Source: Opitutia bacterium UBA7350 | GTDB lineage: Bacteria > Verrucomicrobiota > Verrucomicrobiia > Opitutales > Coraliomargaritaceae | Assembly: GCA_949524905.1 (NCBI GenBank) | Contig: CATINC010000015.1 | Location: forward strand, 1-64,000 | Direction of reading: 5' to 3' | DNA: 64,000 nt | Shown here: positions 1 to 64,000 of the stretch, in pieces | Layout of the letters: every line of letters begins with the position of its first letter | Numbering within the stretch: position 1 is the first letter of the stretch | Program-made: the position numbers and the translations under genes | The notes under the pieces: generated by a model | Seen by the model: only the letters and a program-made list of their open reading frames with translations | The model's database searches: none | What the model was told of the DNA's origin: nothing

Positions 1-392
1 ACCGGTTGGCGATTATTTAAGCCATCAACGGTGTCCAATGCATCACTGGTATTGCTCTTGGAGGACCAAACTCCAGTCCAGCGCTCTTGTCCAGCAGGAC
101 CACGCTCACCCGGTGCCAGCAAAATATCCGATCGAGCCGTCACCCGTTGATCCGGTCCCGTGTAGCGTTGCAAATCTCCCAGAGCAATCATGGCACCCAG
201 TTGAGCATTTAAGCGTGCCTCCAACTGTTTCAAACTCGTCGAGGCGACGCTGTTCTCGACCTGTAGCAAAGTCGATAGGCTCAGTACCAAAAGCAAAATG
301 AAGGACATCAAGGACAAAGCGATGACCAAGGCAAAGCCGTGTCTTGAATTTGCAACTGGGGTATTGGAAACTGGGGCAGAGAATGCAGACAT
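1..392 (-). CDS. PilX-like pseudopilin, N-terminal part only (cut by window edge)
   Basis: Only the first 130 residues lie in the window; the rest is beyond the left edge. A polar leader of about 17 residues precedes GFALVIALS and a hydrophobic helix of about 25 residues, which resembles a type IV prepilin N-terminus but lacks the Glu at position +5, as in PilX-type minor pilins. After the helix comes an amphipathic stretch containing QLEARLNAQLGAMIALGDLQ, typical of very large pseudopilin-like proteins of Verrucomicrobiota. The start ATG is at 392. About 200 bases separate it from lysA, so it probably has its own promoter. A truncated C-terminal piece of what looks like the same family lies at 49651-50466. 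Family assignment is from memory of the pattern. Confidence 0.7.
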   Translation of the reverse strand, partial: MSAFSAPVSNTPVANSRHGFALVIALSLMSFILLLVLSLSTLLQVENSVASTSLKQLEARLNAQLGAMIALGDLQRYTGPDQRVTARSDILLAPGERGPAGQERWTGVWSSKSNTSDALDTVDGLNNRQP

Positions 393-591
393 TATAAATT
401 CAAAACAATTTCATAAACGTAACCCTATTCTACTCGATTCATATTGTCTATGAAATCGCTTTTAATAAAACTTAAAATAACGATACGTGAACGTACCGCA
501 ATCCGCAAAATACGCTTTATTTATATATTCTCTTTAAGAAATGCGGTTCACCGCTTTTGTAAGCGCGTTTAAAACCGACTAAGGGGGTATT

Positions 592-1854
592 TTACTCCGC
601 GATTTCGTCTGCCCACAAACGCTCAGGATCCTGACGCCTCCGGATGAGCCGAGTACTTCCGTCAGTTTCGAGGAGAATTTCGGCAGCTTCAGGGTAGGAA
701 TTATAATGCTTGGTGCTCATAGCAGCACAATAGGCTCCAGTTCCGTCAATAACACATAAGTCCCCGATCTGGGCACGCGGCAGCTCGCGCGGCGCGAGCA
801 ATTCGGGATCACCTGGGGCGGGACTCAAAATATCACCCGACTCACAGCAATGCCCTGCGATGACATAAGGCACGGACCCAATTGATGGCTCAGCCTGCAG
901 GAGAGTCACGGGATGTTGCGCCCCATAGAGCGAAGGCCGCAGCAATTCCGTCATGCCGGTGTTGAGCTTGAGAAATTCATACCCTTCCGGCCCGGTCGAG
1001 GATAGGTCCTGCACCCGAGCCAGTACCGCCCCTGCGTTTGCCAATAAAAAGGTGCCTGGTTCAATTTCGAGATGAATTTCTCGACCAGTCTCTGCGGCAA
1101 ACTCACGAAATTTTTCCGCCACTGGAGCACCGCAGGTTTGAAGATCAGTCCCCTGGTCGTCGGGCATCCGCGCAACTTTATAACCCCCACCGAGGTTCAA
1201 AGTATGCGCCTCTGGAAAAGCTCGTACGAGATCGAGACTCATACTGGAAATTTTTTGCCATACGGCGGGGTCGCTTCCTGAACCGATATGGGTATGGATG
1301 CGTACAACCTTGAGCTTAAAACGCTCAACCATTGCCTGTACTTGTGGCAACCACTCGTGCCATATTCCAAAACTGGAAGCGAGACCGCCTACATTCGTGC
1401 GGTTATTTCCGCCTGAACCCGCTCCTGGGTTAAAGCGTAATCCGATTTCACCTCCCTCAAAGGCCGCTCCATAACGTTCCAATTGATTTAAAGAACAAGC
1501 ATTTAACAAAACCCCCTGCTCGCAAAGCGCTGCAAAGTTATCAGGCAATTCTTGAGTGCTCAGTGAAACTTGTACAGGAGCGTAGCCTGCTGCCAATGCG
1601 CGGCGCACTTCGTAACCGGAACTGGCATCTATATCCAAACCCGCTGCCAAAAAGCGTCGCAAAATTGCACCACTAGGACAGGCCTTCATCGCATAGCGCG
1701 CGGTTAACCCATATGCATTTGGAAAAGCCTTTACGGCAGCAGCATTTGCATCAAGGGCGCTAGCATCGTAGACATAACAAGGTGTGCCGTGTTTTTCAGC
1801 GATACTGTAGGCACTCGAATAATCCAGAAAACGTGACTGGGTACTAGTGGGCAT
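592..1854 (-). CDS. lysA: Diaminopimelate decarboxylase-type PLP enzyme
   Basis: A fold-III PLP-dependent decarboxylase of 420 residues, the usual size for LysA, which turns meso-diaminopimelate into L-lysine in the cytoplasm. The PLP lysine is in RYAMKACP (K57). HTHIGSGSD (about 187) and the Gly-rich NLGGGY loop bind phosphate. CCESGD and the late GAYCAAM...YNSYP region carry the substrate Cys and Tyr contacts expected of the family. The start ATG at 1854 gives a full N-terminus. It is the third gene of a same-strand run with pdxH and the histidinol phosphatase, 49 bases after the latter. A related decarboxylase such as carboxynorspermidine decarboxylase is possible but less likely, given the CESGD and YNS motifs. 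Confidence 0.85.
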
Positions 1855-1903
1855 ATCTCCAGCAAACTTGCTCCTGCCTGAGAGGCAAGCGTCGAGTCAT
1901 CTT

Positions 1904-2749
1904 TCAAAAACAGGCCCCTGATTCAGCATCCTGAGGTTTTGGTAGATCAATTCGGTGTCGCTGCCGACCTCGAAAATAATGCAGGTCTCGAAAACCCCTC
2001 GCTCGCAAAAGCCCCAAAACCGACTCAAAATGCTGCCCTACAGAACTCGGTTTATGCGCATCTGAACCCATCGTTAAGTTCACACCCATTTCACTAGCCC
2101 AGTCCAAAATCAATGGATCTGGATGGACCTCAAAGTCGCCCTTCGTTAAGCCACTTGTATTCACTTCCATGCAAATATCTGCATCCACAACCGACTGCAG
2201 AAATTCTCGGATGACCGTCTCGTGCTCCCTTGGGTCAAAATGCGAAACAACCCCATAAGTGCGAATTACATCCGGGTGCGACAAGCTATCATAGCGACCG
2301 GACTCGGCTCCGTCCTTTAAATGTCGAAAATAAGAGTCAATCTTCATGGCATCATCCTTAATTTTATTTCGTTTCAACCAACCCAAGTAACTCGGGCACT
2401 GAGCATGCAATGAACCCAGAACAAAATCAAAATCATAGGCTGCCAGTACCACATCCATTGATTCCATGTGGGTCTCGTCCGGGAAAACCTCTGCCTCGAT
2501 CCCGCAAAGCACTTCTACCCCAAAGTCGCTGGCAACCTCAGCAACCTCGGCAACCATTTCAAGGTATTGTTTCAAATCCTCGGGCGCCATCCGAATACCC
2601 GCTTGGCCAAAATCTTCCCATTCCATCGGAATGTGGCAAGTGATTGTTATTAAATCGATCCCTTGATCCCTGGCCGCAAGGGCATACTCAATCGGATGCC
2701 CTATAGCGTGTCCGCAAAGCGGTGTGTGCATATGGCAATCGATGCGCAT
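1904..2749 (-). CDS. PHP-domain histidinol-phosphatase (HisJ/HisK type)
   Basis: A PHP-family metal phosphoesterase of 281 residues, the size of HisJ-type histidinol phosphatases that act in the penultimate step of histidine synthesis. The N-terminal metal motif is [12 protein letters not shown]. Further ligands are ITCHIP, a Glu in GIEAE, GSLHAQ, SHPDVIR and the C-terminal GSDAHKP. I chose the ATG at 2749 because it places the DCHMHT motif right at the N-terminus and has GGAG just upstream; a longer frame to 2887 would run into pdxH. It lies 13 bases after pdxH. No other his gene is in the window, so the substrate is inferred from family only. Confidence 0.8.
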
Positions 2750-2762
2750 GTTAATAGTCTCC

Positions 2763-3401
2763 TTAAGGTGCCAGTCGTTCCACTCGCCAGTTGCCCTCTT
2801 TCGCGCAGTGGTAAACGAAACGATCGTGCAAACGACTGGAACGCCCCTGCCAAAATTCAAAACGAATGGGTACAATACGGTAACCACCCCAATGATCCGG
2901 CAAGGGTATTTTTCCAGCCGCGTATTTTGCTTTCATTTGTTCCCATTTGGTCTCCAAAATTTGACGCGAGCTAATCACCTTACTCTGAGGAGAGGTCCAT
3001 GCGCCCAACTGACTCGCCAACGGACGCGAGAGAAAATACTTAAGAGACTCCGCCTTGCTTATGCGCTCCACACGTCCAGCAATATTGACCTGACGCTGCA
3101 ACGGCAGCCAGAGAAAATTTGCCGAGACCTGGGGGTTCATCTCGATGTCACCCGCTTTACGGCTCTCGTAGTTTGTATAAAAGACTAAACCCTTCTCTGA
3201 AAAATCCTTTAGCAAAACAATGCGGGTCGCCGGTTGACCACTGAGGTCTGCCGTTGCCAAACAAAAAGCATTGGGTTCCTCCAATTCGCAGTCTTCCGCA
3301 GCGGCATACCATTCTTGAAACTGAGCAAATGGGCAGACCGCTAAATCCTTAAGATCTAAAGTTCCCTTTTGGTAATCTGCTCTGCGATCCGATAAATCCA
3401 T
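2763..3401 (-). CDS. pdxH: Pyridoxine/pyridoxamine 5'-phosphate oxidase
   Basis: An FMN-dependent oxidase of 212 residues, standard length, that makes pyridoxal phosphate from PNP or PMP. It shows the family landmarks: [20 protein letters not shown] (FMN binding), the [11 protein letters not shown] strand, the [11 protein letters not shown] loop, and the C-terminal [15 protein letters not shown] substrate motif with its conserved Arg and His. The ATG at 3401 is the natural start. It lies 52 bases downstream of trxB on the same strand and just upstream of a PLP enzyme gene (lysA), a plausible but unproven functional link. Confidence 0.95.
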
Positions 3402-3453
3402 GATTATTTAATATCTTTATAAAGCTAAAGCCTGCAACCATAAGCCCCTAAAT

Positions 3454-4380
3454 TTACCGTTCCGCCAGCCAGCGTTCAGACTCAATAGCTGCCTGACAAC
3501 CCATCCCTGCTGCGGTGATCGCTTGACGATACACATGATCTACACAATCACCAGCGGCAAAGAGGCCGGGCACTGAAGTCTGCACCTGGCTGCCTGTTTC
3601 CGGGATAATATAACCGTCCCCATCGCGCTCCAATAAGCCCTCTGCAAAGTCAGTATTTGGAATATGCCCAATAGCGATGAATGCACCCTTACACGGTATT
3701 TCTCTAAGTTCGCCACTAAGGGCATCTTTTACTTGAATAGCTCGCACTTTGCCGCTCTCGTCAGGCAAAATTTCCTGCGGCAAGGAATTCCAAGCCATCT
3801 CAATCTTTTCGTGAGCCATTGCTCGTTCAGCCATAATCTGTGATGCTCGCAGGCTATCCCTACGGTGAATCAAGGTGACCTTAGAGCAAAAACGTGTTAA
3901 AAAGAGTGCTTCTTCACAAGCGGAATCACCCCCACCCACCACCACGACATCCATGTCACGATAAAAAGCCCCATCACAGGTTGCGCAGGTTGTCACCCCT
4001 TTGCCACCAAACATTTCTTGTTCACCAGGAATGCCCAGTAAACGTGGGCGCGCGCCCGTTCCAATAATCACGGTGCGTGCTTCAAAAACCTTATCACCCG
4101 CATGCAGTCGCTTCACTTCAGCCTCTACTTCGATGCGGTCAATTTTGGCATGCTCATAGCGCGCACCAAATCGAGCCGCTTGTTTTCGTAAATTATCCAT
4201 CATAGTGTATCCATCGATTCCCTCAGGGAAGCCCGGGAAATTCTCAACTTCTGAAGTTGTTGTCAGCTGACCACCAGGTTGCGTTCCCTCGAGTACAAGC
4301 GGGTTTAATTGAGCGCGTCCGGTATAAATAGCGGCGGTCAATCCCGCGCAACCGGTTCCAAGAATAATGACATCTTCCAT
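3454..4380 (-). CDS. trxB: Thioredoxin reductase (NADPH)
   Basis: A low-molecular-weight thioredoxin reductase of 308 residues. It transfers electrons from NADPH through FAD and a redox disulfide to thioredoxin. The FAD dinucleotide motif GTGCAG is at residues 8-13, the redox pair is CATC at 132-135, the NADPH-binding motif is [13 protein letters not shown], and GLFAAGDC is the second FAD motif near the C-terminus. I chose the ATG at 4380 because it starts one residue before the FAD strand; a longer open frame to 4446 adds a non-conserved leader. It is divergent from tatD with about 114 bases between them. Confidence 0.95.
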
Positions 4381-4494
4381 AATATTTGTATTCGGTGTAA
4401 AAATTTGATTTTCTCTGCAAGATGTAGTCCTTCTCATACATCTCAAGCACTTTCAGCTTTTCACCGCAAACTCCTTCGATCAGCCTGTGCCCTA

Positions 4495-5292
4495 ATGGAT
4501 TTAATAGACAGTCATTGCCACCTACAAGGATTTCAACGAGCGAACACCCTTCAGGCCGTATTAGACCGCGCCGCAGAAGTGGGAGTTGGGCAAATGATTG
4601 CGGTGGGCACTGCTCCGAGTGATTGGGTTCCTTATCGGGAATTATCGACTACCCATACGGGGAAAATCCACTACACCGTAGGACTTCACCCATGTTATGT
4701 AGAAGCCGACTGGGAAAATGACGTGACCCAAATCTCTCCTTTTTTCATGCCACCCAACTCGCCTTGTGCCCTTGGCGAAATCGGTCTCGATTATTTTCAT
4801 TTACCAAAAGATCCGGTCACCGCAGGTGAAACGATGATTTACCAAGAGGCCGCCTTTCGTGAACAGCTTGCCCTCGCCCGTGAACTCGCGGTGCCGGTTG
4901 TTATTCATAGTCGAGACGCCTTTGATGATACCTGTCGTATGATTGATGAATCTGGGATTAATTGGCAAAAGGTTGTTTTTCATTGCTTCAGTTACGGCCC
5001 AGATGAAATAAAACAAATCAACGAACGTGGCGGGCGCGCATCCTTTACCGGAATCGTGACCTACAAAAATGCCGAAGCGGTACGCGCCGCCCTCATAACT
5101 CAAGGACCTGAACGCCTCATGCTGGAAACTGATTGCCCTTACCTAGCACCAGAGCCACACCGAGGTGGTGGCAATGAACCTGCTTTCGTTCAATATATCG
5201 CAAGCCGTTGTGCGGCCGAATTAGGTTTAGCAGAGGAAGCCCTCGCCTCCCAAACCAGCAAGAATGCTCGCGAGTTTTTTAATCTAAACTGA
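4495..5292 (+). CDS. tatD: TatD-family metal-dependent hydrolase/DNase
   Basis: A TIM-barrel amidohydrolase-like protein of 265 residues, standard for TatD (YcfH/YjjV type), a 3'-5' exonuclease or general phosphodiesterase. Metal ligands are visible as DSHCHL at residues 5-10, a Glu in [23 protein letters not shown] and the late [13 protein letters not shown] chose the ATG at 4495 because it places the DSHCHL motif at the N-terminus, as in homologues. The open frame runs back to 4309 but overlaps trxB. It is the first gene of a tight plus-strand run (repeat protein, kdsA, rsmD). Confidence 0.92.
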
Positions 5293-5299
5293 TTTGATC

Positions 5300-6541
5300 A
5301 TGGCCGCTGCAATTAAAATTTTATTAACGGTAGTCTTACTTCTAATCCTTTGCTTGGGACTTCCCTACTTCATTCATTTAGAGCAGGCAATGCGAACGAT
5401 CCGAACAAGCCAAGTAGAGGCTTCACCAGAGAAGACAAACGATGCCGACACAGCTGAGCCTGAAACCAAAGTTCTTTCAACCGCCGTCATGGATACGGAG
5501 CTAAATCTAACAGAACGCCCAAGCCTTGCACTCCCTTTATCACCAGCAGAATCACTTTTACATGAAGCACGTCGTCGTGCGGAACTGGACCCCGCTCATG
5601 CAATGAATTGGCTACAGGAGCAAAATCCCAGCGCCTCTCGCTTGCAAGCGATGTTAGAAGTAGTCGCTTTATGGGCAAGCCGTGATGCGGAAAGTACACT
5701 CCTCTGGCTTGAATCTAACGCCCGTGGCATCGCTCGCCGTGAAACCCTCAACAATGGCGTGACCCTCTGGGGCGAAACTGACCCACAGGCTGCCGCCGAA
5801 TGGATCCGTGGCATGGTCAATGACGGCAGTAAAGATGTCGCTGCCGCCGCGCTCGCAAGGTCTTGGGGTACACAAGATGCTCCTGCCACAGCTTCATGGA
5901 TTGAAGGTATTTCCGCAGGCCCGACCCGCACCGCTGCCGCTCAAGCCCTCCTAGAAACGTGGGTCACGAGCAATCCCGTCGCTGCCGCCGAATGGGCAGC
6001 TCAACTGACCCACTCAGAATCAAGCAAAGCCCTTGAATATTGTATCGCAAAATTGACCGAAACAGATCCTTCCACGGCAGAAGCGCTTCTGCGGACCTAT
6101 CAACCTGCCCTACCGCAAGCACCCTTACTAGAAGCTTACATACAAAGCCTAGCGCAAAGAGACCCCGCCCTTGCGGCCGTCTGGCATGCCGAACTTGCGG
6201 CAAACGACCCGCTCAAAACTAAAGCTGGCGCCAATATATTACTACGAGAATGGGCGCTCAGTGATTCAGTCGCTGCTTCAACTTGGCTCAGCGACCAAGG
6301 ACCCGGCCCTTACCGTGACGCTGCCATCACCGGCTTCGTTCAAAGCATCCAAAAACACGCCCCAGATGCTGCCACCCTCTGGAGCAACGCTATCGACGAA
6401 CCATTGAAGCGCGTTCGTTACCTAGCCGAATCCCTTGAATCTTGGAATACTTACGATTCTAAAGCCGCTAAAGTTTGGCTACAGGAAGCTGGACTAGAAC
6501 CCGACTTACGAAGCGAACTCAGCCGCCTGATTCAAAATTAA
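5300..6541 (+). CDS. Membrane-anchored Trp/DP repeat protein of unknown function
   Basis: I do not recognise a named family. An N-terminal hydrophobic helix (about residues 3-25) suggests a signal anchor. An acidic, low-complexity linker follows to about residue 80. From there to the C-terminus about eight helical repeats of 32-38 residues are spaced by a Trp and the pattern D-P-x-A-A-A-x-W, for example [20 protein letters not shown] and [10 protein letters not shown]. This resembles SEL1/TPR-like or HEAT-like helical arrays common in secreted proteins of this phylum. The ATG at 5300 is 8 bases after the tatD stop; a TTG at 5294 is also possible. Position between tatD and kdsA suggests co-transcription but gives no function. 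Confidence 0.8.
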
Positions 6542-6570
6542 AACAACCTGCTTTACCGCTTGGCGTTTCA

Positions 6571-7386
6571 ATGGAATTAACCCTAAATAACACTATGTTG
6601 CATAACCCCGACCAACTCCTGCTCCTTGCCGGCCCCTGTTCGCTTGAGAATCTTGAGACTTGCCGCCCCGTAGCCGATGCCCTCCAAGCCCTTCAAGAAA
6701 AACACTCCGAATTAAATATTTTATTTAAAGGTTCTTTTGATAAGGCAAATCGCACATCCATTACCAGTGACCGTGGTACAGGCATGGAGGACGGTCTAGA
6801 AATTTTTCAAACGATTCAAAAAGAATATGGTTTTAAAACGATCACCGATATTCATTTACCCGAACAATGTGAACCGGTCGGTGCGGTCGTGGATGCCCTC
6901 CAAATCCCCGCCTTCCTCTGCCGGCAAACCGACCTCCTGCTAGCTGCCGCCAAAACGGGTTGCACCGTAAACGTCAAAAAAGGCCAATTTCTTTCCCCTC
7001 AAGAAATGCAATTTGTTGTCAAAAAACTTGAGGAGGCTGGCGCCAATGAAATCTGGCAAACGGATCGTGGAACCACCTTTGGCTACCAAAATCTAGTTGT
7101 TGATATGCGTAGCTTCGCAATCATGCGCGAAAATAATCACCCCACCGTCATCGATGCTACCCACAGCGTACAACTTCCAGGTGCTGCTGGTGGCATGAGT
7201 GGCGGGCAACGCGAACACGTTCCTGCCCTAGCCCGTGCTGCCCTTGCCGCTGGTGCAAACGGAGTCTTTTTAGAAACTCATCCCAATCCGGATCTAGCAA
7301 TCTCTGATGCTGCTAGCCAAATTCCCCTAGCAGAATTACCCGCCTTAGTGGAGAGCCTCCTACGCGTCTGGCAGGCGGTTCGTTAA
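6571..7386 (+). CDS. kdsA: 3-deoxy-8-phosphooctulonate (KDO8P) synthase
   Basis: A DAHP/KDO8P synthase TIM barrel of 271 residues that condenses phosphoenolpyruvate with arabinose 5-phosphate for the lipopolysaccharide core sugar KDO. Signature segments are [50 protein letters not shown] and the C-terminal [13 protein letters not shown]. The GPCSLEN cysteine would fit the metal-dependent class. I chose the ATG at 6571 because the open frame upstream overlaps the preceding gene. rsmD follows after one base. It implies a Gram-negative envelope with KDO-containing LPS. Confidence 0.95.
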
Positions 7387-7387
7387 A

Positions 7388-7969
7388 ATGCGCATTACTG
7401 GAGGCAAGGCACGCGGCATTCAGCTCAGCGCACCTAAAGGTCGCGCCACTCGTCCTGCCACAGATCAAATGCGGGAATCGGTCTTCTCCTACTTGGGTGC
7501 CGGTCTAAAAGGCGCACGCGTTGCCGATTGCTTCGCAGGCACGGGTGCTTACGGACTCGAAGCCTTAAGTCGTGGCGCGCGCGGAGGACTCTTTGTAGAA
7601 AATAGTCCTGAAGTCGTTAGCTGCCTTCAAGCTAACCTCGCTGCAGTTGCTAAAAGCTGTGAGCTCAAAACGATCGAAGCCTGGCAGATACTCCCTCAAA
7701 AAGTTTATGCTTTAAATCATAGGCATGGTCCCTTTGACCTGATTTTTCTTGACCCGCCATATGCGATGATTGAATCCAAGATAGTAGCAATTTTTTCCGA
7801 AAACATTACTCCCATTGCAGCACCGAATGCGCGCATTTGCCTAGAGCTGCCCGGTGACCTCGTACTTACTTTCCCGGATTGGGAATGCCTCCGTCGTCTT
7901 GGAAAATCCGGCAAAGACAGACCCAGTGTTGCGGTTTACCAGCGAAAAAAAACTACAGCTCAGTCTTAG
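7388..7969 (+). CDS. rsmD: 16S rRNA (guanine966-N2)-methyltransferase
   Basis: A Rossmann-fold SAM methyltransferase of 193 residues that modifies G966 of 16S rRNA in the assembled small subunit. The N-terminus MRITGGKARGIQL and the segment TRPATDQMRESVFSYL are diagnostic. The SAM site is VADCFAGTGAYGLEALSRGA, and the catalytic motif is FLDPPYA, the N6/N2-type DPPY. It starts one base after kdsA, so it is co-transcribed. Its last 17 bases overlap convergently with the end of rsmE, another 16S methyltransferase on the opposite strand. Confidence 0.93.
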   Translation: MRITGGKARGIQLSAPKGRATRPATDQMRESVFSYLGAGLKGARVADCFAGTGAYGLEALSRGARGGLFVENSPEVVSCLQANLAAVAKSCELKTIEAWQILPQKVYALNHRHGPFDLIFLDPPYAMIESKIVAIFSENITPIAAPNARICLELPGDLVLTFPDWECLRRLGKSGKDRPSVAVYQRKKTTAQS

Positions 7970-8699
7970 TAGGAACACGCCACAAACGCATCGCGGACGC
8001 TGTTGCACTGACAGCTGCTACTGCGGCCGTCTCTAAGCGAAGCACTTGGGCGCCCAAATGCGCCCGTTGCCAACCATTGCGGCTTAAGATATCACGCTCA
8101 GCCGACGACCACCCACGCTCAGGTCCAAGCGCGAGGGTAATCTTTATTACATCAGTCGACAATCGCTCATTGAGCGGAACGGCGGTCTCGTAATTATCGA
8201 GAGCAAGATTTAAGGCCGCAGCATCTTGTGCGTTGAGCGCGGTTTGCAAATCTGGATACATCGCCACTTCAGGAATATGGGTGCCAAACGATTGCTCCGC
8301 TCCAAGACAAAGACGCTCACGCCAGCCGTCCTGCTGCCAAAGGCTACTTCTAGCATAGGACGGCTCCCCATTTTCCGCCTCAAAGAAATCAATACGCCTC
8401 ACCCCCATACTGGCGGCTTCAAACAAGAGACGCTTGGCAGTGTGAGGGCGCGGTAACCCTATGAGTAAATTAATCGGCAACGGTGGCGGAGCTGATTCTG
8501 TAGCGACAACTTCCAAGTGCACACTGCCGTCATCGGGTAATTCAGTCACCTTTGCACGGGCACGGGCATCATTGATAAATCCCACAAATACTAAACTCCC
8601 GACTTCAACGCGCAGAACTTTGAGCAGGTGTTGAGTGCGCGTATCTTTCGCCTCGATACATATCCGCTCAAAGGGCTTTTCAAAGAGCAGGAGATTCAT
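7953..8699 (-). CDS. rsmE: 16S rRNA (uracil1498-N3)-methyltransferase
   Basis: A SPOUT-class (knotted) rRNA methyltransferase of 248 residues. The N-terminal PUA-like part has HLLKVLRVEVGS, matching the usual H-x-VLR motif. The SAM-binding knot is represented by LALGPERGWSSAE and the late VLRLETAAVAA. GLPRPHTAKRLLFEAASMGV matches the K-x-E-x-x-x-x-K-x-x-E-L-G region, though somewhat diverged. I chose the ATG at 8699 because it lies 7 bases after the helicase stop; the longer frame to 8780 would overlap the helicase. It is probably translated from the helicase mRNA. Confidence 0.9.
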   Translation of the reverse strand: MNLLLFEKPFERICIEAKDTRTQHLLKVLRVEVGSLVFVGFINDARARAKVTELPDDGSVHLEVVATESAPPPLPINLLIGLPRPHTAKRLLFEAASMGVRRIDFFEAENGEPSYARSSLWQQDGWRERLCLGAEQSFGTHIPEVAMYPDLQTALNAQDAAALNLALDNYETAVPLNERLSTDVIKITLALGPERGWSSAERDILSRNGWQRAHLGAQVLRLETAAVAAVSATASAMRLWRVPTKTEL

Positions 8700-8706
8700 A
8701 AATGTA

Positions 8707-9927
8707 TTAACGGCGACGACGGCCGAATTTACTCGTGGAAGAATTACGTCGGCGACGCTTGGGAGGTGCACTCTCGGCATCGCGAATCACGGGTTCGTGG
8801 AAATATTCAAATCCCTCCAAACGACGTTGGGGGATTTGCTGATCAATGAACTTTTCAATGGCATCAATCTTAGCGGTTTCATCAGGAGCAAGAATCGTCG
8901 CAGCATCCCCGTCACGTTGTGCGCGACCCGTACGCCCAATACGGTGGACATAATCCTCACAGTGCTCCGGTACATCGTAGTTAATCACATGAGTAACATT
9001 GGCGATGTCGAGACCCCGGGAAGCAATATCGGTAGCCACCAGAATTTTTATCTCCCTATTTTTGAATTTTTCAAGCGCCTTGGTACGTGCCTTTTGTGGA
9101 AGGTTTGAGTGCATCGCAATGCAGTCATAATTTCGCTCAGTCAGCCATCGAGTGATGCGGTCTGCACCGACCTTCATTCTACAAAAGATAATCATACTGT
9201 CGATTTCCATGCTCTCAATGAGCGCGACTAATAAGTCAAATTTTTGCATCGCCCCAACAGGATAAACTTCATGTTTAACCGTCTCCGCAGGCGTTATTTT
9301 AATCGCAATGGCGATTTCAACTGGATCTTTTAAGCTGCGTGCAATCAGACGTTTGATATCCTCCGAAACGGTTGCAGAAAAAAGGAGCGTTTGGCGCTTG
9401 GGGTTGCGGCAAAGTTTAATAATGCGTTTAACATCATCGATAAAACCCATGTCGAGCATACGATCGACCTCATCGAGAATGAGTAATTCGATAGAACTTA
9501 GATCAATGCTGCCTTGTTCAACATGATCGAGCAATCGACCGGGAGTAGCGACGACGACATCCGAGCCTTTACTGAGAGCATCGCGTTGTGGCCCATAACT
9601 GACTCCACCATGTACTAGAGTCGTTTTGAGCTGAGTCTCTTTGCCGTATTTTTCAAATTGACCCTGCACTTGAGCCGCTAGTTCACGCGTGGGACCCAGT
9701 GCAAGGCAACGAGGTGCTTCACCTTTTTTATGATCTCCAAGGATGTTCAAAGCCGGTAAAGCAAAAGCAGCAGTTTTACCGGTACCCGTCTGAGCTGAAC
9801 CGATAACATCTCGACCCGCAAGAATCTCGGGGATAGCTTGTGCCTGAATTGGTGTTGGTTCGTTGTAGCCCGAAGCCTGAATCGACGAAAGTATTTTGGG
9901 CCCTAGGCCCAGCTCTTGAAAGGTCAT
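8707..9927 (-). CDS. DEAD-box RNA helicase (RhlE-like) with DEVD motif II
   Basis: A 406-residue ATP-dependent RNA helicase. It shows the Q motif (F-x-x-L-G-L...EPTPIQAQAIP), motif I AQTGTGKT, Ia PTRELA, II LILDEVDRMLDMGF, III FSAT, V ATDIASRGLD and VI HRIGRTGRA. Motif II reads DEVD instead of the usual DEAD, a change outside the catalytic Asp-Glu pair that should leave ATPase chemistry intact. A short basic tail with RRRRNSS and FGRRRR follows the core, as in RhlE-type proteins involved in ribosome assembly and RNA decay. The following rsmE gene fits a ribosome-biogenesis role. Confidence 0.92.
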   Translation of the reverse strand: MTFQELGLGPKILSSIQASGYNEPTPIQAQAIPEILAGRDVIGSAQTGTGKTAAFALPALNILGDHKKGEAPRCLALGPTRELAAQVQGQFEKYGKETQLKTTLVHGGVSYGPQRDALSKGSDVVVATPGRLLDHVEQGSIDLSSIELLILDEVDRMLDMGFIDDVKRIIKLCRNPKRQTLLFSATVSEDIKRLIARSLKDPVEIAIAIKITPAETVKHEVYPVGAMQKFDLLVALIESMEIDSMIIFCRMKVGADRITRWLTERNYDCIAMHSNLPQKARTKALEKFKNREIKILVATDIASRGLDIANVTHVINYDVPEHCEDYVHRIGRTGRAQRDGDAATILAPDETAKIDAIEKFIDQQIPQRRLEGFEYFHEPVIRDAESAPPKRRRRNSSTSKFGRRRR

Positions 9928-10043
9928 TTGTTAGAGGGTGTTGAATTGCCCGGCCTTTTCATCACCCGGGTCCTAAAAATTGATAACACATATGCTTTCT
10001 TACTGAGAATCAAGGAGAAAGCAAAATTCCTTCCGACGGTAGA

Positions 10044-10071
10044 TTGACAGATAATCCCCAATAACTAAAAT
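10044..10071 (+). promoter_or_regulatory. Sigma-70-type promoter of gluQ
   Basis: TTGACA at 10044-10049 and TAAAAT at 10066-10071 are separated by 16 bases. A start around 10078 would give a leader of about 17 bases before the gluQ ATG. It lies in the divergent gap between the helicase and gluQ. No experimental support. Confidence 0.6.
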
Positions 10072-10094
10072 CTCATTTACATAAAAGTGACGTT

Positions 10095-10970
10095 ATGAAT
10101 CAAGAATACCGAGGCCGCATCGCACCCACCCCCACGGGTCATTTGCATTTAGGTCACGCACGCACTTTTTGGATTGCAATGGAGCGAGCAATGGAGGCTG
10201 GAGGGAAATTGATATATCGCGAAGAGGATCTCGATCCTCAGCGCTGCCGGCCAGAATACGCAGAAAGTGCCATAGAAGACTTACGTTGGTTTGGTTGCAC
10301 CTGGCAAGAGGGTCCAGATTGCGGCGGCCCGCATCAGCCCTACCAACAAAGTAAGCGTTACCCACTTTACCTGCAGGCCTGGAAACATCTAAAAGAATGT
10401 GGCCTAATCTATCCTTGCGAAAAGTCGCGTCGAGATGTGGCTCACGCGACTCAGGCGCCTCATACTGATGAAGAGCAAGAGCCGATCTATCCTGAAAACT
10501 GGCGTCCGCCGATTGGATTCGGTCAAAAGCACAACGAACCCGGTGAGCTTAACTGGCGTTTTCGTGTTCCAGACCACCGCACCCTAAATTTTGACGACTT
10601 GCGCTTAGGTCCTTGTGCTTTTGAGTGCCTGCGAGATTTTGGCGATTTTCTCATTTGGCGAAAAGATGGTGTCCCTGCTTATGAACTTGCGGTCGTGGTT
10701 GATGATGCCGTGATGAATATTACTGAAGTCGTACGCGGTGAGGATTTGCTTATCTCCACGGCACGCCAGCTCTTACTATACGAAGCCTTGCAGTACTCCG
10801 CCCCAACATTTTATCACACCCCCTTGGTCGTGGATGCGGAAGGTCAACGGCTCGCTAAGCGACATCGATCCTTGAGCTTGAAAGAATTGCGTGAAGCCGG
10901 AAAAAAACCTGAGTCTTTAAGGGCTTCGGAAGCTTGGTGGTCCGGTTTGGACGAAGATCCAGAGGTCTGA
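10095..10970 (+). CDS. gluQ: Glutamyl-Q tRNA(Asp) synthetase
   Basis: A truncated glutamyl-tRNA synthetase paralogue of 291 residues, lacking the anticodon-binding half. GluQRS enzymes charge glutamate onto queuosine of tRNA(Asp). RIAPTPTGHLHLGHA carries the HIGH-type signature (HLGH at 18-21). YREEDLDPQRCRP is the amino-acid-binding loop. GQRLAKRHRSLSL is the KMSKR-like element. The zinc site of the E. coli enzyme (C-x-C...Y-x3-C) is not intact: only YPCEKSRRDV remains, so this may be a zinc-less subtype. A clear promoter precedes it. A very short discriminating GluRS is excluded by length. Confidence 0.88.
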   Translation: MNQEYRGRIAPTPTGHLHLGHARTFWIAMERAMEAGGKLIYREEDLDPQRCRPEYAESAIEDLRWFGCTWQEGPDCGGPHQPYQQSKRYPLYLQAWKHLKECGLIYPCEKSRRDVAHATQAPHTDEEQEPIYPENWRPPIGFGQKHNEPGELNWRFRVPDHRTLNFDDLRLGPCAFECLRDFGDFLIWRKDGVPAYELAVVVDDAVMNITEVVRGEDLLISTARQLLLYEALQYSAPTFYHTPLVVDAEGQRLAKRHRSLSLKELREAGKKPESLRASEAWWSGLDEDPEV

Positions 10971-10983
10971 GTAAACTGCGCTA

Positions 10984-11472
10984 TTAATTATTTTCCAGCA
11001 ATTCCTTAAGATGCGCTACGTAATTTTCAGCACCACCGCGAAGGTAGCCCGTTTCCGCCAAAAGCGCTCCATCTGGAGATAGGAGAATTATAGTCGGAAA
11101 ACCGCTAACCCCATATTTTTTTGCGAGGGCGTCATTTTGTTGTTGAAGCGCCTCGGACTGGGGTTTTCCGCGTGGAAAATCCACGGTCACGAGCACAAAT
11201 GCCGAGGCTGCATAGTCAATAAATTCAGCTTGGCTAAATACCTCTTTTTTTAGCCGGATGCACCAACCGCACCAATCTGATCCAGTAAAATCCAGCAACA
11301 TAGGCTTACCAGTAGCCTTTGCTTTGGCCTGGGCCGCCTCAAAGTCTGTCTCCCATGCGAAACTGGAAGCATGCGCGTCAACATCATTAGTATCTTGAGT
11401 GCTAAAATAGGCAAACAGACCGTAGGAAAGACCTACCATAATAAGGAGTGTAAAAAGTAAATTCTTGTTCAT
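10984..11472 (-). CDS. Membrane-anchored thioredoxin-like protein
   Basis: A thioredoxin-fold protein of 162 residues with an N-terminal transmembrane or signal segment (about residues 5-24) that should place it on the periplasmic side. The redox motif is in FTGSDWCGWCIRL, a Cys-Gly-Trp-Cys pair, followed by the cis-Pro region SGFPTIILLSPDG. This matches the thioredoxin_7/DUF255-like proteins that reduce or repair periplasmic disulfides. I chose the ATG at 11472 because upstream codons would overlap the divergent peptidase gene. The specific substrate is unknown. Confidence 0.85.
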   Translation of the reverse strand: MNKNLLFTLLIMVGLSYGLFAYFSTQDTNDVDAHASSFAWETDFEAAQAKAKATGKPMLLDFTGSDWCGWCIRLKKEVFSQAEFIDYAASAFVLVTVDFPRGKPQSEALQQQNDALAKKYGVSGFPTIILLSPDGALLAETGYLRGGAENYVAHLKELLENN

Positions 11473-11566
11473 AATTCTATTTAGTTTTGATCGTGGGTAA
11501 ATGCCAAGCTTGTATATTTTTTCGGAACTGTTTGCTATTAAGACACACATAATACAAGTTTGTTTG

Positions 11567-12232
11567 ATGAACTTTTTACTTTTAATAATTATTCCCCTCG
11601 TTGTTGGCCTCTGGGCACAATATAAGGTCAAAAGCGTTTACGGTAGATACGTAAAGGTTCCCTCTCGTGGTAGAATCACTGGTCGTGAAGCGGCTTCGGC
11701 AGTCATGCACAATGCAGGTATTGAAGATGTTGAGATTGTTGAGTGCCACGGCACCCTTACCGACCACTACGACCCTTCCCGCAAGCGGCTTGCATTAAGC
11801 CAAGAAAATTATAGCGGAACGAGCCTGGCCGCCCTTGGAGTAGCGGCGCACGAAGCCGGCCATGCCATCCAGCACAAGCAGGCTTATGCTCCCCTGAACC
11901 TCCGTATGGCACTTGTACCCATCACCAGTTTTGCTTCTCAGTTACTGCCGTATGTTATGTTTGGAGGTTTTTTCTTTGGTGGCTTTGGACCCATTCTCCT
12001 AAACATTGGTATTATGGTTTATTTAGTCTTAACCATTTTTCAATTGGTCACCTTACCGGTTGAATTTGACGCCAGCAAACGCGCCAAACTCCAGCTCGTA
12101 AATCTTGGAATTATTGAACGCGATGAACTGGAAGGTGTGAACAAAACCCTAGACGCCGCTGCCTATACTTACGTCGCTGCCTTCGTCTCCAGCCTCGGTT
12201 GGTTGCTGTATATGCTCGCTAGCAGGAGATAA
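11567..12232 (+). CDS. Membrane zinc metallopeptidase (YugP-like, Zn_peptidase_2 family)
   Basis: A membrane-embedded protein of 221 residues. An N-terminal helix (3-18) precedes a soluble part with the zinc motif VAAHEAGHAIQHKQ (HExxH-like, with a third ligand expected downstream). Two or three further membrane helices follow, including the Gly/Phe-rich FGGFFFGGFG stretch. The ending LGWLLYML and the segment LPVEFDASKRAKLQL are hallmarks of this family (PF04298-like), where the Glu of LPVEFDAS probably completes the zinc site. The physiological substrate is unknown. The ATG at 11567 is preferred over an upstream frame inside the divergent leader. Confidence 0.9.
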   Translation: MNFLLLIIIPLVVGLWAQYKVKSVYGRYVKVPSRGRITGREAASAVMHNAGIEDVEIVECHGTLTDHYDPSRKRLALSQENYSGTSLAALGVAAHEAGHAIQHKQAYAPLNLRMALVPITSFASQLLPYVMFGGFFFGGFGPILLNIGIMVYLVLTIFQLVTLPVEFDASKRAKLQLVNLGIIERDELEGVNKTLDAAAYTYVAAFVSSLGWLLYMLASRR

Positions 12233-12243
12233 CACTTCAATTT

Positions 12244-14004
12244 ATGCTTAGAGCAAAGCAGATCTGTATTAAATTTCTCGGAGCGAAAATATTACAGTCA
12301 TGTTTTGTTTGGCGAATTACCCTCGCCTCACTGGCGCTCGCAGTTGTTGAAGTTGAGGCGTACAAATCAAGCATTCGGCATGATGAGCTGGTCGCTGAAT
12401 TAAACCAACTTGGAATTCCTGTACCAACCGGTATCGGGGTAGGCATAACGCAAGTTGAAGCGGGTAACGGCTCCGCCACTGCGATTTTACCAAACTCTGC
12501 AAATGCAGAATTCAGCGGAAAAATGATCACGGATCAGGATGGTGGAAGCACCAATTCAAACCATGCTACTGTAGTAGGTAAAAATCTATACGGGAACAGC
12601 TCCTCCGTAGCCCCTGGTATTTCGCAGGTGGATGTATATGGAGCAAATAACTGGCTGTATAATCTCAATTGGTACAACGGTAGCGGCGAGCCATCTGTGG
12701 AACCCAACCCGATTCAAAACCACAGTTGGGTCTCTTTTGTTAGTTCGAGCAACCCTAGCCTTCGGATGGATTATGCCGTCGGACGTGATGTATTCTTACC
12801 TATCATTGGCTTATATAATTCAGACTACGGAGATCAAAATACCATCAGCGACATTCCTGCTATTTATGGCAGTATTTATAATGGCATAAGCGTTGGCGTA
12901 AATGATGGCAGCCATCGATTTGGTACCACCAGCTATGATGGAACGGGGCGCGTGAAACCAGAAATCGTCGCGCCCAGCAGTTTCACCAGCTATGCCGCAC
13001 CTATGGTGTCTTCAGTCGCAGCCTTCCTCATTGATGCGGCTGGAACTGACACCGCTGCCCAAAATCCCATAACACTTAAAGCAGTCATATTGGCGGCTGC
13101 AGATAAATCTGTCTCAGCGGACTGGGACCAAACCCCTACTCGGCCCATTGACGAACAATACGGAGCCGGTAAACTCGACCTCTATGAAAGCTATTTTATC
13201 CAACAAGGCGGACAGCAAACTGCGGGTAGCACGATCGCATTGCGAGGTTGGAACCTCGGCAATATCTCAAGTACGACCACAGATAGCTACACCATCACGG
13301 TACCCGCAGGCTATGAATTACAAAACCTCTCGGCATTAGTCACCTGGAACCGTGACGTGACGAGACGACGCCAAGGCTTTAATTTTATCTATACCCCTAG
13401 CCTCGCTAATCTAGCACTTAAGCTTCAGGACAATAGCGGCAACACCCTTTATAACAGTGATAGCTCTGTTGATAATATCGAACACATATGGCGAGATTCC
13501 AGCAACGGCCTAAGCGAGGGCACTTACACGCTTGAAGTTACTAGTAATGCCGACGCCCAATACGCCATCGCCTGGCGCAGTGAACTCTATCAGGATTTCA
13601 CGCTGTGGAGCACGACTGCATTTGATGCTTCTGTTCCAACAATAGACCGCGAGGCAAAAGCCGACCCAGACGGAGACAACATTGATAATTTATTAGAATT
13701 TGCCTTAGGCGGGGATCCCAATACCAACGACCGCAGTATCTTGCCCATAATAACGACTGTTATAGACGCCGGCACTCGCTATTTGGAGCTGAGCTACACT
13801 CGACCCAAGGGACTCGATACAATCACCTACGTTGTCCAAACAACCAGCGATACCACCTCTTGGCCCACTGACGGAACTGGAGTCGAACCAGACCCATCCA
13901 TTTTAGACAACGGTAACGAAACTGAAACTCTCACCTATAGACGTACCGAGGCAATCGATGCCAATAATCGAGCTTTTATGCGACTTAAGGTCAGCACGCC
14001 TTAA
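12244..14004 (+). CDS. Secreted subtilase-like (S8) protein with a Glu at the expected catalytic Asp
   Basis: A 586-residue exported protein with a hydrophobic N-terminal segment (about 24-38). S8 landmarks are the His region [13 protein letters not shown] (H107), the oxyanion-hole region [18 protein letters not shown], and the Ser region [14 protein letters not shown] (S249). Where the family has an Asp in D-T/S-G, this protein reads [10 protein letters not shown], so a Glu (E72) sits at that place and activity is uncertain. A beta-rich domain with [10 protein letters not shown] follows. Near the C-terminus [19 protein letters not shown] is a calcium-type, sorting-associated motif frequent in Verrucomicrobiota. 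It starts 12 bases after the peptidase gene. Confidence 0.72.
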
Positions 14005-14058
14005 ACGTATATTCGCTTGACCCATAGAGTTTCGCCTTACAAGGTAATTTTTTCATAC

Positions 14059-14137
<79 letters not shown>

Positions 14138-14140
<3 letters not shown>

Positions 14141-14554
14141 AAAAACTTAAGCGATTGAATACAAGATAGATAGACATCTAAAAGGTCAAAGCCTCTCACA
14201 GAAAGTGCATGATATTCCTGTGTATAACGTTGGCTACATCTCCTTTGCTGAAACCGCGCGATTTGAATATCACGAGGATCCGTGTTCTCTATCTCTCCTA
14301 CTTCTGATTTGCCAAAAATTTGCCAATCTACTTTCAAAATGGTGCATATCGCTGCATTTCCATGCAATAGCACTTTTTTCAGAAGCTGCTAATAAACAAC
14401 ACTAAGTGCAATCAGGTGCAGGATTAGGAAAACTAAAATCAGGTTCAAATCCTGTCGGCCCGACCATGAGAATGTCTACCTGCTATCTTAATAGTATTGG
14501 GTTTACCCTCCCCATCGGCTGCCTGCACTGAATTAATGCTCCAACATCAAGCGC
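14138..14554. other. Gene-poor stretch between tRNA-Pro and the oxidoreductase, remnant of an integrated element
   Basis: About 300 bases lie between the two 30-base direct repeats and about 85 more before the next stop codon. The interior is AT-richer than the neighbours. I find no convincing gene; the longest minus frame (14116-14373, 85 codons) runs into the tRNA and resembles nothing I know. The layout fits deletion of most of an element that once entered the tRNA gene, or imprecise loss after excision. It could also be a small non-autonomous element. Confidence 0.6.
14440..14469 (+). repeat. Direct repeat copy 2 of the tRNA-Pro 3' end
   Basis: A perfect second copy of 14111-14140, starting at CAGGTTCAAATCC and ending CCATGA, without the other three quarters of a tRNA. 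It is therefore not a second functional tRNA gene but the distal attachment-site duplicate. Confidence 0.85.
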
Positions 14555-16012
14555 TTATGCAGTGCGAAGGTCGTATAGATATTTATCTAATTTATTTGCC
14601 GTGATAACTCCGTAATTCATGGAACCAAGCCACCCCGACATAATAATTCCTACCGATCCAGCATGGTAAAGCCCCGCGATTTGATTCGGCAAATCCATAG
14701 AAACTTTTAGACCTTCAAACTTTGTCCCAAAAGAGGTTCCCTGCATTGATTTAGTGTAATGATTAACCGTGCGTGGCGTTGCAGCCTCTAGGTGATCAAT
14801 CTTATCCCGAACTCCCGGAATAAAACGTTCTAGGCTTTCTACGCACTCGTCGCATAATCGTTGCTTCTCTTCTTGGTATGCTTCTTCGCTAAGAGCTGCC
14901 CATTCATCCCATCGAGCATTTAGGGAAGCCACCACAATGTAGCGAGGTTCTTTCAAATGCGGTCGTGTCTCAGGATAGTAAATTGAAAAGGTATGACTTG
15001 TAGTTTTAATAGAAGTCAGCTCGGCGATTGAATATTCTGGTGCCGCTGAAGTAAAAACAAGATCTCCGATATTGGGGATGGTCTCACCCTTGCGAATCCC
15101 CATGTAAACTTGGCAAGAACTGGTATTATTTCGAATTGCTTTAGCTTCAGATAAAAATTCTGAAGAAAAGTTATCTTCTCCCACAAGGTGCTCGATTGTG
15201 TTGCGAATATTAGCATTGGAAAGTACCGCTTGAGTGGCAATGTGACGTGTTGGGAAGCGTTCCTCGCCTGTATTTTGACTGCGTGCATGAATCCCAACAA
15301 CCTTGCCCTCCGATACTTCAATTTTTTCAACGAGCGCGCATTTGCGTACTTCGCAACCATTCGCCTTTAGCTCTGCCACCATTTTTTTTATAAGAGTATC
15401 CGTTCCTCCTTGGAAGGTGAAAACTCCTTTGCTCATAAAGTTTGAAAAAACAATCCCATAAGTGATCGCTGGATCATTCAGGTGTGAACCATTGGCATAC
15501 GAAATCGGTTCCATTAAGAGACGGTGCACGTCGCTACGACCAGGGAAAAATTCCTCAAACATCTCTCTGGTGGTCTGGGTATTGTCATCGTAGAAATTCA
15601 TTTGACCCAGATGGGCGTAAAAAGCCTCTACCTTCTGGCGGTCTATCTTAAAATCCTTCACTAAGATTTTTGTAAAATCTTCTCGATCAAAGGTAGTCCA
15701 GACATCCATTTGAGGATTAATGAAACGTACATCCTTTAATTGATGGATGGAATCAGCAATCTCACGGGTCCAATATTTCCGACAAGACTTCACCATCCCG
15801 TATGGAAAGCCATGCAGTGAGATGTCAAAAATATGCCCGCCTGGGCGCTTAAACCATGTTGCCAAGCCTCCAAATTGATAATGATGCTCCAAGAGCAAAA
15901 CCTTATGCCCGTTTTTTGCGAGGTAGTTAGCACTCGTTAACCCGCCCAAACCAGAACCCACTATGACTACATCATAGTTGTCATCAATACCTGCTAACCA
16001 ATCCTTTGCCAT
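14555..16012 (-). CDS. FAD-dependent oxidoreductase of the phytoene desaturase/CrtISO-like family
   Basis: A 485-residue flavoprotein. The N-terminal dinucleotide motif is [19 protein letters not shown], followed by the FAD ribose Glu in [11 protein letters not shown]. The middle has the [18 protein letters not shown] segment that this superfamily uses before the substrate pocket. The C-terminus has [20 protein letters not shown], corresponding to the second FAD motif (G-x-x-x-A-G...G-x-x-G). Size and order match phytoene desaturases, carotene isomerases and retinol saturases. No other carotenoid gene is nearby, so the substrate cannot be named. It stands alone between the tRNA scar and an unknown secreted gene. 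Confidence 0.8.
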
Positions 16013-16098
16013 AATTTATACCTTTTTGTTTTAAACAGCTTGCCTTGCAAAAATTTTCAACCCTGAAGCAGTAATAACTCAAGGCGAGAAGTTGTTCT

Positions 16099-16725
16099 CT
16101 AAAATCCTTTCACGCTTGTGGGCGCATCCTCGGTTTCCTGCTGAGCCTTTCGACGAGCTAATTCTTCGTCTAAGGTTCGACTTACTATCAACAAAGTAGA
16201 TCCTTTGCGACTTGCTCGCGCCATCCCATCTTCACGCTCAAAGTTGCAACGAAAAATCGAAGGGCGCTCCTCTCCCTGGGCGGTCGGATCCAATCGTTTC
16301 CAGTAGGAATTTCCCGCTAATAATTTCAGCAGGCGATTAAACTCTATATCTGTCATACTTGAACTCCGCTTATAAACCTCTAAAACTGAACGATCTCCAA
16401 TATACAAAATATGCAAGTCCCAACCTGCCGATGCATAACGCGGGTTCATTTCCGATGACTTGGGTTGCGAGCCATCAGCACTTTTAAAATAGATCCTCAA
16501 TTCCACATCCGGCATGAGCTCCAAATACGGCACATAAGGCATCCCTCTAAGACGGTTTGATTTTGTAGCTTCATCACGGTAAACAATCCCGCCTGAACTC
16601 AGTAAACGCCTTTCTATCTGATCACGACTTTCCCCAATGCGACCTTCTAATTGAGGTAAAAAAAACGAACCTAAGACAGTGACTAGACAAAAATAGAGCA
16701 AATGTATTGAGTTTGGGGCTTTCAT
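16099..16725 (-). CDS. Exported protein of unknown function
   Basis: I do not recognise this 208-residue protein. A signal-type helix (about residues 7-24) is followed by [14 protein letters not shown], which looks like the start of a BamE/SmpA-type region that reads how a product depends on its inputs. The remainder is mixed alpha/beta with a Trp in NSYWKRLDP and a charged, Lys/Arg/Gln-rich tail. I chose the ATG at 16725; an upstream in-frame ATG at 16740 is possible. It overlaps no gene on its strand, and its start faces the dGTPase-like gene. Confidence 0.7.
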
Positions 16726-16780
16726 GATCGGTGAAAGCATCCCAGTATACTTGCATATTTACAAGCAGAAGCAGAGCCAT

Positions 16781-18067
16781 ATGCCAAATTCCTTCTACAA
16801 CGATTTTGACCTCGAGCGTTTTCCGCCAACCAATATCCCTGAAGTTGATTACCGGAACCCCTTTCAGGTGGAGCGTGATCGCATCATTTTTTCCTACCCC
16901 TTCAGAAGACTTCAATCGAAGACCCAAGTTTTTCAGTCTGGCGAATACGATTTTTATCGTACCCGCTTAACGCATTCCATTGAGGTCGCTAAAATCAGTC
17001 GCTCCATTTGTGAATACCTGCGAGCGCGTTCGCCGTTGCTGCAAGAAGATTTCTACATCGATGCAGACTTAACTGAAGCGATTGGCCTTGCTCACGATTT
17101 AGGTCATCCCCCCTTTGGTCATATCGGAGAGCGCAAGCTCAATGAACTTATGGCTGATGCTGGTGGCTTTGAGGGCAATGCCCAAACTCTTCGGATTCTT
17201 ACAGAACTGATCTACGAGCGCCCAGGTAGCACTAAAGGGATCGCACCCACACGCGCTTTCCTTGATGGCGTTATGAAATACAAAGCACTTCAATCTGAGT
17301 GGATCAAAAGCGAGATCAAGCCACCTAAAAATCACTTTATTTACGATGAACAGGTAAACTGGCGTAAAGTTATTTTGAATCAAAAAGACCTGCCGGACGG
17401 ACTAAAGGATCCTAAAACGCTCAACCATTTCAAAAGTATCGAATGCCAGATTATGGACTGGGCGGATGATGCTGCTTATTCTTTGCATGATATTGTTGAC
17501 GGTATTCATGCCCGCTACCTCACAACCGGAAGCATAATCGAGTGGGCAACCACTCAGGAGTTGACACAAGCAGAAACAACTCTCTTGGAGACCCTATGTC
17601 AGGTCATTCGGGAAAACCGCTATGAACCTTATTTCGGTTCCCGAATCGGACATTTTGTGCATGCCTGCTCTTTAGTGAGCCACCGCGGCATTCTGAGCCA
17701 GCAAAGCAATCGCCATAGTTTCCAATTAAAAATTGACCCCGAAGTCGTTACAGAGAGCAAACTTTACAAATCCTTAGCCCTTGATCTCATCTTTCGTTCC
17801 ACTCAACTCCAGCAAATTGAATTTAAAGGCGGGCATATTCTAGAAAAAACGTTTCGCGCTCTAGAGGCGCAGTGCCTGCATGGAAATGAATCCGGACTCA
17901 ATATTTTACCCGCTTCCGTGCAAGCATTACTGGATGCCGAAAACGAGCCAAAGGCTCGAAAACGTCGTCTCTGCGATTATCTCGCTGGACTCACCGATGG
18001 CCAAGCTGTCCGCACCTACAAACGTCTCTTTGATGCCGACTTTGGCTCCATTGCCGAACTGGTTTAA
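16781..18067 (+). CDS. dgt: dGTPase-like HD-domain triphosphohydrolase
   Basis: A 428-residue HD-superfamily protein matching bacterial deoxyguanosinetriphosphate triphosphohydrolases, which cleave dNTPs to nucleoside and tripolyphosphate. Metal ligands appear in [12 protein letters not shown] and [16 protein letters not shown] (HD). The family lead-in [18 protein letters not shown] is clear, and a further Asp appears in [18 protein letters not shown] chose the ATG at 16781, which places the conserved N-terminus at the usual distance; an upstream frame to 16724 has no conserved sequence. Type (dgt-like class 2) is inferred; substrate range is not. Confidence 0.9.
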
Positions 18068-18087
18068 GGCTCAACCTTACAAAGCTT

Positions 18088-19344
18088 TTGGAAAAAAATC
18101 CCACAGATACTGCTAACCTTCGCAAAGCTATCGGTCCGGGTCTGCTGGTTGCATGTGCTGCCATTGGCGGCTCGCACCTGGTATGGTCTACCCGGGCTGG
18201 CGCAGAATTTGGCTGGGCGCTCCTGGGACTCATCCTTGCCGCCAATCTTTTAAAGATGCCCTTCTTTCTATATGGGCAACGCTATGCAGCCGCCACAGGT
18301 GAAAGTCTCCTTGCAGGCTACCATCGCAAAAGCCCTGCCTTCGTATGGATTTTTCTGGGTATTAATATCCTAACCGGCACCATCAATATTGCCGCCGTTA
18401 GCATGCTTGCAGGAGCACTCTTTGCCGGCTGCGGCATCGCACTTAGCGTTGCCCATCTTACCCTTGGAATCATCGCTTTGTGTTTTTTCCTCATCTTGCT
18501 TGGACACTATCGTGTCCTGGATGGTATCGCTAAAATTCTTATTTTATTACTCACCATCGGAACCGCCACAGCCGTGACTTTAGCACTCCTGAATCACCCC
18601 GAAAGTACCGTAAACCAGACCGTATCCAATCCTTACACCTGGGTTAGCTTTGCATTTCTTATTAGCCTGCTGGGCTGGATGCCCGCCCCCGTTGATCTTT
18701 CCACATGGTCATCCCTTTGGATGTTCAGTCGCGAGCAACAGACGGGTCATGCCGCGACTGTTCGAGAAACACAATTTGATTTCTTTCTCGGTTATGGCAT
18801 GACCACCTTACTTGCAGTGCTATTCTTGGCTCTGGGAGCGCTGGTCTTTTACGGCAGTGGCGAAGTGCTTGCCACCAAAGGAGTTGCCTTCTCTAATCAA
18901 CTGGTTTCCCTTTATACCGACACCATCGGAGAGTGGTCTCGTTGGCTCATTCTGGGAGCTGCCTTTGCGACTATGTTTAGCACAAGTCTTACCTGTATCG
19001 ATGGCTATCCAAGGTCTCTTGCTGCTGCCTGCACGCTTGTGGTTCCCTCGCAAAAGCATCGTCTTCAAAATTTGAGATACTTCTGGCTCATCCTCTGTTG
19101 CACGGGTGCTGCCCTAATCGTCAAATTTTGTGTCGAAAACCTGCTTACCCTACTCAGTTTTGCCGCCATTATTTCTTTCCTCACCTCCCCTATTCTCGCC
19201 ACCATAAATTGGGTTGTTATGCGAGGTGGAAATGTTCCTGCTCAATATCGACCTGGGCTTTTCCTTAATGTTTTAAGCGCCGCAGGCCTGCTCTTTTTTC
19301 TACTGATGGCACTTGGGTATATCTACATGCGCTTTTTTACCTAG
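18088..19344 (+). CDS. Nramp-family (SLC11-like) transporter without the DPGN metal motif
   Basis: A polytopic membrane protein of 418 residues with about 11 predicted helices. The opening GPGLLVACAAIGGSHLVWST aligns with the first helix of Nramp metal transporters, but the metal-binding DPGN is replaced by IGGSH. The helix-6 motif M-P-H is replaced by GWMPAPVDLSTW. This matches an Nramp subfamily with A-I-G-x-S-H-L-V, whose substrate I cannot state. There is no ATG near the N-terminus; the TTG at 18088 gives a sensible start 20 bases after the dGTPase stop. The ars operon promoter begins just downstream. Confidence 0.82.
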   Translation: MEKNPTDTANLRKAIGPGLLVACAAIGGSHLVWSTRAGAEFGWALLGLILAANLLKMPFFLYGQRYAAATGESLLAGYHRKSPAFVWIFLGINILTGTINIAAVSMLAGALFAGCGIALSVAHLTLGIIALCFFLILLGHYRVLDGIAKILILLLTIGTATAVTLALLNHPESTVNQTVSNPYTWVSFAFLISLLGWMPAPVDLSTWSSLWMFSREQQTGHAATVRETQFDFFLGYGMTTLLAVLFLALGALVFYGSGEVLATKGVAFSNQLVSLYTDTIGEWSRWLILGAAFATMFSTSLTCIDGYPRSLAAACTLVVPSQKHRLQNLRYFWLILCCTGAALIVKFCVENLLTLLSFAAIISFLTSPILATINWVVMRGGNVPAQYRPGLFLNVLSAAGLLFFLLMALGYIYMRFFT

Positions 19345-19358
19345 CAAGCTATATACCC

Positions 19359-19389
19359 TTGACAGAATATTCTAGAAATAGAATATACT
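19359..19389 (+). promoter_or_regulatory. Promoter and ArsR operator of the arsenic operon
   Basis: TTGACA lies at 19359-19364 and an AT-rich -10 at 19382-19389 (AATATA or TATACT). Between and across them is a perfect 8-base inverted repeat, ATATTCTA (19367-19374) and TAGAATAT (19379-19386), with a 4-base spacer. The palindrome overlaps the polymerase site, as expected for an ArsR operator. The arsR ATG follows 4-6 bases after the -10, so the transcript would be nearly or fully leaderless. Confidence 0.75.
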
Positions 19390-19393
19390 AATC

Positions 19394-19777
19394 ATGGAAG
19401 TCACAGAAATCTACAAAGCACTCGCCGATTTACAGCGAGTGCGTTTGTTAAATTTAATTCAAACAAGCCCGCTCTGCGTTTGTCACCTGCAAGGTCTACT
19501 AAACGCTCCGCAAGTAAAAATATCCAAACAACTGGCCTACCTGAAAACGCTCGGACTTGCAGAAGCTGAACGTCGTCGCAACTGGATGATTTATCGAATG
19601 AAACAGCCCGTACACCGTATCCTGAATAGTAATCTGGAACAGCTTCGCGAAGCTAAAGACAGCACTGGGCGCCAGCTTCAAGCCGACTTAAGAGCTCGCA
19701 CTCAATTATTAAGGCAGCTCACTAAATCAGAAACTACCTGTCCTGAAATTCTATTAAATACCCTTTGCAAACCATAA
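19394..19777 (+). CDS. arsR: ArsR-family metalloregulator
   Basis: A winged-helix repressor of 127 residues that leaves DNA when trivalent arsenic or antimony binds. KALADLQRVRLLNLI is the first helix pair. LCVCHLQ at 27-32 has the Cys-x-Cys metal pair of classical ArsR (C28, C30). VKISKQLAYLKTLGLAEAER is the recognition helix and wing entry. A longer C-terminal part contains another Cys. It begins a five-gene plus-strand operon and sits directly on the palindromic operator, so it should repress itself and the genes below. Confidence 0.92.
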   Translation: MEVTEIYKALADLQRVRLLNLIQTSPLCVCHLQGLLNAPQVKISKQLAYLKTLGLAEAERRRNWMIYRMKQPVHRILNSNLEQLREAKDSTGRQLQADLRARTQLLRQLTKSETTCPEILLNTLCKP

Positions 19778-19789
19778 GCCGAACGAATT

Positions 19790-19972
19790 ATGCTAGAAGA
19801 AAATACCGACACACCCAAAAAAAATCCCAATGAAAAACCTAAACCAGAAGGTTTTTTCAAACGTATCTTCATACGGATGGATGAAGCTATGAAAGCCAAA
19901 GCTGAGGACACATCTGGAAGTAATTGCTGCTCGGGAGGTAAGGACGATGGCAAAGGAGGCAAGTGTTGTTAG
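19790..19972 (+). CDS. Cys-Cys-tailed microprotein in the ars operon
   Basis: A 60-residue hydrophilic protein with a Lys/Pro-rich start, an amphipathic helix ([19 protein letters not shown]) and a C-terminal tail [17 protein letters not shown] with two vicinal Cys pairs. Vicinal thiols bind As(III), Cu(I) or Zn(II) well, so a soft-metal carrier, sensor or anchor role for the adjacent permease is a fair inference but unproven. ATG at 19790 is 12 bases after arsR. Its stop overlaps the next gene by 10 bases, and a strong AAAGGAGG in its own tail codons serves that gene. I know of similar small CC proteins near such permeases but cannot name a family. Confidence 0.8.
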
Positions 19973-20919
19973 AGCAAATTACAGACAAATTGGTCTATAA
20001 TTTAATGGGCTTCGACCCTGATTCGAAATTAGGTCCAGCACTACACTTTTTCATCTACGACACCGCCAAGATATTCATTCTCTTGGCGATTATGATTTTT
20101 GTCATCGGCGTGTTACGCACCTGGTTGCCAGAAAAAGGTCTGCGAGCTTGGATGAATCGTGGCGGTCTTTGGGGTAATTTGGTTGCAGCACTTTTTGGAG
20201 CGATTACGCCTTTCTGCTCCTGTTCTTCAGTCCCAATTTTCATCAGCCTCCTGAAAGCGGGTGTGCCGCTTGGGGTGACTTTTTCTTTTCTCATCACTTC
20301 ACCTATCATCAACGAATACCTTGTTGTTCTTATGGCTGGCGAGTTTGGAGTACCCGTAGCGATCGCTTATGTTTTGAGTGGACTCATAATCGGCACTTCA
20401 GCGGGCGCGATTCTTGGAAAAATGAAACTCCAACACCTCCTTGAGCCCGATTTCAACGAAGCCTCTCAAAATAAATCTGAAATACCAAAATTTAATTTTC
20501 TTTTACGACTTCGCTATGGGTTTAATGAATCCGTTAGCGTTATCCGTCAGATTTGGCTATGGGTTATTTTAGGTGTAGGCATTGGTGCCTTCATCCACAA
20601 CTACGTACCGCAGGAGACGATTCATTCGCTCATTAATGCCACTGGAATTTTTTCCGTGCCTCTGGCCACCATTCTTGGCGTACCGATGTACGGGAGTTGC
20701 GCTGCTATTGTTCCCGTTGCAGTGGTTCTCTTTCAAAAAGGAATCCCGCTTGGTACTGCGCTCGCTTTCATGATGGCTATGGCTGCCCTCAGTCTTCCTG
20801 AAGCCATTATGCTTCGGCGTATTATGCATTTAAAACTCATTGCTATCTATTTCAGCATCACCTCCCTTGCTATTATCTTCACGGGTTACCTCTTAAATGC
20901 TCTAGCTCGTTACCTTTAA
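19963..20919 (+). CDS. arsP: ArsP-type permease (organoarsenical/As efflux)
   Basis: A 318-residue membrane protein with about eight helices, matching the ArsP_1/DUF318 permease family that exports trivalent organoarsenicals. The key motif [12 protein letters not shown] puts Cys at 85 and 87, the residues that bind arsenicals in known members. A second repeat half has [15 protein letters not shown], in the same pseudo-symmetric position. The start is GTG at 19963, preceded by AAAGGAGG at 6-9 bases, and overlaps the microprotein by 10 bases, so translation is coupled. Some members of this family have other or unknown cargo; the ars context supports arsenic. Confidence 0.85.
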
Positions 20920-20939
20920 ATTAGCCCAAATACTATCTT

Positions 20940-21377
20940 ATGAATAAACCTAAAATACTCATTCTTTGCACCGGAAACTCCTGCCGTAGTCATATGGCGG
21001 AGGGGATTCTACGTGCCGCTGCCGGTGATTGTTTTGAAGTCTTCAGTGCGGGTTCTAAACCCAAAGGCGCAGTTCATCCGCTTGCCTTAGAAGCACTCTC
21101 CGAAATCGGCATCGATGCCTCCCATCATACCTCGGACCACCTCGACCAATACCTCGATTCCGGCATCACCACCATTATCACCGTCTGTGGTAATGCTGAC
21201 CAGGCTTGCCCAACTTTTCCTGGTATGGTCAATCGTTACCATTGGGGTTTCGAGGACCCCCCTCACGCAATTCGTGCAGGCGAAACCGAGCTCGATGCCT
21301 TTCGCCGCATCCGCGACGAAATCAAACTTGTCTTTGAGGCTTACGCCGCTGGTTATCGCGAAGCACAGACCGCATAG
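20940..21377 (+). CDS. arsC: Arsenate reductase, LMW-phosphatase/thioredoxin type
   Basis: A 145-residue arsenate reductase of the low-molecular-weight phosphatase fold that converts As(V) to As(III) and is recycled by thioredoxin. The P-loop CTGNSCRS holds the catalytic Cys10 and Arg16 (C-x5-R). The relay cysteines are in [14 protein letters not shown] (C83 and C90), the same 8-residue spacing as the S. aureus enzyme. The product would leave through the permease or the aquaporin on either side. It starts 20 bases after arsP. Confidence 0.93.
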
Positions 21378-21385
21378 AACTGAAG

Positions 21386-22069
21386 ATGATCCCTGTTATG
21401 CGTAATAAGCTCATAGCCGAAGCCATCGGCACCTATTTCCTCTATCTCATTATTGGAATCTGCATCACGCCACCTACTGTTGGAGATTTTACCCCACTCG
21501 CGGTTGCAATTGGCCTAACTGCATTGGTTTATAGTTGCGGCCACATCTCCAAAGCACACTTCAATCCTGCCACTACCGTCACCTATCTGAGCGCTGGAAC
21601 CCATTCACTCCGTGAATTCCTTCCTTATATTCTGGTAATCTATCTTGCCGCTAGTGCTGCCGCTGGGACGGTTTATTTCCTATTTGCTCAAGCCCTTACG
21701 GAAGTGATTGCCGCAAAACCAAATCTAATGCACGCCCTCATGGCAGAAGGCCTTTTTACCTTGGCGTTAATGTGGGTCATTCTCAATGTCGCTATCGCAA
21801 AGAAAACTGCTGGCAATGCCTACTACGGAATCGCTATTGGTGCGATTGTAGGAGCAGGTGCCTATGCAGTTGGCCCCATCTCCTCTGCAGCCTTTAACCC
21901 AGCGGTCACGCTCGCTCTATGCCTCAATGGCTTCCTTGCATGGGATTACCTGCTTCCATATTCCATTACACAAATTTTGGCGGCGGCTGGTGCTGGTTTC
22001 CTTTTTCGCTCCATGCAAATCACCAACCCAGAAGAATTATCCGCCGAGAAAGGATTGTTTAGACCTTAA
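21386..22069 (+). CDS. Aquaporin/glycerol channel of the ars operon (AqpS-like)
   Basis: A six-helix major intrinsic protein of 227 residues with both pore motifs: HFNPATTVT (NPA at 60-62) and AFNPAVTLA (NPA at 171-173). ATG at 21386 is 8 bases after the arsC stop, so it is part of the operon. In Sinorhizobium an aquaporin (AqpS) in the ars operon lets As(OH)3 diffuse out after ArsC reduction; the same role is inferred here from position. The second NPA is followed by Val rather than an Asp, more like water or arsenite channels than glycerol facilitators. The end overlaps ribE convergently by 11 bases. Confidence 0.88.
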
Positions 22070-22643
22070 GTTTTTCTACGTACTTCGCAATGAGATCGCA
22101 TTCCAGATTTACGCGGTCACCCACCTTCTTGCGATGTAGATTCGTAATTTCCATGGTGTGAGGAATGAGCCAAATCGCAAAACCGGCATCGTCCACCTCT
22201 GCAACCGTCAATGAAATGCCATCGACCGTAATACATCCTTTGTGTACGACGTATTTTAAATTTTTCTTAGCCGGTTGGATTCGCATAAAAAAATCTTTAC
22301 CTCGCGGTTCAATTGTTTCGATGACGCCGGTTCCATCAACATGACCCGTTACAAAATGCCCTCCCATTCGGGTTGTAGGCAGTAAGGCCCGTTCCAGATT
22401 CACAACTCCACCTGGACCGACTTCACCAATTGAAGTCAAGCGCACGCTTTCTTCCAGTAAATCAAACTCTAATCGTCCAGCCTCAGCCACTACAACGGTT
22501 AGGCAACAACCATTGACTGCAACGCTGTCACCAAGCTGTAAATCCTCCGTTATCCTGCCTGCTTTGAGCGCCAAGCGCCAGCTATGCTCAGCTTTATCTA
22601 GAGCAAGCACTTTGCCGATTTCCTCCACTATTCCAGTAAACAT
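22059..22643 (-). CDS. ribE: Riboflavin synthase, alpha chain
   Basis: A 194-residue protein with two similar lumazine-binding domains that dismutates 6,7-dimethyl-8-ribityllumazine into riboflavin. The N-terminus [13 protein letters not shown] is diagnostic. Domain 1 has [12 protein letters not shown] and domain 2 [14 protein letters not shown], the repeated C-x-T-V sites. [12 protein letters not shown] and [10 protein letters not shown] are also conserved. No FMN riboswitch-like leader is visible upstream, where the gap of about 140 bases to a divergent gene is AT-rich. No other rib gene is in the window. Confidence 0.95.
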
Positions 22644-22784
22644 AGCTTATAGCTAAGCCGTTGGATCAGATTTGTCGCCTTAATAGCTTCTTTTTCTTTA
22701 AATTTTATTTATTAGGCTTATTATTATTAATATATAAATTAAAAATACTAAATTAAAGTTATTCGTGTCTCGCCTTCCCCATTC

Positions 22785-23432
22785 TTGCATAAACGAAAAG
22801 TCCTGAATCAAGGGACCATCTTTGGATTTATCGCGACTTTAATCATTTTTATCGCAGTGCCTTTCACGCAGTTAATAAACGACTACGAACAACCTAGGGA
22901 ATATATCGAAGAGTTGATGCTTGCCCCTCCTCCTCCGCCACCACCACTGAAAGAGGAAGAACCACCGCCACCACCTCAAAAAGAAGAACCACCACCCGAA
23001 CTAGAAAGCGAACCCCCACCCATTTCGCTCGAACAACTAGATGTCATCCTCAATCCGGGAACAGGTTCAACTGGACTAATGGTAGGTGATTTTGCTTTAC
23101 CGCACCTCCGGCAAGTCAGTCAACAAAGCCTCGGTTCGCTTGAGATCTTTGATATTGGTGAATTGGATCAATTACCTCAAGCAAGGCGCCAGGCTCCTCC
23201 GGTCTTTCCACCCAGTGCACTCCGCATGGGCCTCAACGGCCGCGTCATACTTGAATTCATAATAACAACTGAAGGACGCGTAATTAAGGTCAAAGTCATC
23301 CGCTCCAGCGACCCAATATTTGAAAGCTATGCCATCGACGCTGTTCGCAAATGGTTCTTCACCTCAGGTCAAAAAGATGGGGAAAAAGTCAATACTCGCA
23401 CCCAAGTACCCATTCCATTTAATATCCTTTAA
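22785..23432 (+). CDS. TonB-like energy transducer with TTG start
   Basis: A 215-residue protein built like TonB: a cytoplasmic Lys/Arg start, one membrane helix (about 13-29), a Pro/Glu-rich spacer made of PPPPPP and PPPPQ tracts (46-82), and a C-terminal TonB domain with PPVFPPSALRMGLNGRVILE and YAIDAVRKWFF. Such proteins couple the proton-motive force to outer-membrane receptors. No ATG is available in frame; TTG at 22785 opens the frame at a sensible place. No ExbB/ExbD or receptor gene lies next to it. Confidence 0.85.
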   Translation: MHKRKVLNQGTIFGFIATLIIFIAVPFTQLINDYEQPREYIEELMLAPPPPPPPLKEEEPPPPPQKEEPPPELESEPPPISLEQLDVILNPGTGSTGLMVGDFALPHLRQVSQQSLGSLEIFDIGELDQLPQARRQAPPVFPPSALRMGLNGRVILEFIITTEGRVIKVKVIRSSDPIFESYAIDAVRKWFFTSGQKDGEKVNTRTQVPIPFNIL

Positions 23433-23535
23433 AACAGAAATTTAAAAAGCTCAAATGAGACCAAAGGCTACCTTAGATGCTCCTTTCCTAAATGAGCCGC
23501 CTGCGTGAGAATCGGTGTTCCGATCAATTGAGCAT

Positions 23536-23570
23536 AAAAAAGCCTCCGGGATCCCCGAAGGCTTTATTTT
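23536..23570. terminator. Bidirectional terminator between tonB-like gene and tRNA-Met
   Basis: The hairpin AGCCTcCGGG-ATC-CCCGaAGGCT (23541-23563), with one mismatch, is flanked by AAAAAA on the left and TTTATTTT on the right. Read in either direction it is followed by a T run, so it can end both the plus-strand TonB-like message and the tRNA-Met transcript. Confidence 0.8.
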
Positions 23571-23574
23571 AAAA

Positions 23575-23649
<75 letters not shown>

Positions 23650-23728
23650 AATTTGTTGGCTGGATGAAAGCCGTAATGCTAAACAAGTCAAGACTTGCTC
23701 CACAAATCAACCCCCATCAAAGAACGAT

Positions 23729-24688
23729 TTATCCGACGGTTGCTGCGCTCATTTCATTATGCGCCTTTTCTGCAAGTGGAGTCGAAAGGTAACGCTCACC
23801 GAAGCTACAACCGATGGTAACAATTATCTTCCCTTTCATCTCAGGGCGTTTAGCCAGCTCCATCGCAGCCCATACATTCGCACCTGTGGAAATACCACCT
23901 AAGATACCATCTTTTTCTGCGAGGGCTTGCGCAGTGGCAAAAGCATTTTCGTTAGAAACTTTAATGATGTCGTCGATGATCTCGGTATTACAATTCTTTG
24001 GTATAAAACCCGCACCAATACCTTGGATCTTATGGGGCCCGGGTTGACCTCCAGAAATTACCGGACTGGCTTCAGGTTCAACCGCCACCGTAAAGAGTTC
24101 CTTTCGGGATTTAATCACTTCAGAAACTCCCGTGATGGTGCCGCCGGTGCCAACACCTGATACAAAAGCATCAATTTTACCATCGGTGGCAACCCAAATT
24201 TCCTCAGCCGTCGTCTGGCGATGAACTTCTGGATTGGCTGGATTCTCAAACTGTTGCGGCATGAAGGCTTTCTCACCGTACTCTTCAACTAATTCTTTTG
24301 CGCGCGCAATTGCACCTGGCATACCCTTTGGACCCGGAGTCAAAACGATTTCTGCTCCCAGCATACGCAGTAGTACGCGGCGTTCCAGCGACATGGTCTC
24401 TGGCATAGTAAGAATTAGTTTATATCCCTTTGCAGCACATACAAATGCTAGGGCAATACCAGTATTTCCAGAAGTTGGCTCAATAATAATACTCTCGGCG
24501 TCGATTTTACCGCTGGCTTCTGCTGCCTCGATCATTGCTTTGCCGATACGGTCCTTCACACTCGCAAGTGGGTTGAAAAATTCGCACTTGAGGTAGATGT
24601 CTGCCTCAAGTCCCTCGGTAAGGTGATTGATTTTGACAAGCGGGGTGTTACCGACGGTTTCGTTTATGGATAGATATGATTTACTCAT
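23729..24688 (-). CDS. cysK: Cysteine synthase A (O-acetylserine sulfhydrylase)
   Basis: A fold-II PLP enzyme of 319 residues that makes L-cysteine from O-acetylserine and sulfide. The opening [17 protein letters not shown], the PLP lysine in [16 protein letters not shown], the substrate loop [13 protein letters not shown], and the phosphate-binding [13 protein letters not shown] are all classical. [13 protein letters not shown] carries the expected Ser. ATG at 24688 is followed directly by conserved sequence. The upstream gap is AT-rich and probably holds the promoter. No cysE neighbour. Confidence 0.95.
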
Positions 24689-24785
24689 GATAAATAAAAT
24701 TTAATTTTAAAAAACTATATAAATAAACTATGCGGAACCTGCAAGTCCGTAAAGGTTTCAGAGGGATTCCTCTGTAAAAAGCTTG

Positions 24786-25067
24786 CTATCGACGACGCGG
24801 ACCAAAACTCCGCCGTGGAGCGTTCCGCTTAACAGCAGCGTTCCGCAAGCGGTAGACAATACGCGCTTTATCCAAATCGTGCGGGCTCATCTCCATCTTA
24901 ACAGTGTCACCCGTAGTTATCTTGATAAAGTGCTTGCGAAGCTTCCCCGAAATGTGAGCCAACACACGATGACCGTTTTCCAATTCAACTCGAAACATAG
25001 TGCCTGGCAAAACCGAAACGATTTTACCTTCCACTTCTACATAATCTTCACTCGATGCTTTCGCCAT
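24786..25067 (-). CDS. infA: Translation initiation factor IF-1 with basic C-terminal tail
   Basis: The OB-fold of IF-1 is clear: [20 protein letters not shown], then [19 protein letters not shown] and [21 protein letters not shown]. It binds the 30S A site during initiation. The protein is 93 residues, about 20 longer than usual. The extra tail ([18 protein letters not shown]) is strongly basic and could contact rRNA. The gene is monocistronic and distant from ribosomal protein operons. Confidence 0.95.
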
Positions 25068-25197
25068 ATATTTTTAAAAACTAAGGACTGGAGCAAATCG
25101 TTAGCCCCATGAAAGTCAAGTGCGCTATAAATCACCCTGCCACAGTAAAGTCTCGAAATTTTCATTCCGCCGGACACTATTAAGTTAAAGTCTACCG

Positions 25198-25767
25198 ATG
25201 CCCATAACACCCATAGAACCAAAATCTTGTCCTTTTGAAAAAATCCACCCATCTGAGCTTAATCGCGATGCGGATTATTTCATGTCGCATGCCTATAACG
25301 AAGCCATCGAGGCATGGAAAAAAGATGAAGTTCCCATTGGAGCGGTTATCGAACGCAAAGGGCGCATTATTGCTGCAGCACATAATCAATCCCGCACCAC
25401 AAATGATCCCACTGCCCACGCAGAGATACTCGCCATCAGCCAGGCAACCCATGCCATCGGGGACTGGCGGCTAAACGAATGCAATCTTTATGTCACTAAG
25501 GAACCTTGTCCGATGTGTTCGGGAGCGCTTGTCATTGCTCGCATTGGAAAAGTTTTTTATGGTCTTCGAGATGAAAAGATGGGTTGCTTGGGCAGCGCTA
25601 TCAACCTCGGTGCCCTACCACAGAGTAACCATCAATTTGAGTCCCAAGGCGGTATCCTAGAAACCCTGACCCATGAAATTCTGCGCGCCTTCTTTGAAAA
25701 GAAGCGAAGCGAGAACGCTGCACGAAAAAATAACCCCAATGATTCCGATAATTTTGAACCTGCATGA
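25198..25767 (+). CDS. tadA: tRNA-specific adenosine deaminase
   Basis: A cytidine-deaminase-fold enzyme of 189 residues that converts wobble A34 of tRNA(Arg) to inosine. The zinc sites are PTAHAEILAI (His-Ala-Glu, with the catalytic Glu) and KEPCPMCSGALV (two Cys). EVPIGAVIERKG near residue 46 is the usual entry strand. The ATG at 25198 adds about 28 residues ahead of the usual MSHAYNEAI start; the second Met at 25282 could be the real one. A charged Asn/Lys tail ends the protein. Confidence 0.92.
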   Translation: MPITPIEPKSCPFEKIHPSELNRDADYFMSHAYNEAIEAWKKDEVPIGAVIERKGRIIAAAHNQSRTTNDPTAHAEILAISQATHAIGDWRLNECNLYVTKEPCPMCSGALVIARIGKVFYGLRDEKMGCLGSAINLGALPQSNHQFESQGGILETLTHEILRAFFEKKRSENAARKNNPNDSDNFEPA

Positions 25768-25834
25768 TTTGACACGGGATCTACATTAAAACTACTTTAA
25801 CCTTTTCATTCAAATAACAACCGAACTCAATAAA

Positions 25835-26461
25835 ATGGCTTATCACCTACCTGAACTCAACTATGGCTACGATGCGCTCGAGCCACACTTCGATGCCCGC
25901 ACGATGGAAATCCATCATTCTAAGCATCACCAAGCATATGTCACTAAAGCGAATGCTGCCCTTGAAGGAACGGGTCTAGAAGAAACCTGTGCCCTTGAAC
26001 TATTTGCAGATATGTCCCGCATTCCAGAAAACGCACGAGGTGCTTTTCGCAATAACGGTGGCGGCCACGCAAATCATCATTTTTTCTGGTCCATCCTCAG
26101 CCCAAATGGCGGCGGTAACCCAGTCGGTAGCTTAGCAGAAGCGATTGATACCGAACTGGGTGGTTTTGAAGCCCTAAAGACAGAATTTGCTGCCGCAGGC
26201 GCAAATCGCTTTGGTTCTGGTTGGGCTTGGTTAGTTGTTACGGCAAATGGAAAACTTGCAGTGACCTCTACCCCCAACCAAGACAACCCACAAATGAAGG
26301 GACTCGTCGACATCGAAGGCACTCCTGTGATTGGTTTGGATGTCTGGGAACACGCCTACTACCTCAAGTATCAGAATCTCCGCCCTAACTATATTGAAGC
26401 ATTCTGGAATGTCGTAGACTGGAGCGCTGCCGAGGCAAACTATCTTGCCGCTAAAAGCTAA
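25835..26461 (+). CDS. sodA: Superoxide dismutase (Fe/Mn family, Mn-type signature)
   Basis: A 208-residue Fe/Mn SOD that dismutates superoxide in the cytoplasm. Metal ligands are the His in [13 protein letters not shown], His in [10 protein letters not shown], and Asp and His in [27 protein letters not shown] with Gly, and TPNQDNPQM with Gln, follow the Mn-type pattern; a cambialistic enzyme cannot be excluded. It is followed 20 bases later by a strong terminator, so it is monocistronic. ATG at 25835. Confidence 0.93.
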
Positions 26462-26483
26462 TTCCGCCTTTAAAATTACTTTC

Positions 26484-26521
26484 AACCGCTCCTGACTCTT
26501 GTTGTCTTGAGCGGTTTTTTT
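26484..26521 (+). terminator. Terminator after sodA
   Basis: AACCGCTC (26484-26491) and GAGCGGTT (26509-26516) form a perfect 8-base stem with a 17-base loop, followed by a run of T. It lies between the convergent sodA and der genes. Confidence 0.8.
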
Positions 26522-26525
26522 GGCC

Positions 26526-28070
26526 TCAGCCACGCCGCTTGCGATTATGCGCCGCCTTTCGTTGCGTGATCTTAGCTCTCCTCTCAGGATGTTTCTTGTC
26601 TTGAGCTTTTTCGCCTTGCTTGTGTTCGCGATGCTTATCCTGCACTTCCCGACTCTGACGCGGAGCATTCTCGCTATCACCCAGTTCGTATCGCTTATCC
26701 TTGCCCACCATGTCAAAGCGCACCGGACAACCTTTAAGCTGAAATTCGTGCACCAAACCTTTTTCAAGATAACGCCGATAGGTTGGATCTAAGCGCTCTA
26801 CGCGATTGCAATAGAAGCGTATCCTTATGGGTCGATTACCTGTTTGCACTGCATAAAAAACTTTGAAGCGTTTAATACCGACTAATTTTGGTGCGCGTGC
26901 TTCAAACATTTCCTGAATCAAACGATTCAATCGCCCAGTAGGTAGTTTCAAATCCAACCCTGCCTGCACACTGGTTCCTGTCTCTAAAATACGCTCCACT
27001 TTGAAGCCCTCTAAGGCTGAAACAAACAAGACCGGAGGATCCGGCAGGAAAAACATCTGCTTGCGCAAGGAATTTTCGTACTCCGTTAGAAAATGTTTTA
27101 AATTCTTAAAGCCAGAAACAGGCTCCTCTTCCCAACGCCTACGTATTTTATCGTACTTATTAACAACAATCACAATGGCCTTCCCAGCATCCATAATATC
27201 GCCTGCAAGAGCTTGATCCTGCTTTGTCACACCATCTGCCGCATCAATTACTAAAAATACCACATCTGAACGTTCAATACTGTGTTGAGTCCGCACATTC
27301 GAAAAATACTCAACTGGGTTAGCAACCTTTCGCTTTGAACGCAAACCGGCGGTATCACTCAACCGAAATTTCAGAGTCTCGCCATCAGGATGATTGTAAT
27401 CCAAATCCAGCTCTACCGAATCGCGAGTAGTGCCGGGAACGTCCGAAACAATTAAGCGAGTTGAATTCAACAGGGCATTACCTAAAGAAGATTTTCCAAC
27501 ATTTGGTCGACCCACTAATGAAATATTTACCCGTGGGTCTTCCTTTATTCCAGAATTCTTTGGCTTTGAACCAAGGCCTTTCCCAATCTGCGTATTTAAA
27601 AAATCAATTCCGCGCCCGTGCTCTGCCGAAACCAGAGCAGGCGAACCCAAGCCTAAACTCGCAAAAGCAGCACCCTCGGCTTCTTCTGCTTCGCTATCGA
27701 CTTTGTTACAAACGAGCACCACGTACTTGCCATAGCGACGCAACTTCTGCGCTACCATTTCATCCAGAGCCGTTAAACCGCTTCTTATATCCACAATAAA
27801 AAGCACCACCTTTGCTGCTTGGATTGCAAACTCTACTTGTTCCTCCGCAGCAGTTGCAATCTGCTTCGGGGTCATTTCCAACTCCATACCAATTCCGCCT
27901 GTGTCTAATAGGATGTAATCCTCGTCTACCTCAGTGGAAATCAAATCTCGAGTAACTCCGGGCATATCATGCACAATCGACATACGCCGTCCACAGAGCC
28001 GGTTAAACAAACGGCTCTTTCCCACATTAGGACGACCTACAAGGGCCACTGTGCGCGAAGAATCAATCAT
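26526..28070 (-). CDS. der: GTPase Der (EngA) with long basic tail
   Basis: A double-GTPase needed for 50S ribosome assembly. GTPase 1: GRPNVGKSRLFNRL, DTGG, NKVD. GTPase 2: GRPNVGKSSLGNALL, DTAG, NKYD. A KH-like domain follows (RAPKLVGIKRFKVFYAVQ and LKGCPVRFDM). The usual Der ends soon after; here a tail of about 55 residues rich in Lys, Arg, Gln and His extends it to 514 residues, probably contacting rRNA. ATG at 28070. It is the only Der homologue visible. Confidence 0.95.
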   Translation of the reverse strand: MIDSSRTVALVGRPNVGKSRLFNRLCGRRMSIVHDMPGVTRDLISTEVDEDYILLDTGGIGMELEMTPKQIATAAEEQVEFAIQAAKVVLFIVDIRSGLTALDEMVAQKLRRYGKYVVLVCNKVDSEAEEAEGAAFASLGLGSPALVSAEHGRGIDFLNTQIGKGLGSKPKNSGIKEDPRVNISLVGRPNVGKSSLGNALLNSTRLIVSDVPGTTRDSVELDLDYNHPDGETLKFRLSDTAGLRSKRKVANPVEYFSNVRTQHSIERSDVVFLVIDAADGVTKQDQALAGDIMDAGKAIVIVVNKYDKIRRRWEEEPVSGFKNLKHFLTEYENSLRKQMFFLPDPPVLFVSALEGFKVERILETGTSVQAGLDLKLPTGRLNRLIQEMFEARAPKLVGIKRFKVFYAVQTGNRPIRIRFYCNRVERLDPTYRRYLEKGLVHEFQLKGCPVRFDMVGKDKRYELGDSENAPRQSREVQDKHREHKQGEKAQDKKHPERRAKITQRKAAHNRKRRG

Positions 28071-28130
28071 GAATAAAATATTTTAGACCAAAGATTCGCA
28101 AGATACTCAGCGAAATGACTGCTAGGCCTT

Positions 28131-29297
28131 TCATACGCCGATATAACGCTCAATTCGATCAGTGGCTTCTAGAATGCGCTCATAACTTGTCGAGAAACTT
28201 GCCCGCACAAAGCCCGCTCCACTCTCACCAAAAGCTGTACCGGGGACAACTGCAACTTCTTCAGCCTCCAGTAAACCCTTACAGAAATCAATCGAGCTTT
28301 TCCCAGTACTTTCAATATTGGGGAAAGCGTAAAAGGATCCTTTTGGTAAATGACAATCCAAACCAATCTCATTAAAGCGACGTACAATTAAGTCACGACG
28401 ACGGTGATACGCATCCTTCATTTTTTCCACCGCAGGAGTGCCATTTTTGAGTGCCTCAATGGCAGCTTCTTGCGAAAGTATTGGAGCACACAGCATACTG
28501 TATTGATGTACCTTCATCATTGCCTCGATCAAGGCTTGTGGACCACAGGCATAGCCAATACGAAATCCTGTCATCGCAAAAGCTTTTGAGAACCCATGTA
28601 GGAAAATTGTGCGCTCCTGCATACCCGGAAGAGACGCAATACTGGTGTGCTCGCCCTCAAAGGTAAGTTCACAATAAATTTCATCGCTTATCACGAGGAG
28701 GTCTTTTTCCACAGCAAAGCGAGCTAATTGTTCTAACTTAGTACGCTCAGTCACACCACCCGTTGGATTTGTAGGAAAATTCAACATGAGCACCTTGCAT
28801 CCAGGTTCCCATGCTTTAGCCACCGCTTCGGGGTCAATTCCAAAGGCATCCTTCGCAGACGTTGCGACAGCAATGGGCTCAGCATGCGCCAATAGTATGC
28901 TAGGACTGTAGGAAACATAGCATGGCTCATGATAAAGCACTTTATCACCCGGATTCAAAACAGCTCTTAGCGCAATATCCAAGGCCTCTGAAACCCCCAC
29001 TGCGACGAGCACTTCACGCTCGGGATGGTAACTTAGACCAAAATTATTTTCCACATAAGTGCAAATCTCTCGGCGCAAACGCAATAAGCCTAAATTGTCA
29101 GTATAACTGGTGACTCCCTTCTCTAGAGCAAAAATTGCAGACTCTCGAATGTGCCAAGGCGTGACAAAGTCAGGCTCCCCAATCCCAAGCGAAATCGCTT
29201 GTGGCATCTGAGCTACAATTGCAAAGAAATCACGAATCCCTGAGCGGGGCAGCCCTTTCACATGGTCAGCCACAAAATGTTGCGATGGCTGAGACAT
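28131..29297 (-). CDS. Class I/II aminotransferase (PLP), coupled to an Lrp-type regulator
   Basis: A fold-I aminotransferase of 388 residues. SLGIGEPDFVTPWHI opens the enzyme, YTDNLGLLRLRREI is the substrate-side segment, NFPTNPTGG and DEIYCELTF are standard, and the PLP lysine is in HGFSKAFAMTGFRIGY. It belongs to the aspartate/aromatic-acid group but the substrate cannot be fixed from sequence. Its ATG overlaps the stop of the Lrp-type regulator (TAATG), so the two are translated together. That suggests the regulator senses an amino acid related to this enzyme. Confidence 0.85.
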   Translation of the reverse strand: MSQPSQHFVADHVKGLPRSGIRDFFAIVAQMPQAISLGIGEPDFVTPWHIRESAIFALEKGVTSYTDNLGLLRLRREICTYVENNFGLSYHPEREVLVAVGVSEALDIALRAVLNPGDKVLYHEPCYVSYSPSILLAHAEPIAVATSAKDAFGIDPEAVAKAWEPGCKVLMLNFPTNPTGGVTERTKLEQLARFAVEKDLLVISDEIYCELTFEGEHTSIASLPGMQERTIFLHGFSKAFAMTGFRIGYACGPQALIEAMMKVHQYSMLCAPILSQEAAIEALKNGTPAVEKMKDAYHRRRDLIVRRFNEIGLDCHLPKGSFYAFPNIESTGKSSIDFCKGLLEAEEVAVVPGTAFGESGAGFVRASFSTSYERILEATDRIERYIGV

Positions 29298-29779
29298 TAC
29301 GGGCTAACGGCAGGTTTATCGCCGCTCTCTGTTGGTGATAACAATAAGTGCCCCTGTTCTTTGTAGGCGCGCAGCATGAAATGAGTCGCGGTCGAAAGAA
29401 CGCCATCCACACTTGCAAGGCGTTCAGATACAAAAGAAGCAACTTCGCGAAGATCCTTACCCTTAGCAAAGAGCAATAAATCATAAGCGCCCGACATCAG
29501 GTAGCAAGACTCCACTGCATCAAATTGACTAATCCGAGCGGCGAGCCGATCAAAGCCACCCTCTCGCTCAGGACTGATACGTACTTCAATGACTGCACGC
29601 ACTAATTCACCTTGGGCACGCTCTGGATTAAAAACGGGACGCCATCCGAGTAGGACGTGCTCTGCTTGTAAACGCTCTAGCTCCGCCGTGACCTCCGCCT
29701 CCGACTGGTTAAGAATAGAAGCCAGTTGGGCGGTGTCGAGGCATTCGCCTTCAAGTAAAAGTTCCAGAACCGTTGTCAT
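29297..29779 (-). CDS. Lrp/AsnC-family transcriptional regulator
   Basis: A 160-residue leucine-responsive-type regulator. The N-terminal winged helix includes LDTAQLASILNQSEAEVTAE (the helix-turn-helix). The C-terminal RAM domain carries VIEVRISPEREGGFDRLAAR and ESCYLMSGAYDLLLFA, where amino acids bind at dimer interfaces. It lies immediately upstream of, and overlaps by one base with, the aminotransferase gene it probably controls. A short Pro/Ser-rich tail ends it. Confidence 0.9.
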   Translation of the reverse strand: MTTVLELLLEGECLDTAQLASILNQSEAEVTAELERLQAEHVLLGWRPVFNPERAQGELVRAVIEVRISPEREGGFDRLAARISQFDAVESCYLMSGAYDLLLFAKGKDLREVASFVSERLASVDGVLSTATHFMLRAYKEQGHLLLSPTESGDKPAVSP

Positions 29780-29833
29780 AACTACCTAATAAGAGCGATC
29801 TTCGGGAAAATTGCAAAAGCCAAAATAAGCTTA

Positions 29834-30733
29834 TTACACACTATTAATTTTCAAGAATTTTGCGACTGCATCCCGCACATTACGCCCACCATCCTCTAAA
29901 AGGTAATGCCCACAGTCATTGTAGACCGTGGTTTCCGCCTGAGGAAAGATGACTTGCCAGCGCCTCAGAAATTGCTTGTTAAAGCAGAAATCCCGTTTAC
30001 CCCAAAGCAAACGCACTGGCTTATCCTTTAAATGCTCCAAGCTAGCTTCAACATCCACAAGTGCCTGGTAACTCCTATGAGTCGATCTCAAAGGTATATC
30101 TTTCACAAAATTCCACACAGCTACGCGATCAGCCCAATTGCGGTAAGGCCAAAGGTACCCCTGTCGCACTTTGGGTGAAAGTGGTGAGCGCACCGCCATA
30201 TTTGCGGCAAGCCTGGCAAAAGTATTCAGGCCACGAATCATAAATTCTCCCAGTACCGGAATCTTTACAGACGCGATTCGCAGAGGGATTCTTTTGGAAC
30301 AAAAGGCTGCCGTATTTAAAAGCACTAACTTTTCTAGTTGATCCGGAGCACGACCAGCTAGACCACAACCAATCGCACCCCCCCAATCATGCAAAACCAA
30401 GCTATAGGCTTTGATTCCCAAATGTTCTAGCAAAGCAGAGACATCAGTAATACGCTGATCCAAAGTATAATTATAATCCTGCGGTTTATCGGATAAGCCG
30501 CAACCGATGTGGTCCGGCGCAATACAACGATAGCCGGCACTATTCAAACTCACCACTAAATCGCGGTAAAAAAAAGACCAAGTCGGGTTGCCGTGTAAGA
30601 GCACGACCACTGGCCCTTGCCCTTCATCCAAATAGTGCATTTTAATACCTTCTCCCAATTGCAACAAATTCCCTGAAAAAGGGTATTCGAATCGGACTTC
30701 AGGCGGTAACAGTGCCGCTCGCGATAAACTCAT
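29834..30733 (-). CDS. oleB: OleB-like alpha/beta hydrolase (beta-lactone decarboxylase)
   Basis: A 299-residue haloalkane-dehalogenase-like hydrolase. The nucleophile elbow is LVLHDWGGAIG (Asp116), an Asp rather than Ser. LLHGNPTWSFFYRDL supplies the oxyanion and halide-type Trp, and YNDCGHYLLED has the catalytic His. In the ole pathway OleB turns the beta-lactone made by OleC into a long-chain olefin. The start ATG at 30733 overlaps the oleA stop as ATGA, so the two are translationally coupled. Membership rests on this pairing as much as on sequence; a true haloalkane dehalogenase is possible but less likely. Confidence 0.85.
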   Translation of the reverse strand: MSLSRAALLPPEVRFEYPFSGNLLQLGEGIKMHYLDEGQGPVVVLLHGNPTWSFFYRDLVVSLNSAGYRCIAPDHIGCGLSDKPQDYNYTLDQRITDVSALLEHLGIKAYSLVLHDWGGAIGCGLAGRAPDQLEKLVLLNTAAFCSKRIPLRIASVKIPVLGEFMIRGLNTFARLAANMAVRSPLSPKVRQGYLWPYRNWADRVAVWNFVKDIPLRSTHRSYQALVDVEASLEHLKDKPVRLLWGKRDFCFNKQFLRRWQVIFPQAETTVYNDCGHYLLEDGGRNVRDAVAKFLKINSV

Positions 30734-31767
30734 AACTCTGGCCACTCCAAAGCCAACATCAAACTACTTAAGCCACTTCCGATCCCCAGGAGCGCTGCCT
30801 TCTGACCCGGTGCGTAGGCAGCCGCCTCTATCGCGCTTGCTAATGTCAATGGACATGATACCGAGCCAATATTTCCTAGATTTTCAAAGGTTGAAAAATC
30901 TTTCTCGATCTCCAAGCCAAGTGCTTCAAACAAAGCCCGAGTGTGCGCCGATCCCACTTGATGCGTGATAACACTATCGGGAGTGCTAGCACTCCAGCCG
31001 CTTACCTTGCAAAAACGCGCCCAGGCAGATTTTGCCACTTTAATGCCAGCTATCAGCAATTCCTCTGAGTCTGTCAGCATTGCTAAGCCGTCCCCAGAGC
31101 TATCGCCTTCGCATAGCCCGCTGTGACTGGTATCCGTTGCCACCGCAGCCGCAGACAAACGAGGACGATCTGGCGCAAGATCTGAGCGACACAAAACTGC
31201 CCCGACCGCTCCGGCTCCGATCGTTAAATTAGCAAAATACGGCTTAATACTCTTTCGTGTCTGTTCCGGTTTTAATAACTCTGACAGGGTATGCTCCATC
31301 AAGGGGCGCCCATTTTCACCTGAGCATATGAGCGCACGTTCAATTTGACCGCTCTCAATCATACCGGCGGCAATGACCATAGCATTTAAAAAACCAAGGC
31401 AAGCATTGGAGAGGTCAAATATTTGCGTATTACCATCTAAACCCAGCGAATGATGCACATAGGAGGCTGTCGCTGGCTCAAGTCGATCACGACACACCGC
31501 AGCATGTACCAATAAATTCATCTCGCCCCGCTTGAAACGTGTTTGCTTAAGCACGGCCTCCCCCGCCAAAGCGGATGCTTCAGACGCCCGAAAATCTATA
31601 GGCCAGAAACGTCGCTCGCGTATCCCCGTCATTAATTCCAACCGTCCCTTTGGTAACCCGAGGCGTTCATACAATGCTGCCAAACGTATCTCTATATCCA
31701 ATGATGTCCAAATCGCTTCAGGCAAGACATAGGCCATCGATTCAATTGCTACTTGAGTAAAACGCAT
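30730..31767 (-). CDS. oleA: OleA-like thiolase, head-to-head acyl-CoA condensing enzyme
   Basis: A KAS III-like thiolase fold protein of 345 residues. The catalytic Cys is C123 in LSNACLGFLNAM. A Glu (E97) lies 26 residues before it, the same spacing as E117 and C143 of the Xanthomonas OleA, the Glu that sets OleA apart from FabH. The His in ITHQVGSAHT and the Asn in ENLGNIGSVS are 30 residues apart, as H285/N315. OleA joins two fatty acyl-CoAs into a beta-keto acid. oleC and oleD are absent from the neighbourhood. The upstream genes are the fatty-acid genes fabZ and fabI. Confidence 0.88.
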   Translation of the reverse strand: MRFTQVAIESMAYVLPEAIWTSLDIEIRLAALYERLGLPKGRLELMTGIRERRFWPIDFRASEASALAGEAVLKQTRFKRGEMNLLVHAAVCRDRLEPATASYVHHSLGLDGNTQIFDLSNACLGFLNAMVIAAGMIESGQIERALICSGENGRPLMEHTLSELLKPEQTRKSIKPYFANLTIGAGAVGAVLCRSDLAPDRPRLSAAAVATDTSHSGLCEGDSSGDGLAMLTDSEELLIAGIKVAKSAWARFCKVSGWSASTPDSVITHQVGSAHTRALFEALGLEIEKDFSTFENLGNIGSVSCPLTLASAIEAAAYAPGQKAALLGIGSGLSSLMLALEWPEL

Positions 31768-31835
31768 AAAAGCTACAATTAGCCTATCCCCTATGCCTGA
31801 GACGAGGTTTTTCTCAAGCTGATTTGAGCTTTTGC

Positions 31836-32639
31836 TTACTCTGGGCGCATCGCGAGGCGCACCAAGTCCTTATCAAAGTAGTTACGGTCCATGCCAGCAT
31901 TAACAACGAGCCCTTGTCCATTGATACCACTGGAGGCAGGGCTGAGCAAGAAAGTTGCCGCTTGAGCTACCTCGGCGGTAGTTAGATTAGCTTTTCGAAA
32001 TGTCAGCTTTTCAGCATAGAGGTAACTTTCTAAGTAGCCGGGTATCCCTGCAGAAGCACTGGTTTTAAGTGGCCCAGCATTCACAGTATTGAAACGCACA
32101 CGCGTATCGGCACTAAAGGATTTAGCGAGATTATGACTTGCAGTTTCGAGGGTCGCCTTAATAGGCGCCATATAACCGTAATTCTCTGCCGTTACATCGG
32201 TTGAGGAAATTCCGATCGAGACGACCGAAGCTTCGTTGTTGAGATGAGATTTAAATGCATTTGCCACTTCTACCAAAGAGAAGGCAGAAATCGCGGTCGC
32301 TTGTAGAAAGTCTTGGCGCGATGTCTCGTGAAAGGGTTTAAAGCCTTCAGAATAATTCGCAAAGGCAATAGAGTGCAGGATGCCGTCAAGCGGGCCGTGC
32401 TCCCGCCCAACTGCCTCCGCTAATGTTTTAATTTGTTCAGAAAACTCCACATCACAGATATAGGCTTTTCGGGCGCCTAATAATTTCTCAAGGCTTTCCA
32501 AGCGCTTTTTTGAACGCACGCTATGAATGACCTCGGCGCCTTCTGCTTCCAGTGCTTGCGTAACTGCCCAAGCAACACTCTTGCGGTTAGCCACCCCCAT
32601 TACGAGGAAACGCTTGCTCTCTAAATTCAGAAAACTCAT
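31836..32639 (-). CDS. fabI: Enoyl-ACP reductase (NADH), FabI type
   Basis: A short-chain dehydrogenase of 267 residues, the last step of fatty-acid elongation. The N-terminal dinucleotide site is [15 protein letters not shown], the atypical FabI version. The active-site pair is Y154-x6-K161 in [14 protein letters not shown], the FabI spacing rather than the Y-x3-K of normal SDRs. [20 protein letters not shown] is the usual ending. The ATG overlaps the fabZ stop by 4 bases (ATGA), so fabZ-fabI is a unit, and oleA follows 68 bases downstream. Confidence 0.93.
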
Positions 32640-33085
32640 GTCGTTACCTCCGGTTCCAGCATCGCCAATGCAAATTCAATCGTAAGGGCAGGCTTCCCGT
32701 CTTTAAGGACCTTCCCCTTTAGGAAGAAAAATTTACTCAGGGTCTCAAGCATAGTGACTTCAATGGTGACCACATCGCCGGGCTTCACCATTTTTTTGAA
32801 ACGGGCATCATGAATACGTGAAAGTACCGGAGTAACATCATTCAATGAACGCCCTTCTTTTTCAATTTGTTTGGCAAGATAAATTGCGCCCGTTTGAAAG
32901 CACGCTTCGCAGAGCAAAACGCCCGGCATGATCGGGTTACCGGGATAATGTCCTTCAAACTGTGGCTCCTCTGAGCGAATGGTGCGTGTGCACGTGGCAC
33001 CATCATCATGAATCGATTCAATGGTATCTATAAATAAAAATGGCGGGCGGTGAGGGATACTGCGTAGAATTTCGTCCATATCCAT
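32636..33085 (-). CDS. fabZ: 3-hydroxyacyl-ACP dehydratase, FabZ type
   Basis: A hot-dog-fold dehydratase of 149 residues that removes water from 3-hydroxyacyl-ACP. [11 protein letters not shown] and [20 protein letters not shown] hold the active-site His46 and Glu60. [15 protein letters not shown] is the conserved RFR-K...PGD region. I chose ATG 33085; an in-frame TTG two codons upstream is also open. It is the first gene of a fabZ-fabI-oleA-oleB run and is separated by 45 bases from the renalase-like gene. Confidence 0.93.
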
Positions 33086-33130
33086 AGTCAATGGCGTAAT
33101 GCGTAGATTGCACGAAAGAAATTAATTCTC

Positions 33131-34114
33131 TTAAGATAAAGCTTGGGGCGAGTTCAAAGCCATTGCGGCAGCTATGCCAGACAAGGCAGCACCTTCAACG
33201 CGCGGACCTCCAAAGGCATCACCAGCTAAAGTTAAATTTAAGCCGGAATTTCGAAGATACCGCTCTTTGTAAGGATTTAAAGGCAATGTAAAGCCCCAGC
33301 GGTGGCAGGTGAATTTAACGACTCCTTCACCCAACCAAGGCTTAGCAGCCTCTAACATCAAGCCACCCCGCTCCTCATCCGTGGTATCCCAATGTCGAGC
33401 AGCAAAGGACGCACCTGCATGCAATGTAAGCGCAGGTTCCTTTGAAATCCCCTTCTGTTGATTATCCGCAATCCACACCAGCGCTTCTTCCTTAAGTTTC
33501 AAAAATCCAGGTGAGGGTACTGCACTCGGCCCCTTGAGTTGCACCAGGGTTGCAAGTCCTTTCTCGTATCGGACCGCTCTTAAAGCGGCACGAGTATCCT
33601 TTGTTGCCCAATCAGTGCCACTGGTTTCAAGTAAAGTCCAAGCCTGTGGAAGCGGTAGACTTACAACTAACTCTCGCCCAATAAAACGATCTCCAGCAAG
33701 ACTTTCAGCGACCCAATTCCCATCTGTGCGTTGCAACGAGCAGACTTGGGTTGAACAAACAACTTCGAGTTTACGGGCTAGATATTTCGGGATAGCATTC
33801 ATACCGTCAACACCACAATAACGTGGATAACCAGTTGGATTATTATCCCATGGCGCCTGACGAAACCACTCTCGAGCCACCCCCTTTCTTAGCATCTCAT
33901 CTACCCATGCCTGCCAGCGCGGATGGCGTACCGTGAAAAACTGTGCTCCATGATCCATTCGTGTTGACCCCATCCCTCGACGAGTTGTCATTCGACCTCC
34001 AGGTCCTCGGCCCTTGTCCAAAACGAGCACCCGCATGCCGGCTTTTTGGAGCTCTGCGGCACACAATAAACCTGAAATCCCCGCTCCGATAATTAAGGCG
34101 TCTTTTATTTCCAT
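33131..34114 (-). CDS. Renalase-like FAD-dependent oxidoreductase
   Basis: A 327-residue flavoprotein of the amine-oxidase/renalase group. The FAD site is ALIIGAGISGLLCAAELQKA with the ribose Glu/Asp in LVLDKGRGPGGRM, followed by the DHGAQFF segment typical of this group. The C-terminus LAGDAFGGPRVEGAALSG closes the FAD site. The electron donor and substrate are unknown. It starts 3 bases after the epimerase gene and forms a run with photolyase, an arrangement seen elsewhere in marine bacteria. Confidence 0.83.
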   Translation of the reverse strand: MEIKDALIIGAGISGLLCAAELQKAGMRVLVLDKGRGPGGRMTTRRGMGSTRMDHGAQFFTVRHPRWQAWVDEMLRKGVAREWFRQAPWDNNPTGYPRYCGVDGMNAIPKYLARKLEVVCSTQVCSLQRTDGNWVAESLAGDRFIGRELVVSLPLPQAWTLLETSGTDWATKDTRAALRAVRYEKGLATLVQLKGPSAVPSPGFLKLKEEALVWIADNQQKGISKEPALTLHAGASFAARHWDTTDEERGGLMLEAAKPWLGEGVVKFTCHRWGFTLPLNPYKERYLRNSGLNLTLAGDAFGGPRVEGAALSGIAAAMALNSPQALS

Positions 34115-34117
34115 ACC

Positions 34118-35005
34118 TTACTGCAAAATTGATCGAAAGGCATCGCGAATCTCTAGGTGTCTCCAAGTAAACCCTGAGACCTCCAAGGCTCTTGGTTTAA
34201 TATCCATATCCGAGAGAATTACTTCTTTTGCCATAACTCCAAAAGCCAGACGTAAGGCAAAAGCCGGTGTCGGCAACCACGTAGGGCGATTTAGAGCTGC
34301 GCCCAGTTCTTGAGCAAAGACGGTTCCGCTTACCGAGTTTGGAGCGACTGCATTGACGGGCCCCTTCAATGCCTTGTCTTCAACAGCACGTAGATAAACT
34401 GCGACGATATCCTCGATTGAAATCCAGCTCATTCTTTGCCGTCCATTCCCGATAGTCCCACCCAAACCAAGCCTGAAAGGTGGCAACATCTTTGCTAGAG
34501 CACCGCCTTTAGCACTCAAAACAATTCCCGTTCGCAGCATTACCAGCCGCCCGCCAGCCTTCGGCCAAGGTGACGCAGTCGCTTCCCAATCACGACAGAC
34601 CGAGGCAAGAAAACCTTTACCCAAAGGACTCTGCTCATCTTTCACTTCCGGATCTGCAAATCCGTAGTAATTAATACCAGATGCCATGATTAAATCTGGA
34701 CGCTCCTCTCGATCTAACATCGCATCCATCAATAATTTTGTACCCTTCACCCGACTATCACGAATTTCCCGCTTAGCGGAGCGGGTCCAGCGTTGGGCAA
34801 CATTCTCACCTGCCAGATGCACAACCGTATCGACTCCCTCGAGCACAGTCGTATCGATAAAACCAGTCGAAGGATCCCAACAACCTGGACCACTGCCTCG
34901 TGCGAGTCCTTGCACCCGATGCCCTTGAGCTTCTAATGCCTTACAAAGCTCTTGCCCAATCAAACCACTCGCTCCGGTCACCAAGATCTTTTTTTGCATC
35001 AGCAT
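34118..35005 (-). CDS. SDR39U1/YfcH-type (TIGR01777) epimerase
   Basis: A 295-residue extended short-chain dehydrogenase. The NAD(P) site is ILVTGASGLIGQELCKAL, VVHLAGENVAQRWT is the family signature, and ASGINYYGF holds the active Tyr region. A C-terminal DUF1731-like part ends with LEVSGFTWRHLEIRDAF. The ATG at 35005 shares one base with the photolyase stop (TGATG); a TTG at 35008 and ATG at 34999 are alternatives. The exact reaction is unknown for this family. Confidence 0.88.
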   Translation of the reverse strand: MLMQKKILVTGASGLIGQELCKALEAQGHRVQGLARGSGPGCWDPSTGFIDTTVLEGVDTVVHLAGENVAQRWTRSAKREIRDSRVKGTKLLMDAMLDREERPDLIMASGINYYGFADPEVKDEQSPLGKGFLASVCRDWEATASPWPKAGGRLVMLRTGIVLSAKGGALAKMLPPFRLGLGGTIGNGRQRMSWISIEDIVAVYLRAVEDKALKGPVNAVAPNSVSGTVFAQELGAALNRPTWLPTPAFALRLAFGVMAKEVILSDMDIKPRALEVSGFTWRHLEIRDAFRSILQ

Positions 35006-36450
35006 CAAATAGCTTCTACGGGATTTTTAAATTTATCAAAGGCAGACAGCGCACGCTCTCGTCCAGTCTGATGATCAATTATGGGATGCGGATAAGTTAC
35101 TCCCAGTTCAATGCCGGCAGCTTCTAGCACTGCCTCAGGTGCTTCCCAAGGAGTGTGAATATATTTGGCAGGTAATTTTCCTAATTCCGGCACATAACGC
35201 TTCACATAAGTACCGATTGGATCAAATTTTCCACCCTGAATCATAGGATTAAAAACTCGAAAATACGGCGCTGCATCAGCGCCACATCCACCGCTCCATT
35301 GCCAACCCAAGGTATTGCTTGCGATGTCCGCATCGACCAAAGTGTCCCAAAACCAAGCTGCCCCAGTTTTCCAATCCTGTAGCAATTGCTTAACTAACAA
35401 AGAAGCGACAATCATGCGGACACGATTATGCATCCAACCGGTAGCATACAATTCCCGCATTCCAGCATCTACAATGGGATAGCCCGTTTGCCCTTTTTTC
35501 CAGCATTTCAGTAAATCATCATCCGCCTCCCAAGGAAAATCTGCATACTGAGCCTGCAGAGGTTTTTCTGGGGTGTGGGGAAAATGAAAGAGAACATTGT
35601 AGGCAAATTCCCGCCAGTAGATTTCTTTTAGGTAAACAAAAGGACCTTTTTCTTTCAGGTTTGTGCGCGCTTCCAAGGCCGCCACAACCTGACGAGGTCC
35701 TATCAATCCACTTTGTAGATAGGGAGATAGTTTAGAGCTTCCCTCTATGCCAGGAATGTTACGGTCTTCGTTATAATGACTCACCGCTCCGTCCAAAAAA
35801 CGATTCAGTCGCTCATGTGCCCCGCTTTCACTGATGTCCCAGTCTTTAATCATATCGCGCCACCAATTCTGTGAAGGGAGTAAATTTAATTCTGCTAAAG
35901 CCTCACTTTCTAAGTTGGCATCCGACCAAAGAGCATTCTCAAGATTGACCTCTATAGGCGCAACTACTGGACGATCTTGTATCGATTTAAAATACGGCGA
36001 ATAGACTTTAAATGGTCCGCCTGATTTATTGGCAACCGTATGTGGCTCGTTTAGTAGAGCACTGTTAAAAGTTTCCACCTTTAAGCCCTCGGCTCGCAAC
36101 GCCAGCTTCAAGTCTGCGTCCAAGGATCGCAGCTTCGGTTCATAGCGACGATTCCAGAAAATTTGATTGGCACCAGTTGCATCAATGACCGTGTGCAAAA
36201 CTTCTGCCGTCGCTCCTACTTTTAAGATTATCCGCCCTCCATACTCCTGCAATTTCGTTTGCAAGCTCTTCAAGGCATGATGAAGCCATACTTTTGAAGC
36301 ACTGCCAGGTTGCCATTCACCGTAAGCAGTCTCATCCCAGATATATAAAACCACTAAAGAAGCGCCTGACTGCAGTCCCGCCTTGAGAGCTGCGTTATCC
36401 TGTACCCGCAAATCGTTCCGTAGCCATACTATACTGGTTTCATTTGACAT
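35005..36450 (-). CDS. phrB: Deoxyribodipyrimidine photolyase (class I CPD type)
   Basis: A 481-residue FAD photolyase that repairs UV-made cyclobutane dimers with blue light. The N-terminal antenna domain begins IVWLRNDLRVQDNAAL. The FAD domain has SSKLSPYLQSGLIGPRQV, WREFAYNVLFHFP, DAGMRELYATGWMHNRVRMI and the WQWSGGCGADAAPYFRVFNP segment characteristic of class I enzymes. Length is normal. It leads the run photolyase, epimerase, renalase-like gene, with 1-base and 3-base junctions. Confidence 0.95.
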   Translation of the reverse strand: MSNETSIVWLRNDLRVQDNAALKAGLQSGASLVVLYIWDETAYGEWQPGSASKVWLHHALKSLQTKLQEYGGRIILKVGATAEVLHTVIDATGANQIFWNRRYEPKLRSLDADLKLALRAEGLKVETFNSALLNEPHTVANKSGGPFKVYSPYFKSIQDRPVVAPIEVNLENALWSDANLESEALAELNLLPSQNWWRDMIKDWDISESGAHERLNRFLDGAVSHYNEDRNIPGIEGSSKLSPYLQSGLIGPRQVVAALEARTNLKEKGPFVYLKEIYWREFAYNVLFHFPHTPEKPLQAQYADFPWEADDDLLKCWKKGQTGYPIVDAGMRELYATGWMHNRVRMIVASLLVKQLLQDWKTGAAWFWDTLVDADIASNTLGWQWSGGCGADAAPYFRVFNPMIQGGKFDPIGTYVKRYVPELGKLPAKYIHTPWEAPEAVLEAAGIELGVTYPHPIIDHQTGRERALSAFDKFKNPVEAI

Positions 36451-36541
36451 GATGAATATACCGAAGTTTAGAAGAAAAACTTACTTTCAAAACGATTAAG
36501 TCGGCTTGCCAGCCTCCCGCTCTTTTGCTTCATTTCATTTT

Positions 36542-37150
36542 ATGGAAACCATCAACGCCATCCGTGAGCGCCGCTCAGTTAAACATTTTAATCCTGAACA
36601 CCGCATATGTGATGCCGAGATTCAACAACTCCTAGATGTTGCCCTACTTTCGCCGACTTCTTTTAATATGCAAAATTGGCGTTTTGTCGCAGTTACAGAT
36701 GGCAAAAAAAAGGAAGCTCTGCGCTCAGCCGCATGGGATCAAGCTCAAGTTAGCGAAGCCTCACTCGTAATTCTCCTGTGCGCCAACCTTGACGCTCATT
36801 GCAATGCGGAACGCTACTGGAAAAATGCAAGCGAAGCGGTTCAAAAAATTATTGTCCCTATGATTGCACCTTTTTACGCGGATAATGCTCAGTTACAACG
36901 CGACGAAGCCATGCGCTCGATCGGTATTGCAAGCCAAACCATCATGCTCGCAGCAAAGGCCATGGGATATGACAGCTGTCCCATGATCGGCTTTGATCCC
37001 ACCCAGGTGGCTAAAATCATCGATCTCCCCGATCGTCATGTCATTGGACTCATGATTACCGTTGGGAAAGCCCTCAAGCCTGCAAACCCACGCCCAGGTC
37101 AACTACCCTACGAGGAAGTTGTTCATCGAGACGGTTTTCCTCAGACCTAG
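36542..37150 (+). CDS. Nitroreductase-family FMN oxidoreductase
   Basis: A 202-residue member of the nitroreductase/BluB-like fold. The N-terminal AIRERRSVKHF and LLDVALLSPTSFNMQNWRFV bind FMN phosphate; the middle LAAKAMGYDSCPMIGFDP and the end VIGLMITVGKAL are typical. The enzyme should use NAD(P)H to reduce quinones or nitro compounds. I chose the ATG at 36542, which begins one residue before the conserved start. It ends convergently, overlapping the phosphohexomutase by 4 bases. Confidence 0.9.
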   Translation: METINAIRERRSVKHFNPEHRICDAEIQQLLDVALLSPTSFNMQNWRFVAVTDGKKKEALRSAAWDQAQVSEASLVILLCANLDAHCNAERYWKNASEAVQKIIVPMIAPFYADNAQLQRDEAMRSIGIASQTIMLAAKAMGYDSCPMIGFDPTQVAKIIDLPDRHVIGLMITVGKALKPANPRPGQLPYEEVVHRDGFPQT

Positions 37151-39111
37151 ACTTCTGCCCGCTCTCGGGCATCGGCTTCAATTGCAGCTTCAACTAGCTG
37201 CATGGCATCAGCAGTAGCCACTTTGACCGAACTTAATTGTTCAGCATTGGCTACATCGCTGCGACCAAAGAGGTAAAATTTAATTTTAGGCTCTGTTCCG
37301 GATCCTCGCACTGCAAAGCTGTAGCCATTTTCCAATTCAAGGAAGTAAAAGTCTTGAGATGGAATAGGCTTACCATCGACATCAATGATTTCTTCGTGTC
37401 TAAAATCAGTAAAACCAGTCACCTTAAGACCTGAGAAGGCGACCGGAGGGTTGCTTCTGTAAGCTGCCAAAATGTTGGCGATTTTCTGACTTCCCGCAGC
37501 ACCTTCATAATAAATATTAATAGTGCTTTCGAGGAAGTAGCCATGCTGTAAATAAAGCGAATCCAAATATTCTGGTACTGTCATTTGCTGTGACTGCAAA
37601 TATGCGACCATTTCGCAGAACATGACCACTGCGGCATTAGCATCCTTGTCACGTACGCGATCACTCGCCAGATAACCGTAGCTCTCTTCACCACCAAAGA
37701 CAAAAAAAGTAGCATAATCCATGAGTAAGTCGGCACGCGTCCATAAATCACATCGATCGTAGTCAAGTGCCACACCTTCCTTTTCAAGCAAGCCTTCCTT
37801 CATCTCAGCCTCATAGTCTGCCAATTTTTCGCCAATCCATTTAAAGCCAGTCAAGGTATTCACCGTCTTGATTCCATGTGATTTTGCTAAGGCTTCCTGC
37901 ATTGGACTGGTTACAAAGGTTTTAATAAGCGCCACTCGCTTACTTCCATCCTCAGGAATGACTCCAGATTCCTTTAATGTAGATATACGGTACTCCGCAA
38001 GAAGGGTTCCAATTTGGTTCCCAGAAAGAAGTATGAGTTTGCCCTTGTCATCCCGTACCGCGACCCCCATGCGATCCGCATCTGGATCCGTCGCCAAAAC
38101 AACGTTTGCATCAACCGCCTCTGCTTTTTCCATCGCCATTTTTAAGGCTTCTGCATTTTCGGGATTAGGCGACTGCACGCTTGGGAAACGACCATCGTGT
38201 TCAGCTTGCTCGGGTACCTCAATCACTTCAACGCCCAGTCCCTGAAGCGCTGGAATGGAACTGATACCACCGGTGCCGTGAATCGGAGTAAAGACCACCT
38301 TGGGCGCTTGCTTGCGCATTATTTCTGCATCAAGGGCTGCCTCTTCCAAAATCGCAAGGTAAGCGGCATCTGCGTCGGCTCCAAGGGTCACTACTTGGGA
38401 AAGATTCACTTCTAAAAAAGGGGGCACCATTTCCAGGCCAACCGCCTGCACTTGCTCCACGATTGCTTCCGCATGAGGTGCTACAACTTGAGCTCCATCA
38501 TCAAAATAAACCTTAAAACCATTATCATGGGGCGGGTTGTGACTGGCCGTAATAACGGCTCCGCAATGCGCACCATACTCCCTAACAGCAAAACTTAGTT
38601 GTGGAGTCGATCTGGGTCCATCAAAGATCAGCGCCTGCCCGCCCAGCTTATTCCACGTCGAGGCGGCCAGGAGGCAAAAATGTCTCGAGAAATGCCGGAC
38701 ATCATGCGCGATCACAAATCGAGGACGATCATGACAGCCAATACCCACCAGGTGCGCGTGAACATATTGATAAAGCCCGATGGTCGCACGTACGATATTG
38801 AAATCATTTAAGACGTTGCTGCCCACCGCCGCAAAGGCAGGTGAGCCTGAGTGATTTGCTGAACCCTGCTCAACAGAAGTGCAAACCTTTCCGATGGTAC
38901 GTCCACGCATTCCACCGGTCCCAAAAGCTAACTCACGGTAAAAGCGATCATTCAACTCTTCCCAAGCGCCCTGTTCGACTAATTCATTGATACTAGCAAT
39001 CACCCATTCAGGCAAATAATCCGCCTTTGCCCATGCAGTTAAATTACTTACGGTGCTTTCCAGCAATTCTCCGGATGCTCTCGCTACCTCTATCTTTTTA
39101 ATTGTACTCAT
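37147..39111 (-). CDS. Phosphoglucomutase/phosphomannomutase family enzyme
   Basis: A phospho-sugar mutase of 654 residues, longer than the 460-550 residue norm, of the alpha-D-phosphohexomutase superfamily. RELAFGTGGMRGRTIGKV is the substrate loop, VITASHNPPHDNGFK carries the phosphoserine, ATDPDADRMGVAV binds Mg, FVFGGEESYGYL is the sugar loop, and FAVRGSGTEPKIKFYL is the phosphate-binding end. It interconverts glucose 1- and 6-phosphate (or mannose), feeding envelope sugars. I chose ATG 39111 over a TTG two codons upstream. Extra sequence is spread within domains. Confidence 0.9.
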   Translation of the reverse strand: MSTIKKIEVARASGELLESTVSNLTAWAKADYLPEWVIASINELVEQGAWEELNDRFYRELAFGTGGMRGRTIGKVCTSVEQGSANHSGSPAFAAVGSNVLNDFNIVRATIGLYQYVHAHLVGIGCHDRPRFVIAHDVRHFSRHFCLLAASTWNKLGGQALIFDGPRSTPQLSFAVREYGAHCGAVITASHNPPHDNGFKVYFDDGAQVVAPHAEAIVEQVQAVGLEMVPPFLEVNLSQVVTLGADADAAYLAILEEAALDAEIMRKQAPKVVFTPIHGTGGISSIPALQGLGVEVIEVPEQAEHDGRFPSVQSPNPENAEALKMAMEKAEAVDANVVLATDPDADRMGVAVRDDKGKLILLSGNQIGTLLAEYRISTLKESGVIPEDGSKRVALIKTFVTSPMQEALAKSHGIKTVNTLTGFKWIGEKLADYEAEMKEGLLEKEGVALDYDRCDLWTRADLLMDYATFFVFGGEESYGYLASDRVRDKDANAAVVMFCEMVAYLQSQQMTVPEYLDSLYLQHGYFLESTINIYYEGAAGSQKIANILAAYRSNPPVAFSGLKVTGFTDFRHEEIIDVDGKPIPSQDFYFLELENGYSFAVRGSGTEPKIKFYLFGRSDVANAEQLSSVKVATADAMQLVEAAIEADARERAEV

Positions 39112-39300
39112 CGTCAAAAGTTCGCCATTTATGTGCCCAAAGGGTGACCCAATAGCAATCTCATTCCATTCTCATTGGCACAAAAAAGACCTAAACACCC
39201 TATCTTAATAATCTGCTGTTGTTTTCTTTTTATATTTTACATCTTTTGACCAACTAGATTGTCCTAGTTTAATACTGAGTAACTGGAATCAAAATTTTGC
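39112..39300. other. Intergenic stretch upstream of phosphohexomutase
   Basis: About 190 AT-rich bases between the phosphohexomutase start and the end of the broken lipoprotein gene. No RNA gene, repeat or confident promoter was seen. Confidence 0.4.
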
Positions 39301-39963
39301 TCAATTCATAAGTGATAGCATTAGAGTCTGGTCTTCGCTGAGATGCAGGCGATTCGTCATCCAACGAAAGGTTCGCTTAATAGCATCTTGATAATAGCTG
39401 GCTTCGTGAAAGACAATAATTGCGTCCGCTTGCACCTGATCACGCTTTTCTGCGTGATTTAGACTAGAAGGATAAGTCGACACCATAATACGAAGCGATG
39501 CCAGCCAGCGCCCGGTGACTTTGCCGTTAATTTTTTCTGGTCTACCTTCTGAGAAATAGAGGTTGAACACGCTAACACTGTGATCCGCTTCTAATTGAGT
39601 GATTTGCTGAAAAGACAGCGTATGATGACGCTTGGCTCGTAGAACTCTTGTAATCTGTTCACGAATTTCCTCCGCTTTTAAAACAGGAGAAATTCAAAAT
39701 ATTTCACCATTCTTTTTCGTTTTTGGAATTGAATTTCCCTTAGGCTCAAAAGATGCATTCATCAACAACGGCGGGAAGATATATACCTATGAGGGTAAAC
39801 CGATAAAATCATCTGCGTGACGAATCACACTCTTAACAAGGAAGCAATATTTTGGAAGCGTGCTCGAATTTTTAATCTGCTCTTTTAAAAAAATAGAATG
39901 TCGGCTACAGGAGCTGCTACAAAATAACAGACAAATGAGCAGTAATGCTAGTAATGACTTCAT
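39301..39963 (-). pseudogene. Lipoprotein/secreted protein gene broken by two in-frame stop codons
   Basis: One reading frame of 221 codons runs from ATG 39963 to TGA 39301, beginning with MKSLLALLLICLLFCSSSCS, a lipoprotein-type signal peptide. It contains two stops in frame: TAG at 39787-39789 and TGA at 39694-39696. The intervening and following sequence stays coding-like (VYIFPPLLMNASFEPKGN, ISPVLKAEEIREQITRVL, TFRWMTNRLHLSEDQ). No frameshift is needed, so nonsense mutations explain it best. I recognise no family. The start codon lies right at the terminator of the upstream YadA-like gene. Confidence 0.75.
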
Positions 39964-39998
39964 CCAAAAAACAGGCCCCCAAGTTACCTTGGCGGCCT
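39964..39998 (-). terminator. Terminator of the YadA-like gene
   Basis: On the minus strand AGGCCGCCAAG and CTTGGGGGCCT (39973-39998) pair over 11 bases with one mismatch around a 4-base loop, and GTTTTTT follows. It lies about 30 bases past the YadA-like stop. Confidence 0.8.
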
Positions 39999-40025
39999 AT
40001 CGCTAAATTAAATTAATAAAAAAAA

Positions 40026-40601
40026 CTACCATTGATATCCAACCCCGGCCCGAACAACTCCTTCATTAAAATCACTGGTTGAAGCAGCACCAAAGTTCAC
40101 CTGAACTCCGTCATCCAAACGTCTAGAGTAACTCAAAGCGATGCCTGTTTCTTCTTCGAAATAGGCAGCACTTATATCAAGAGCATGTGTCATCCCAGGC
40201 AGAATGGTCGTATGGGTAAGTACAGCAACCATTGCAATGCCTCGAGCGTTACGATCAGTATCTTTACGATTTGTAATAATACTAGACGCGAGTTGTTGGT
40301 CGGCAATAGCTGAAGCAGTACTCAAATTGTCAATATTAGTTTGAAGGATATTATCGGCGTCCATACGAGTTATCGCCTCAGCATCAACAGTAGATTGAAC
40401 CGAACCAGTAACTGTGTCATCTCCGGTCAGTGTAGTTAAGGCATCCTCATGATCATTGATTAAAGTAACTACATTAGCATCATAGGTGAGATCTGCCGGT
40501 GCCGTTTGAGCAGATACAGTATGCGTCAGAATCGTTAATAAAAAACCAACAGGGTAAGTTAAACGAACCACAAATTTTTTCATTTTATATTTAATTTTCA
40601 T
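40026..40601 (-). CDS. Small outer-membrane protein with a YadA-anchor-like C-terminus
   Basis: A 191-residue exported protein (signal peptide about 1-31, ending VSAQT). A Thr/Asp-rich, helical middle follows (LSTASAIADQQLASS), then TDRNARGIAMVAVL and beta strands TGIALSYSRRLDDGVQVNF and VVRAGVGYQW. The end strongly resembles the four-stranded anchor of YadA-type trimeric autotransporters, including the R-N-x-x-G-I-A entry and the final aromatic residue. If so this is a stalk-less mini-anchor. The start could be 40601 or 40583 (MKKFVV). A terminator follows. Confidence 0.65.
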   Translation of the reverse strand: MKIKYKMKKFVVRLTYPVGFLLTILTHTVSAQTAPADLTYDANVVTLINDHEDALTTLTGDDTVTGSVQSTVDAEAITRMDADNILQTNIDNLSTASAIADQQLASSIITNRKDTDRNARGIAMVAVLTHTTILPGMTHALDISAAYFEEETGIALSYSRRLDDGVQVNFGAASTSDFNEGVVRAGVGYQW

Positions 40602-40782
40602 TTTTAATAGGTTTTTATGTGTAATCGTTAAATAATTTGTGGAAATAATGGTATTAATTTTGCAACCCTAAATATTTATTTTGTTTCTTGTATGCCTGAT
40701 ACTAAATTAAGGATAAGTTTGAATTTCAAGAGATCGCAAAGGCATAATTAGATCGATCCTAGACGTTTCGCGAAAGTCAGCC

Positions 40783-42219
40783 CTAAGCAATGATCACATT
40801 AGGCCCCAGGTTATGCTTTGGTTCAAGCGCGGCCCATTGAGAGAGGAAGTCAAGACGGTCGGCGGCGAAACGCGGGCTGATTTCAAAGGAGAAAGGGGGC
40901 AAGCCGGAGGCATCGGTCTCGATTACAACACCGGCGGCTCGGAGCCAGGATGTAAACATTCGAACTTGGTCATCCGCACTACTTTGCGGGGAATCCACAC
41001 CCTCAGCGTTTTTAACGGGGCTAAAATCCTCTATACGATCAGCTTCAATAATTACGGGGTGTTTTGCGAGTGGAAGCGCATCAAAGACAAACATCTCAAA
41101 TTTCACTCCATTGGTATCTTCGGGCTGTATAGTCTCACCATTTGAATTGATGTAGGGAATCTTTTTATTTGCTCGGTGAAATGGTAGTGCGAAATCAATA
41201 TTATCGCCTCCTGCATGGGCAATAAAATCAAGGTCGAAGATATGGATCGCGACGCTACCTGCAAGGAAGCGCAATTTGCCATCCAAGGCCTTTTCTTCCT
41301 GAAGATTTTTAGGCATATCGCTGTATTCCACTACGATGTTTCGATCTCCCTGAAGACAGAAATGACCCACTTTTTCGAGTGCGTAAGCCTTAGGTACCAT
41401 TTTGGACGACAACTGGGATTTTCCCTGCACATGAAAACCAATAAAAGCAGGGTCCATGCATTGGACGATGGGATTATCGACTTGAAAATAACTGAGGGTA
41501 TCAATTCCAAGCGAGCGCATGGTATCTACCGCCCCACTGCGAACGAGGGCGCGCAAAGAACCACCATGCCCGTCCGGAGTCATTGCGATAGTCCCTTTGT
41601 CAGAAAGAAGTATTTTTCCCTCCAAGTCGACTGCCGGCACGAGACCCTGCACGATAAAATGCACCTGCTCCTCAGGCAGTCCAAAATAATTCGCAGCCTT
41701 AAATGCTTCGAGCGTAGCGGCGTTGTTGATTTCGCTGGTCAGGATGAACCAATGGATGGGTGCACCAAAACGTTCACTGCTGCGGGCAATCTTTTCAGCA
41801 AAAACCTGAAAAAGTGTTTTTTTACTAACTGGCGTTACCGGATAGGTTCCCTTCGGTCCATCATACCCAAGTCGTGTCCCCTGCCCGCCTGCAACTGTGA
41901 AAGCAGCAACACGTCCGGAGGCGATTGCTTGGGCACCTACATCACGTGCAGTATCCCATAAGGCAGGGTCACCTCCATTTTCAGGCAATGGGATGAAGGG
42001 CGCAGGATTGAGCTCGTCAAGGTTTAAGCTACCCTCATGCTGATTCAGGACAAGCGTTTGCACTAGCCTAGTGAGTTCCGCAAGATCAATGGTAGCAGCT
42101 TGTGCGAGGAGGGCCTTTTGAGCTGCCGAATCCAGTTCAGTGAAAAACTTGAAGACTTGCCCTTGCCCTGCAGCTTCAAAAGCTTCTCTTATGTTTTTAG
42201 CATTTTCAGTTATTTCCAT
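40783..42219 (-). CDS. UDP-sugar pyrophosphorylase (UAP1/UDPGP family)
   Basis: A 478-residue nucleotidyltransferase of the eukaryote-like UDPGP family. AAFTVAGGQGTRLGYDGPKG is the UTP-binding loop, TSEINNAATL and MTPDGHGGSLRAL are typical, FQVDNPIVQCMDPAFIGFH matches UAP1, and VKFEMFVFDALPLA is the family's K-F-E-x-x-x-F-D. It should make UDP-GlcNAc or UDP-glucose from the 1-phosphate, so it fits next to the phosphohexomutase in precursor supply. Which sugar is preferred cannot be read from sequence here. Confidence 0.87.
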   Translation of the reverse strand: MEITENAKNIREAFEAAGQGQVFKFFTELDSAAQKALLAQAATIDLAELTRLVQTLVLNQHEGSLNLDELNPAPFIPLPENGGDPALWDTARDVGAQAIASGRVAAFTVAGGQGTRLGYDGPKGTYPVTPVSKKTLFQVFAEKIARSSERFGAPIHWFILTSEINNAATLEAFKAANYFGLPEEQVHFIVQGLVPAVDLEGKILLSDKGTIAMTPDGHGGSLRALVRSGAVDTMRSLGIDTLSYFQVDNPIVQCMDPAFIGFHVQGKSQLSSKMVPKAYALEKVGHFCLQGDRNIVVEYSDMPKNLQEEKALDGKLRFLAGSVAIHIFDLDFIAHAGGDNIDFALPFHRANKKIPYINSNGETIQPEDTNGVKFEMFVFDALPLAKHPVIIEADRIEDFSPVKNAEGVDSPQSSADDQVRMFTSWLRAAGVVIETDASGLPPFSFEISPRFAADRLDFLSQWAALEPKHNLGPNVIIA

Positions 42220-42296
42220 CTATTAGAATTAGCTAGTTTGCTTAGGAGAAATTGCAAACCTTCTAGCGATTGGCAGACAAATTTGACCTGCTATCT

Positions 42297-42605
42297 TCAC
42301 TCTGGGGTAAAACGAAAGAGAATTTCATCTGGTCGCGTATAGCCCAATCGATCACGAGCAACACGTTCAAGAAATTCTGGATCCTCCAGTAATTGGTCAA
42401 GGTAAGCCTCTTTTTGAATGAATTCCTCTTTCGCTTGCTTGAGCTTGGCTTGCAATCGCAGTTCACGATCATGAAATTGCCTCAACTCACGCTTTGTTTG
42501 CATAAGTATGCTACCAAAGAAAAAAACCAAAATCAAGGAAGCAGCTACCAGCATGAGTGACACCGCTTGCGCAGGACTCAATGGTATTTTTCTTTTCCAT
42601 CGCAT
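42297..42605 (-). CDS. FtsB/DivIC-like septum-formation protein
   Basis: A 102-residue bitopic protein: short basic start, one helix (about 15-32), then a coiled coil (RELRQFHDRELRLQAKLKQA) and a globular end with DPEFLERVARDRLGYTRPDE. The end pattern E-x-x-A-R-x-x-L-G-x-x-x-P-x-E is the DivIC/FtsB hallmark. It should bind FtsL and FtsQ at the division site. No other division gene is adjacent. It starts 48 bases after icd's stop on the same strand. Confidence 0.88.
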   Translation of the reverse strand: MRWKRKIPLSPAQAVSLMLVAASLILVFFFGSILMQTKRELRQFHDRELRLQAKLKQAKEEFIQKEAYLDQLLEDPEFLERVARDRLGYTRPDEILFRFTPE

Positions 42606-42653
42606 TTTTTTAACTTAACCATCCAAGTTGGGATGAAAAGCAAGAACGATGGA

Positions 42654-44882
42654 TTAATCTAAAGTAGCCAACGCTGTGTTAAAGATTTCACTCGGACGCA
42701 TCGCAGCCGCCGCAAGATCCGATACGGGACGATAATATCCTCCAATCTTCATTGCTTGGCCTTGAACTGCATTGAGTTCATCGACAATGGCATCTTCTGA
42801 AGCCGCAAGCTCAGTAGCCAGCGTGATGAACCGAGCTTGTAAGGCTTCATCGTCAGATTGGCTTGCTAAAGCCTGTGCCCAATATAAGGCCAGATAGAAA
42901 TGACTCCCTCGATTATCAAGTTCACCTACTTTACGAGAAGGAGACTTGTTGGCCTCAAGGAGCTGCTCGGTAGCGGCACTCAGTGTTTTCGCAAGAATGG
43001 CAGCTTTTGGGTTATCATGAACCGCCGAAAGGTGTTCAAGTGAAACACCTAGAGCAAGAAATTCACCGAGAGAATCCCACCGAAGGTGGTTTTCTTTTTC
43101 AAACTGTTGCACATGCTTTGGCGCGGAACCCCCAGCTCCAGTTTCAAAAAGCCCACCGCCATTCATCAACGGCACAATCGAAAGCATCTTCGCGCTGGTA
43201 CCGAGTTCAAGTATCGGAAATAAATCCGTCAGATAATCACGTAAAACATTTCCGGTAACGGAGATGGTGTCTTCTCCTGCTTTAGCTCGTTCTAGTGAAA
43301 GTCGGGTTGCCTCAACCGGTGAGAGTATATGAATATCCAGATCGTTCGTTTGGTAATCCTCAAGAAAAACTTTTACTTTTGAAATAAGCTGAGCATCGTG
43401 CGCGCGCTCCGGGTTTAGCCAAAATATAGCCAGAGTGCCTGTAGCTCGAGCGCGGCTGACTGCAAGTTTTACCCAGTCTCTAATTGGAGCATCTTTTACC
43501 TGACAGGCGCGCCAGATATCACCCGCCTCAACAATATGACGCGTGAGAATGTTACCTTTGGCATCTACGATTCGAATCTCACCCTCTTGTGGAATTTCGA
43601 AGGTCTTATCATGCGATCCATATTCCTCCGCTTTCTGAGCCATCAGACCAACATTAGGAACACTCCCCATTGTAGCAGGATCAAAAGCACCGTGCTGCTT
43701 ACAAAACTCGATAGTTTCAGCATAAACGCCAGCATAGGAACGATCTGGTATCACAAAGTTCGTGTCTTGCTGAACACCATCCTTATTCCACATCTTCCCA
43801 GACGCTCGGATGGCGGCAGGCATAGATGCATCAATAATGATGTCGCTAGGAACATGGAGATTTGTGATACCACGATCGGAATCTACCATGGCGAGATCAG
43901 GGCGAGCAGCATATACTGCCGCAAGGTCGACTTCGATCGCTTCTTTTTCTGTGCGAGGCAGTTTGTTAATTTTATCGATGAAATCCCCGAGGCCGTTATT
44001 AAAATCAACACCAAGCTTTTTGAGGGTGGTATCATGTTTTACAAAAACGTCTTTGAAAAAGACTTCCACCGCATGTCCGAAAATGATGGGGTCAGAAACC
44101 TTCATCATAGTTGCTTTCATGTGCAGCGAGAAAAGAAGCCCTTCGCTCTGGGTGGCTTCAATCTCAGCAGCAAGGAACTCCCGCAGTGCCTTCACGCTCA
44201 TAAAAGTGGCGTCCAATATTTCACCTGCCTGTAACTCAAGTCCTTCTTTCAGGACCGAGGTCGATCCGTCCGCAGTGATTAATTCAATACGAGCAGTTGT
44301 CTTTGAAGAAAGGGTTAGGGATTGCTCATTGGCAAAAAAATCATCCCTAGGCATACTGGTTACGCGTGATTTTGAGGCTGCATCCCAAGTGCCCATACGA
44401 TGCGGGTGATTTTGAGCATATCGCTTAACCGCAGGAGCACAACGGCGATCGGAGTTACCTTCTCGTAAAACTGGGTTCACCGCACTGCCCTTAATTTTAT
44501 CATATCGTGCCTTGGTAGCAACTTCGTTGTCTGTACGAGGTTCTTCGGGATAATCCGGCACCGCATAACCTTGATCCTGGAGTTCTTTAATACAGGCCTG
44601 GAGTTGAGGGATAGAGGCCGAAATGTTGGGTAACTTTATTATGTTAGCATCTGGAGTCTTAGCAAGTTCGCCAAGTTCGGCCAGGGCGTCCGGCACCATT
44701 TGGTCCTGCTCTAGTGCATCTGCAAAAATAGCAAGGACACGACCGGCAAGCGAGATATCACGGGTTTCAATCGCGACTCCTGCAGCCAAAGCATAACGTT
44801 CGACAATCGGCAAAAGTGAATGCGTCGCTAAGGCAGGGGCCTCGTCGGTGATGGTATAAATAATTTTAGGGTTCTCGCTCAT
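42654..44882 (-). CDS. icd: Isocitrate dehydrogenase (NADP+), monomeric type
   Basis: A 742-residue protein, the normal size for the monomeric class, which decarboxylates isocitrate to 2-oxoglutarate in the TCA cycle and makes [25 protein letters not shown] is the substrate segment with its conserved Ser and Arg, [20 protein letters not shown] holds a metal-binding region, [16 protein letters not shown] and [14 protein letters not shown] are further class signatures. I chose ATG 44882, starting MSENPKI, because the upstream codons run into aspC. It sits 5 bases after aspC, a plausible carbon/nitrogen pair. Confidence 0.95.
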
Positions 44883-44887
44883 GATGA

Positions 44888-46090
44888 TTAAATTTTTCTG
44901 CAGTTCGCACAAAAACGAGTCAAGCGCTCAAGGCCTTTTTCAATGACCTCGTCGGAGGTTGCGTAACTTAGGCGCATGTAACCTGGGGCACCAAAGCCTT
45001 CACCCGGAACAATTGCGACCTTTTCGGTTTCAAGGAGTTTGGTAGCAAATTTCTCAGCACTCATACCAAGCGATTCCATCTTTGGGAACAAATAGAAAGC
45101 ACCTTGCGCTCGAGCGCATTCAATTCCATCGATCGCTCGGAGACCTTCAAGGAGTCGAAGGCGACGGCGGTCAAATACTTCCAACATACCCGCAATCGCA
45201 GTCTTCGAGGATTCCCAATTTTCCATTGCCGCAAGAGCTCCATATTGCGCAAACGTTGTGGCATTAGAACTTGTCTGACTTTGCAGACTGGCAACCGCCG
45301 TAGCAACCTGGGGATTCGCAACAAGGGTCCCCAGGCGCCAACCGGTCATCGAAAAAGTTTTACTAAATCCTGCTACGGTAATGGTAGCTTCAGCAGCTTC
45401 CTTTGAGAATGAAGCCGGGCTCACATGTTGAACGCCATCATAGAGCAGGTATTCATAAATTTCATCCGACATTATAAAAAGGCCGGCCTCGAGAGCTACT
45501 TCTACCAACGCAGCGAGTTCGTTTTCTTCGTAGATAGCTCCAGTAGGATTGGAAGGGCTATTTAAAATGAGCATCCGTGTCCGAGGCGTTATGGCTGCTC
45601 GAAGCTGATCAGGATTTATCTTAAAACCGCTTTCTTGTCCGGCAAAAACAATCTTTGGCACCCCACCCGCTAATTTAACCATTTCGGGATAACTAACCCA
45701 GTAAGGTGCTGGTATGATCACTTCATCTCCCGGGCTGATGGTGGCCAAAATAGCGAGGTAACATGAAAATTTACCACCTGGGCTCACAATCACTTGAGAC
45801 GGCTCAAGCCCAACTATCTTATTTTCAGTGCGATACTTTTCTGCAAGCGCCGCTCGAAGCTCAGGAATCCCAGGTGCCGGAGCATACTTAGTCTTTCCGG
45901 CATTGAGCGCCTCTACGCATGCAGCTTTGATAAACTCGGGCGTATCAAAGTCAGGTTCTCCAGCTCCAAACCCACAGACGTCTTCGCCAGCAGCTTTCAG
46001 TGCTTTGGCTTTTGCGTCTACGGCAAGTGTGGGTGAAGGGGCCACATTGCGGGCCCATGAAGACAGGTTGTTTGAAGATGTATCAGTCAT
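44888..46090 (-). CDS. aspC: Aspartate aminotransferase
   Basis: A fold-I class I aminotransferase of 400 residues, subgroup Ib. [50 protein letters not shown] and the PLP lysine in [15 protein letters not shown] are all standard. Subgroup Ib enzymes convert oxaloacetate and glutamate to aspartate and 2-oxoglutarate; prephenate activity is also known. I chose ATG 46090. A large terminator-like hairpin ends only 5-10 bases before this start, which is unusual and may be attenuation. icd follows 5 bases downstream. Confidence 0.9.
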
Positions 46091-46145
46091 AGAAAATAAA
46101 AAAGCGCCCCGGTTTTGTCGGGAAATCGACAACACCGGAAGCGCT
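46091..46145 (-). terminator. Strong hairpin with T run directly before aspC
   Basis: On the minus strand AGCGC, CCGGT and TTGTCG segments pair with CGACAA, ACCGG and GCGCT across 46103-46145 (16 pairs, one mismatch, a small bulge), followed by TTTTTTATTTTC that runs to the aspC ATG at 46090. It can end the H1-like message, and because it reaches the aspC start it may also act as an attenuator. Confidence 0.78.
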
Positions 46146-46205
46146 GAGTGAAAACTTCTGTCTCGGCAAAAGCAAGCCTAGCCTAAGAAGAGAATCAGTG
46201 ACCCG

Positions 46206-46493
46206 TTACTTCTTGCGAGCTTTGGTAGCTTTTTTCTTAGCGGCTTTCTTTACCGCTTTCTTTTTAGCAGGTGCTTTCTTTTTGACGGCTTTTTTAACAG
46301 CCTTCTTTTTGGCAGGTGCTTTCTTTTTTGCTACTTTTTTCTTTGTAGCTTTTTTAACAGCCTTTTTCTTGGCTGGAGCTTTCTTCCTTGCTACTGTTTT
46401 CTTTGTAGCTTTTTTAACAGCCTTTTTCTTGGCTGGAGCTTTGCGGACAGCTTTCGCGGCCACTTTTTTCTTTGTTACTTTTTTCTTAGGCAT
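46206..46493 (-). CDS. Histone H1-like Lys/Ala/Pro repeat protein
   Basis: A 95-residue protein of almost only Lys, Ala, Val, Thr, Arg and Pro, built from repeats of the type KKAPAKKKAVKKA. It resembles histone H1 C-terminal tails and the bacterial Hc1-like DNA-binding proteins. A nucleoid-compacting or phosphate-like polyanion-binding role is inferred from charge and is not specific. The repeat units are nearly identical at DNA level (e.g. around 46320 and 46380), so copy number may vary. It is followed by the hairpin before aspC. Confidence 0.8.
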   Translation of the reverse strand: MPKKKVTKKKVAAKAVRKAPAKKKAVKKATKKTVARKKAPAKKKAVKKATKKKVAKKKAPAKKKAVKKAVKKKAPAKKKAVKKAAKKKATKARKK

Positions 46494-46875
46494 AATTTTA
46501 GTTATGGGGTTAGGAGTAGAATTACTTTTCCTGAGATTTAAAGAGAAGCTGTATGTGAGGTCGCTTCCGAGCTACTTTGAGCATACATCAAACGGACTTT
46601 TAGCAAAACCAGCATCTCAAGTTGATTTCTAAACTCAACATGGACAGTTGATAAAAACGCAAGAAAAGCTTGAGCTGTTTCGATGATAAAATTGCTCAAA
46701 AGTTGACGCCGAAGGCACTGCAACTTGAAAATTGAATCCTGCTGCAGATCAAAAGTAAAAGGGTTGGTCGCAACTTGCGTCATAGAGTAACTACGAGTGA
46801 ATAGAAGTGACTTGAGACATCGCATTGTCAATACATTTCGCTTGGCAAAGTTATTGCTCAACATGCACAAAAAAT
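46494..46875. other. Gene-poor 382-base gap with one doubtful ORF
   Basis: Between the H1-like start and the LolA-like stop. A minus frame 46538-46864 (108 codons, ATG at 46864) begins 11 bases after the LolA-like stop and has some Leu/Phe-rich helical character (LLSNFIIETAQAFLAFLSTV), but no known family pattern. The rest of the gap shows no repeat or RNA gene and presumably contains the H1-like promoter. Confidence 0.5.
46538..46864 (-). CDS. Possible small protein, doubtful
   Basis: An open frame of 108 codons in the gap described for 46494-46875. It holds one hydrophobic segment and no motif I recognise. It is on the same strand as its neighbours and spaced like an operon gene, which is the only support. 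It may be noise. Confidence 0.25.
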   Translation of the reverse strand: MLSNNFAKRNVLTMRCLKSLLFTRSYSMTQVATNPFTFDLQQDSIFKLQCLRRQLLSNFIIETAQAFLAFLSTVHVEFRNQLEMLVLLKVRLMYAQSSSEATSHTASL

Positions 46876-47736
46876 TTAAAGATCATTAAATTGTTCCGAG
46901 ACAAATGAAGGTGCATAATCGTTTTCTTCGGCTTCAAAAATTTGCACAGGAAGTTTCAAATTAAGAGCTGCCGATACGACTCGAAAACGAGTGCGATCTC
47001 CGCTTAATTTTTCCCCTAAAGTTATCCGCTTAACAATATATTGTCCCTGTACTTTTTTAAAACTTTCTACTTCAAATTGCGTGGCTGTCTTTTTGTTTTC
47101 GTCTAAAATTTCTATCCTCAACAAGGCTTGGTATTCACTATCTAAACCGAGGCGCACTGCATGCACTCCAGGCAAATCATAGCCTGCCGGCGGCATCATT
47201 AAAAACTGGTGTACCAATCGAGCACCAACAGCTTTTGATCCCTCGTATTGATAGTCTTCCCAATGAATAAAGGGCATGAGTAAGTCAAAAGGTCGATAAA
47301 GTACGCCCTTAAATAGCGGCTCCATAAGCTTATCGGACTCCATGGGCACAAATTTATCACTCCTTTTTGTGCGGCTCCAAACTTTTTGTTTTCTACCATT
47401 TTGAAAGATCCATTCCATATCGTTAGATCGCCCAGCTTTTTGTTGAGCGCCATTTGGATGCATGGCAAATCGGGTGACTGGGCCATACTCATTCCAGGAA
47501 CCCCAAAGTATTCCCTCATATCGCACGGTGCGACCACGACGCGGCAAGTGTTCCAAAAGAAATTTAAAAGTATAATCTCCCTGCAAGCGCTGGTTAAGAA
47601 AACTTTCAAAAAAAGGACGTACTTCTTCTGGCTTTAAAGCTTCTGCAAATCGTGGACGTGCGCCATCCGCAAAAACCTGACTTGTGGCAAAAATAAATAC
47701 AAAAAAAAGGCCAATGACATACCGCTTTGTATGCAT
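46876..47736 (-). CDS. LolA-like outer-membrane lipoprotein-sorting family protein
   Basis: A 286-residue exported protein. The signal peptide spans about residues 1-24 (IGLFFVFIFATSQVFADG). The rest reads as an extended beta sheet with YEGILWGSWNEYGPV, KVWSRTKRSDKFV, FDLLMPFIHWEDYQYEG and a late VKRITLGEKLSGDRTRF, a LolA/LolB-like or outer membrane lipoprotein-sorting (DUF4292/PF17131-like) profile. It probably binds a lipid moiety in the periplasm. I chose ATG 47736; the frame runs further to 47784. It overlaps secG's stop by a few bases if the longer start is used. Confidence 0.65.
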   Translation of the reverse strand: MHTKRYVIGLFFVFIFATSQVFADGARPRFAEALKPEEVRPFFESFLNQRLQGDYTFKFLLEHLPRRGRTVRYEGILWGSWNEYGPVTRFAMHPNGAQQKAGRSNDMEWIFQNGRKQKVWSRTKRSDKFVPMESDKLMEPLFKGVLYRPFDLLMPFIHWEDYQYEGSKAVGARLVHQFLMMPPAGYDLPGVHAVRLGLDSEYQALLRIEILDENKKTATQFEVESFKKVQGQYIVKRITLGEKLSGDRTRFRVVSAALNLKLPVQIFEAEENDYAPSFVSEQFNDL

Positions 47737-47780
47737 TGACCTAAAGAACCTTACGGAGCTAAATTTAAATAACAAGACCA

Positions 47781-48212
47781 TCAAGGATTTGAAGAGACCT
47801 TATCAACCTCAACTTGAAGGTCTTCATTTGCCTTTGCGTTTTCAAATAAATCTTCTGCTGTTGTTACTTCTAGGTCAGCTGTTGTTTCAGGCGCGGTTGG
47901 TTCAGGCACTGGCACCTCCTCTGGAACTGACAAAACAATCGGATCCGTCGCCTCAAGTTCTTCGTTTGCATTTGCCTGAAACAAAAGAAAAAGCCCTAAA
48001 GCCAGAACAAAAAAGACGATGATAGAGTAAATGGTAACCTTTGTGAGGACATCATTCGTTTCCGCTCCAAAAGCAGATTCTGCGGCACCACCTCCTAAGG
48101 CAGCACCCATGCCGCCTCCTTGACCTGTTCGTTGCATCAACACAATCAAGACAACGAAGCCTGATGCAAGTAGCAGAAGCATAATTAAAAGACTTATCAA
48201 TAATTGAGTCAT
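47781..48212 (-). CDS. secG: Protein translocase subunit SecG
   Basis: A small two-helix membrane protein of 143 residues. The first helix (about 5-27) leads into [20 protein letters not shown], the Gly-rich, Q-rich loop that defines SecG; the second helix follows ([19 protein letters not shown]). An acidic tail of about 60 residues rich in Pro, Glu and Thr is longer than usual. It assists SecYE in export. The following LolA-like exported protein overlaps or touches it, and a tatC gene lies 480 bases away on the same strand. Confidence 0.88.
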
Positions 48213-48354
48213 GAGTTATGAGTTATTTCCAAAACCAACACCATGATACCAGTGAGTTGGAATTCAAGCGTGAAATAATTGGAGAAATTGAGGCTTGAAT
48301 CTAATTTCGTTTTGACAGATCGCAGCAAAGGAAGTTCTTTTTCATAACACTGCT

Positions 48355-48603
48355 ATGGAAAAAATTATTTACCAGAAATTGCTCAGCAAAGGACAAATTG
48401 CGCTTGGCGTGGTGCTCTCACTTGGATTCTACGCATTCATGTCCTTCACCTTGGTTCCGTACACCTTTTCAGCCGATGCTACCGTTGCACAAATGCAGGC
48501 TTGTTTTGCCGCTGTTCCGGTTACCACAACTTTCTGGTTTTCGGTCAATATGTTTATGATTGTGCTCGCGGATCAGCGAAAGCAGCAGAAAGAACCAAGC
48601 TAG
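48355..48603 (+). CDS. Small two-helix membrane protein of unknown function
   Basis: An 82-residue protein with two membrane segments (about 15-36 and 54-72) separated by a short polar loop with SADATVAQMQACF, and a basic Gln/Lys-rich C-terminus. I know no matching family. A terminator hairpin begins 26 bases after its stop, and TTGACA occurs 43 bases before its ATG, but without a good -10. That context supports a real gene. Confidence 0.6.
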   Translation: MEKIIYQKLLSKGQIALGVVLSLGFYAFMSFTLVPYTFSADATVAQMQACFAAVPVTTTFWFSVNMFMIVLADQRKQQKEPS

Positions 48604-48628
48604 GTAACTTAGGCCTTCCTTTCATAAT

Positions 48629-48651
48629 GCGCTCCGTGAGAGCGCTTTTTT
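48629..48651 (+). terminator. Terminator after the small membrane protein
   Basis: GCGCTC (48629-48634) and GAGCGC (48640-48645) form a perfect 6-base stem around a 5-base loop, with TTTTTT directly after. Confidence 0.85.
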
Positions 48652-48690
48652 ATATCTACTGACTACGCTGATTGTCTGCGCCCGTCTTCA

Positions 48691-49542
48691 TTAACTTGCG
48701 TTATCTTTAGTTCGCTTTGTCTCAAGATGCGCTCCGACAAGAATAGCGAATTCATATAGACTGTATAGAATTGCTGTTGTTAGTGGAAGCGAAAGAAAAT
48801 CACCCCCAGGAGTGAGAAAAGCAGAAAAGATCATCATGCCCACAAACACGACGCGACGCATAGATTTCAATTTCGCAGCGGTAAGAATTTGAATATACAC
48901 CAAAATAATTAGAATGAGCGGAAACTGAAAAATCGCACCGGTAGCGAGTGAAAACCAAACGACCATACTATAATATTCCGAAGCCGCTAAAAGTACTTCA
49001 AAATCCATCAATTGGTTAAACTTAACAGAAACGGTTAGGGTGAGTGGCAAAATAACAAGAAAAGCGACCACTACCCCTAGTAGGAAAAGGAAAAAGGCCG
49101 CCAAACAGGCTGGGCGCACGATCTTACGTTCTCGATCCGTTAAACCCGGTGCGACAAAACAAGCGATGAAGTAGAGTACAAAAGGCATGGAAAGTACCAT
49201 TCCCCCAAGCAAGGCAATCTGAACAAAAACCGAAAAGACACCCATGGGTTTATAAGTGATCAATTTCTGTACCACTAGATCCGGAGAGCCATAAGCTTGT
49301 ATCAAGGGTAATTGCAAAAACCCACCGATCTTAGGCATCAGCAAAACAACAACGATCACCCCTAAAATAAAAGCCAACATACTGCGAGCTACGGTCCAGC
49401 GGAATTCCTCCATGTGCTCAAGAAAGCTCATTGATTCCTTTTCCGCTTCCATGAGTGCATCTTCTTTTGGAAATAGCTCATCTGGAAATGAATCTACTTT
49501 TCCTTTGTTATCAGGCACTGGCTCATGCTCGTCATCATGCAT
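48691..49542 (-). CDS. tatC: Sec-independent (Tat) translocase TatC
   Basis: A six-helix protein of 283 residues that receives twin-arginine signal peptides. The N-terminal [17 protein letters not shown] (after a polar leader of about 38 residues) is the TatC signature with the conserved Glu. Helices around [60 protein letters not shown] and [18 protein letters not shown] follow, the last a diagnostic stretch. The polar extension before FLEH makes it longer than average. No tatA gene is adjacent. Confidence 0.94.
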
Positions 49543-49650
49543 TGCTCTAAATTACCGACTACATTCCTTTAGTTGCAATCCATTAAGGAAATAGGATTGA
49601 AGCAAAATATTATTAATTTACATATTAGTTTTTTATATTCATATTTGTAA

Positions 49651-50466
49651 ACTATCAATACTGCGCCAGCATTCGAAGCCAAGCAAGGTTTTGCACTTGT
49701 CACTGCCGAGAAACTTTTGCTTCACAACGGATTCAATCTCAACAGTACCGATTACAATTCATGGCTTGCGGTACTTTCTGGAAAATCCTTTTCATCAGAA
49801 ACCTTACATCTGCGCTACGAGCGATCACACGATTGGTTTACCCCATCAAATAACCTGCGGCAGGTTTTTTTTAACCATCCCCAAAACTCAATTTACGGTC
49901 TGACTGAGCAAAGCGTTGATCCGGCATATCATTTGAAAACGCGTGTAGAAACAGAACAGTATCCTAACTGCTTCGCTACGACTGCCACAGGCTGGCGCAG
50001 CGATAAACAACACCCTTCCCTGATTCAAAACCTACGAGAAATCAGCACTTCTGAACTTGCAGCACTTACCCATGCAATCCTCAAAGAACTCAAAACTTAT
50101 TTCTCAACTCACGGCCATCCGCCGCTCAGCATGCAATCCTTCGTACAATCGCACTTATTGCAAAATGCAATTGATGCGGTCCCCTCCCTCAATCTTAGGC
50201 GCAATGGACTTGACTACATTGCGCCGGGTAGTCCCTCACATTTCAGTCAGCTGACCCTCCTTAAAGCAATCGCTCCATTCGCCTTTTTAAGATCCGATAC
50301 TTTCACGCTCCATGCCGCTGCCCGTATGTGCGATTCCCGGAGTGGAAAAGTTACAAGCAAGATTCGTTGCCAAGTCCAGGCACAGCGTTTGCCGACCGAG
50401 CACTCAAATCCAAGGTTTGGACGGCAATTTCGTTTTTCCCATTTTTCATGGGTGCCTCAAAAATAG
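49651..50466 (+). pseudogene. 5'-truncated PilX-like pseudopilin fragment
   Basis: An open frame of 271 codons with no signal peptide, start or prepilin N-terminus. It reads GFNLNSTDYNSWLAVLSGKS, then a helical part, then LTLLKAIAPFAFLRSDTFTL, IRCQVQAQRLP and FGRQFRFSHFSWVPQK. Those segments match the C-terminal region of the giant pseudopilin-like proteins of Verrucomicrobiota, so about the last quarter of such a protein remains and the first part is lost. A TAA at 49648 closes the frame upstream. A short alternative start (TTG 49717) cannot give an exported product. Best explained as a decaying paralogue of the gene at 1-392. Confidence 0.65.
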
Positions 50467-50473
50467 GACCGTA

Positions 50474-51700
50474 TTAAACCTGCGGTCCACCCTGCGACTC
50501 TGCTCTGCGACGTAAACGCAAAGCATTGAGCCGGATGAAGCCGCTAGCGTCGTCAGGATTATAATCACTGGCAACCCCTTCCATCGAGGCAATGTCCTCA
50601 TCGTAGAGAGAAAGCGGAGACTTACGACCCACTGTGGTAAGGGTGCCTTTGTAGAGTTTTAGTCTGACGGTGCCCGTGACTGTTTTTTGTGAATCATCGA
50701 TGAGGGCCTGCATAGCTTCACGCTCGGGCGCATACCAAAAACCATTATAGATAAGCTGGGCATATCGCGGAATGAGGCTGTCACGCAAATGCATGAGATC
50801 CCGATCGAGGGTAAGGGTTTCCATATTGCGATGCGCGTGTAGGAGGATGGTCCCTGCAGGGGTTTCGTAGACCCCGCGACTCTTCATGCCTACAAAGCGG
50901 TTTTCTACAATATCGACGCGACCGATACCATGCTTGCCCGCAAGGGTGTTGAGATGGCGCATCACTTGAGCTGGATTCATCGCAACTCCATTGACTGCAA
51001 CGCAATTACCCTGCTCAAAATCAAGCTCCACATATTCTGCCGCATCGGGCGCGTCCTCTGGCGCAGTGGTCAGTTTATACATATCCTTATTCTCATCAGT
51101 GGTAGGATCAAACCAAGGATCCTCAAGAATGCCCGCTTCGTAGGAAATATGTAGGAGATTACGATCCATAGAATACGGCTTCGAGGCACTGGCCTCGACA
51201 TCAATCTGGTGTTCCCTGCAATAATCAAGCATCTCCGTGCGTCCTGGAAAAGCTTTGCGAAAAATCTCCATACGCCAGGGTGAAATAATCTGAAGTTGCG
51301 GTGCTAAAGCTCCGTAGGTCAATTCAAAGCGTACCTGATCATTTCCCTTACCGGTAGCACCATGCGCGACCGCGTCAGCACCTGCTCGCTCGGCAATCTC
51401 AATTTGTGCCTTAGCAATAAGTGGGCGGGCAATAGAGGTTCCCAATAAATACTGCCCCTCGTAAACCGCATTGGCCCGCAACATGGGATATATGAAGTCG
51501 ACAGCAAATTCATCCACTAAATCCAAAGTATAATGCGCGCTTGCACCCGTCGCTTTTGCCTTCTCCTCCAAACCGTCCAATTCCTCTTCCTGACCTACAT
51601 CCGCGGCAAAGGTAATGATCTCAGCGGAGTAATGCTCCTTGAGCCAGCTAACGAGAACGGAGGTATCGAGCCCTCCCGAGTATGCGAGTACTATTTTCAT
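50474..51700 (-). CDS. argG: Argininosuccinate synthase
   Basis: A 408-residue ATP-dependent ligase joining citrulline and aspartate in arginine synthesis. [19 protein letters not shown] is the PP-loop ATP site at the N-terminus. [13 protein letters not shown] is the aspartate/AMP loop, [21 protein letters not shown] and [18 protein letters not shown] are highly conserved. The ATG at 51700 starts one residue before that loop. The gene ends 8 bases from the pseudopilin remnant convergently, and the porin terminator lies just upstream. Confidence 0.96.
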
Positions 51701-51753
51701 GATATCTAACTTATGAGTCACGAAACCGCTGACTGGCAAGAATGCAATGCAAC

Positions 51754-51786
51754 AAAAAACCCCGTGATCCGAAGACCACGGGGTTT
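51754..51786 (-). terminator. Terminator of the porin gene
   Basis: AAACCCCGTG (51757-51766) and CACGGGGTTT (51777-51786) form a perfect 10-base stem with a 10-base loop; on the minus strand it is followed by a T run (51754-51759). It separates the porin from argG. Confidence 0.85.
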
Positions 51787-51810
51787 AAAGAAAAATTCAG
51801 TAAAACCGAA

Positions 51811-52710
51811 TTAGAAGGTGAAGAGCAGTTCAACTGCAGACGTTGTTACATCATCACCCGCACCGTCTGGGCTTATTTGAGTAACTTCAGCAACAAGTGC
51901 GAGGTTATCAGCCAGTGCGGTTAGGTAAGCGAATGTGATTGCATCAGCAGCATCTTCAGCAACAGCATAACGAGCGGTTACAGAAGAAGCATCGCTGAGC
52001 GTGTAGTTAGCCATGACTTGGTAGTCAGTAGCATCAACTGTGTCATCACTGTCAGCAATTTCAGCTGCGAAGAGCCATGCACCTGTTTCGTAGGTAACAT
52101 AAGCATTCAACACTTCACTATCTTCTCCGTCCTCATTTTCATTGAGGCGAGCACCAATAAAACCGTTTAGGCCTTCACCGAGCTCAGCAGAGTATGCAAC
52201 TTCGAGGGAATATCCAGTACCATCACCGAGGGTACCACCTTCGACGCCGTCAACAAGTGCAACACCGAGTGAACCAGTTGTGTACTTGATGCCTTGGTCG
52301 TAGCCAGGAAGGTTGCGAGTAGAGATCGCATTGCTGTACTGGTAAAGACCAGTTGGCTCGAAATCTTCGAAACCGAGCTGAGATGCGAAACGTCCGAATG
52401 TGAGCGCAGAACCGCCGCCGAGATCATAAGTCACGAAGGCTTGCTCAATGATCGCTTCATTCACGGTAGTACCAGAAACGTCTGTAGTACCATACTGTAC
52501 ATCAACTTGCGCAGAAACTGCACCCGCTGAATTGAAGAGGAAGTCGAACTCGACTTGATCAATGCCAAAGGCACTGTCGCCTGCATCCGAATCGGAGTAG
52601 GACATGTCAACGAAACCTTCCACTGAGAGCGACTCAGTCAAGGCGATCTCCGCGAAGGAGTAGCTAGTAGCTGCAAGAATAGCAGATGTGATAGCAATTT
52701 GTTTTTTCAT
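51811..52710 (-). CDS. Outer-membrane beta-barrel porin
   Basis: A 299-residue barrel protein. The signal peptide is about 1-19 (AILAATSYSFAEI). Strands with alternating aromatic residues follow (VEGFVDMSYSDSD, VEFDFLFNSAGAVSAQVDVQ, LTFGRFASQLGFEDFEPTG, GYSLEVAYSAELGEGLNGF), loops rich in Asp/Gly, and the C-terminus ends in LLFTF with the terminal Phe that BAM recognises. It resembles the BBP2-type porin-like family and general porins. Pore selectivity is unknown. It is followed by a strong terminator. Confidence 0.75.
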   Translation of the reverse strand: MKKQIAITSAILAATSYSFAEIALTESLSVEGFVDMSYSDSDAGDSAFGIDQVEFDFLFNSAGAVSAQVDVQYGTTDVSGTTVNEAIIEQAFVTYDLGGGSALTFGRFASQLGFEDFEPTGLYQYSNAISTRNLPGYDQGIKYTTGSLGVALVDGVEGGTLGDGTGYSLEVAYSAELGEGLNGFIGARLNENEDGEDSEVLNAYVTYETGAWLFAAEIADSDDTVDATDYQVMANYTLSDASSVTARYAVAEDAADAITFAYLTALADNLALVAEVTQISPDGAGDDVTTSAVELLFTF

Positions 52711-52761
52711 ATATATATGTAGTTGTGTTAGTTTACTTGTTTCGAACCCGGTTAAACTGTG

Positions 52762-53271
52762 CTACTGCACACTCTCCTTGGCCTGAAAATTTGGTTTTTT
52801 GACAGCAATAACCATGCCGTCTCTGAAACTGATGCGACCACTGAGGTAATTTTTTTGATCGCCCAGACTTGTTTCATAATAAAATACTTTATCCACACGC
52901 GGCTTAAGTGACTTAACAGAGCGCGGTGGTTTGCCCAATAGCTCAATTACTTTCTCTTCCGAGGTACCTGTGTTCACGCCTTGCCATTGTACCGGACGAG
53001 TCCAGCGCAGATTGCGCCAAGCGCTATTCGCCATGATGTCAAAGGCAGCTGCATTGGAAAGCGAATCTTCGACCCCGCCGGATACCGCCAAGATTTGGGC
53101 TGTTTCAGTCGCTTTTTCATTTGCGGCAAGTCGTTGCTCTAGTACAGCAAGGCGTGCTTCAAGGCTGGTGAGGCGCGCTTCAAGTGCTGGAGAGTCGCCC
53201 ATACCCATGGCGTTGCTAAGAAACAGCGTAGTGGACATTAACAGGGCGGTATTAATAAGGTTAATACGCAT
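52762..53271 (-). CDS. Exported protein with coiled coil and BamE-like domain
   Basis: A 169-residue exported protein with a signal peptide (about 1-21, ending SNAMG). SLEARLAVLEQRLAANEKA is a short coiled coil. The C-terminal half has WQGVNTGTSEEKVIELLGKP, in the pattern of the BamE/SmpA/OmlA fold, where a similar G-x-S-x-x-x-V-x-x-x-L-G-x-P marks a lipoprotein of outer-membrane assembly, but here there is no lipobox Cys. It is the last gene before the porin on the same strand (about 50 bases apart), a suggestive link. Confidence 0.65.
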   Translation of the reverse strand: MRINLINTALLMSTTLFLSNAMGMGDSPALEARLTSLEARLAVLEQRLAANEKATETAQILAVSGGVEDSLSNAAAFDIMANSAWRNLRWTRPVQWQGVNTGTSEEKVIELLGKPPRSVKSLKPRVDKVFYYETSLGDQKNYLSGRISFRDGMVIAVKKPNFQAKESVQ

Positions 53272-53509
53272 ATATGATGCTGCTTTTTCACTGAAATTTT
53301 GGCATCTGACAAGAAAAAAACGCTTTGATTTTCCAAATCTGCGCTAAAAATGCGTCATATTGTCACAAATACTTATCCACAATCTATTCACATTCGAAGC
53401 TTAATATTCGCTCATTTCTAGTAAATATCAAGCTTAGAGGCGATTTAAGGGCTTTCATCAAGAAGCTGCTCTTGCTTTTGTGTAAAAAGTTGATTTTTTT
53501 GGGCAAACC

Positions 53510-53971
53510 ATGCATTACGAGCAAAAAACGACCCGAAAAATTGAGTTTTCTGAGACCGATATGGCGGGATTAGTCCATTTCTCCAATTATTTCCGGTACA
53601 TGGAGAGTGCCGAGCGGGACTTTTTTGAAACAGCCGGACTGAATTTGATCCAAACTGAAGCAGGACCTTTACGTGGATGGCCTCGCACCCGCGCTGAATG
53701 CAAATTTTCGGCACCCTTACATTTTGGTGATACCATTGAAATCCACTTGGCGGTGGTTGCGGTCAAGGATCGCTCGATTGAATTTCGCTTTCGCATCTTT
53801 CGTTTAGACAATGAGGGCAACCGCACCCAAGCAGGCAAAGGTCACCTGACCACAATTTATGCTGAACGTTTGCCGAGCGGTGAACTGCGAAGTATCGAAT
53901 TACCGCCTGAGATTCGAGAAAAGATATGTCCCGCCCCAGCAGAAGTGCTTGCACGCCCAAAAGGGCTTTAA
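53510..53971 (+). CDS. YbgC-like acyl-CoA thioesterase (4HBT)
   Basis: A 153-residue hot-dog thioesterase. The catalytic segment is [20 protein letters not shown] with the acidic residue and His expected of the YbgC/4HBT subclass, and [17 protein letters not shown] supplies the conserved beta strand. The family hydrolyses short acyl-CoA or acyl-ACP thioesters and often neighbours tol-pal genes; no such genes are here. ATG at 53510. surE follows 46 bases later on the same strand. Confidence 0.87.
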
Positions 53972-54017
53972 ACAAAAGCTACTTCTGGCTACCAGAATAA
54001 ACGCCTCACCTGATTGA

Positions 54018-54794
54018 ATGAAAAAGCATCTATTAATCACCAACGACGATGGTATTGATTCAGGATTTTTACACCGTCTGGTTGCAGCCTTGTCACCCAA
54101 TTTCAAAATATCCGTCGCAGCGCCCGCTTTCGAGCAAAGCTGGATCGGTCGAGCGATTAGCCGACATAAAGAAATCGAAGTCCTCAATGGAGCGGCACAT
54201 TTCGCAGAGGGAGTGGCCGCTTGGTCCATAGACGGAACCCCCACCGATTGCGTTAATATTGCCTTGGGGCACTTAATCAAGGAATCTGTCGATGCGGTCG
54301 TATCTGGAATCAATATAGGCTACAATACAACCGAGAGCCTAATTCTTAGTTCAGGCACGGTTGCGGGCGCAATGGAAGGAGCGCAATGGGGTTTGCCTGC
54401 GATCGCTTTCAGTCAATGTGTCCCGTTTGGCGATTTTGAGGCAATTCGTGAAGCTAAAGGACAAACTGAAGGCAACTTGGCACCTTCGCTGCAAGCCGCC
54501 GCTGAACACGCTGCGCGCTTGACGTCAGATTTGATAACTGCACCTCCGCCCGCTGGGCAAGTTATCAATGTCAATTTTCCTGATATGACGACCCCGGAGA
54601 GCCAAGTCAAAGAAACGGTGCCTGCAAAGGTGCGCTTGGGAACACTCTATGAAAAATGTGGATCAAATAAATTTCACTTTCGTTTCAGTGAGGGTCAAAA
54701 ACTGGAAAATGATTCTAATACAGATCGTGCGGTCCTAGAGCGTGGTTTCATCAGTCGTAGTCGCTTGGATTTTTCACGTATCGGTTGTCTATAA
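54018..54794 (+). CDS. surE: 5'-nucleotidase/stationary-phase survival protein SurE
   Basis: A 258-residue metal-dependent phosphatase that removes phosphate from nucleoside monophosphates. The metal motif is LITNDDGIDSGF, with the second metal Asn in VVSGINIGYNTTESL, and SSGTVAGAMEGAQWG is the third landmark; APAFEQSWIG aligns with the A-P-x-x-x-x-S-G loop although the Gly is replaced by Trp. Overall length is usual. The secreted GxW-repeat gene overlaps its end if the TTG start of that gene is used. Confidence 0.9.
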   Translation: MKKHLLITNDDGIDSGFLHRLVAALSPNFKISVAAPAFEQSWIGRAISRHKEIEVLNGAAHFAEGVAAWSIDGTPTDCVNIALGHLIKESVDAVVSGINIGYNTTESLILSSGTVAGAMEGAQWGLPAIAFSQCVPFGDFEAIREAKGQTEGNLAPSLQAAAEHAARLTSDLITAPPPAGQVINVNFPDMTTPESQVKETVPAKVRLGTLYEKCGSNKFHFRFSEGQKLENDSNTDRAVLERGFISRSRLDFSRIGCL

Positions 54795-54886
54795 AACTTT
54801 CTCGAGCTGATTACGGACTTGCGCAACCCAAGCCCAAAAAATATGTCCCTAAGATGCGCTTAACCTTTTTAAAAACGCCACACTTG

Positions 54887-56329
54887 ATGCAGGATCCAAT
54901 CACTCGTACTTTACTTTGCCTTGTTTTAAACTGGATTTTTGTTGCTACCGCTCTCGGTCAAACTTCAGACAGCCCCTTGCAAGGAGCTTGGATTGTGGCC
55001 TCCGAGACAAGTGATCCTTTGGTGATTCTGCTTAAGCCCAAAGGCGAAGCTTCCTACTTTAATCTCAAAAATAGCGACCTAGAGGTCTACCAAGGTCAGT
55101 GGTCCACCCAAGAGGGCATCCTCACAACGCAATGGGCAGACGGATCTGAACACCGTTTCCGCAGAGGCGCCTTTGATGTTGTCGTCACTTATCAAAATCC
55201 CTCCGGGCAAACCTCCGATAACCTAACTGCCAAGGCAATTCCAGAGGGTGTACTCGGTCAATGGGCAAAACCGCCGAGTCGTAACCTTGCGGAATCGATT
55301 GAAACTGAAAACAACTTTTTCGGATTGTGGCAGCTACAGAATGAGGATGGAGGGGATACCTTTGTAATCGTCTCTAAAGATCGTAGTGCTGCTACCAATG
55401 TCGGTGGCTCAGACGCTAGTGGTTTACATGGTTCGTGGATCAAGCAAGGCGCAGAGCTCCATTTAGTCTGGGAAAACGGAGACTATTCCATTCTGCGTGA
55501 AGCAGAACGCAGTCATAATTACACTCGCATCCCCGCAGGAACGATTCTTGAAGACGCCACTTCAGAATTTCGCCCTATTGCCCGCACAGCTCCTGAAAAT
55601 GCGCCAACCAAATGGCTGAAGGCATATCGTACACAACAAGAAAAAACCCTGAGCGGATTCATATTTTCATCCCGTAAAAACGCCCGAGACTTCTACCGCG
55701 GCAACTGGCTGATGCAGCACCCCGAAAATGTATATGAAAGAATCATCATCCGTAAGTATGGTGGCCTTGAAACCTCGCGTGACAGCAACCTACAAGGTGA
55801 CTGGCTCTTATCTGGTCAAAATATAATGCTTCGTTGGGATGACGGTATGCGAAAAATATTAAGTCCTGCTGGACGCGGCTTCGTTTACTATAGTTATGCT
55901 CCAGGGCAACCACTCGATGGCGTTCCGACCCTTATCCGCCCGGCAACGCCTGAGGACCCCAAAAAAATGAGTATCCTCCTTACGGGTCGCCAAGGCTTTG
56001 CTGAATCATTGCTCGCCAAAGCGCACGCCGCGGGAATACAGCCTGAAAAGCAAAGAAGCCTCGGGCCTGGCGACTGGATTTGGCCTTTTTCACGCCAAAA
56101 ATCCACCACGATTGAAGCCTTGCTCACGGAGGAAAAAACCAGCGAACCAAAGTTTTCAAATGATCCTTGGTGGTGGCCTCTTTGGAGCGAACAAACCTCT
56201 GAAAATGAGCCACCCACAGAAAAGGATGACCTGGCGCTTGACCCCAAACAAGAAAGCACCGAACTTAAAAATACAAACACCATCGAACCACTTCGCACAA
56301 ACAACAACACTTGGCATTGGCCCTTCTGA
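54887..56329 (+). CDS. Secreted GxW-repeat protein with Trp-rich tail motifs
   Basis: I do not recognise a named family. The signal peptide is about 1-25 (LLCLVLNWIFVATALGQ). Three beta-rich repeats of roughly 90-100 residues follow, each with G-x-W near the start, a second G-x-W about 40 residues on, and W-x-D/N-G near its end: GAWIVASE...GQWSTQE...QWADG; GLWQLQN...GSWIKQG...VWENG; GNWLMQH...GDWLLSG...RWDDG. The pattern recalls lipocalin-like or MORN-like glycine/Trp turns. The tail has three W-P-[FL] motifs (WIWPFSRQ, WWWPLWSEQ, WHWPF at the very end). The start is uncertain: ATG 54887, ATG 54854 or TTG 54785. It sits after surE and before glyA. Confidence 0.7.
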   Translation: MQDPITRTLLCLVLNWIFVATALGQTSDSPLQGAWIVASETSDPLVILLKPKGEASYFNLKNSDLEVYQGQWSTQEGILTTQWADGSEHRFRRGAFDVVVTYQNPSGQTSDNLTAKAIPEGVLGQWAKPPSRNLAESIETENNFFGLWQLQNEDGGDTFVIVSKDRSAATNVGGSDASGLHGSWIKQGAELHLVWENGDYSILREAERSHNYTRIPAGTILEDATSEFRPIARTAPENAPTKWLKAYRTQQEKTLSGFIFSSRKNARDFYRGNWLMQHPENVYERIIIRKYGGLETSRDSNLQGDWLLSGQNIMLRWDDGMRKILSPAGRGFVYYSYAPGQPLDGVPTLIRPATPEDPKKMSILLTGRQGFAESLLAKAHAAGIQPEKQRSLGPGDWIWPFSRQKSTTIEALLTEEKTSEPKFSNDPWWWPLWSEQTSENEPPTEKDDLALDPKQESTELKNTNTIEPLRTNNNTWHWPF

Positions 56330-56365
56330 GTTGCAGCTTTAAAAAAATCCTTACCATAGATAATA

Positions 56366-57637
56366 ATGATAACGACCACAACGAACCAGTTGAATGATCT
56401 CCCGCTACAAGAAGTGGATGCCGAGATAGCGAAAGCCATTGCCGCAGAACGGCAACGCCAAGAAAACCATGTCGAATTAATCGCATCCGAGAATTTCACG
56501 CTACCCGCAGTAATCGAAGCCCAAGGTTCTGTATTGACCAATAAATATGCAGAAGGATACCCCGGCAAGCGCTACTACGGTGGTTGTGAACATGTAGATC
56601 TCGTCGAAGAACTTGCCATTGAGCGAGCCAAGCACCTTTTCTGCGCTGATCATGCGAATGTTCAACCGCACTCTGGCAGTCAAGCAAACGCTGCGGTTTA
56701 CCTTTCAGTGCTTCGTCCAGGCGACAAAATTCTTACCATGAACCTTTCCGACGGAGGGCACCTCACACACGGGCACCCAATGAATTTCAGTGGCATCTAT
56801 CACGAAGTCGTAAATTATGGTGTCGATGCAGAGAGTGGGCGTATCGACTACGACCTTATTGAGCAGAGTGCACGAAATGAGCAACCCAAGATGATCACAG
56901 TGGGTGCCTCGGCCTACTCCCGTACAATTGATTTTGCCCGCATGGGAGCGATCGCTCGCGAAGTCGGGGCCTACCTCTTGGCAGATATAGCCCATATCGC
57001 TGGTCTAGTCGCCGCAGGAGTTCACCCCTCCCCAGTAGAGCACGCTGATTTTGTTACGACCACCACACACAAAACACTTCGCGGTCCACGTGGTGGTCTC
57101 ATCCTATGTAAAGGTGAGCACGCCAAAAAAATTGACACCGCAGTCTTTCCCGGCACCCAAGGTGGTCCACTCATGCATGTCATTGCGGCCAAGGCAGTTT
57201 GCTTTAAAGAAGCCGCTAGCGACGCCTTTAAAGCATACCAGGCTCAAGTCGCGGCCAATGCAAATGCCCTTGCCAACGCCCTCAGCGAGCGAGGTCACCA
57301 CGTTATTAGCGGCGGCACAGACAACCACCTCCTCATGCTAGATTTACGCAAAAAAGACCCCGAGTTGACGGGTAAAGTTGCTCAAATTGCATTGGATCAA
57401 GCTCATATCACTGCTAATAAAAATACCGTCCCTGGCGAAACTCGCAGTCCTTTCCAAACCAGTGGAATCCGCTTTGGCACACCTGCGGTCACTTCGCGCG
57501 GGATGAACGAGGCGGATATGGAAGCAATCGCGGAGGCGATTGATACCGTGTTGAATGCCCCAGAAGATCCCGAAGCGATTGCAAAAGCACGCAAAATTGC
57601 CGAGGGACTGTGCGCGACTTACCCACTACCGTATTAA
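56366..57637 (+). CDS. glyA: Serine hydroxymethyltransferase
   Basis: A 423-residue fold-I PLP enzyme that makes glycine and methylene-tetrahydrofolate from serine. [14 protein letters not shown]-type [33 protein letters not shown], and the PLP lysine in [15 protein letters not shown] are diagnostic, and [15 protein letters not shown] closes the protein. Its length matches bacterial GlyA. The start ATG at 56366 fits conserved sequence. No purine or folate gene is adjacent. Confidence 0.96.
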
Positions 57638-57765
57638 TCTTTGCTACTTGAATTCTCTCAAGGTTTTTAAAATAGTATTGCCTCGGAGGGAGACCTTAAG
57701 CATTAAGCAAATTTAGTTTTTTTATTTGTCTGAGGCATACCAGCCGCTAACCCCGCTAAGTTACT

Positions 57766-58458
57766 ATGAAGCAAGAAAGATCCGCAAAAGCAGGTTTTAC
57801 CCTGATCGAACTCCTTACCGTAATTGCTATCATTGGCATCCTAGCAACCATCCTGATTCCTACAGTGGGAAAAGTGCGCGAAACCGCTAACAAAATGCGC
57901 TCCTCCAGCAATATTCGATCCATTGCAGTTTCATACGCAACCTACTCAACCTCCGGAGGCCGCACTCGCACACTCACCACTTCAAAACTAAATACAAAAA
58001 ATATTCATTCTGTAGCTGAATTCCTTGCTAAACAGGTTGAGTTATACGATGCCAGCGTATGGATCATTGATTCAGATCCTAAATTTATTGATTTCCAAAA
58101 TGAGGGGGGTGATATTCCGGTAGTTATTGGATACCGAGACTCTAATAATGCCTTTCAAACCAGTAGCGACTGGAACTCCAGCGTACCGCTCGGGTATGAC
58201 TTTGCTCTTGCGGCAGGCGGCAATGACCCGGCAACAACCACCCCATTAACATGGACTCGTGGACTCACCACTTCGGGTACTTGGCCAAAAGATTCTCCTT
58301 GGGGTCTCGGTGGACACATCGCCTATCTTGATGGACACGTCCAATTCTACAACGATCTAGAAGGTGAAGATGGCCAACTGGTTAACCCTGACAACGGTCA
58401 ACCCACCAGCAACATCCTCGATATCCATAGTAGCAGCAACATTGTTCGTGCTGACTAA
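57766..58458 (+). CDS. Prepilin-type pseudopilin (DUF1559/H-x9-DG type)
   Basis: A 230-residue protein with a short polar leader and GFTLIELLTVIAIIGILATI, the type IV prepilin cleavage site and helix with Glu at +5. A globular domain follows, and GLGGHIAYLDGHVQFYND carries the H-x-x-x-x-D-G-H-V motif found in Planctomycetes and Verrucomicrobia pseudopilins. Such proteins are processed by a prepilin peptidase and join pilus or secretion systems. It is monocistronic, with a terminator 25 bases after its stop. GGAGGG about 80 bases upstream is too far for ribosome binding. Confidence 0.9.
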   Translation: MKQERSAKAGFTLIELLTVIAIIGILATILIPTVGKVRETANKMRSSSNIRSIAVSYATYSTSGGRTRTLTTSKLNTKNIHSVAEFLAKQVELYDASVWIIDSDPKFIDFQNEGGDIPVVIGYRDSNNAFQTSSDWNSSVPLGYDFALAAGGNDPATTTPLTWTRGLTTSGTWPKDSPWGLGGHIAYLDGHVQFYNDLEGEDGQLVNPDNGQPTSNILDIHSSSNIVRAD

Positions 58459-58482
58459 ACTGCTCTGTTTATTTACTTTCTT

Positions 58483-58515
58483 AAAAGGCTGGGCTGTATT
58501 GCCCGGCCTTTTTTA
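58483..58515 (+). terminator. Terminator after the pseudopilin
   Basis: AAAAGGCTGGGC and GCCCGGCCTTTT pair over about 11 bases (one mismatch) around a 6-base loop, followed by a T run. It lies between the pseudopilin and the pyrophosphatase. Confidence 0.8.
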
Positions 58516-58571
58516 GAGCCTTAAAATTTTATTGATTTGAATCATCCCTCACGCATCCCTATCCAAGGTTT

Positions 58572-60251
58572 ATGGAAAAAGAGAGCCCAATTTATGTTTT
58601 AGGACACAAGAATCCTGATGCAGATGCCATCTGTTCAGCCTTGGCATACGCAGCCTACAAACATGCCTTGGGTGAAACGCATTACCTTGCCGCTCGCTGC
58701 GGGAACACCAACCCGCGAATTGACGCCATCATCGAGCATTTTCAATTACCTGTTCCCGTCTTTTTAAGTGACGTCACCCCTCGTATAGACGCGATCACGA
58801 GTCACACCCTCCATACCGTTACCCCCCAAAGCACTTGCGCTGAAGCACTTGAATTAATCGACAAATATGATGTCCGCGCACTGCCTGTTACGGATTCTAA
58901 CAACCAGCTTTTAGGAGCAATCAGCTTCTTTCAACTCGGAGAATTCTTTGTCCCCAAGCCACGTACCTCAAAGGATATGCGCAGAGTGAAAACCGATCTC
59001 GATTCAATTGTGCGCTCATTAAATGCCAAAACCTTGAACATCGTAGATTCACAGAACATCCAGGAACTGTATGTTCGCGTCGGTGCAATGCATATCAAAT
59101 CCTTTGATAGCTATCGCAAAGAAAATAATATGCTCGCTGAACAATCTATTATAATCGTGGGTGATCGGCGGGATATACAAAAACTGTGTATTGAAAAGCA
59201 GGTACGACTGCTGATTATTACAGGTGGCCTAGAGGTCGACTCGGAAATTATTAAATCTGCCAAAGAAAATGAAGTCTCCTTAATCATCAGTCCCTATGAT
59301 TCTGCCTCGACTTCCTGGATTGTTCGTACCGCGACGCATATCGATAGCCTTTATGAAAAAAAGGTAAAGTGCTTCTCTGCCGAGGACAGTATCCAATCCG
59401 TCAAAAGCCGTATCGCGGCTTCAAATGATCCGCTCTACATGGTCACTAATGACCGAAATGAATTACAAGGAGTCTTCTCAAAAAGCGACATCCTCCGCCC
59501 TAGCAAAACCCGTATCGCTTTGGTAGACCACAATGAACTCAACCAGGCAGTCAACGGTGCCGATAAAGTACAGATAGTTGAAATCCTAGATCACCATAAG
59601 CTTGGTAATTTACCAACCCAGCAACCCATACTTTTTATCAATCGTCCAGTGGGATCGACTTGCTCCATTGTGGCGGACCTCTTTCGCCAAAGCGGGCTTA
59701 CCCCATCTCGCGCAATCGCCGGTGCTTTGATGTCTGGCATCATTTCGGATACCTTAAACCTACATAGCCCCACGAGCACCCTATTGGAAGGTGAATTATT
59801 GGAATGGCTTGCTCCAATTGCTGACATCGAGAGTAATGCTTTAGCCGAACTTATTTTCTCATCTGGTTCTGTAATTACAAATGAAACACCAGATGCAGTC
59901 ATCCGCTCAGACTGTAAGGAATACACAGAAAATGATTTGCGCTACAGTGTTTCTCAAATCGAAGAGCTAGGTTTTGATAATTTTAATGCTCACAGCGATT
60001 CCCTTAGTACCGCGCTCAAAGCACACCGTAAAAGCGAAGGACTGCGTCTAAGTTTTCTCCTCATAACAGATGTAAACTCGCAAGACTCTTTATTAATAGC
60101 CAGCGGTGAATCACAGGTCTTGGATTGTATTAATTATCCTAAGCGTGGAGATAGTAATGTATACTTTCTCTCTGGTATTGTGAGCCGCAAGAAACAACTG
60201 ATCCCCTACATCGGGAGTCTTCTTAAAAGCTCCGGCTTACTCGATAGTTAA
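58572..60251 (+). CDS. ppaC: Manganese-dependent family II inorganic pyrophosphatase with CBS and DRTGG domains
   Basis: A 559-residue family II (DHH) pyrophosphatase. The N-terminal DHH part has GHKNPDADAICSALAY; then CBS domains (about 75-130, with ALELIDKYDVRALPVTDSN, and again near 280-310) enclose a DRTGG-like domain. LVDHNELNQAV, DHHKLGN and GSTCSIVADLF continue the DHH catalytic part, and DHHA2 ends it. CBS/DRTGG insertions in this family bind AMP, ADP or diadenosine polyphosphates and change activity. It is the only PPase seen and would set cytosolic pyrophosphate. Start ATG 58572. Confidence 0.9.
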   Translation: MEKESPIYVLGHKNPDADAICSALAYAAYKHALGETHYLAARCGNTNPRIDAIIEHFQLPVPVFLSDVTPRIDAITSHTLHTVTPQSTCAEALELIDKYDVRALPVTDSNNQLLGAISFFQLGEFFVPKPRTSKDMRRVKTDLDSIVRSLNAKTLNIVDSQNIQELYVRVGAMHIKSFDSYRKENNMLAEQSIIIVGDRRDIQKLCIEKQVRLLIITGGLEVDSEIIKSAKENEVSLIISPYDSASTSWIVRTATHIDSLYEKKVKCFSAEDSIQSVKSRIAASNDPLYMVTNDRNELQGVFSKSDILRPSKTRIALVDHNELNQAVNGADKVQIVEILDHHKLGNLPTQQPILFINRPVGSTCSIVADLFRQSGLTPSRAIAGALMSGIISDTLNLHSPTSTLLEGELLEWLAPIADIESNALAELIFSSGSVITNETPDAVIRSDCKEYTENDLRYSVSQIEELGFDNFNAHSDSLSTALKAHRKSEGLRLSFLLITDVNSQDSLLIASGESQVLDCINYPKRGDSNVYFLSGIVSRKKQLIPYIGSLLKSSGLLDS

Positions 60252-60271
60252 GAAAGCGTCCCCCTCAATGC

Positions 60272-61027
60272 TTAAGCAGTGGTTGAGCGACGCCAGCGGC
60301 TTGCTTGGGCAATACTGTATTGGTATTTACGCGGATGTTCTCGAATAAGAAAGGGCATATCCCAAACGCACTCCAGCGAAAAAGCTGGCTCTAAAGCAGC
60401 CTGCAAACCCGTAAAAGAATCTTTCGCTCCCTCACCCAACCAATAGTCGCGAGGGGTGTACTCTTCTAACCAAGTAAAAGGAGTCGTGATAAAAAGTTGA
60501 CCACCAGGACGAACCAGCTGCGGCAAACGATTTAACAAGAGTTTTGGCTTAGGCAAGCGGCATATGAGATTACAAGCCAAGACAAAATCAAATTGACCCA
60601 AATCTTCCCTCAAGTGTTGCGCATCCCCTGTTTCAAAATGAACCCTAGCACGATCGATGGAGTCGTCTAAGTGTATCTCAATTTGAGTGCGTACCGAACC
60701 CTCATCTTGCCGCATGACCGAAATTCTGCCATCTACTTTAAGTGCATTTGCAGCTTCAATAAAAGCCGCAGAATAATCAATTCCGATGACTTCCGAGCTA
60801 TGCCGTGCTAGCTCAAAACTACTACGGCCTACCGCACAGCCTAAGTCTAAAGCCCTAGCTTTTGGATTAATCGATTCAAAATCTAGCCCTTCAGAGACAC
60901 AACGAGTCGGAAAATCTAAAGCATCTGAGCCTCCAAAACCATATGGAAATTGATCTGCCTTGCGGGCATAATGAAAAACAAGATACTGCTGGAGGAGCGT
61001 GTCGCTCTCGTAGGGATTTTCCGACAT
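60272..61027 (-). CDS. Ovothiol-type 4-mercaptohistidine N1-methyltransferase, free-standing
   Basis: A 251-residue class I SAM methyltransferase that matches the C-terminal methyltransferase domain of OvoA (TIGR04345 type) in nearly every segment: NPYESDTLLQQYLVFHY, LDFPTRCVSEGLDF, ALDLGCAVGRSSFELARH, VIGIDYSAAFIEAA, LACNLICRLPKPKLLL, TTPFTWLEEYTPRDYWLGEG and DMPFLIREHPRKYQYSIAQA. In OvoA this domain adds the N1 methyl group of ovothiol, an antioxidant mercaptohistidine. The sulfoxide-synthase half is not in this gene or window. It starts 4 bases after the M29-like gene. Confidence 0.85.
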   Translation of the reverse strand: MSENPYESDTLLQQYLVFHYARKADQFPYGFGGSDALDFPTRCVSEGLDFESINPKARALDLGCAVGRSSFELARHSSEVIGIDYSAAFIEAANALKVDGRISVMRQDEGSVRTQIEIHLDDSIDRARVHFETGDAQHLREDLGQFDFVLACNLICRLPKPKLLLNRLPQLVRPGGQLFITTPFTWLEEYTPRDYWLGEGAKDSFTGLQAALEPAFSLECVWDMPFLIREHPRKYQYSIAQASRWRRSTTA

Positions 61028-61030
61028 GGC

Positions 61031-62203
61031 TCAGGCTTCCACCGAGGCGTGCGTCTCTAGGCAGGCTACCATAAACTCTGTAGGCTTGTAGTTGCGAATC
61101 AAAACTGTGGATTTCCCGTCTTTTACCATGCGTGCCTCGGGAAGGCGGATTTCAGGTGTTTTGTGAGGGGCATATAGCACATCATCATGGGAAGCATTCT
61201 TATGCTCCTTGAAAAGATCGGGCGTAATTTTTCCACCAAGATGGTCGTCACGTCCCGTAGCAACGTGTATTGTGCCTAAAATCTTTTCATCCTGAATATC
61301 TCGCCCGGAAAATGGTAGTACCTGTGTGCCAAACCCAAGCTCTCCGATGGCACCTATCATTGGATCGTCAACCAAACGTTGATTATGTGCCTCGATCTCG
61401 GCGTAATCGCCATAGACAAACTGAGATTTGTAGATACGACCCTCCTTCACGTGCAAGAGACCGATCGTTTCTTCACTGTACTTAAACGGAAAAACACCTT
61501 CGGCACTTTCGGGCACGAAATAAACTTCGCCTGCGGGAAGATTAGCTACGTCTGGCTTTCCAGGAGGGCACAAACCGTGACTCTTTTGAGCTTCTTGTCC
61601 ATTGGTGTGCAAAATTAAAGTGTAAACCTCGCCTTCTACCTGAAAATCGATTTCGAAACGATCGGCTTGCGTAAGCCCAAGACGCAAACCTTCGGCTTCT
61701 TCACTTACAAGATCGTAATCAACTGAAAGTCCGGTATCGAGTATGATTTGATTTAAACCGTGTAGTGTTGCCCCTCGAAAGCCAAATTCCTTACATTTTG
61801 CAGTAAGTGGTGCCGTTGCAGAAAATGTAGATACCGTAAGAATGATGTCATAATTTGAATAAATATCGCGATCAAGGCTCATCTCTTTCCCATGAGGGTC
61901 ACAACAGAAATCCTCCATATCAAGATTACTGCCACCTGTTTCGCGGTAGGCGAAAATTTCGCCACCGGTCCAATTCATCGCCTCCAGCGCACCATCTTTA
62001 AATCCTTTATAGAAAACTTCATGGCCATAATTTTGGATTGAGAGTGTCTCGTCTTCCAAGAATTTGAAATTCTTGATGTCTCGAGGGTCAGGAAGATCAA
62101 TCAGTATGCAGGCCTTTTCCCCGTTGCCAGAGCCAAAACAGGTAGTCAACAGGCGGGTGATACTGAAAGGTTGAAAATTGCGGGCTGCGGCGTCGAGGAT
62201 CAT
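61031..62203 (-). CDS. M29-like aminopeptidase family protein
   Basis: A 390-residue protein of the M29 (aminopeptidase T/AmpS) group. NLPAGEVYFVPESAEG and the Glu of IGAIGELGFG lead into DEKILGTIHVATGRDDHLGG and HKNASHDDVLY, which hold the usual His/Asp/Glu metal ligands. A long N-terminal alpha/beta part precedes. It probably hydrolyses small peptides or a modified amino-acid substrate. I chose ATG 62203; the frame stays open to 62311 but the conserved part begins at MILDAAARNF. It is 4 bases upstream of the ovothiol methyltransferase and presumably co-transcribed. Confidence 0.75.
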   Translation of the reverse strand: MILDAAARNFQPFSITRLLTTCFGSGNGEKACILIDLPDPRDIKNFKFLEDETLSIQNYGHEVFYKGFKDGALEAMNWTGGEIFAYRETGGSNLDMEDFCCDPHGKEMSLDRDIYSNYDIILTVSTFSATAPLTAKCKEFGFRGATLHGLNQIILDTGLSVDYDLVSEEAEGLRLGLTQADRFEIDFQVEGEVYTLILHTNGQEAQKSHGLCPPGKPDVANLPAGEVYFVPESAEGVFPFKYSEETIGLLHVKEGRIYKSQFVYGDYAEIEAHNQRLVDDPMIGAIGELGFGTQVLPFSGRDIQDEKILGTIHVATGRDDHLGGKITPDLFKEHKNASHDDVLYAPHKTPEIRLPEARMVKDGKSTVLIRNYKPTEFMVACLETHASVEA

Positions 62204-62320
62204 AGTTGTATTAAAGATTAAAATATCTAAGTAAGCACTTAATGTATTTCTTTCAAACGGAAAATAAAAATTAGTAGCCAAATTCTCTGTGGTCCCTAAT
62301 GTCGGTAACATAATTATTAC

Positions 62321-62911
62321 ATGAAACGTGCCTTTGATATTGCGTTCAGCTTCTTGGGATTGATCGTGCTCGCCCCCTTGCTATCGGGTCTATGCCTACT
62401 GCAGTATTTCAAAATGGGCCGACCTCTTTTTTTCAGACAAGAGCGCGCCGGTTTAGGAGGTAAATTTTTTCAAATCATAAAGTTTCGGAGCATGATCGCT
62501 GGCTCTGAAGGCGATATTACGCGGACAACCACCTGGGGTAAATTTCTGCGCTCCACCAGCCTCGACGAACTGCCAGAACTATTCAACGTGCTGCGCGGTG
62601 ATATGAGTCTAGTTGGACCACGTCCCCTTCCAACAGAGTACCTTCCCCTCTATAACACCGAGCAAGCAAGGCGTCATGCGGTGCGCCCCGGTATCACGGG
62701 TTGGGCTCAGATTAATGGACGCAATAACATAACTTGGAAACGCCAATTTGAACTTGATCTTTGGTACATTGACCATTCATCCCTTCTCTTAGACTTTAAA
62801 ATTTTAGTGCTCACATTTTATGCCGTTCTCAGCCGTAAAGGGATCAACGCCTCAGAAACAAATACAAGAACTGCATTTAAGGGAGAAATTTTCCATGAGG
62901 AAGTTGAATAA
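62321..62911 (+). CDS. Undecaprenyl-phosphate sugar-phosphate transferase (bacterial sugar transferase family)
   Basis: A 196-residue monotopic phosphoglycosyl transferase of the WbaP/PglC type that starts glycan building by adding a sugar phosphate to undecaprenyl phosphate. MKRAFDIAFSFLGLIVLAP is the re-entrant membrane helix. RPLFFRQERAG, IIKFRSM, TSLDELPELFNVLRGDMSLVGPRP (with the Asp-Glu pair) and ITGWAQINGRN are all diagnostic; YIDHSSLLLDFKIL ends it. Short length (no polytopic extension) makes it PglC-like. The adjacent genes do not identify which polymer. Confidence 0.9.
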   Translation: MKRAFDIAFSFLGLIVLAPLLSGLCLLQYFKMGRPLFFRQERAGLGGKFFQIIKFRSMIAGSEGDITRTTTWGKFLRSTSLDELPELFNVLRGDMSLVGPRPLPTEYLPLYNTEQARRHAVRPGITGWAQINGRNNITWKRQFELDLWYIDHSSLLLDFKILVLTFYAVLSRKGINASETNTRTAFKGEIFHEEVE

Positions 62912-62960
62912 CGAATGGTAAATAATTGCCATAATTAGCAAAGGGCTTATAGTTATTTTT

Positions 62961-63524
62961 ATGAAATCCGTTATCGCAAAAATAAGTTTGATTGGATTGA
63001 TCGCCATAAATGCGGGCTGCCAAAACCCAATAGCTGTAGATTACGACTATGCCCAACTAAATCGTATTACAAACTACACTAAATACACCATTGAAACACG
63101 TGAAGAAAGGGCAAATTACGGCACAATAGCCCTTAGCCCATTGGTCGATCGTAGAATAGAAAATGCGATCCATAACAACCTTGAGGATAATGGCTATGGC
63201 CTGAGCGTCTCCGCAGATTTTCGAATTAACTTTCATACTGCCACCAAAGATCGCACAAATGTCCATGACTTGGGTTATGGACCCGCTCCCTTTGGTCGTG
63301 AGCCTTACTTTGGGGATTACAGCTATGGTCGCCTCTTTATTGATAAATTTGAAGAAGGCACGCTGGTAATTGATATCATTGACAATGAAACCCATCAACT
63401 GATCTGGCGCGGCTCACATACGCGACGCATGAGAGAGCGTGCTCTGAACAACTTGGAAGCTCAAGCCATCGTCGACGCTATCCTGCTGAATTTCCACTTA
63501 CTAAGTGCCGGAACCTTGGATTGA
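62961..63524 (+). CDS. DUF4136-like lipoprotein
   Basis: A 187-residue lipoprotein. The signal peptide with lipobox ends LIGLIAINAGC (Cys at about 20). VDYDYAQLNRITNYTKY, ENAIHNNLEDNGYGLSVSAD and LVIDIIDNETHQLIWRGSHTR match the DUF4136 pattern, where a Tyr-rich strand pair and W-R-G recur. Function unknown. The following gene (thrH) starts about 40 bases downstream. Confidence 0.75.
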   Translation: MKSVIAKISLIGLIAINAGCQNPIAVDYDYAQLNRITNYTKYTIETREERANYGTIALSPLVDRRIENAIHNNLEDNGYGLSVSADFRINFHTATKDRTNVHDLGYGPAPFGREPYFGDYSYGRLFIDKFEEGTLVIDIIDNETHQLIWRGSHTRRMRERALNNLEAQAIVDAILLNFHLLSAGTLD

Positions 63525-63561
63525 GGTTGACTCATCCGCACTTTCTCACGCTTTAGAAGAT

Positions 63562-64000
63562 ATGCATATAGTCTGTCTTGACCTCGAAGGAGTGCTCATC
63601 CCTGAAATATGGATCGCTTTCGCTGAGACCACTGGAATAGAGGCGCTCAAGCGCACTACGAGAGATGAATCCTGTTATGATACCCTAATGCGCTACCGTC
63701 TTGATATTTTGGATCAAGAGGACTTCAAGCTTGCAGATATTGAAAGGGTGATTGGCACCCTCGAACCTCTGCCAGGGGCGGTCGATTTTGTAAACTGGGT
63801 CACTGCTCAGACTCGCCTTGTTATTCTCTCCGATACCTTCAGTCAATTTGCGGGGCCCCTAATGGCTAAACTGGGACATCCCACCCTATTTTGCCATGAA
63901 CTGGAAATCGCCCCCGATGGACGCATCGCTGATTACAAACTGCGTTTGCCGGATCACAAGCGCCGTGCCGTCGAAGCATTTAAAAACCTTAATTTTGAAA
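63562..64000 (+). CDS. thrH: ThrH-type phosphoserine phosphatase/homoserine phosphotransferase (cut by window edge)
   Basis: The first 146 residues of a HAD-superfamily enzyme. CLDLEGVLIPEIWIAFAETTG is the HAD motif 1 in the form DLEGVL, which is the ThrH form rather than SerB's D-x-D-x-T; RLVILSDTFSQFAGPLMAKL is motif 2 and LRLPDHKRRAVEAF precedes motif 3, cut off here. ThrH moves phosphate from phosphoserine to homoserine and dephosphorylates phosphoserine. It may serve as SerB. ATG at 63562. Confidence 0.88.
   Translation, partial: MHIVCLDLEGVLIPEIWIAFAETTGIEALKRTTRDESCYDTLMRYRLDILDQEDFKLADIERVIGTLEPLPGAVDFVNWVTAQTRLVILSDTFSQFAGPLMAKLGHPTLFCHELEIAPDGRIADYKLRLPDHKRRAVEAFKNLNFE

Follow-up and report, generated by a model that had tools for sequence, protein, structure and literature searches.

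A predicted split Ole pathway in Opitutales-type Verrucomicrobiota, with oleA and oleB probably in a conserved operon with a dedicated type II acyl-chain module

The chemical scheme of head-to-head olefin biosynthesis by the Ole proteins has been laid out previously (PMC7158056, PMC6463001), and OleA can be recognized by the pattern EPxx[AS]x(14,18)DxxNACL, which holds the Glu base and the catalytic Cys (PMC7158056). In Shewanella and Geobacter, where pfa and ole genes are linked, a Pfa synthase is described as passing a polyunsaturated chain to OleA via an ACP (PMC6463001, PMC4882568). FASII clusters with phytoene-dehydrogenase-like genes have been described in Kuenenia and Desulfotalea psychrophila, the latter making C31:8 and C31:9 hydrocarbons with no known pathway to polyunsaturated chains (PMC2649909). 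One passage of PMC5673642 speaks of an 'operon (oleABCD)' in Opitutae genomes. A survey of the pathway accepted an oleA only if oleBCD lay no more than 5 kb away (PMC7158056), a rule by which split loci would be discarded.

The DNA analysed here, referred to as the window, is a stretch of 64,000 nucleotides from Opitutia bacterium UBA7350, in which fabZ, fabI, oleA and oleB lie consecutively on the minus strand, with fabZ first in the order of transcription. The first gene (fabZ', 32636-33091) encodes a FabZ-like dehydratase with His48 and Glu62, the second copy in the genome, and its stop overlaps the start of fabI' (31836-32639), which encodes a divergent FabI-like enoyl reductase that retains the YX6K motif (Tyr154, Lys161) and carries Ile144. 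After a gap of ~68 bases follows oleA (30730-31767), whose 345 aa product is predicted to be a head-to-head acyl-condensing thiolase with Glu97, Cys123, His269 and Asn299. The last gene, oleB (29834-30733), encodes an alpha/beta-hydrolase of the haloalkane-dehalogenase type, a predicted beta-lactone decarboxylase. It had been listed as 29834-30745 from a GTG; a more convincing start codon is the ATG at 30733-30731, overlapping the oleA TGA at 30732-30730. The gene positions agree with the initial annotation, which placed oleA-oleB directly after fabZ-fabI, and the ATGA overlap that it described can be read directly in the letters. Upstream, a gene for a small FAD/NAD-binding protein and two more genes (33131-36450, minus strand) reach fabZ' with tiny gaps; two of these three are presumably epimerase-like and photolyase-like, and the relatives L098 and L114 have the first two of the three.

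OleA scores 418 bits against the family model NF006720/PRK09258, over its cut-off of 285, and it fits the published pattern with E97-P98, a 16-residue spacer, D118 and an NACL motif that contains C123. Its best solved relatives, matched over the whole length with an E value of 5e-64, are the chains 3row and kin, labelled 3-oxoacyl-[ACP] synthase III, which we take to be the Xanthomonas campestris OleA; E97 and C123 align with them. OleB scores 99 bits against PF00561, and its best PDB matches are labelled alpha/beta fold hydrolase and haloalkane dehalogenase. Counted from the ATG, its residues N49, D116, W117, D248 and H276 are presumably the nucleophile and halide-site residues. These five are invariant in 88 of 88 aligned OleB sequences, and E97, C123, H269 and N299 in all 97 OleA sequences aligned, counts that, like those of 56 and 64 given below, were made after the removal of rows with less than 80% of the length of the window protein and that comprise non-independent sequences, as named loci and genomes can overlap (L041 and L099 look identical). 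No Ole-specific model is among the family-model matches of the window OleB; judged by its matches and residues, it is a protein of haloalkane-dehalogenase type encoded beside oleA. The initial identification of both proteins is upheld by these results.

The initial annotation had noted that oleC and oleD are missing from the 64 kb and could be elsewhere. Indeed, the window contains no match to the AMP-ligase model PF00501 or to 3Beta_HSD (PF01073). In the genome to which it belongs (1,671,262 bases in 17 contigs, listed as 99.97% complete), profile searches with the same two models gave four places for AMP-binding and seven for 3Beta_HSD, and this search of the complete genome located one oleC-oleD pair, side by side on contig C7, with oleAB on contig C15. 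The oleC gene (C7:386862-388517, minus strand; 9518-7860 in locus L015) encodes a protein that scores 611.7 bits against NF006754/PRK09274, over the cut-off of 478, and 479 and 434 bits against the olefin beta-lactone synthetase equivalog models NF045786 and NF045785, under both cut-offs (900 and 850); the names of these two models (Xan, Shew) point to Xanthomonas and Shewanella. For the product of the adjoining oleD (7887-6868 in L015), the best match of all models is the OleD model, 2-alkyl-3-oxoalkanoate reductase NF042422, with 408.9 bits, under the cut-off of 580. Given the pair on C7, all four olefin steps appear to be encoded and the predicted pathway is complete and split in two loci; no ketone-only route is needed. 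Beyond the oleA of the window, matches to OleA in this genome are KSIII-type genes with 22% identity, one of them ~55 kb from oleCD, and a second oleA, which the initial annotation had considered beside an oleCD pair as evidence against its proposal, was rejected on this ground. Contamination of the metagenome-assembled genome as the source of oleCD was also rejected, since oleC lies apart from oleA throughout the order and the genome is listed with 0 contamination. Elsewhere in this genome (G000:C5:13987-16583; loci L003 and L006), genes for an AMP-ligase, an SDR and a ketosynthase-like protein are neighbours and may form another small biosynthetic cluster.

The separation of oleAB from oleCD is general in the order. 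Among 132 genomes of Opitutales-type Verrucomicrobiota, oleA over cut-off is present in 103 and oleC in 99; both occur in 93, oleA only in 10, oleC only in 6 and neither in 23. A looser count gives 5 genomes with oleA and no strong oleC match of any kind, and 7 with the reverse; the Fisher test applied to the co-occurrence takes no account of relatedness among the genomes. In 202 sampled genomes of the phylum outside the order, the corresponding numbers are 27 with oleA, 25 with oleC and 22 with both. Distances refer to genomes with the two genes on the same contig, as contig breaks may hide neighbourhood elsewhere: oleA and oleC are 26 kb to 3.1 Mb apart in 12 of the 93 both-positive genomes of the order, and at least 447 kb apart in 3 of the 22 outside it. 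No oleC or oleD was found in the oleA flanks (up to 6 kb) of the 42 named loci from Verrucomicrobiota; as a positive control, oleA-B-C-D occur together in 16 of the 28 named loci from other phyla (70 named loci in all). The present data do not bear out an oleABCD operon in Opitutae as mentioned in PMC5673642. No description of split oleAB and oleCD, or of oleA beside fabZ-fabI or FAD-enzyme genes, was recognized in the literature searched, and we make no claim that the arrangement is unpublished. Surveys that demand oleBCD beside oleA miss split pathways, and they have probably underestimated how far olefin biosynthesis extends in Verrucomicrobiota. The 2010 abstract by Sukovich reportedly mentions that Verrucomicrobia yield olefins and that numerous species have a C31:9 nonaene.

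Two groups of loci differ from this picture in their gene content. In loci L168-L175 (genomes G202, G205, G277, G287, G299, G314, G331 and G337; family f52), all eight oleA genes are without a recognizable adjacent oleB, and five of the eight are without oleC over cut-off; they are candidates for true OleA-only ketone makers. In Planctomycetota (L137, L138, L142, L145-L147 and L149), OleA is 41-55% identical to that of the window, and oleB, oleC and oleD were not found in the stretches read around oleA.

The gene directly upstream of oleA is fabI' in 43 of the 59 order genomes examined, a non-random set made up of the 30 with the best scores, 9 taken from the phylum sample and 20 chosen across families; the 43 represent 15 of 20 families, and 9 of their gaps are negative. 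The remaining 16 have oleA with no adjacent fabI', and in the window's own family 5 of 7 genomes have oleAB with no fabZ'I' alongside. No fabI' was seen upstream in the oleA loci read outside the order. In L114, an ORF of 310 aa resembling a sigma-54 (NtrC-type) regulator (L114:4840-5769) lies between fabI' and oleA. FabI' matches the S. aureus FabI in the PDB with an E value of 8e-41, and its structure model (mean pLDDT 75.9) is predicted to have FabI as the nearest fold. Against FabI equivalog models it scores at most 171 bits, with cut-offs of 299-477. The catalytic Tyr and Lys of YX6K are kept in 64 of 64 sequences, and ten residues before the catalytic Tyr all 64 carry Ile (Ile144 in the window) where FabI has Tyr, a position that we take to be Tyr147 in S. 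aureus FabI and Tyr146 in the E. coli enzyme. InhA has Phe instead of Tyr at this upstream aromatic position. FabZ' keeps the catalytic His and Glu in 56 of 56 sequences. It scores 108.9 bits against NF000582, just under the cut-off of 113, and ~83.7-83.8 bits against PF07977, a family that the LpxC-FabZ fusion fits better with 113.5 bits.

Both activities have a second representative in the window's genome. LpxC-FabZ and fabZ' are the only two PF07977 matches in it, and a full-length FabV is present as a second enoyl reductase; no match to FabK was found. The comparison with genomes that have no ole genes comprises one nearly whole genome and one partial genome. The former, G110, is an order member in which neither oleA nor oleC passes its cut-off; it has FabV (59%), LpxC-FabZ (59%) and an OleB-like hydrolase (36%), and the 763,627 bases read, from a total of at least 778,592, yielded no fabI', fabZ', crtX1 or crtX2. 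In the latter (G034), 669,155 of ~1.0 Mb contained neither fabI' and fabZ' nor even FabV and LpxC-FabZ, so that it favours neither reading. That fabZ' and fabI' are ordinary fatty-acid genes appears doubtful in view of FabV, LpxC-FabZ, the Ile of FabI' and the gene content of G110. The coordinated supply by fatty-acid genes proposed in the initial annotation is thus retained in its linkage of the pair to oleA and revised in the nature of the pair, which is unlike the housekeeping genes and missing from G110.

A further component of the operon in relatives is crtX1, for an FAD-dependent phytoene-desaturase/carotenoid-isomerase-like protein. Of 29 loci, 20 carry crtX1 upstream of fabZ', the window being counted among the 9 without; it is within ~200 bases of fabZ' in 17 of the 20 and at 0.8-2.3 kb in L102, L104 and L216. 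The window copy (14555-16012, minus strand, 485 aa) is 84% identical to that of L111 and is detached from the operon, ~14 kb from oleB. Its flanks, a dgt-like gene and an ORF of ~213 aa, are those found in L144, where fabZ'-fabI'-oleA-oleB follow, and therefore the window arrangement looks like a broken-up form of the operon. Scores of 103, 101 and 81 bits against TIGR02730, TIGR02733 and TIGR02734 fall under the cut-offs of 587, 550 and 238 and place CrtX1 at superfamily level only; its structure model is poor (mean pLDDT 63.1), and a weak fold search suggests 4rep as nearest. In G049, a genome of the window's own family with oleCD and no oleA over cut-off (L205), crtX1 (86%) lies ~4.9 kb start-to-start from oleC.

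In some loci the series extends further upstream. L123 has ketosynthase-ACP-crtX2-crtX1-fabZ'-fabI'-oleA-oleB in one contiguous run, and the order in L129 is identical. The Bacteriovoracota loci L141 and L143 have ketosynthase-ACP-crtX2-oleA-oleB-oleC-oleD contiguously, and in other Verrucomicrobiota (L177, L178) ketosynthase-ACP-crtX2 stand divergently beside oleA. Cys-His-His is retained in the ketosynthase, as is the DSM serine in the ACP. The ketosynthase, ACP and crtX2 genes are seen in 2 or 3 of the 13 loci with at least 4,600 bases upstream, and neither the window nor the tested stretches of its genome yielded any of them. The OleA proteins of L141 and L143 fall inside the Opitutales OleA set (60-row tree; 19-row set, support 100/99), and this nested position suggests transfer between phyla.

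We consider it probable that the Ole pathway here is complete and split, and that the genes conserved with oleAB in one operon form a type II module making acyl chains specifically for OleA. OleA would join two acyl chains into a beta-keto acid, with Cys123 carrying the acyl group and Glu97 acting as the base. OleD, encoded on the other contig, would reduce the beta-keto acid, and OleC, encoded beside it, would close the beta-lactone, from which OleB would remove CO2 to leave an internal cis-olefin; the oleAB pair of the window would thus provide the first and last steps of the head-to-head pathway. The conserved operon of Opitutales comprises oleAB with crtX1, fabZ' and fabI' and, in some members, the ketosynthase, the ACP and a second FAD enzyme. 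This module may build, modify and probably desaturate chains for OleA, apart from a housekeeping route that would run through FabV and LpxC-FabZ.

The plainest alternative is that fabZ' and fabI' serve the ordinary housekeeping fatty-acid cycle and that oleAB merely shares their transcript, which would let chain supply and chain use increase in step. The two products are FabZ and FabI as judged by their fold and catalytic residues, fabI' is the sole FabI-like copy in the genome, and many bacteria carry both FabI and FabV. Nevertheless, the ole-less G110 manages with FabV and LpxC-FabZ, both members of the pair fall short of the family cut-offs of FabI and FabZ, the Tyr to Ile change is present in every FabI' aligned, and the linkage is to crtX1 and in some loci to a separate ketosynthase and ACP, which leaves this alternative unlikely, if still deserving some weight. 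It is more doubtful that FabZ' is a dehydratase/isomerase resembling FabN of Enterococcus, making monounsaturated membrane fatty acids while oleAB rides along. FabN of E. faecalis can stand in for fabA of E. coli, and the fabN operon is divergent from fabI (PMC11586512); since the window's genome has just two PF07977 matches, it has no separate FabA, which would fit such a function for FabZ'. Yet crtX1 and the extra ketosynthase and ACP beside oleA would go unexplained, as would the joint absence of the pair and of oleA and oleC from G110.

The initial annotation had also allowed that OleA and OleB make ketones or another product with no part played by OleC and OleD. When OleBCD are missing, the product of OleA decarboxylates spontaneously to a ketone (PMC6463001), and a few genomes of the order have oleA with no strong oleC match. 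The basis of the proposal disappears with the presence of oleC and oleD in the window's own genome, and the described substrate of OleB is a beta-lactone (PMC6463001); we give it hardly any credence here.

Returning to the dedicated module, gene content suggests that the chains fed to OleA are possibly polyunsaturated. A polyunsaturated product is entertained because the Pfa-OleA handover and the Desulfotalea clusters offer precedents. As a tentative extension, which we hold with less than even confidence, the genes of Opitutales and some Bacteriovoracota might constitute a dissociated type II polyene-acyl synthase for OleA, with the FAD enzymes setting the double bonds. Such a synthase would be a counterpart of Pfa ending in a polyunsaturated C31-type hydrocarbon, and would explain hydrocarbons of this type in bacteria that do not have Pfa. 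What is new here is the supply side of OleA: the apparently specialized FabZ and FabI copies encoded beside oleA, together with the phytoene-desaturase-like FAD enzymes, the ketosynthase and the ACP, provide a concrete lead on unusual hydrocarbons.

The oleABCD systems of Xanthomonas campestris and Micrococcus share with the present one the four protein families, the catalytic residues of OleA and OleB and the OleA pattern. In contrast, the four genes are not adjacent here; oleAB and oleCD form separate loci, and oleAB is linked to crtX1-fabZ'-fabI' rather than to oleCD. With the pfa-ole systems of Shewanella and Geobacter the common element would be a dedicated maker of acyl chains that feeds OleA through its own ACP, as the genes suggest in the present case. 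PfaC domains match PF07977, and no match that could represent Pfa-type FabA-like domains was found in the window's genome beyond LpxC-FabZ and fabZ'; instead of a multidomain Pfa synthase, separate type II proteins are encoded (ketosynthase, ACP, FabZ', FabI' and FAD enzymes). The FASII clusters of Kuenenia and Desulfotalea, likened here by their description, have in common fabF-like genes, FabZ and pfam01593 FAD enzymes. Unlike those clusters, the Opitutales operon contains oleA directly, and it makes the question raised in 2009 by Desulfotalea, how bacteria without Pfa come to have polyunsaturated hydrocarbons, a testable one.
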